Source of the DNA: a virus
Length of the DNA stretch: 24,929 bases
Direction: 5' to 3' (one strand)
Virus record (IMG/VR): IMGVR_UViG_3300020450_000086
Location: 1-24,929 of that record
Part shown: one piece after another, positions 1-24,929 of the stretch
How positions within the stretch are numbered: position 1 is the first letter of the stretch
Layout of the letters: the number at the start of each line of letters is the position of its first letter
Program-made: the position numbers and the translations under genes
Notes under the pieces: model-generated
The model's input: only the letters and a program-made list of their open reading frames with translations
What the model was told of the DNA's origin: nothing
The model's database searches: none

Positions 1-257
1 TCAGTCATGTCTGCTACCTGTTTCATGGCGTTTGTAGCAACTTCATACGCTCTTGGATGCCCTGACTCCTGTGCAACTTCTAACGCTCCCTGTACCGCTT
101 CCTGACCTTGATCTATGAGTCTGTAAAGTTCTGCCCTAGTATATTGATAGTCTTCTTCCCTATCTTCAGTAACATCTTTTGATAATTTATTTTTATCTTC
201 TGGTTTAGATACATCAATATCCAATATATCTTCCATGTTTTCCTCTAAACTTTTCAT
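1..257 (-). CDS. gp16: Terminase small subunit, gp16-like (5' part only; runs off the window)
   Basis: The first 85 codons are visible and the gene continues past the left edge. In T4-like phages gp16 recognises phage DNA and stimulates the large terminase gp17 during headful packaging. The visible N terminus is acidic (residues 1-37). It is followed by a helical segment with the pattern YxRxxLYRLIDQGQEA and then HPRAYEVATNAMKQVADM, which resembles the conserved core of marine T4-like small terminases. The ATG overlaps the stop of the upstream gp15-like gene as ATGA, so translation is probably coupled. Gene order 13-14-15-16 matches T4 and supports the call. Only the N-terminal half can be judged. 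Confidence 0.82.
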   Translation of the reverse strand, partial: MKSLEENMEDILDIDVSKPEDKNKLSKDVTEDREEDYQYTRAELYRLIDQGQEAVQGALEVAQESGHPRAYEVATNAMKQVADMT

Positions 258-1051
258 AAGAATGTCATCCCTTCATTAAATCCAAAATCATCATCAGCAG
301 TTACTAATGCATCATCAGCCGCAGTAACTTGACCATCTTGATTGATGTCTGTTTTTGCTTTGGGTGTATATGTCAATTCAACATGTCGTTTATTAACATT
401 TTGATCACCAAGAGTTTCAATAATACGAGACTTACGAATAACATCTGCCTTGGTGTAAGGACCGTAGATATAAGACTTGGCGGTAAACTGCATTGAATAA
501 GTTATACTTCTTCTCGTACTAAAATCATCTTCCCAATCATCATCAAAATCAACACTATTTAAAACAACAGCAATATCTCTTACCTCATCCATATCAGGAA
601 TAAATTTTAGACTCATGCTAAAAGATGGTTGGAAAAAGGGAAGAATTTGTTCTAGTATCTGTAAACCATCATCTTGAGACTTACATAATATACCAACTTC
701 AAAAGAAATATTATACGGTACAGGAACGAATTGTGTTCTTACTTCTTTTCCATTATCATTGATAACTGTTTTATATTTTTGTGTTGCAGGTGTTTTTCTT
801 GTAGAGTCATAATCAATTCCAGTCATTTCAAAATAAATTCTTGGCAAAGTAATTGCTACCTTTCTACCATCAGTAGGGTTTCCTTGTAATCTATATAAAA
901 ATTTTTGTTTAGGACCATAGGCAAGAGGAACTTTCTCTGTCTCAATAACTTGACCATCAACTGTTTTTTTAAGTTCAATGTTATTGAAAAGAGTACCAAA
1001 TGCAACAACAGTTTTCCTAACTGCTTGATTATAAAATTGTGTTCCTAACAT
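254..1051 (-). CDS. gp15: Tail sheath stabiliser / tail completion protein, gp15-like
   Basis: This 265-aa protein is close in length to T4 gp15 (272 aa), which caps the tail tube and sheath and forms the connector to the neck. The N terminus (LGTQFYNQAVRKTVVAFGTL) and the middle segment (PVPYNISFEVGIL, QILPFFQPSFSMSLKFIPDM) resemble the gp15 family in marine T4-like phages. The start ATG overlaps the gp14 stop as TGATG, and its own stop overlaps the gp16 start as ATGA, so the unit looks translationally coupled. The C-terminal 32 residues are acidic and contain an EF-hand/dockerin-like loop (residues 235-246, DxNxDGxVxxxD), described as a finding. The family call rests on sequence style plus gene order. 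Confidence 0.88.
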   Translation of the reverse strand: MLGTQFYNQAVRKTVVAFGTLFNNIELKKTVDGQVIETEKVPLAYGPKQKFLYRLQGNPTDGRKVAITLPRIYFEMTGIDYDSTRKTPATQKYKTVINDNGKEVRTQFVPVPYNISFEVGILCKSQDDGLQILEQILPFFQPSFSMSLKFIPDMDEVRDIAVVLNSVDFDDDWEDDFSTRRSITYSMQFTAKSYIYGPYTKADVIRKSRIIETLGDQNVNKRHVELTYTPKAKTDINQDGQVTAADDALVTADDDFGFNEGMTFL

Positions 1052-2466
1052 CAGAAGCTACCTGTATAATTACCAAATTCACCGAATGGATTTGTTTCTC
1101 CCCAATCAATTAACTCATCAGCACCATCTTCAATTGCTTGATTTTGATCATATTCAGTGCTTTGATTATCAATTGTAGAGAACGTACCTAATGTATATAT
1201 GGCATTAGACTCAACCCCTCTAATCATATCACCATCAATGAAACTACCCGTGCGATTCATAACCTCAAGAGTATATGTAACTCCATTCCAATCAGCAACT
1301 TCAGCGATAGTAGGACTGATTAAATCATACATAGTTGCTTGACCACCACTAGTTGTTGTCTCTATCCAAGCGTTAATTACATATTCCACATTTACAGAAT
1401 CGTAATAGAAGAAACCAGGTGCAGTTGTTGGGGTTGTACCATTATACTGATAAACATAACTTATTCTTTTATCTTCAAATTTCCAGTAAAAATATTTTTT
1501 CTGTGTAGTTGTAGCAAACACAGGATCAAAACTACCAAGAGCAGTAACTTTAATACATTTATCTGCTGAAGTCCATATTCTACCTGCACCTTGTGCAGTA
1601 AATCCACCAATAACAACATGTTCATCTGCCATAAAGTTTATCGCTTCTGGTGGTGCATCAATAGTAATAGTTGGTGGATTTAAGTTAGTTGAATCATATC
1701 CACTACCACCGTTGACAATATTGAGAGTAACCACACCACCATCCATAATGGATGTAGTAATAATTCCACCATTACCATTACCAGCATTTCCAATGGTAAC
1801 ATTTGGTGGAGAGTTATATCCAGTACCAGCAAGCGTTACAGTTGCTTGTGAAATAGCACCACTTGAATCTACCACAAGAGATCCAGTTGCTGTTTCTCTA
1901 GTTGTAAGAGAAAGATTTAGAGTAGTAATATTACTAAACTGTCTTTCTACATCATCAATTTCATCAATACCTGTGTCAAATTTATCAGCACCCTGCTCGT
2001 AAAGCTCAGCAGTGAGTTGATAAAAATACTGTTTGCCTAACTGGAAGAAAGGATTCTCTCTTTCAACATACTTAACTTCATATAGATCTTCTGTTAATGG
2101 AAAATAAATCAAATCTCCCTCATTTGGTCTACCATCAACAGCAAGATTCAATGCAGGATTTGCAGATTGTTCCCATCTTCTTCTTGATACAACAAAGGTT
2201 ATTTCATCAGTTATTCGTAAACCAAACTTACTTACAAACTCTGCACCTGCACCAAAACCTTCTACGTTTACAAGGAACATCTCTATCATGTAACTCTGAT
2301 TAAATTCAGATTGTATAACTTCCCCTAACGTCTTATCTTTCAGGTGAACTCTAGGAATATAAAAAACATCAGATCCAAACAACTTGATTTGTTCATCAAC
2401 CAAGTCTTGTACAAGATTCTGTTCGGTGGTAACACCACCGTGTTGAGGAAAGTATACTTTTTTCAT
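1051..2466 (-). CDS. gp14: Neck protein, gp14-like, with a large internal beta-rich insertion
   Basis: In T4, gp14 joins gp13 to form the neck that seals the filled head and accepts the tail. This protein is 471 aa, much longer than T4 gp14 (about 256 aa). The N-terminal ~190 residues look canonical: a start of the type MKKVYFPQHGG, then FNQSYMIEMFLVNVEGF, SRRRWEQ and YEVKYVERENPFFQLGKQYF. The C-terminal ~50 residues also look canonical (YDQNQAIEDGADELIDW then NPFGEFG). Between them is roughly 200 residues of beta-type sequence that includes two GxGYxSxxxxPPxxxI repeats. Its start overlaps the gp13 stop as ATGA and its stop overlaps the gp15 start as TGATG. Confidence 0.85.
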   Translation of the reverse strand: MKKVYFPQHGGVTTEQNLVQDLVDEQIKLFGSDVFYIPRVHLKDKTLGEVIQSEFNQSYMIEMFLVNVEGFGAGAEFVSKFGLRITDEITFVVSRRRWEQSANPALNLAVDGRPNEGDLIYFPLTEDLYEVKYVERENPFFQLGKQYFYQLTAELYEQGADKFDTGIDEIDDVERQFSNITTLNLSLTTRETATGSLVVDSSGAISQATVTLAGTGYNSPPNVTIGNAGNGNGGIITTSIMDGGVVTLNIVNGGSGYDSTNLNPPTITIDAPPEAINFMADEHVVIGGFTAQGAGRIWTSADKCIKVTALGSFDPVFATTTQKKYFYWKFEDKRISYVYQYNGTTPTTAPGFFYYDSVNVEYVINAWIETTTSGGQATMYDLISPTIAEVADWNGVTYTLEVMNRTGSFIDGDMIRGVESNAIYTLGTFSTIDNQSTEYDQNQAIEDGADELIDWGETNPFGEFGNYTGSF

Positions 2467-3269
2467 CCGATCATATCAAATGGTGGTAATTCGTATGTAG
2501 AGAATGATTTCTCTTCTATCTCAGCAATTTCTTTTTGAGCATCTTCAAAAATTTCTCTACCATTAATGGCAACTCCGCCAGGAAGTTGGATACCATTAAA
2601 TTTAATTAGGTTCTGACCCCATTGTCTTTTAATGAGAGCAGTAGCATATTTTTTTAAAAATATATCACTGTAAACTTGAGTGTATGTATCAGGATCTAAT
2701 GCCCTGTGGCATTCAACAATGACATGTACATCTTCATCCAACATGTCTTTCCCTACATCAATATACAATCTGTCTTGTCTCATATTGAATCTAAACTGAA
2801 CAAAAGCACCATTATTTAAAACCATGTCTAGAGTTTCCATCCATTGCTTAACCATATAATAGTTAAGAAAATCTAGAGATCCTACAGCATATAGGTCGTT
2901 TAAAAATATTTGATATTCTATACCAAACAAATTATTTCTAATTGCGTTACTAGCTAAACCAAATACTTTAGTTACACCAACTACATCCGAAGGTAATTCA
3001 AGATATCTATCTCTAACTTCCCATTTTGTACCACTAGCTAGAGTAGTTGTTGTGTTTGATGTTTCAAATTTTGTCTCATCAGCAGCAGTAAATAAATGTT
3101 TCATATAAGCAAGTTCAGTGCCATCGTAGTGTCTCATACGATAATACTGAAGTGCATCGTCTATTGAATCCTCTATCTGATCATCATCAACATTAATTTC
3201 TAGTACAGGGAACCCTAACTTTCTAAGACAATAATCTTTGAGCTCTGCTCTACTGGTGGGTTCAGCCAT
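2463..3269 (-). CDS. gp13: Neck protein, gp13-like (head completion)
   Basis: This 268-aa protein begins MAEPTSRAELKDYCLRKLG and continues with FPVLEINVDDDQIEDSIDDALQ, a hallmark start of gp13-type neck proteins in marine T4-like phages. T4 gp13 (309 aa) binds the portal vertex and, with gp14, closes the DNA-filled head for tail attachment. The C-terminal part (DPDTYTQVYSDIFLKKYATAL, then KRQWGQNLIKFNGIQLPGG) also fits the family. It is the first gene of the coupled 13-14-15-16 unit. The start is supported by an AGGGG Shine-Dalgarno sequence eight bases upstream. That sequence lies inside the second arm of a hairpin overlapping a late promoter, so expression is probably late-specific. Confidence 0.9.
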   Translation of the reverse strand: MAEPTSRAELKDYCLRKLGFPVLEINVDDDQIEDSIDDALQYYRMRHYDGTELAYMKHLFTAADETKFETSNTTTTLASGTKWEVRDRYLELPSDVVGVTKVFGLASNAIRNNLFGIEYQIFLNDLYAVGSLDFLNYYMVKQWMETLDMVLNNGAFVQFRFNMRQDRLYIDVGKDMLDEDVHVIVECHRALDPDTYTQVYSDIFLKKYATALIKRQWGQNLIKFNGIQLPGGVAINGREIFEDAQKEIAEIEEKSFSTYELPPFDMIG

Positions 3270-3272
3270 AAA

Positions 3273-3302
3273 AAATACCCCTAGTATGTCCTAGGGGTAT
3301 TT
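3273..3302 (-). terminator. Perfect 12-bp hairpin with U-run, overlapping the gp13 late promoter and holding its RBS
   Basis: On the minus strand the sequence AAATACCCCTAG, a six-base loop GACATA and CTAGGGGTATTT form a perfect 12-bp stem. It is followed at once by further T residues (six in all, 3275-3270) and then the gp13 ATG. RNA arriving from upstream genes should fold this stem and may terminate there. The Shine-Dalgarno AGGGG is inside the second arm and would be paired in read-through RNA. The first arm overlaps the TATAAATA late promoter, so RNA started there cannot form the full stem. Confidence 0.8.
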
Positions 3303-3305
3303 ATA
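3298..3305 (-). promoter_or_regulatory. T4-type late promoter TATAAATA for gp13-16
   Basis: This is a perfect match to the T4 late promoter -10 element on the minus strand, followed by CCCCT. By T4 spacing, transcription would begin about six bases after the motif (near 3292), giving a leader of about 23 bases before the gp13 ATG. It is the only strong promoter candidate for the neck/terminase unit within the window. Confidence 0.8.
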
Positions 3306-3334
3306 AATTCAAATGTTAGTTTAGGAATTAAAAT

Positions 3335-3868
3335 TTACTGACCCATTTTTTTAGCAACATCATAAGCTATAAGTGCTTTTGCATCAGCTGGAACAGTTGG
3401 ATCTAGAGCTAGAATTTCTGCTTCTACAGCATTACCTTTATCTCTGATTGCCTGTTTTTCTACTGCGAGAGCTTTCATAGCTTCATTATTACCATTAATA
3501 AGATCTACTTCTTTTGCTTTTTCAACTTTCCAAGCTGTTTCACCATATTCACCTGTTAGAACACTTCTTGTTACAAACTTTATAAGTTCAACAGCATGCT
3601 GTTGATATTTTGGTGCATAAATTTTAGCTTGATCATCTTGAAATTTTGCAAGTTGATCCGCTTTTGATAAAGATTTATAAGGATTCTCAAGTCCATCACC
3701 AGCAGCGTTAAGTCTATAATTGGTTATGAAATCATTTTCTGTATCAATCTTTTCTCCCTCAAAAACAATAGTTGTGTCATTTTGAGAGTCTTCTACTCCT
3801 TCACGAGGATCATAATCAAGTTGATGTGTAACATGTTGCTCTTGTTTAGAGTAAATTAAATATGCCAT
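3335..3868 (-). CDS. Hypothetical 177-aa protein upstream of the neck genes
   Basis: I do not recognise the family. The N-terminal half is polar and acidic (YSKQEQHVTHQLDYDPREG, then NDFITNYRL). The C-terminal half looks helical and Ala/Lys/Glu-rich (KALAVEKQAIRDKGNAVEAE). There is no signal peptide or membrane segment. The ATG is preceded by AAGGAAA about ten bases upstream, an acceptable RBS. It sits between a likely adhesin gene and gp13 and probably belongs to the structural or assembly set. A small fibre or chaperone-type accessory protein is possible, but that is only positional inference. Confidence 0.7.
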   Translation of the reverse strand: MAYLIYSKQEQHVTHQLDYDPREGVEDSQNDTTIVFEGEKIDTENDFITNYRLNAAGDGLENPYKSLSKADQLAKFQDDQAKIYAPKYQQHAVELIKFVTRSVLTGEYGETAWKVEKAKEVDLINGNNEAMKALAVEKQAIRDKGNAVEAEILALDPTVPADAKALIAYDVAKKMGQ

Positions 3869-3904
3869 AATTTTTTGTTTCCTTTACTAATATTTGACTA
3901 TAAT

Positions 3905-5407
3905 TTATGCTGAATATTTATCATATCCCTCAAGAACATCACCAGTCTGGTTGGTGAATAGCGAAGTATCATACATATGTGGAATGAAAGTAGGATAAGA
4001 AGTTGAGTGGTAAGCGTGGTCATACATGTATCTTGTAGCCTCATAGTTATCAATCATACTTGGATTAGAATTATCATTAGAATCTCCAAATCTCAAGTCA
4101 CAGTTAAATCTGGCGAATTGAACACCATAACCACTATCAGTATTAGATGATGAACACATTAAGAAACTAGACTTTCCGTATGGAATTGGTACAACTGTAT
4201 CTCCCGAAGAATTCCATTGAGTATGGAGACACTTACCATCAGACACCCTAATCATTGTACACATCAATCCAGCACCATAGTAGTATGATGGACAGAAAGC
4301 AGCAATGTATCTACCGTCACTAGTTTGAACAAATCTAGAACCATATCTATTTCCTTGATCAATTCCATAAGAAGTAGTCCAACTCATATTCTGAATACTT
4401 CCTTGAGAGTTACCGTTACCATCAACTGATGGAGAGTTCCATCTACACACCCATGATCCATATGAAGGAATCATTTGGAACATAACAAGTCTATCGTTGT
4501 CACATAGCACTAGTTGTCCACGTCTTTGGTCTTCTGAAGTCTGGTTGGTTGGTTTACCAGAAGCAGATCCGTAACTTCCAGTTCCTGATGCTGGAGTTCT
4601 GTTAGAGGTGTTGTTGGTAAACCAAGTTTGTAAAGGTGAATTACTAATAGATCTAGCATTTGCCTGTTCTGTTTGTCCTTGATACCAGTTGCGAGAGTGA
4701 GCATATGATCTTAAGTTAGGAACATCACTCCAAACAAATGGTTGGTAACCATAACCATCATCTGTTTCCATGATGGCAAGTTTATTTCTCTTACGGTTAT
4801 AAGAACAAGTACCATACATGGCTCTATCCCAACCCATTGGTATTGAGAATGCGGGATCTTTAGCATAATTGTAATTTATCCAATATTCACTAGCACTTCT
4901 ATTACCTACTCTAAAATGACCACTATTACCGTAAGACATAAAAACAGCATAGTCTTGATGTGTTTCACCAGGAAGAGTACACACATCTCTAAATCCATAT
5001 GCCCTTCTTTCAGTTCCATCACTACCACCAACAATCCAAGGAGTATGATTACCTCCAGCATTGGAACCACTTTGATGTGCCATATTTCCTAAGTAACCAA
5101 CATGAGTACACAAATTGTTATAACTTGAATCACTACCTGGTTGTCCAGTAGTTTGAATCCATCCAGAACTTGCAAAGTTGTTACTGAATTCACTGGAGTA
5201 TGAGTTGTTATCACATGTCCATTGGTTATAACCACTGTTACCACCAATCATCACGTTGGATACGTTTAAGTTATGATCTAACGTAAACCAACCTTTTGAT
5301 GCACTATAATATCCACCAAAGTGACTAAAACACGGTTGCTCAAAAGGATCTTTTGGTGTTGCGGTTACACCAGTTTTTTGTTGTACTACAGAAACTCTTC
5401 TTCCCAT
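3905..5407 (-). CDS. Aromatic- and Gly/Ser/Asn-rich virion protein, possible beta-propeller adhesin
   Basis: This 500-aa protein has no family I can name. It is unusually rich in Tyr, Trp, Gly, Ser, Asn and Cys. It shows repeated strand-turn-strand phrases that end in an aromatic strand, for example YNRKRNKLAIMETDDGYGYQ, QLVLCDNDRLVMFQMIPSYG, FVQTSDGRYIAAFCPSYYYG and MIRVSDGKCLHTQW. Repeats of this type suggest a beta-propeller or another all-beta adhesin head. There is no transmembrane segment. The ATG has an AGGAAAG RBS. It lies between a small virion-type gene and the 177-aa gene, at the end of the fibre block. A role in receptor binding is inference from composition and neighbourhood. Confidence 0.75.
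   Translation of the reverse strand: MGRRVSVVQQKTGVTATPKDPFEQPCFSHFGGYYSASKGWFTLDHNLNVSNVMIGGNSGYNQWTCDNNSYSSEFSNNFASSGWIQTTGQPGSDSSYNNLCTHVGYLGNMAHQSGSNAGGNHTPWIVGGSDGTERRAYGFRDVCTLPGETHQDYAVFMSYGNSGHFRVGNRSASEYWINYNYAKDPAFSIPMGWDRAMYGTCSYNRKRNKLAIMETDDGYGYQPFVWSDVPNLRSYAHSRNWYQGQTEQANARSISNSPLQTWFTNNTSNRTPASGTGSYGSASGKPTNQTSEDQRRGQLVLCDNDRLVMFQMIPSYGSWVCRWNSPSVDGNGNSQGSIQNMSWTTSYGIDQGNRYGSRFVQTSDGRYIAAFCPSYYYGAGLMCTMIRVSDGKCLHTQWNSSGDTVVPIPYGKSSFLMCSSSNTDSGYGVQFARFNCDLRFGDSNDNSNPSMIDNYEATRYMYDHAYHSTSYPTFIPHMYDTSLFTNQTGDVLEGYDKYSA
3915..3922 (-). promoter_or_regulatory. Weak late-promoter-like motif GATAAATA before the 177-aa gene
   Basis: This is a one-base variant of TATAAATA on the minus strand, 47 bases before the 177-aa ATG. 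It lies within the last codons of the 500-aa gene (Asp-Lys-Tyr), so it may be a coincidence of coding. Confidence 0.3.
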
Positions 5408-5437
5408 TTTTCTTTCCTTTATATGATGGTGGATAAA

Positions 5438-5749
5438 TTAACTGTCAATGCCATACACTACAGCAGATACCGCCGCTGAAGCATAAACATGGAGACCATT
5501 ATTAGCATCTAGAACGATACCAGTTCTTTCTAAAACACCGTTAGCAACCAAAGCAACGTCATACTCAATGCAATCTGCATCAGTGACGTTACCAGCAGCA
5601 TCACGTAAGGCAACCCTTACTGTTGTAGCTGAGCTTTGTCGGTTAACGATATTTAAAGTCACTACTTTTACTCCCGCTGTCGCAGCAACAATTTGCGTCC
5701 AAGTGTTTGCACTTGATACATCTACTTTTCCTTGTACTCCAGATGCCAT
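5438..5749 (-). CDS. Small (103 aa) beta-rich virion-type protein
   Basis: This compact, mostly beta-type protein has the segments TWTQIVAATAGVKVVTLNIV, then VRVALRDAAGNVTDADCIEY, then GVLERTGIVLDANNGLHVYA. Small proteins of this kind occur beside fibre genes in marine T4-like phages, so a minor structural role is plausible, but I cannot name a function. A perfect late promoter (5773-5780) lies 24 bases before the ATG and a GGAGT RBS precedes the start. It probably heads a short unit with the 500-aa gene, which begins 30 bases after its stop and has no clear promoter of its own. Confidence 0.8.
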   Translation of the reverse strand: MASGVQGKVDVSSANTWTQIVAATAGVKVVTLNIVNRQSSATTVRVALRDAAGNVTDADCIEYDVALVANGVLERTGIVLDANNGLHVYASAAVSAVVYGIDS

Positions 5750-5772
5750 TTTTAATTACTCCGTGTTATGTT

Positions 5773-5780
5773 TATTTATA
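5773..5780 (-). promoter_or_regulatory. T4-type late promoter TATAAATA for the 103-aa gene
   Basis: This is a perfect TATAAATA on the minus strand in the 37-base gap after the 1470-aa fibre gene, 24 bases before the next ATG. Confidence 0.75.
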
Positions 5781-5786
5781 AATTGA

Positions 5787-8700
5787 TTAGACCGCAGACA
5801 AGAAGTATGCAGTAGCTGACACGTTGTTCACTGATTTTGAAACCGCACCAGATGTAGGTATTGACGTATCATCAGTTCCTACAGTAGTAACTATTGTTTT
5901 ACCAAGCACTGTAGTAGCACTTAGAACACTAGTATTATTAATATGGTATGCCTTACCAGAAGCAAGATCCATATTCTCAGATAAGATCCAACAAGAAGAA
6001 CTGTTTGACCAATTAAATGTCTTGTTAGTTGTTCCGAGTAAGGAAATACCTCCTCCATCAGCAGTAACATCTGTAGCACCACCTGTTGAGAAAGCAGCAC
6101 CAGTGGCACTTCCTGATCCACCAAATGTCTGGTCAATTGTTACTGTAGTTCCACTGACAGCAGTTACGATACCAGGAGTACCAAGTGTTACAGTGCCACC
6201 GCCACTATCAAGCGTAATTTGTACGCCAGGTGCGATGTTATCCGTATCAGAGACATTCGTGATTGTATTAGCACCTTGTGCTATATCTCCAGTAAAGTTA
6301 CCAACAGCAACTTTACCTAATTCAATGTTACGATCCTTAGAGGTTAACGTAACAGAATTGATAGATGTTGTTGTACCCTTAACTGTAAGGTTACCTCCAA
6401 CAGATAAATCACCTCCAACAGCAGAAAGTTGGTCAATATATGTTTTAACTGCTTTCTGTGTAGCAACCTTAGCATCACTATTTTGTGATAGTGTACCATC
6501 AGTTGAGAATTCATTAATAGCAGCACCCAACTGAGCACCGATAGAACCAAGTCTCAAACTTGATAGACCAGATAGATCAAAGGCAGAAGCGTCTAGTGTT
6601 GCCTTACCAGTTGACTGTTCAACCTTAAAGTACTTACCAACAGAGAAGTTACCATCTTGGTCAGTAGATACGTAGTAAACACGACCAGGACGACTTTCAC
6701 TTGTTTCATATGATGGAACATTTTCAGATAGTGGGAGACCAGGCCAGTTAGTGTTAGCCTTACTTCCAGTACCAATATCCAAGAAGTCATGAGCAGTCAA
6801 GCGAACTTGAGAATACTGATAACGAATCTTAAACTGTTGTCCATCTCCAGCTTCAATTGTTTTCTCGTCTGCAAACTGTAATGTTGTAATACCTTTTGTA
6901 TCAGGAACAACAGCAGTAATTTTTAAGAACTCAGTGCCAATTAAAACGAAGTCATCTGCATCAAGACCTACATTTGCTTGCTTAACACGTATAGATGTCG
7001 CAACATCTGTAGCATCTTCAATTAGTTCATCTTGAGTTGCAATTTTAGCGTTGAAAATTAGAACAGGATCATTATTTGAATGAGCACCAGATGTGGTTCC
7101 TTCTTGAGCACGTGTTGCTTCAACAGATGTTGCTGAAGGGAATGAATTAACTTTAAATAATTCATTGTTAATAGCAATAAAACCATTTATAGTCATTCCA
7201 CTAACAGTTGAAACCTGCATAGTTACAGGTGAAGAAGCACCTGCTGCGACATTAGCAGCTAATGTTGCATCAGGACCACCCTTAGCAAATAAAGCAACTG
7301 CTGAAGTACCATCATGTGCAGCCGCAGTTGTTGCAAGTTTACCTCTTTCAACTGTTAAAGAACCACGTCCATCTGGAGCAGTGTAACTAGAATTAGAGAT
7401 AACGTATGAACCAGAGTCATCGTTAACTCCATTATCTACTAGTTCAACAGAACCACCTGCTGCTGGAGCTTGTGATAAATTATTAGTTGTAATAATAAAT
7501 CCTTTCTGTCCTTGAACAGCATCTGTGTTGTTTACAAGAGTTGCAGTAACACCAGATGTTGCACCTGTAATTACTTCACCTTGTGAAAATGTTCCCTTAA
7601 CTGCGAAGTAATACAAGAAACCAGAAGCATTCTGGTCGTTGACCAACTCACCAACAGCACCAGATGTACCACCAGTAAGTCTCTCTCCAATTTGAAAACT
7701 TCCAACGATAGGATTGTTTGCTATATCAATTGTAAGACGCTTACCTTTGACTGAACCATCAACGGTTGTCTCAGAAGAATCAAATCCTCTAGAAATTGCA
7801 CCGTACTTACCATAAGATGAGTTACCAGTAACAGCACGAATTCTACCACCACGTGTAGCAGTGTAAGAAATATGTGCATAGTATGTGAAGGATGATACAA
7901 TCTCAGTTGCAGCACCATTAGTAACATAGAAACCAACACCACCATCTATGACTTGAGTGAAGGAGTCAAACACCATTGATTTGTTAGATGGTGTTGAAGA
8001 ATTATCATAGTGACTATGAACTCCACCATCAAGTAGAATACCAACTGCTGCTCCACTAAAGATTGTACAGTTCTGAATGTATGGTGATTTAGTAATTGCT
8101 GAGTTAGGATTCAATCTAAAGAACACACCCTTAATAGTGGCAGTGTCCATATCCTTGTCATCAGATCCAGAAGGAACAAATCCACTCATTCCATCACAAA
8201 CTAAGTCCTTAACAGTTGTGCCAGAACCAAGTAACAACATAGTAGATTCAGCGTTAATACGAGTACCTACACTACTGATAGAAATTGATGCATCATTATT
8301 AACAGTAGCTGCCATACTACCAGTGTTAATAGCGGATGTAATAATACCTCTTAGTGTTGTAATTGCAGATGCAACTGTTGGACATGTTGGATTATTAGTA
8401 TCAGTAGTAATTGTAAGATCTCTTACTTGAGTTTGTGTATTTCCAGTAGAAGTACCAACCAAGATGTTACGCATAACTTCTATAGAAACTGACTCAACAT
8501 ACTCAAGCATCTTGATGTCAGTAGCATTAGTTCCTGAAATTGCAGTACCACCAACTAATGCAGTACCATAGTCATAAACTTTATTGTTACCGCCATGTTT
8601 GACGTTAAATGCAATAGCATCAACCAATTCAGCAAGACGACTCTTAACAGTTGCTTCTGTACCACTTACAGCACCATCATTTGCTACATGACGATGATAT

Positions 8701-10199
8701 GCTTCCCAAGCAATAAACATTCTGTTAGAATTGAGTAAATTACGAGCATCTGCATGCTTGTTATCTACAATATTAAGATACTTATCAGAGGTAGTCCACT
8801 CACCACCAGTAAGATTTAAAAGATGAACATTAGCATTGTAGTCTGAATCTAAAACCATAGCAGTTTTAGTTCCAGCAGCGTTGCTGATTGTTTCACCAAA
8901 TCTAATAGATGACAAATTAGTTGTAAGACCCAATGCTTGCATATTTGAATCGCCAGCAGCAGGTTTAATAATAGAAGTTCTTAAGTTGTCACCGATAATA
9001 GAAACGAACTCAGGAAGAACGATAGGAAGAACCTCATCGTACTCACCAGCTTTAACAAAGATTGAGATTGGATTAGTTGCGGAAGGAGCAGATGCACCTG
9101 TTAATGCACTAATATAATCACAAGCATATCTTAGTGAAGCAAAACCTCTAGAGATGCTTAGACCGTTATTAGTATCAGCACCCTCCTTAGTTACGTAGAA
9201 TACAGAAGCTGTTGTGTTATTCTTTTCCCATCTTGGAAGTAATGGAGAACCACCAACTGTCAGAATCTGCCCAGACGCAGCTGCTTGCTCCGCAGCAGTG
9301 CCTGTAGACCCAGATGGTAGTGCAATCCTATTAACACCACTTGCTGCCTGATAGAGGAGGTCTCCAGTCTCTTGTAGAACCTGAGCTCCACTACCACCCT
9401 GTGCTAGGAAGTTCCAATAGTTTCCATTAGGATCTAGTTCAGGAGCGTTAGCAGCACCAGTAGTATCAGATGTTATACAAACATAGGAGTTTGAGTTTCT
9501 ATTAACAACATCACCTAACTGATAGACAGTTGCTGAATTCCATGCACCTGTCCAGTTAAGACCTTCAGTAATTAAAGTCCAATTAGCAGTTGCAGTAGGA
9601 ACAACTCCTTGAGATGATAGTTTGTTTACATAAGAATTACCACCATAACGTACAACGTCACCTAAACTATATGCTGTATTAGGATCATATGCACCTTGAG
9701 CAGAGAAACCAGTTGTTAATACTTCCCAATTGGTTGTGTCTTCATTAGGAGTTGTAGTATTAGTATGAGTTCCTTTAGCAACGTAACTATACCCTCTGTA
9801 AGTTACGATATCACCTTTCTGATATTCAGTGCCAGATGTCCAAGTATCTTCAAAATTCAGACCTTCTAAGTAAACTGTAAATTTAGTGCTATCAAAAGTA
9901 CTACTAGAGGTGTGACCTACTGTACAGAGATATTGTGTATTTCCATACTTAACAATATCATTTACTTTATACCAGTAGGATCCTGTCCAGTTTCCTAGGT
10001 TGTCAACTCCTTCTACATGAAGATCCCAATTACTTAAATCTGATGAGTAAAATGAGGTTTCTGTTGATGAAGTGTGGTTGGTTGTACACACGTACGTGTT
10101 GCCACCATATTTAACAATATCGTCAATGACGTAAGCAGTGGAAGCAACCCAACTACCTCTCCACTTAAACTTCAATCTACCGAGTCTAAAATCTGCCAT
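5787..10199 (-). CDS. Large fibre/baseplate protein (1470 aa) with five carbohydrate-binding-like repeats and a beta-helix body
   Basis: Residues ~10-270 hold five repeats of about 50 residues with the pattern W..G..Y..GD.V.YGG..YVC, resembling chitin/carbohydrate-binding modules of the CBM5/12 type. From ~336 a right-handed beta-helix-like body begins (FYVTKEGADTNNGLSISRG, then IFVKAGEYDEVLPIVLPEFV), as in pectate-lyase-fold fibres. Later come GExLTGxTSGA motifs and a segment near 1140-1260 (HDFLDIGTG.., TQKAVKTYIDQL), the latter typical of trimeric fibre stems. Most of the body is paralogous to the 892-aa protein encoded at 22055-19377, with an extra helical insertion around residues 460-650. 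The start has AGGAA 11 bases upstream and lies 12 bases after the preceding stop. A virion fibre or baseplate-attached adhesin is likely; a particular T4 gp number cannot be assigned. Confidence 0.88.
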   Translation of the reverse strand: MADFRLGRLKFKWRGSWVASTAYVIDDIVKYGGNTYVCTTNHTSSTETSFYSSDLSNWDLHVEGVDNLGNWTGSYWYKVNDIVKYGNTQYLCTVGHTSSSTFDSTKFTVYLEGLNFEDTWTSGTEYQKGDIVTYRGYSYVAKGTHTNTTTPNEDTTNWEVLTTGFSAQGAYDPNTAYSLGDVVRYGGNSYVNKLSSQGVVPTATANWTLITEGLNWTGAWNSATVYQLGDVVNRNSNSYVCITSDTTGAANAPELDPNGNYWNFLAQGGSGAQVLQETGDLLYQAASGVNRIALPSGSTGTAAEQAAASGQILTVGGSPLLPRWEKNNTTASVFYVTKEGADTNNGLSISRGFASLRYACDYISALTGASAPSATNPISIFVKAGEYDEVLPIVLPEFVSIIGDNLRTSIIKPAAGDSNMQALGLTTNLSSIRFGETISNAAGTKTAMVLDSDYNANVHLLNLTGGEWTTSDKYLNIVDNKHADARNLLNSNRMFIAWEAYHRHVANDGAVSGTEATVKSRLAELVDAIAFNVKHGGNNKVYDYGTALVGGTAISGTNATDIKMLEYVESVSIEVMRNILVGTSTGNTQTQVRDLTITTDTNNPTCPTVASAITTLRGIITSAINTGSMAATVNNDASISISSVGTRINAESTMLLLGSGTTVKDLVCDGMSGFVPSGSDDKDMDTATIKGVFFRLNPNSAITKSPYIQNCTIFSGAAVGILLDGGVHSHYDNSSTPSNKSMVFDSFTQVIDGGVGFYVTNGAATEIVSSFTYYAHISYTATRGGRIRAVTGNSSYGKYGAISRGFDSSETTVDGSVKGKRLTIDIANNPIVGSFQIGERLTGGTSGAVGELVNDQNASGFLYYFAVKGTFSQGEVITGATSGVTATLVNNTDAVQGQKGFIITTNNLSQAPAAGGSVELVDNGVNDDSGSYVISNSSYTAPDGRGSLTVERGKLATTAAAHDGTSAVALFAKGGPDATLAANVAAGASSPVTMQVSTVSGMTINGFIAINNELFKVNSFPSATSVEATRAQEGTTSGAHSNNDPVLIFNAKIATQDELIEDATDVATSIRVKQANVGLDADDFVLIGTEFLKITAVVPDTKGITTLQFADEKTIEAGDGQQFKIRYQYSQVRLTAHDFLDIGTGSKANTNWPGLPLSENVPSYETSESRPGRVYYVSTDQDGNFSVGKYFKVEQSTGKATLDASAFDLSGLSSLRLGSIGAQLGAAINEFSTDGTLSQNSDAKVATQKAVKTYIDQLSAVGGDLSVGGNLTVKGTTTSINSVTLTSKDRNIELGKVAVGNFTGDIAQGANTITNVSDTDNIAPGVQITLDSGGGTVTLGTPGIVTAVSGTTVTIDQTFGGSGSATGAAFSTGGATDVTADGGGISLLGTTNKTFNWSNSSSCWILSENMDLASGKAYHINNTSVLSATTVLGKTIVTTVGTDDTSIPTSGAVSKSVNNVSATAYFLSAV
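9389..10170 (-). repeat. Five ~50-residue CBM-like repeats at the N terminus of the 1470-aa fibre
   Basis: The five units begin at KWRGSWVAST, NLGNWTGSYW, FEDTWTSGTE, AQGAYDPNTA and WTGAWNSATV. Each carries the aromatic pattern W...Y..(G/D)D.V.Y....YV and ends near W.(L/V)...G. The DNA copies have diverged, so these are old protein-level repeats and not recent DNA duplications. Confidence 0.75.
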
Positions 10200-10211
10200 T
10201 TGTTATAATTC

Positions 10212-10577
10212 CTACTTAGGTCCGTTAGTATTATGATCATAATCTTTATTTAGTCTTGCGACTAGGTAACCATCACTGTCAATAAAATAGGTTATCCTTC
10301 TAAAATCAAATCTGAACTGTTGATATTTATCATCAGGATCATTTGTATATTTTTTATCACCTTGATCTGCGGTGATATATTCAACACCTTGAAGAAAATC
10401 AATGTATTGCTCTCCATCAGTTCGGTGAAAATCAAATACTGCATCTTCTGTGGATCTTGCCACAGTATAATGAAGCATACCATCCTTATCTCTTCTTAGA
10501 GCATGAACGGTAAAATCGTTTGATTGTGAAACAACTTGACTTGTTGCTGCTGTGCTTGCACTGAGATATAAACTCAT
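10212..10577 (-). CDS. Small (121 aa) virion-type protein of unknown function
   Basis: I place the start at ATG 10577 (MSLYLSASTAATSQVVSQ) and not at the longer in-frame ATG at 10607. The shorter start has a strong GGAGGA RBS eight bases upstream and overlaps the preceding stop as ATGA. The protein is polar, with an N-terminal Ser/Thr-rich strand and a central YTVARSTEDAVFDFHRTDGE segment. The C terminus has FRFDFRRITYFIDSDGYLVA. I do not recognise the family. It lies between a small Mtd-N-like protein and the 1470-aa fibre and may be a minor structural or fibre-associated protein. Confidence 0.78.
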   Translation of the reverse strand: MSLYLSASTAATSQVVSQSNDFTVHALRRDKDGMLHYTVARSTEDAVFDFHRTDGEQYIDFLQGVEYITADQGDKKYTNDPDDKYQQFRFDFRRITYFIDSDGYLVARLNKDYDHNTNGPK

Positions 10578-11035
10578 GCTAGGATCCTCCAGTAAGTTCC
10601 ATCCCAAATAAACTGAACATATAATCCAGCGACATCTAATATGAATTCAGAATCAATATTTCCAAATTTATTCAAAAATTGCTGTCCACCACTTGTTGTT
10701 AGCGTAACATTATTTATAGCCCATGTCCCTTTCATGTCGCACAATTCTATCATGTCTCCTAAGTGTGGAACAACTCCACCTTGTTCATAGGGCATTGTCA
10801 AAGAAAGAGCTGATGCTGAAGTGTTCAACAAACATCTAAGTCCACAAACTAGTTGTTGATTAGAGTTTATCTCTTCCCATCTTGCTCTTTGGAGTTCAAA
10901 TCCTCCGATATCGGAACCATCATGAACAACAGCAGTTTTTTTCTGTGTATCAACTGTAATTTCAGCATTAGCACCAGTAAACTGAGCGTGTTCGTTGGTA
11001 TTACCTTTTCTAAATTGTACTTGGGTGGTGGCCAT
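10574..11035 (-). CDS. Small (153 aa) fibre-type protein with an Mtd-N-like N-terminal domain
   Basis: Residues ~4-45 (VQFRKGNTNEHAQFTGANAE, then ITVDT.K.TAVVHDG...GGFEL) match the short beta motif found at the N terminus of many phage tail-fibre proteins and of major tropism determinant-type proteins. In fibres it serves as a virion-attachment or trimerisation element. The C-terminal part (GDMIELCDMKGTWAINNVTL, then LYVQFIWDGTYWRILA) resembles the terminal beta region of phage fibres. The protein therefore looks like a minimal fibre of attachment domain plus short tip. A CATAAATA motif 30 bases upstream is a likely late promoter, and the stop overlaps the next start (ATGA). Confidence 0.82.
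   Translation of the reverse strand: MATTQVQFRKGNTNEHAQFTGANAEITVDTQKKTAVVHDGSDIGGFELQRARWEEINSNQQLVCGLRCLLNTSASALSLTMPYEQGGVVPHLGDMIELCDMKGTWAINNVTLTTSGGQQFLNKFGNIDSEFILDVAGLYVQFIWDGTYWRILA
10585..10590 (-). promoter_or_regulatory. RBS GGAGGA that fixes the start of the 121-aa gene
   Basis: GGAGGA lies seven to eight bases upstream of ATG 10577 on the minus strand. It makes this start preferable to the upstream in-frame ATG at 10607, which would give a ten-residue N-terminal extension overlapping the previous gene. Confidence 0.8.
10711..10718 (-). promoter_or_regulatory. Perfect TATAAATA inside the 153-aa gene, possible late promoter
   Basis: This exact late-promoter motif on the minus strand lies 134 bases before the 121-aa start. 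It encodes Ala-Ile-Asn, so chance is possible, but T4-type late promoters inside upstream genes are common. Confidence 0.4.
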
Positions 11036-11064
11036 TTACTAATTTACGCACTTTTCTCACAATA

Positions 11065-11072
11065 TATTTATG
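11065..11072 (-). promoter_or_regulatory. Late-promoter-like CATAAATA for the 153-aa/121-aa/1470-aa unit
   Basis: This is a one-mismatch version of TATAAATA on the minus strand, in the 39-base gap after the 1578-aa gene and 30 bases before the next ATG. The three downstream genes follow with overlap or a gap of only 12 bases, so this would be the unit's main late promoter. Confidence 0.6.
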
Positions 11073-11074
11073 GT

Positions 11075-14000
11075 TTAAATAATCCAGACTTGAGTAAATG
11101 GTGGTTGGAATAATTGTACTTGTATTAATGCAACACCAGAAATTGTAAGGGTTCCACTTCCTCTGTATGGAGCACGGATATATGCATCGTCGGCATTATT
11201 AACATTAGAGATATTACCAGAACCTTGATATGCACGAACACGAAGATCGGTGCTATCTCCTGTAATATCAATCTCAACTCTTGGTTGTTCCGCAAATGTA
11301 AGTAGTGGATCTCCCGAAGTTCCTCTGATTGCAAGAGTTCCACCTTGACTGAGAAGTTTGGAAGTTCTGCTGTCTGCTCCAATTCCTGTAAAGGAGAAAA
11401 GCATTTGTTTCTCCAGAGGATTGAAGGTAAGAGCTTCCGCAGTACCAGAAAGTTTTCTGAGTAAACCAAATCCAATAAAGTCTCTTGCTCTGACAACATC
11501 TGCATCTCCAAAAATTCTTGCTGTACCAGAACCAATATGAATTGGAGAGAATCTATCAATAGCATCTCCAAGTATTCTGATTGTTCCTTGACCAACTTTG
11601 TCTCTTGCTCTTGTAGTTGTAGATTGACCCAAGAATGAGAAGAGCATTTGCTCTTCTGTTGGATTGAAGGTAAGAGATTCAGCAGCACCACTAAGTTTTC
11701 TAAGAGATCCAGATCCAATGTAAGGTCTACTGCGAGCAATATCACCATCTCCATAAACTCTGAATAGAGATGGAAGTGTAGTGATATCAATCCTTCTAGA
11801 CTCTGCTGCACCAGATAGTTTTCTAAGTGAACCAGATCCAACATAATCTCTTGCTCTAACAACAGTTGCATCTCCAGTAACGAAGATAGTACCAGAACCA
11901 ATATTATTTGGAACGAATTTATCTGTTGCAACTCCACTGAGTTTGACAGTTCCACCCTTACTAATTTCTCTAGCAAGTCTGCTTTCAGAAGCTTGACCTG
12001 TAAAGGAGAAGAGCATTTGCTCTTCTGTTGGATTGAAGGTAAGAGATTCGGCAGCACCAGAGAATTTCCTAAGTGTACCTGAACCAATCCAAACAGGAGC
12101 AAATCTGTAATCACCGTAAACATAAAGTTTAATTCCACCAACAGAATTCCAATTAGGTATGAATCTAATATCAGATGCTTCTGGATATATTTTAATTCCA
12201 CCAGATGCAATCTCAACAGAACTAACAGCATCACTTGCCTTACCTGTAAAGGAGAAGAGCATTTGCTCTTCTGTTGGGTTGAAGGTAAGAGATTCAGCAG
12301 CACCGCCAAGTTTTCTGAATGTACCACTACCTTGATATCTTGGAACTAAAACAACTCTGGCATCACCACCAATTCTGAATAAACCAGTGCTCTCATGTGC
12401 AACAGCAGATACAATTGTTGCACTATTGAGTGTAAATAATGTTCCTTCTCCTTTTGGTGGAACCGCAATTGCTTTTTCTGATCCTGTTCCTGTAAATGAG
12501 AATAGAAGTTGTCTTTCTAGTGGGTTGAATGCAATGCTTTCGGCAGCACCAGAGAATTTCTTGAGTGAACCAGAGCCAATAAATGGTTTGGTTTTCTTGA
12601 AGACTGCATCTCCAAATATAGAAGTTCTTCCAAAGACATCTTCGTGAACTCGTACCTTTGGAATTGCTTCTCCAGATATACGTATTTGTGTGCCTTCTTC
12701 TGGAGGATTTGCAACAAATGCTTCTGCACCAGATCCAATAAAGGAGAATAGAAGTTGTTTCTCCAGTGGATTGAAAGTAATACTTTCTGCTGCACCACTG
12801 AATTTTTTGAACAAACCAGAACCAACAAATGTTCTCGTTCTGTCTGTATCTCCCTCTCCAGTAATCTTGATAATACCAGAACCTTGATACTTGGGTATAA
12901 AGAATACTGGGAAAGCATCTCCAGATATACGAACTTGAGTTCCTTCTTCTGGAGGATTTGCAGTAAATACTTCTTGACCAACTCCTGTAAAGGAGAAGAG
13001 CATTTGTCTCTCTAATGGATTGAATGATACAGACTCCGCTGAACCACTGAGTTTTCTGAGAGAACCAGAACCAATATGTTCTGATAATGTAGATTCCGCA
13101 CCAATACCAGTAACTCTGACAACACCTGAACCTGGATGTAAGAGACTGAATAAGATGTATGCTTCTGATCCAAACTTGAAGAGACCACCAGAAACTGCAC
13201 CAATAGATGTAGACTCTGCTGCACCAGAGAAATTGTAAAGGAATCCAGATCCAATATATGTTGTTGGAGTGAAGGACTCTCCAACAGTTCCAGTAACTTT
13301 GATTTCTCCACTACCAAAGTAAGGAGGTGTCCAGAAGGTAGAACCTTCACCAAAGATAGTAACACCAGCCTTACCACTAACAGAGTAACCAGTTGTGACA
13401 ATATTCTCAACAAAGAATGATGTTGCTGTGCCAGTAATATCAAATGCACCAAATGGACATACTTTAGAAAGAGTTCCAAGAATATGACCATAATCTCTAC
13501 GTTCTGGTGCATTAAGATCAGATATGAGACCGTAATCTTCAGTAACAGATGGTACTGTTAATTGATTTGGAATTGTATATGTAGATCCTGGTGCAATAGC
13601 AAGTGTTGTATTAGGAGCAATCTTGATACATCCACTAGTTGCAGTCGTATCAGTAGATATTGTTCCACTATCAAGAACACAATTACTTAAATTGTTATCA
13701 ACAAGACTACCGTAATCTAGATCTACCTCATCTACACATGCAGAATTATTGTATGCTTCTGTATGTTTTTCGTGACCCTCTTCAAGATTTAACCACTTAA
13801 GTCGTACAGGACCAAGGTTGGTGACTGCCTTGTCGTAGAAATCAATATTGCCAAGATTAATGTATTCACTTGGAATAACATAATTATCAAGAGTAAATGT
13901 TCCAAGTTCACTAAGTTCATATGTTTGTGGTTTTCTTGGTCTGAGTTTGATTGTACCAGAACCAACCCAATCAAATGTTCCTTTCTCTGCTTCAAGTTTG

Positions 14001-15811
14001 GCAAAGTTTCTAAGGAATCCAGAACCAACGTAATTTTCTGTATGTTTCTCACTTGTAATTCCACCAGTGAAGGAGAATAACATATCTCTTTCAAGTGGAT
14101 TGAATGTGAGAGACTCAGCAACACCATTGAATTTCTTGAGTGAACCAGAACCAGTGTAACTTGAGCGTATTCTATCTACAGCGTTACCAGAAATTCTTCC
14201 AATTCCTGATCCAATCTTACCTGTGCCAGTACATTCAGCAGCACCACCAATTGCAAAGAAACTTCCAGTTCCAATTACGTTAGCATCAAGTGGCATGAAT
14301 GCACCACCAAATACTCTCAATCCTAATTGAGATCCAACGTAATCATAATGTTGTTTAACAGTAACATCAGTTACAGACTTAAGTTTGAAGAGACCGTATG
14401 GTACTAAGTCTGAATTATCAAGTATATGTCCATGATCAATACTAGCAGCTGCTCCATCAGCAACATTTCCATAATCAATATATGATGATGGAATTGTCTG
14501 TTGAGATGGAATTGTATAAGTATTGCTTGGTGCAACAGCAAGTGTAGTTCCTGGAGCTATCTTGATGCATCCACTTGATGCTGTTGTATCAGTAGATATT
14601 ACTCCACTATCAAGAACACAATTAACTAAATTAGTATCAATAAGAGTTCCATAATCAACACGTGCAAATCTAACTACAGCACTTTGATTATAAGACTCTG
14701 TATTTTTCTCAATCGCATTTTCTGGTTGGAATGTAAATTCACCAGATCCTGCATATCCAAAAGTACTTCTTTCTTTTTCTAACTTAGCTAAGTTTCTAAG
14801 TTGTCCTGAACCTATCCATGATTCTGTATGCTTCTCACTAGTTAATCCACCAGTAAAGGAGAAGAGTAAGTCTTTCTCTTGTGGATTAAATGTTGCAGAT
14901 TCAGCTGATCCACCAAATTTTTTGAAGGATCCATCACCAGATATAGATGGTGCAATATTAACAATAGCGGTTCCACTAAGCGGAGTGAGTCCACCACCAA
15001 GTTTTGTGGTGGTGAACGTAGAATCCGCAGAACCGAATATTCGGACTTTACCATCAGCGATGTAACCATATAATCCTGGTGAATTTTGTTCACCAAATGA
15101 GATTAATCTTCCTTCACCTCTCCATGCATTTGTTGCTCTTGCCTGAGCTTCTCCAATTACTTTTTTAAATCCAAATCTAGTTTGAACTCTATCTAATATA
15201 TGTCCACGATTTTCTAATGTTACTGCACCAAGATCTGTTATCAACCCATTGTTTATTGTATTTGTGTGATTATCAGTAATTAATCCATAGTCAAGTTCAT
15301 TATAATCCTCTACAATATCTGGTTTATAAACTCTAGCAGAACATTCAGCTGCACCAATGAATCTTGGTACGGATTTTAATACATCAAAGACAAAAGTGAA
15401 TGAACTAAGTTTTCTAGCACCAAGAAAACTAATTGTGCTTGGTCCGTGTAAACCTACTGTTTCTGCAACCAAACCTGACGTATATGAGTAAATGGTAGTT
15501 CCGCCTGGACCTTGCTGTTGTCCATGAGCAGGTGCATACTTAGGAAATGCTACTGCTGATCCAGAAAGAAAACTCGTTCCTCTCTCACCAACTATAAGTA
15601 TTCCACCCTTTCCGTTTGTGGTATTGGATCCTATTCCCTCTGATCCATAGTCTCCAACAGTTCCATAATTTACTTCTTCAACTCTTTGTGTTAATGCTTG
15701 TTTGTAGTTGTATTCAGTAACTACTGTATTATTTTGGCTGGCGATTGTTTCATCTTTATGCTCAAAGATGATTTTAGATAATATTCCCGATGACTTATAG
15801 TTGTAACGCAT
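11075..15811 (-). CDS. Giant repeat protein (1578 aa), virion/fibre-type, with about ten ~82-residue repeats
   Basis: I do not recognise a named family. The protein is built from short Gly-rich strands (GSGxxxxxGxA). Nine units carry the signature GSGSLRKLSGAAES followed by FNPxExxMLFSFTG; a tenth unit has lost the FNP part. The C-terminal units follow each other at about 82 residues (246 bases). Two further long modules (DYGxLxD..LxNCVLDSGxI, then SGCIKIAP and TYTIP) occur around residues 380-475 and 695-770. There is no signal peptide or membrane segment. The start MRYNYKSSGILS has only a weak AGG RBS. An intrinsic terminator precedes the gene and no late promoter is visible between them. 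A long all-beta structural fibre or tail-surface protein fits best, by inference. Confidence 0.85.
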   Translation of the reverse strand: MRYNYKSSGILSKIIFEHKDETIASQNNTVVTEYNYKQALTQRVEEVNYGTVGDYGSEGIGSNTTNGKGGILIVGERGTSFLSGSAVAFPKYAPAHGQQQGPGGTTIYSYTSGLVAETVGLHGPSTISFLGARKLSSFTFVFDVLKSVPRFIGAAECSARVYKPDIVEDYNELDYGLITDNHTNTINNGLITDLGAVTLENRGHILDRVQTRFGFKKVIGEAQARATNAWRGEGRLISFGEQNSPGLYGYIADGKVRIFGSADSTFTTTKLGGGLTPLSGTAIVNIAPSISGDGSFKKFGGSAESATFNPQEKDLLFSFTGGLTSEKHTESWIGSGQLRNLAKLEKERSTFGYAGSGEFTFQPENAIEKNTESYNQSAVVRFARVDYGTLIDTNLVNCVLDSGVISTDTTASSGCIKIAPGTTLAVAPSNTYTIPSQQTIPSSYIDYGNVADGAAASIDHGHILDNSDLVPYGLFKLKSVTDVTVKQHYDYVGSQLGLRVFGGAFMPLDANVIGTGSFFAIGGAAECTGTGKIGSGIGRISGNAVDRIRSSYTGSGSLKKFNGVAESLTFNPLERDMLFSFTGGITSEKHTENYVGSGFLRNFAKLEAEKGTFDWVGSGTIKLRPRKPQTYELSELGTFTLDNYVIPSEYINLGNIDFYDKAVTNLGPVRLKWLNLEEGHEKHTEAYNNSACVDEVDLDYGSLVDNNLSNCVLDSGTISTDTTATSGCIKIAPNTTLAIAPGSTYTIPNQLTVPSVTEDYGLISDLNAPERRDYGHILGTLSKVCPFGAFDITGTATSFFVENIVTTGYSVSGKAGVTIFGEGSTFWTPPYFGSGEIKVTGTVGESFTPTTYIGSGFLYNFSGAAESTSIGAVSGGLFKFGSEAYILFSLLHPGSGVVRVTGIGAESTLSEHIGSGSLRKLSGSAESVSFNPLERQMLFSFTGVGQEVFTANPPEEGTQVRISGDAFPVFFIPKYQGSGIIKITGEGDTDRTRTFVGSGLFKKFSGAAESITFNPLEKQLLFSFIGSGAEAFVANPPEEGTQIRISGEAIPKVRVHEDVFGRTSIFGDAVFKKTKPFIGSGSLKKFSGAAESIAFNPLERQLLFSFTGTGSEKAIAVPPKGEGTLFTLNSATIVSAVAHESTGLFRIGGDARVVLVPRYQGSGTFRKLGGAAESLTFNPTEEQMLFSFTGKASDAVSSVEIASGGIKIYPEASDIRFIPNWNSVGGIKLYVYGDYRFAPVWIGSGTLRKFSGAAESLTFNPTEEQMLFSFTGQASESRLAREISKGGTVKLSGVATDKFVPNNIGSGTIFVTGDATVVRARDYVGSGSLRKLSGAAESRRIDITTLPSLFRVYGDGDIARSRPYIGSGSLRKLSGAAESLTFNPTEEQMLFSFLGQSTTTRARDKVGQGTIRILGDAIDRFSPIHIGSGTARIFGDADVVRARDFIGFGLLRKLSGTAEALTFNPLEKQMLFSFTGIGADSRTSKLLSQGGTLAIRGTSGDPLLTFAEQPRVEIDITGDSTDLRVRAYQGSGNISNVNNADDAYIRAPYRGSGTLTISGVALIQVQLFQPPFTQVWII
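11226..13072 (-). repeat. Tandem ~246-bp repeat array (eight units) in the 1578-aa gene
   Basis: Units start at GSG(S/T/L)(L/F)(R/K)K(L/F)SG and run about 82 residues. Plus-strand copies of the LFSF-coding DNA occur near 11391, 11634, 12000, 12247, 12495, 12742 and 12987, mostly at 246-base spacing. The one wider gap (11634 to 12000) is explained by an extra short unit near 11760-11850 that lacks the FNP...LFSF half. Two more distant copies lie near 14070 and 14856. The DNA is similar enough between neighbouring copies for unit gain or loss by recombination. Confidence 0.9.
13505..13735 (-). repeat. Copy 2 of the DYG...CIKIAP...TYTIP module
   Basis: This stretch of the 1578-aa gene encodes DYGSLVDNNLSNCVLDSGTI, then TSGCIKIAPNTTLAIAPGST and YTIPNQLTVPS. 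It is closely similar to a second copy at about 14395-14670 in protein and DNA. Confidence 0.8.
14395..14670 (-). repeat. Copy 1 of the DYG...CIKIAP...TYTIP module
   Basis: This stretch encodes DYGTLIDTNLVNCVLDSGVI, then SSGCIKIAPGTTLAVAPSNT and YTIPSQQTIPSS. It pairs with the copy at 13505-13735. Both are followed by a DYG/DHGHIL segment and by a GxF strand. Confidence 0.8.
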
Positions 15812-15830
15812 CGCAACCTAATAATCCAAT

Positions 15831-15856
15831 AAAAAAGGGGTCGCAATTGCAACCCC
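15831..15856 (-). terminator. Intrinsic terminator after the 479-aa gene
   Basis: On the minus strand GGGGTTGC, loop AATT and GCGACCCC form an 8-bp GC-rich stem (one U-G wobble), followed directly by TTTTTTATT. It lies 41 bases after the stop of the 479-aa gene and 20 bases before the ATG of the 1578-aa gene. Form and position are those of a Rho-independent terminator for the leftward transcript. Confidence 0.88.
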
Positions 15857-15877
15857 CACAAACTAAGAATATAAACT

Positions 15878-15887
15878 GGGTATACCC
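15878..15887. repeat. Ten-base perfect palindrome GGGTATACCC in the 479/1578-aa gene gap
   Basis: A short perfect palindrome sits 22 bases to the right of the terminator. It is too short with no loop to be a useful RNA hairpin. It could be a protein-binding site or chance. Confidence 0.4.
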
Positions 15888-15896
15888 TATGTATAA

Positions 15897-17336
15897 TCAG
15901 TCTAGGCTGACATTTAGAGTAACCTTAATTTGGTCACCATTATTTTGAATGGCGTAAGGACCATTTGTAAATTGCTCTGCAAAGAATATACTTGAATACA
16001 AAGTAGCATCTCCATTTCCCTGTAAAGCAGGTGTAGTGGTGAATGTACTATTTGTTGGAACTGTGTGAATTGTATAATGTTGTGCAGTAATTGAACTTGT
16101 AGTTCCTTGTCCGATGTAAATAACATCGCCAGGATTTAGATTATGATCAACAGCACTACCACTAGGATCTGTTGTCATAACTGAGTAATCAAAATCTACC
16201 TTATCATTACTACTTGCTGTACCAATGTTATCTGTAAGTTGATTGTTTAGATAAACACGAGGACCTTGCTCACCAGCTTGAGTTGCAAAATCAATACCTG
16301 TAACAACTGTGCTTGCAGGAAATGCGTCAGGACCTGTTTGTCCACCGCCACCTGTTTGAGTAACTGCTTGTCCAACAGTTAATTCTTCTGCAACATTTAC
16401 TTTGAAAGTAGCATCACCAGAAGCATTACCACCTGTAATAGGTTTGTCTAAGAAGATATCATTAGTAGAAACACCAACAACACGTGTTTCAGCTGGAATG
16501 TTTGTACCAGTAACTACCTGACCTTTTTTAACACCAGTTCCAGAAGCGACTGTGATAACAAATCCATTTTGAGCACCAGAACTAATAGCACTAACAACAG
16601 TGCTATCTTTTAATTCAATATAGTTGTTACCGATAACTCCCTTACACTGTTCTTTTACAATTGATGTTCCAATAGGAGCAACAGATCCACCATCAACAAC
16701 ACCATGTAATGTAACAGGCATATTGTTTGCACGTGCTAGGTAATAACCATAAACATCGCCAGCAGCAGAGGAAAACGTAAATATTTGCTCAGGATATGAA
16801 GCAGTTGTTCTACCTCTACCAAAAGCAGCTGCTGTACCAGCAGTAATAGTAGCAGTTAATTTCTGACTTAACTCAATATTAGTTCCGTCAATATCAACAA
16901 CAAAAGTGTTTAGAGGAATTCCTGTTGCAGTAACATAGTCTCCTTTTTTAATATCAGTGTTGTCAGCAACAACAATTTGATATGTTCCAACAGTACCAGA
17001 ACAAGTTGTATTTGCAACAGCAGAGGAGGTAGTGGCAATTGTCCAACGATTACCATTTAGGAGTATACCATATTGTTCGGTAAAATCTTGGTTTTCTTCA
17101 GTTCTGTTATTAATAACTGAAGGATATCCTGTAGTAGGTGCAGATCCATATCCACTATTATTAGTAGCATTATATGGTTCAAAATATTTTGTGGCTGAAG
17201 GCACATCCTGTTCCGTCGGTGCAGTAGAAGGTCCTGTATAGAGCTTCAATACTAAATTCCTTGGAATTTCATGCGTCGCATTCAATAAGGTACGGAGTGA
17301 ATCAATCTCACCCTGATCGGTAACTAGCAGTGCCAT
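15897..17336 (-). CDS. Virion-type protein (479 aa) with embedded beta repeats
   Basis: The N terminus (LRTLLNATHEIPRNLVLKLY), a central phrase SYPEQIFTFSSAAGDVYGYY and the C terminus (EQFTNGPYAIQNNGDQIKVT) look like the three conserved parts of a short phage protein type. Beta repeats with the phrase KKGxxVTxTxIPxxTxVVxI separate the parts (near residues 130-150 and 260-285). I cannot name its function; it is probably a structural or fibre-associated protein. A GAGGAG RBS lies nine bases before the ATG. Two late-promoter candidates lie 39 and 83 bases upstream, and an intrinsic terminator follows, so the gene may be a single-gene unit. Confidence 0.8.
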   Translation of the reverse strand: MALLVTDQGEIDSLRTLLNATHEIPRNLVLKLYTGPSTAPTEQDVPSATKYFEPYNATNNSGYGSAPTTGYPSVINNRTEENQDFTEQYGILLNGNRWTIATTSSAVANTTCSGTVGTYQIVVADNTDIKKGDYVTATGIPLNTFVVDIDGTNIELSQKLTATITAGTAAAFGRGRTTASYPEQIFTFSSAAGDVYGYYLARANNMPVTLHGVVDGGSVAPIGTSIVKEQCKGVIGNNYIELKDSTVVSAISSGAQNGFVITVASGTGVKKGQVVTGTNIPAETRVVGVSTNDIFLDKPITGGNASGDATFKVNVAEELTVGQAVTQTGGGGQTGPDAFPASTVVTGIDFATQAGEQGPRVYLNNQLTDNIGTASSNDKVDFDYSVMTTDPSGSAVDHNLNPGDVIYIGQGTTSSITAQHYTIHTVPTNSTFTTTPALQGNGDATLYSSIFFAEQFTNGPYAIQNNGDQIKVTLNVSLD

Positions 17337-17374
17337 TTAAGTTTACTCCTCGTGATCTTTTCCTATGTTACTGT

Positions 17375-17382
17375 TATTTATT
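17375..17382 (-). promoter_or_regulatory. Late-promoter-like AATAAATA for the 479-aa gene
   Basis: This is a one-mismatch variant of TATAAATA in the gap between the 241-aa and 479-aa genes, 39 bases before the ATG. Confidence 0.5.
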
Positions 17383-18106
17383 AAAGTGCTAGCTTCATTG
17401 AAACTACACACCTTTGTATATTTATAGCATATACAATTTCAAATTGTAAAATATCTCCAGCATTCAATGCAGTATTCCATGTGGAGAGTGATGTATCTTG
17501 ATTTATACGTTGCCTTGTTCCTTGTCCTATATCACCTAATGTTGGTCTTTCTGATCCACATATAGATGAGAAATTTGGAAAATTTGCAAAATCAACTTTA
17601 CCAATATCAAACTGAACCTGACCCTCTTGGTCAGCAATAATTGTCCATGATTCAATTTTGCCAGTTACGTCAAGAGTCATGTCTCCTTTGATACCCGAAG
17701 ACATTGGTGCAGATCCAGCATCAACAACAAAATTAATTGTTCTTGTCAAATCCGCTGTTGTAGATAATCCTACAACATATACTTTCTGTCCTGATGTTGG
17801 GGGTGTGGTAAAGATTAAATTAGTTCCGCTTGTACTATAATCAATACCAGGAACTTGCACCAAACCATCAATTGCAACAATTAATTGTTGATCATTTGCT
17901 GGTGTATATGGTTCACCAACAGGATCAATCAATGGAAATCCAGTATTAGTTCCGTTAAATATCCAACTAGATGTATCAAGTATCTCATTACCATATTGAA
18001 GATACTTACTGGGAATTTCATAATTAACACCAACATTATACTTCTTCTGAGGTTCAGAAAGAACCTGATAGTTAGAAGATTTTACTGATACATTGTAATT
18101 TGGCAT
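17381..18106 (-). CDS. Fibre-type virion protein (241 aa)
   Basis: Residues ~55-115 carry a phage fibre-type beta domain of the pattern FPL...YTPANDQQLIVAIDGLVQVPG, then DYSTSGTNLIFTTPP and SGQKVYVVGL. The C-terminal half (GDMTLDVTGKIESWTIIADQ, then GQVQFDIGKVDFANFP, then a SICGSERPTL segment) is another beta domain that I do not recognise by name. The start overlaps the stop of the 111-aa gene as TAATG and has an AGGAG RBS eight bases upstream. A minor tail-fibre or baseplate decoration protein is the best reading. The first residues are Ser/Asn/Tyr-rich and contain an IPSKYLQYGN phrase similar to IPSxYxxxGN phrases in the 1578-aa protein. Confidence 0.82.
   Translation of the reverse strand: MPNYNVSVKSSNYQVLSEPQKKYNVGVNYEIPSKYLQYGNEILDTSSWIFNGTNTGFPLIDPVGEPYTPANDQQLIVAIDGLVQVPGIDYSTSGTNLIFTTPPTSGQKVYVVGLSTTADLTRTINFVVDAGSAPMSSGIKGDMTLDVTGKIESWTIIADQEGQVQFDIGKVDFANFPNFSSICGSERPTLGDIGQGTRQRINQDTSLSTWNTALNAGDILQFEIVYAINIQRCVVSMKLAL
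17419..17426 (-). promoter_or_regulatory. T4-type late promoter TATAAATA, inside the end of the 241-aa gene
   Basis: This is a perfect motif on the minus strand, 83 bases before the 479-aa ATG, within codons for Ala-Ile-Asn-Ile. It is a stronger match than the intergenic AATAAATA and may be the real promoter of the 479-aa gene. Confidence 0.55.
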
Positions 18107-18441
18107 TATGTAACTCCTGGTGTTACTTCTACAATTCCCTCTATAACTCTTGTTTTGATACTTTGTGGTGATGTCAAAACAATATCATAAACATAACGTC
18201 TTGGATCTAACGCAGAAGTAGTAGCGTTATCTAATCCAATTTTTAAAATGCCATTGTAACGATCTACAAATGTAACAACAAAACTTGTTGCGGTGGTAGA
18301 AAAATAACTTCTCCGCATTTTAGCTTCTGCTGTATATCCTGTTAAATTAAGCGGAGTTGTATTGTCCTCATTTTGAATATTAAAAGTAGCATCAAAATCT
18401 GTGCCCTTTTCTAATAATAAATTTAAAGGAATTGCTGCCAT
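18106..18441 (-). CDS. Small (111 aa) beta-sandwich virion-type protein
   Basis: The sequence has the pattern LNLLLEKGTDFDATFNIQNE, PLNLTGYTAEAKMR, GILKIGLDNATTSALDPRRY, VYDIVL and GIVEVTPGVT. This is a widespread type of short phage protein thought to form a small beta-sandwich in tail or baseplate structures. It lies six bases after the 309-aa gene and its stop overlaps the 241-aa start (TAATG). No promoter or strong RBS is visible, so expression probably depends on the upstream 892-aa/309-aa transcript. The structural role is inferred from family style and neighbours. Confidence 0.82.
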   Translation of the reverse strand: MAAIPLNLLLEKGTDFDATFNIQNEDNTTPLNLTGYTAEAKMRRSYFSTTATSFVVTFVDRYNGILKIGLDNATTSALDPRRYVYDIVLTSPQSIKTRVIEGIVEVTPGVT

Positions 18442-18447
18442 GATAAT

Positions 18448-19377
18448 CTAGCTGAATATATTAACCATTAAAATCATTTTTCCATTATAATTATCTCTTA
18501 CCTGACCATTATCAGAGTCTTCTGCAATAACACCAACTCCATCACTAGCAACGGTACCACCACTATCAATATGGTTCTGTGTCCAGAATGTAGGAAATGC
18601 ACTTTGGTCTCCTCTTCTTGGCCATTGTCCACTTACACCAGAACGCTTCCAACCAAGGCCGTTCATAGCAGTCCAATCATTATTATCCCATCTTGACTGT
18701 TGGCAGAAGACTATCATAAAAACGTCATTAGAAGTAGCACTAACTCCTTCTCCGTCAGATACCTGTCTTCCAATTGTTTTCCAGTCATCTGGTGGAGTAC
18801 TAGTAGTAGAACTGTAAGTACCAAGCCTATCACCAGTTGTAACACCTTGATCATTTTTGTAATAATCAGTTATAACTTGCATTCTTGTACCCCAAGTATT
18901 AGAGTCAGTCATATCATATTCTAAGGGATTACTATAACCTGCTATTCCATTAAATAACACCCTAGTTTTGTTACCCTGTCCTTCAAACCAAAGTCTAGTT
19001 CTAGCAGATTCACCACCAGTCCACTTATTAAAATTTTGGTTGAATGTATGAGTTGCCTGACCCCAATCATTATCACCGTTGTTTGGATTTTTACAAGTAC
19101 ACCATCTATAGTATCCACCACTTGCATTGGATGCTGTACTATCAGAACCAACCCAACGACCTATTGCACCCCACAAATGTCCGTTAGAATACTGACAGAA
19201 TACTTGGTATGCAGATCCACCATTTATGCCAGATTTCTTAATCCAAGCAAGTTGATCACCACCAGTATTGGCCTGCCATTCACCTGCTGATGCGTAATCC
19301 GTAATGGGACTATTTTCACTTTCTCCTGGATTTCCCCCACTGCTTATAGCAGTTCCTAAATGTTGAATAATAGGCAT
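18448..19377 (-). CDS. Gly/Trp/Asn-rich virion-type protein (309 aa), possible lectin-like adhesin
   Basis: I choose ATG 19377 (MPIIQHLGTAISSGGNPGES). It has a very strong GGAGGAGG RBS nine bases upstream and overlaps the previous stop as TAATG. The in-frame ATG at 19401 would add eight residues inside the 892-aa gene. The protein has many Trp, Gly, Asn and Asp residues and all-beta phrases (YQVFCQYSNGHLWGAIGRWV, TRTRLWFEGQGNKT-like, VFMIVFCQQSRWDNNDW). It ends in GKMILMVNIFS. I do not recognise a family. Position after a fibre gene suggests a fibre-tip or receptor-binding role, by inference. Confidence 0.78.
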   Translation of the reverse strand: MPIIQHLGTAISSGGNPGESENSPITDYASAGEWQANTGGDQLAWIKKSGINGGSAYQVFCQYSNGHLWGAIGRWVGSDSTASNASGGYYRWCTCKNPNNGDNDWGQATHTFNQNFNKWTGGESARTRLWFEGQGNKTRVLFNGIAGYSNPLEYDMTDSNTWGTRMQVITDYYKNDQGVTTGDRLGTYSSTTSTPPDDWKTIGRQVSDGEGVSATSNDVFMIVFCQQSRWDNNDWTAMNGLGWKRSGVSGQWPRRGDQSAFPTFWTQNHIDSGGTVASDGVGVIAEDSDNGQVRDNYNGKMILMVNIFS

Positions 19378-22055
19378 TAAGTCATTCCTCCTCCAGAGCA
19401 AACAAATTCATTAGATGATACACAAGTAACTGTCATTAATCCCCTTTGAGCAAGTGTTCTAGTTCCAGTTCCAGCATCCCCTACCAATCGTAAAGTAACA
19501 CCAGTTCCTGCTGTAATACTTATATCACTACCACTATTGTTGTAAATACTAATAATATCACCAGCAGCAAATTCATCTGGTTGGATTTGTACATTACTGT
19601 TTGTTCTTATTATTGTTCCTGCATCAGTACCAACTGCGTTATAAGCAGAAGTCTTGTTGGAAGCAGGAACATTAGCAAGTCTTCCAGCAAGCTTTGTAGC
19701 AGATAAAGTTCCAGTTGATGCGTCAAATGTAAGATTGGCATTACTCCTTGCAGCTAGGTTACCAGTTGCACCAGTTGCGAATAGTGGGAAACAAGTTGTA
19801 TCAGATGCTTGATTACTTACTGTTACTGCTCCAGCAACATTTGCACTAGAAGCATTACCAGTTACAGTTCCTTCTAGATTAGCAACAAGTGTTCCTGTTG
19901 TAACGAATGCTAGATCACCTGTAGATGCACCAGTCGCAGTAGTTGTTTTAAGTACAAACTTGTCATCTGACTCATCAAATCCTATAAAGGCATTATTCTG
20001 ATCTCCTCTTTCAAGGATAATACCAGTATCTCCAGATGGAGCACCAGTTGTACCATTTCCAAGTTCAATTAATTTATCAGCGATAGTTGTGTTGGTAGTA
20101 TTAACAGTAGTTGTTGTACCACTAACTGTTAAATTACCTGAAATTGTAAGAGTTCCATTATTACCACCAGGATTTATGGCAGATAATTTATCAACGTATG
20201 TTCTAACAGCAGCCTGAGTTGGAACTTTAACATCACTGTTTTGAACCATGTCTCCATCTGTGGAGAACTCATTGACAGAAGCACCAATTAATCCACCGAT
20301 AGCACCAAGTTGTAATGACTCAAGACCTTTAAGGTCAAAAGCAGAAGCATCCAAAGTAACATTACCAGTTGCCTGATCTACCTTGAAGTAATCACCAACG
20401 TAGAAGTTACCTAGTTCGTCAGTTGCAACATAGTAAACTCGTCCTGGATCAGTTGTATTAGTAACAATCTGATCTGCTGGAGAAGGAACTTGTGTTGGAG
20501 TACCTGGCCAATTAGTTGTTGTTTTATCACCAGTACCAACTTTCAAGAAGTCATGACCAGTAAGTCTTACAGTACTAAATCTCTTTCTACAATTAACAAC
20601 AGTTGCATTAGGAACAGGAGTTGCTCTAGAAGTAGAGAATACAAGAACCTTATACTCAGTAGCACCTACACTAACTGTACTTAAAGACTGTATCTGATAT
20701 GCGTTACCGTCAGTGGTAGCAAACTGTACTGAATCACCAGTATCAGGAGGAGTAGCAAATGTAGTAACAAGAATTCTACCAGACTGATCATGAGCAAAAC
20801 TACTACCAGAGTCAAGTACTATGCTTGCAGAAGCACCAGAAACTGTTTCACCAGCTTGGAATGTACCAGACTGGTTAACAATGTACATAACCTTGGGTTC
20901 TGACTGTACATTGATAATATTAGCAGTCGCACCAGAAGTACTACCAGTTATTTGCTCACCATTTGTAAATGCTGTTGATATAACTCCAACATACTTCAAC
21001 ATTGTACCAACGACAGCACCTTGATTAGCACTTTCAGATGAGTCATATCCTTTAGAGAATACACCATACTCACCATAAGAGTTACTTGAGTTTAGTGATC
21101 TGATTTGAGAACCACCAGTAGAAACATATCCAACCTGATTATAATAAGTAAATCCACTGATAATCTCAGCAGCAGAATTATCTTTTGCCCATATACCTAA
21201 ACCATCACTATGAATAGCAGTATATGTGTGGAATAACATAGTTCTATTACCACTGGCATGTAATGAACCATCAATGTATGCACCAGTAGCACCGTCACCA
21301 AATGTAGTTACGTTATAAATGTAAGGTGATTTCTCTGTAATAGTACTAGCAGAGTTCAATGCAAAATACACACCACCTAGTGTTGCAACAGTTGGGTCAT
21401 ATCCTGGATTACCAACTGTATAACCAGTCATACCATCACAAACTAAATCTTGAATGATAACACCATTACTCAAACGAAACAAAGTAGATTTATTATTAAG
21501 AACCGAACCACCAGAATCAAGACCAGCAGCAGGTTTAAGGATAGTAGTTCTTAAACTGTCACCAGTAATTGTTGTGTATGGAGGAACAATGATAGGGAGT
21601 TGACTCTCTTCGTAAACACCACCTTTTATAAAAATAATAGCAGGAGAAGTTGCTGTTGGTGTAACAATATTACCACAAGCATACTTAACAGTCTTATATG
21701 CTGTGTCAACAGATCCACCACGTCCAGCAGCATCAACACCGTTAGTAGCAACATAATAGACAGCAGGAGTACCACCAATAGCACCCCAAGAAACATCCGT
21801 TCCGTCTGACTTAAGAACAGCACCAGCAGAACCAATATCTAATTTAGCAATTTTGCCAGCAGTGTCGTAATAAAGTACTTGTCCTCTCGTACCAGCGTTG
21901 ATATCAGTTCCTTGAAGACTTAATGTTGCACCAGAAGGGAAACTTTGAGTACCGCTAACGGTCAATCCACCTGTAACTGAAAGGTTCTGAGAATCTGGTA
22001 TTGTGACAGTCGTACCAGTACGACTTTTTATCTTGTCTACTCTTAATGTTGACAT
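19377..22055 (-). CDS. Beta-helical tail-fibre protein (892 aa), paralogue of the 1470-aa fibre
   Basis: The N terminus (MSTLRVDKIKSRTGTTVTIP, then LSVTGGLTVSG) is a common phage-fibre start. From ~98 a beta-helix body begins (VYYVATNGVDAAGRGG, then IIFIKGGVYEESQLPIIVPP). GExxTGxTSGA motifs follow, then a stem region near 500-700 (HDFLKVGTGDKTTTNWPG, FYVGDYFKVDQATG, TQAAVRTYVDKL). The end (DIISIYNNSGSDISITAGTG, then VSSNEFVCSGGG) is a typical fibre C terminus. Nearly the whole body aligns with the 1470-aa protein. A perfect late promoter lies 40 bases upstream and GGAAT serves as RBS. The protein probably forms a trimeric fibre on the tail or baseplate. Confidence 0.88.
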   Translation of the reverse strand: MSTLRVDKIKSRTGTTVTIPDSQNLSVTGGLTVSGTQSFPSGATLSLQGTDINAGTRGQVLYYDTAGKIAKLDIGSAGAVLKSDGTDVSWGAIGGTPAVYYVATNGVDAAGRGGSVDTAYKTVKYACGNIVTPTATSPAIIFIKGGVYEESQLPIIVPPYTTITGDSLRTTILKPAAGLDSGGSVLNNKSTLFRLSNGVIIQDLVCDGMTGYTVGNPGYDPTVATLGGVYFALNSASTITEKSPYIYNVTTFGDGATGAYIDGSLHASGNRTMLFHTYTAIHSDGLGIWAKDNSAAEIISGFTYYNQVGYVSTGGSQIRSLNSSNSYGEYGVFSKGYDSSESANQGAVVGTMLKYVGVISTAFTNGEQITGSTSGATANIINVQSEPKVMYIVNQSGTFQAGETVSGASASIVLDSGSSFAHDQSGRILVTTFATPPDTGDSVQFATTDGNAYQIQSLSTVSVGATEYKVLVFSTSRATPVPNATVVNCRKRFSTVRLTGHDFLKVGTGDKTTTNWPGTPTQVPSPADQIVTNTTDPGRVYYVATDELGNFYVGDYFKVDQATGNVTLDASAFDLKGLESLQLGAIGGLIGASVNEFSTDGDMVQNSDVKVPTQAAVRTYVDKLSAINPGGNNGTLTISGNLTVSGTTTTVNTTNTTIADKLIELGNGTTGAPSGDTGIILERGDQNNAFIGFDESDDKFVLKTTTATGASTGDLAFVTTGTLVANLEGTVTGNASSANVAGAVTVSNQASDTTCFPLFATGATGNLAARSNANLTFDASTGTLSATKLAGRLANVPASNKTSAYNAVGTDAGTIIRTNSNVQIQPDEFAAGDIISIYNNSGSDISITAGTGVTLRLVGDAGTGTRTLAQRGLMTVTCVSSNEFVCSGGGMT
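19386..19394 (-). promoter_or_regulatory. RBS GGAGGAGGA that fixes the start of the 309-aa gene
   Basis: This extended Shine-Dalgarno sequence lies inside the last codons of the 892-aa gene (Gly-Gly-Gly), nine bases before ATG 19377. It supports the shorter start and coupled translation. Confidence 0.8.
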
Positions 22056-22094
22056 GCTATGCTATTCCGTAGTTTTGGCGGTTCTTATCTGTGT

Positions 22095-22102
22095 TATTTA
22101 TA
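22095..22102 (-). promoter_or_regulatory. T4-type late promoter TATAAATA for the 892-aa fibre unit
   Basis: This perfect minus-strand motif overlaps the stop of the 187-aa gene and sits 40 bases before the fibre ATG. It probably drives the 892-309-111-241 coupled set, which has no other strong promoter before 17426. Confidence 0.75.
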
Positions 22103-22661
22103 TAATTATAACTGTACCATCATCAATGGTTAGTGTAAAAGTATCATCAATATCTATAGGTATATCGTCTCCAAATTCAGTGGGAACTGGAATAAAACCA
22201 ACTCTTTTTTTATCACCTAAAGACATATCTTTAACAATCTGCGTTCTGATATTGTCTGCAAAACCTACAAGTTTTTGTGGGTTAGTTTGTTCTGTACTAG
22301 TAGAAAAGAATTCATAAGTAGTTTTATCTGATATAATTAATCCACACTGATCGTCAACAGTAACAGTAACTCCATTGGCAATATCTACAGTTGCATCTTC
22401 ATGACTATATATTTCTGCTATTTTTGAAGGTGATGAAACACCAACGTCTGTTGTAAATCCACCATAGTAAAAATATATTGTTTTATCATCTACATCAGAA
22501 ATATTTCCAATATCAGCACCAGCAATCTGAATGCTTGCAGCGTTAATTGCAGCAGTACCAGTAAAGATACTATGCAGATCACCTGCCATATCATTAATAA
22601 CAGTCCTTTGAAACTCAATGGTATTGGACGGTTGTACGTTCTTTTTAGTTGTTGCTGGCAT
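22098..22661 (-). CDS. Virion-type protein of unknown function (187 aa)
   Basis: I do not recognise this family. The protein is polar and mixed alpha/beta. It has an N-terminal segment TIEFQRTVINDMAGDLHSIF, a central DDKTIYFYYGGFTTDVGVSS and a C-terminal stretch of acidic strands (FGDDIPIDIDDTFTLTIDDG). No membrane segment is visible. It lies between the small coiled-coil gene and the 892-aa fibre. Its ATG follows CTAGGAAA, whose AGGA RBS is in the second arm of a small hairpin overlapping a late-promoter-like GCTAAATA. This resembles the gp13 leader. Its place in a fibre block suggests a structural or assembly role. Confidence 0.78.
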   Translation of the reverse strand: MPATTKKNVQPSNTIEFQRTVINDMAGDLHSIFTGTAAINAASIQIAGADIGNISDVDDKTIYFYYGGFTTDVGVSSPSKIAEIYSHEDATVDIANGVTVTVDDQCGLIISDKTTYEFFSTSTEQTNPQKLVGFADNIRTQIVKDMSLGDKKRVGFIPVPTEFGDDIPIDIDDTFTLTIDDGTVIII

Positions 22662-22663
22662 TT

Positions 22664-22692
22664 TCCTAGAATATACCCTAGGAGTATTTAGC
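22664..22692 (-). promoter_or_regulatory. Late-promoter-like GCTAAATA overlapping an RBS-holding hairpin before the 187-aa gene
   Basis: On the minus strand GCTAAATAC is followed by a 6-bp stem TCCTAG, loop GGTATATT and CTAGGA, then AAATG. The AGGA RBS is in the second arm. The wording TAAATACxCCTAGG...CTAGG is shared with the element before gp13. The motif overlaps the stop codon of the preceding coiled-coil gene. Confidence 0.6.
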
Positions 22693-22906
22693 TTTCTGTA
22701 TCACCTACTGGGGGAACTGTTGATGGCTCTGGGACTCCATCCTTCTCCTCGGACTTTGGGTTGAGCAATTCCAATGTCTCTAATCCACCTAAAAGTTTTA
22801 TTTTATATTCATTAAGTGATTTTAAATTCTTTTCTGCTTCAGCAATTTTTGCTTCAGCGTCTTTTAATTGTTTTTGAAATTCAAGTTTTAAATCAGGGGC
22901 TTCCAT
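22688..22906 (-). CDS. Small coiled-coil protein (72 aa)
   Basis: Residues ~7-50 (LKLEFQKQLKDAEAKIAEAE, then KNLKSLNEYKIKLLGGLETL) have heptad-type spacing of Leu, Ile and Ala with Lys/Glu between, as in a single coiled coil. The last 20 residues are Pro/Glu-rich and probably disordered. There is no signal or membrane segment. A perfect late promoter lies 25 bases before the ATG, although no good RBS is visible. Between a tail-assembly-chaperone-like gene and fibre genes, an assembly or trimerisation helper is possible, but I cannot name a function. Confidence 0.72.
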   Translation of the reverse strand: MEAPDLKLEFQKQLKDAEAKIAEAEKNLKSLNEYKIKLLGGLETLELLNPKSEEKDGVPEPSTVPPVGDTES

Positions 22907-22930
22907 AATAATAAATGGTAGTGATAATAA

Positions 22931-22938
22931 TATTTATA
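22931..22938 (-). promoter_or_regulatory. T4-type late promoter TATAAATA for the coiled-coil gene
   Basis: This perfect minus-strand motif followed by TTATT (similar to the extended T4 late consensus TATAAATACTATT) lies in the 40-base gap, 25 bases before the ATG of the 72-aa gene. Confidence 0.75.
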
Positions 22939-22946
22939 TGAGTATT

Positions 22947-23300
22947 TTAAGATGGTTTTGTTGGCCAAGTAATGTTTGATAAGTTGATGTCAGAAGCAGT
23001 TTGATTTGCTGGAAGATCTCTCAATTCTTGTCTATAGGATTGCCATTTAGTTCTAGTTGCTTCGGGAATATCAGATTGTTGTGTCCAATCTGTAGATTCT
23101 AATAACCCATTTCTTTTTCTTCTTAACACTTTCATTGGTTCAGCATTATCAAGTTCTGTAATTTTATCATTAATTTCAGTTTCTGTTGGTTTTGTTGTAC
23201 CACTATCCAACCAAGTAAGACCAGAATATTCTTCACCATCAAGAAACCATTCTGAATTGGGTCTTAATTCTCTCAGTGCTGTGGGTATATCATGTTTCAT
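22947..23300 (-). CDS. Tail fibre assembly / tail assembly chaperone-like protein (117 aa)
   Basis: The C-terminal half carries the signature RRKRNGLLESTDWTQQSDIP followed by W.SYRQELRDLP. This is characteristic of the phage tail assembly chaperone type (Pfam Phage_tail_APC-like) usually found directly after tail-fibre genes. The N-terminal half (LRELRPNSEWFLDGEEYSGL, then TKPTETEINDKITELDN) also fits. In characterised phages such proteins help fibre subunits fold or trimerise and are not always part of the virion. It follows the repeat fibre gene by eight bases, so that fibre is its likely client. No clear RBS precedes the ATG. Confidence 0.8.
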   Translation of the reverse strand: MKHDIPTALRELRPNSEWFLDGEEYSGLTWLDSGTTKPTETEINDKITELDNAEPMKVLRRKRNGLLESTDWTQQSDIPEATRTKWQSYRQELRDLPANQTASDINLSNITWPTKPS

Positions 23301-23308
23301 GGTAATAA

Positions 23309-24929
23309 TTAACTAACTTCTTGTGCGATTAAACTTGTTCCCTGCTGAACCCTTACATTTTGACCGTCAAAGTTCTCCCATCTTCTTAATTTCAAGTAAT
23401 AGGTAACAGTTCCTGTGGTGCCAGGACTATCTTTACAGGATAAAGAGAGTCCATTATACATATATCCACTCGCACTGTATCCATCAAAACGACTGTGACC
23501 AATCATCGCTTGCCCTATCGCACTACTACCTCTGAATAAGTGAACTATAGGAACAGCCATCTCTGGATCATCGTTATCAGGATAATACCACCCACCAAAT
23601 GCACCACTAGCAGTTATTAAAACGCTAGAACTGTTTGAACTTGGTGTGATTGTTACAGTTAAAACTGTTTGGAAAGATGTAGAACTAGTTGTTGCGTCAC
23701 TTGATCTTTGAACAAATGAGGTTGTTGGTGCAGTGCCACCAACAGATCCCCATGTGGGTTGTGAACTGGAACCTTGACTGATCAATACTTCTCCTGATGA
23801 TCCATAATCTTCATTTCCAACGTGACCAATTCCAAAAGCACCAGACCTGTTAACACAGAATCTTTGAGTACCACTACCAGTTAGTTGATCAATAACTCTC
23901 AATATAGAATTAGAAGTAGTGCTTCCATAAACATCAATTGCAAATGCTGATTGACTTGAAGAGTCTTCAAATTGAATATGTCCACCTTCTAAACTTGTAT
24001 CAGTTTTTTTAAGAAGTATACCGTATTCTGTAGTTTCAAGTCTTGAACCTTTAGTTCCACTACCTTGCCAATGTAATTGTTGACCACCATCAGATTGGAA
24101 TACTGCCATAATTCCTGAAGTTGGTTCCGCACCAACTGGTCCAACAGTATCTTGATTAACAATAAAAACCTTTCTACTAAGAGATCCACCCAAATCACCG
24201 TTAAGTATGTATAAATCACCAGGATAATATTGATGTGCTCTATTGTGTATGACACCATTACCTCCATCATAATATAATTCAAAAGGTGCATTTGTTAAAC
24301 CTCCACTTGATGAACCTAATCTTAATGGATAATTTTGACTTAATCTAATTGCAAGTTGTGATCCACTAAGTTCATTTGTACTCTCACTAAATGTAAGATT
24401 AGCAGATGTTGTAGTAGTTCCCGATCCATTATTATATAAAACTCTACTTGCTGTTGTTGGCAGACTAATCGTGGGTTTATTAATTAGATCATTATAATTA
24501 CCAGATGTTGCTACAGTCGCAAGAGATGGTTTGTTAGTTAGATCATTATAGTTACCAGAAAATCCACCTGATTGAGTTCCTATTACCCATTTACTAGTTG
24601 AAGAACTCCATTTAAGAATTGAATCATTAGCAGGTGATCCAGTAAAAGTAACATCAGTTAACTGACTAAGTTGCGTAACTAATGTAGGTCTATTAGTAAG
24701 ATCGTTATATGATCCAGAAAATATTGTAGGTTTATCGGATAAATCGTTATATGATCCAGAGAACAATGTAGGTTTGTTAGTTAGATCATTCCATGATCCA
24801 GAAAATATTGTAGGTTTATCGGATAGATCGTTATATGATCCAGAAAACAAATTTGGTTTATTAGATAGATCGTTATATGATCCAGAAAACAAAGTTGGTT
24901 TATTTTTAATAAAATCTACTGAACCACTA
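23309..24929 (-). CDS. Tail fibre with 14-residue NDLxxKPT repeats (3' part; begins outside the window)
   Basis: The frame is open to the right edge (visible upstream residues include VDFIKNKPTLFSG), so the true start lies outside the window. A TTG codon at 24892 is only an internal Leu. The N-terminal part has five consecutive copies of FSGS(Y/W)NDL(S/T)(N/D)(K/R)P(T/N)(L/I), with two more copies about 120 residues in; this repeat is common in phage fibre shafts. The middle has fibre-type phrases (LTFSESTNELSGSQLAIRLS, GAFGIGHVG). The C-terminal ~130 residues (SSDATTSSTSFQTVLTVTIT to YYLKLRRW, then QGTSLIAQEVS) form a beta-sandwich tip seen in marine phage fibres. The adjacent chaperone-like gene supports the fibre call. 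Confidence 0.87.
   Translation of the reverse strand, partial: SGSVDFIKNKPTLFSGSYNDLSNKPNLFSGSYNDLSDKPTIFSGSWNDLTNKPTLFSGSYNDLSDKPTIFSGSYNDLTNRPTLVTQLSQLTDVTFTGSPANDSILKWSSSTSKWVIGTQSGGFSGNYNDLTNKPSLATVATSGNYNDLINKPTISLPTTASRVLYNNGSGTTTTSANLTFSESTNELSGSQLAIRLSQNYPLRLGSSSGGLTNAPFELYYDGGNGVIHNRAHQYYPGDLYILNGDLGGSLSRKVFIVNQDTVGPVGAEPTSGIMAVFQSDGGQQLHWQGSGTKGSRLETTEYGILLKKTDTSLEGGHIQFEDSSSQSAFAIDVYGSTTSNSILRVIDQLTGSGTQRFCVNRSGAFGIGHVGNEDYGSSGEVLISQGSSSQPTWGSVGGTAPTTSFVQRSSDATTSSTSFQTVLTVTITPSSNSSSVLITASGAFGGWYYPDNDDPEMAVPIVHLFRGSSAIGQAMIGHSRFDGYSASGYMYNGLSLSCKDSPGTTGTVTYYLKLRRWENFDGQNVRVQQGTSLIAQEVS
24680..24910 (-). repeat. 42-bp tandem repeat coding the 14-residue fibre-shaft unit
   Basis: Five in-frame copies plus a partial one at the window edge encode F-S-G-S-(Y/W)-N-D-L-x-x-(K/R)-P-x-(L/I). 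Copies 2 and 4 are nearly identical at DNA level, so unit number may change by slippage or recombination. Confidence 0.88.

Follow-up and report, generated by a model that had tools for sequence, protein, structure and literature searches.

A late promoter embedded in a terminator-like hairpin before the neck gene gp13 of T4-like cyanophages

Several genes of phage T4 are preceded by hairpins into which a late promoter has been built. At genes e, soc, I-TevI and mobE/segB the late promoter overlaps, or itself encodes, the 5' strand of a hairpin that covers the ribosome-binding site (RBS), and late RNA, which lacks this strand, is translated (PMC3014915, PMC2988022). Genes of the e/soc type sit on early and middle polycistronic transcripts (PMC2988022). 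The T4 late box, TATAAATA, spans positions -13 to -6, and CTAAATA beginning at -12 is also known (PMC1524935); the late promoter sequence of S-PM2 is NATAAATA (PMC2984593). It has also been noted that T4-like genomes carry terminators at conserved places (PMC1524935). A second kind of composite element, the PeSL (promoter-early stem-loop) of T4-like phages, is summarized as a short promoter-terminator at intergenic junctions, associated with swappable modules (PMC4503421). Both promoter-in-hairpin leaders (translational and acting on early RNA in T4) and, going by that summary, composite promoter-terminators are already known. The promoters of PeSLs are early promoters. Little is known of how long late modules on the same strand are kept separate in T4-like cyanophages.

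In this study, a window of 24,929 nucleotides of T4-like cyanophage DNA (IMG/VR record IMGVR_UViG_3300020450_000086) was analyzed. Its minus strand carries gp13, the neck protein or head-tail adaptor Ad2 (2463-3269; PHROG 211, E 1e-44), gp14, head closure Hc2 (1051-2466; PHROG 460, E 6e-119), and gp15, the tail sheath stabiliser (254-1051; PHROG 227, E 7e-92). These are the only neck-unit genes inside the window; terminase genes probably follow beyond gp15, judging from relatives. The window contains no genes for gp55, gp33 and gp45, on which initiation at T4-type late promoters, 6 nt beyond the box, depends; a late sigma factor, a late coactivator and the clamp are annotated in S-SCSM2R and S-PM2. 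Directly upstream of gp13, a gene of 177 amino acids with no PHROG match (3335-3868, minus strand) would be the donor of any read-through RNA. The late structural module upstream includes a tail fibre protein (5787-10199, minus strand; PHROG 9851), and tail-fibre and virion genes, several preceded by ATAAATA-type boxes, occupy about 21 kb on the same strand. Since these are late genes with late boxes of their own, any read-through RNA should be late too, and the element before gp13 would form a boundary between two late units rather than an early/late switch. The sequence-only reading had drawn a parallel with early read-through at T4 e and soc. That parallel is not supported here: by gene content, what enters gp13 from upstream would be late RNA and not the long early or middle transcripts that enter gene e.

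The gap before gp13 reads TATAAATACCCCTAGGACATACTAGGGGTATTTTTTATG (minus strand, 5' to 3'). Within 39 bases (3267-3305, minus strand) are packed an exact TATAAATA late box, a perfect 12-bp hairpin, AGGGG, a T6 tract and the gp13 ATG, all of which the sequence-only reading had placed correctly to the base. The box (3298-3305) is overlapped by the hairpin 5' arm, AAATACCCCTAG (3291-3302). The loop is GACATA (3285-3290), where the commonest relatives have a GAAA tetraloop. The 3' arm, CTAGGGGTATTT (3273-3284), includes AGGGG (3278-3282), which is the likely gp13 Shine-Dalgarno (SD) sequence; its anti-SD duplex energy is -6.6 kcal/mol, compared with -7.3 for a test AGGAG leader. The T6 tract (3270-3275) stands immediately 5' of the ATG (3267-3269) and is predicted to be a terminator tail. 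The box lies just upstream of a late gene, as a T4-type late promoter (TATAAATA or NATAAATA) does, and the GC-containing stem-loop with a U-tract at once after it has the form of an intrinsic terminator (score D +28, by the d'Aubenton-Carafa formula). TATAAATA was found six times in the window, always on the minus (coding) strand, with 2.1 occurrences expected on both strands together, and the gp13-leader hairpin is the only perfect stem of at least 10 bp.

A generic sigma-70 and terminator scan of the window did not detect this hairpin because the stem runs into, and absorbs, the T-tract. No further copy of the element pattern was found in its own viral record, an Rfam search of the element returned sub-threshold chance matches only, and a search of bacterial genomes gave a single match, in Chryseobacterium, judged to be chance. 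Other structures were observed in the window. An ordinary strong terminator, GGGGGTTGCAATTGCGACCCC with T6 behind it and no embedded late box, lies at about 15825-15875 (minus strand) before a gene of 1578 amino acids. The 20-nt palindrome AGAAGAGCATTTGCTCTTCT occurs three times within that gene (11638-11657, 12007-12026 and 12253-12272). A TATAAATA box at 17414-17436 is enclosed in an AT-rich hairpin of 8 bp, without a T-tail, where the gene at 17381-18106 ends.

The element recurs before gp13 in other phages. A 34-nt consensus, TATAAATACCTCTAGGAAACTAGRGGTATTTTTT, was detected in S-SCSM2R and in 80 stretches from IMG/VR, and in the loci examined all 88 exact matches lie directly before gp13 (87 by protein match, the 88th, where the gene is cut off, by an identical start). 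A scan for variants, which excluded T at stem position 6 and placed no condition on the opposite base, gave 40 sites; all have C in the 5' arm with G opposite, and at least 38 are at gp13. Of the two others, one is cut off and one (stretch L193) is not at gp13; the L193 copy, at 1800-1830, is followed by neither a T-run nor gp13. Given this recurrence, and the hairpin's standing as the sole perfect stem of such length in the window, the element is not a chance arrangement.

For a wider survey, gp13 loci were collected by protein similarity alone, together with named isolates, and 245 loci were reduced to 118 representatives at 95% identity. In type A, which includes the arrangement in the window, the late box overlaps the 5' arm; in type B the box is in the loop; in type C a terminator is followed by a box. 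Types A and B have 25 representatives each, type C has six, and 62 have no element. These automatic classes are rough: one leader assigned to A is plainly B-like, and two assigned to none look like B and A. Type B, found in S-PM2, Syn1 and S-RSM4 among others, has an unrelated terminator hairpin with the start region outside the stem; the S-PM2 leader is CCCTATCTG-ATAAATA-CAGGTAGGG-ATTTTT. Shuffled upstream regions gave the element types in 0 of 2760 cases, under rules slightly stricter than those of the survey. The terminator score was positive in 24/25 type A, 22/25 type B, 6/6 type C and 0/62 other leaders, a contrast that is partly circular, both a stem and a T-run being part of the class definitions.

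The predicted late start falls within the hairpin. The 39 nt fold at -18.9 kcal/mol, compared with -7.1 +/- 2.2 for shuffles (z -5.5; 0/200 shuffles), and the whole gp13 leader has a z of -3.2; a leader starting at 3292 folds like shuffles (z 0.26). The start near 3292 proposed in the sequence-only reading agrees with a box at -13 to -6 (PMC1524935), and the predicted first base, at 3292 on the minus strand, is A. By the same T4 rule (PMC1524935), predicted late RNA keeps at most two stem pairs in 25/25 type A representatives and none in 25/25 of type B. The merged layout is real and recurs before gp13, and it is so placed that late RNA with the predicted start cannot form the stem. The predicted +1 is a purine (A or G) in all 50 type A and B representatives and A in all 25 of type A, and predicted late leaders are 19-28 nt long in both types.

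The function common to types A and B is most likely termination, or insulation, that locally started RNA escapes, because type B leaves the RBS unmasked yet keeps the terminator and the embedded promoter. We judge it probable that a late promoter has been built into an intrinsic terminator here, and that the combination insulates the neck unit from the tail-fibre/virion unit in a start-site-selective way. A polymerase arriving from upstream would copy both arms, and the hairpin with its U-tract should halt transcription at the gp13 start codon. A polymerase starting at the embedded gp55-type late promoter, with its predicted +1 at 3292, would proceed into gp13-gp14-gp15; its RNA would hold only the last two bases of the 12-base 5' arm, so that the hairpin could not form and transcription would run on. 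We assume here that the cyanobacterial polymerase programmed by gp55 terminates intrinsically at such hairpins. In type A the 3' arm might add a second lock: it holds AGGGG, and read-through RNA that escaped termination would be poorly translated.

The same structures could instead serve mainly as a translational switch of the kind described for T4 gene e, soc and I-TevI, in which read-through RNA is made with its RBS masked and late RNA exposes the RBS. The promoter-in-stem logic is that of gene e, I-TevI, mobE and segB (PMC3014915, PMC2988022), and folding of type A leaders points the same way, with the SD region less unpaired in read-through RNA (0.00-0.43) than in late leaders (0.21-0.75). 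By these predictions the type A RBS is inside the read-through stem and free in late RNA, as at gene e. Masking of the SD region is, however, absent in type B, where the terminator and embedded promoter are kept all the same, and the T4 cases are on early or middle transcripts (PMC2988022), whereas upstream RNA is expected to be late at gp13. We consider a mainly translational role unlikely, if the most credible of the alternatives. The proposal that the RBS is hidden in read-through RNA and exposed in late RNA thus agrees with the folding predictions for type A only, and masking as the core function is not supported, as the gp13 terminators of S-PM2, Syn1 and S-RSM4 leave the start region outside the stem. 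What stands of the earlier switch reading is the merged architecture, its recurrence and the type A folding.

The surroundings of the element vary more than the element itself. Carriers of the consensus have gp13 proteins mostly 45-60% identical to that of the window, and their upstream flanks differ greatly, while the element is nearly identical. One upstream gene family precedes gp13 leaders of type A, of type C and without an element (six loci), which suggests module exchange at the gp13 boundary; upstream genes are reassorted with respect to both gp13 and element type. Type labels are scattered on the gp13 tree, which needs 21 label changes in all, so that the cases are not independent. 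These observations would also fit a PeSL-like recombination junction, in which a short composite promoter-terminator stays uniform because tail modules are swapped by crossovers within it. Against this, nearly all copies precede gp13, S-SCSM2R has a single copy of the gp13-type element in its genome, and PeSLs, as far as the published summary goes, use early promoters. Recombination as the main explanation is improbable, more so than the translational one, and it is not exclusive: a junction of this kind is compatible with an insulator.

Mere compaction, the overlap of an ordinary terminator and an ordinary late promoter in a short intergenic space with no advantage, is favored by type C, where the two signals lie side by side with no overlap, and by the several phages that manage with a promoter alone. 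The gaps in types A and B (about 51 nt to the upstream gene) are nevertheless not the shortest; phages with no late box have a median of -1, the genes mostly abutting. Two unlike hairpins, moreover, both put the start past the 5' arm, in 50 of 50 cases. Random placement alone straddles +1 about 27% of the time, and luck is an unlikely explanation because the gp13 tree implies repeated origins or transfers of the types, even though the cases are not independent. We give compaction very little credence.

Pairing of the two arms is constrained in both types. In type B, with 13 pairs, 98.7% of cells are paired and 11 are changed on both sides; the covariation score of 0.307 exceeds both that of shuffles (0.144 +/- 0.022) and that of slid controls (at most 0.105). 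In type A, 98.2% of arm cells are paired and nearly every change replaces C by U opposite G on the sense strand, which fits sense-strand RNA pairing and not a symmetrical DNA site. Across phages, core position 6 is C-G, U-G or U-A. Change on both sides against the commonest pair was sought in the type A alignment and none was found; covariation there is weak, and it was rejected as decisive proof. Compensatory stem changes, which the earlier reading had proposed looking for in related phages, accordingly appear in type B, and type A has almost only U.G changes. That the hairpin is really a palindromic operator over the late promoter, recognized as DNA by a dimeric protein, has next to no chance of being right: in the window the DNA does form a perfect inverted repeat, but the commonest relatives have T for C opposite G, which breaks the DNA symmetry and keeps the RNA pairing, and the type B sequence is different.

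The element can be lost. Four loci (L001, whose gp13 is 96% identical to that of the window, L005, L006 and L020) lack the T-run, and in their leaders, which are homologous to that of the window, the stem is mismatched or shortened. Uncompensated stem-breaking changes, named beforehand as evidence against the switch, are thus present in part of the relatives. Weakened stems in the nearest kin of the window indicate that the element can decay and is not essential, and it is dispensable in view of the 62 of 118 gp13 genes that have none. In Sf-FS3 and S-SSM7 the upstream gene is on the opposite strand, no read-through would come from it, and the terminator hairpin is absent. A test on orientation (no hairpin where the upstream gene is divergent) was discarded; both phages fit, but the automatic call is unreliable for short upstream genes.

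Similar layouts were observed at a few other genes. S-SCSM2R has three further late boxes (148611, 190795 and 207415) whose predicted start is inside a terminator-like hairpin; they precede a hypothetical gene (gene 174), a 2OG-Fe(II) oxygenase and a carbohydrate phosphorylase. A scan of the S-PM2 genome for a start within a hairpin found gp13, and its folding list has a type A layout, GATAAATACCTCCATATGGAGGTTTTTTATTATG, at 115169 (about 15169 of stretch L386) before a RusA-like gene. The few extra copies in these genomes suggest that the device is used sparingly. Promoter-gated termination, which has two or more dissimilar forms at gp13 and may also operate at a few other genes, may be a general device of T4-like cyanophages, a tentative idea that we rate somewhat below even. 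Terminator sequence would then be encoded between the late box and +1, or the box itself would serve as loop, and only RNA started at such a site could pass it. If it is general, such one-way insulators would let late units stack on one strand with no cross-talk. If our reading of the gp13 element is right, it would supply a compact, testable rule (start within the hairpin and pass; arrive from outside and stop), explain a motif conserved across marine phages, offer a small part for insulating stacked genes, and mark gp13 as a conserved boundary of tail-module exchange.

In the part of the literature compared, no description was found of a late promoter embedded in a terminator and fixed at gp13 in two unlike forms. 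The element is a variant of the T4 promoter-in-hairpin leaders and of PeSLs. As in T4 e, soc, I-TevI and mobE/segB, the late promoter lies in the 5' strand of a hairpin and late RNA would lack that strand. In those genes read-through is early or middle and control is translational, whereas at gp13 late RNA is what should arrive from upstream, and the hairpin ends in a terminator tail; their hairpins cover the RBS, and gp13 has a second architecture, type B, that leaves it free. Like PeSLs, as summarized, it is a short composite promoter-terminator motif at an intergenic junction, but the box is of the late and not the early type, lies inside the hairpin, and occupies one dedicated position with few copies per genome. 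T4 itself (NC_000866; 7598-7632 of stretch L388) has a strong GGGGCC-GCAA-GGCCCC hairpin in the 31-nt gap between wac and gene 13, without a late box or a long T-run. With the ordinary intrinsic terminators of T4-like phages the element shares a stem-loop and U-tract between transcription units; it differs in that the promoter is inside the hairpin, so that escape would depend on the start site.
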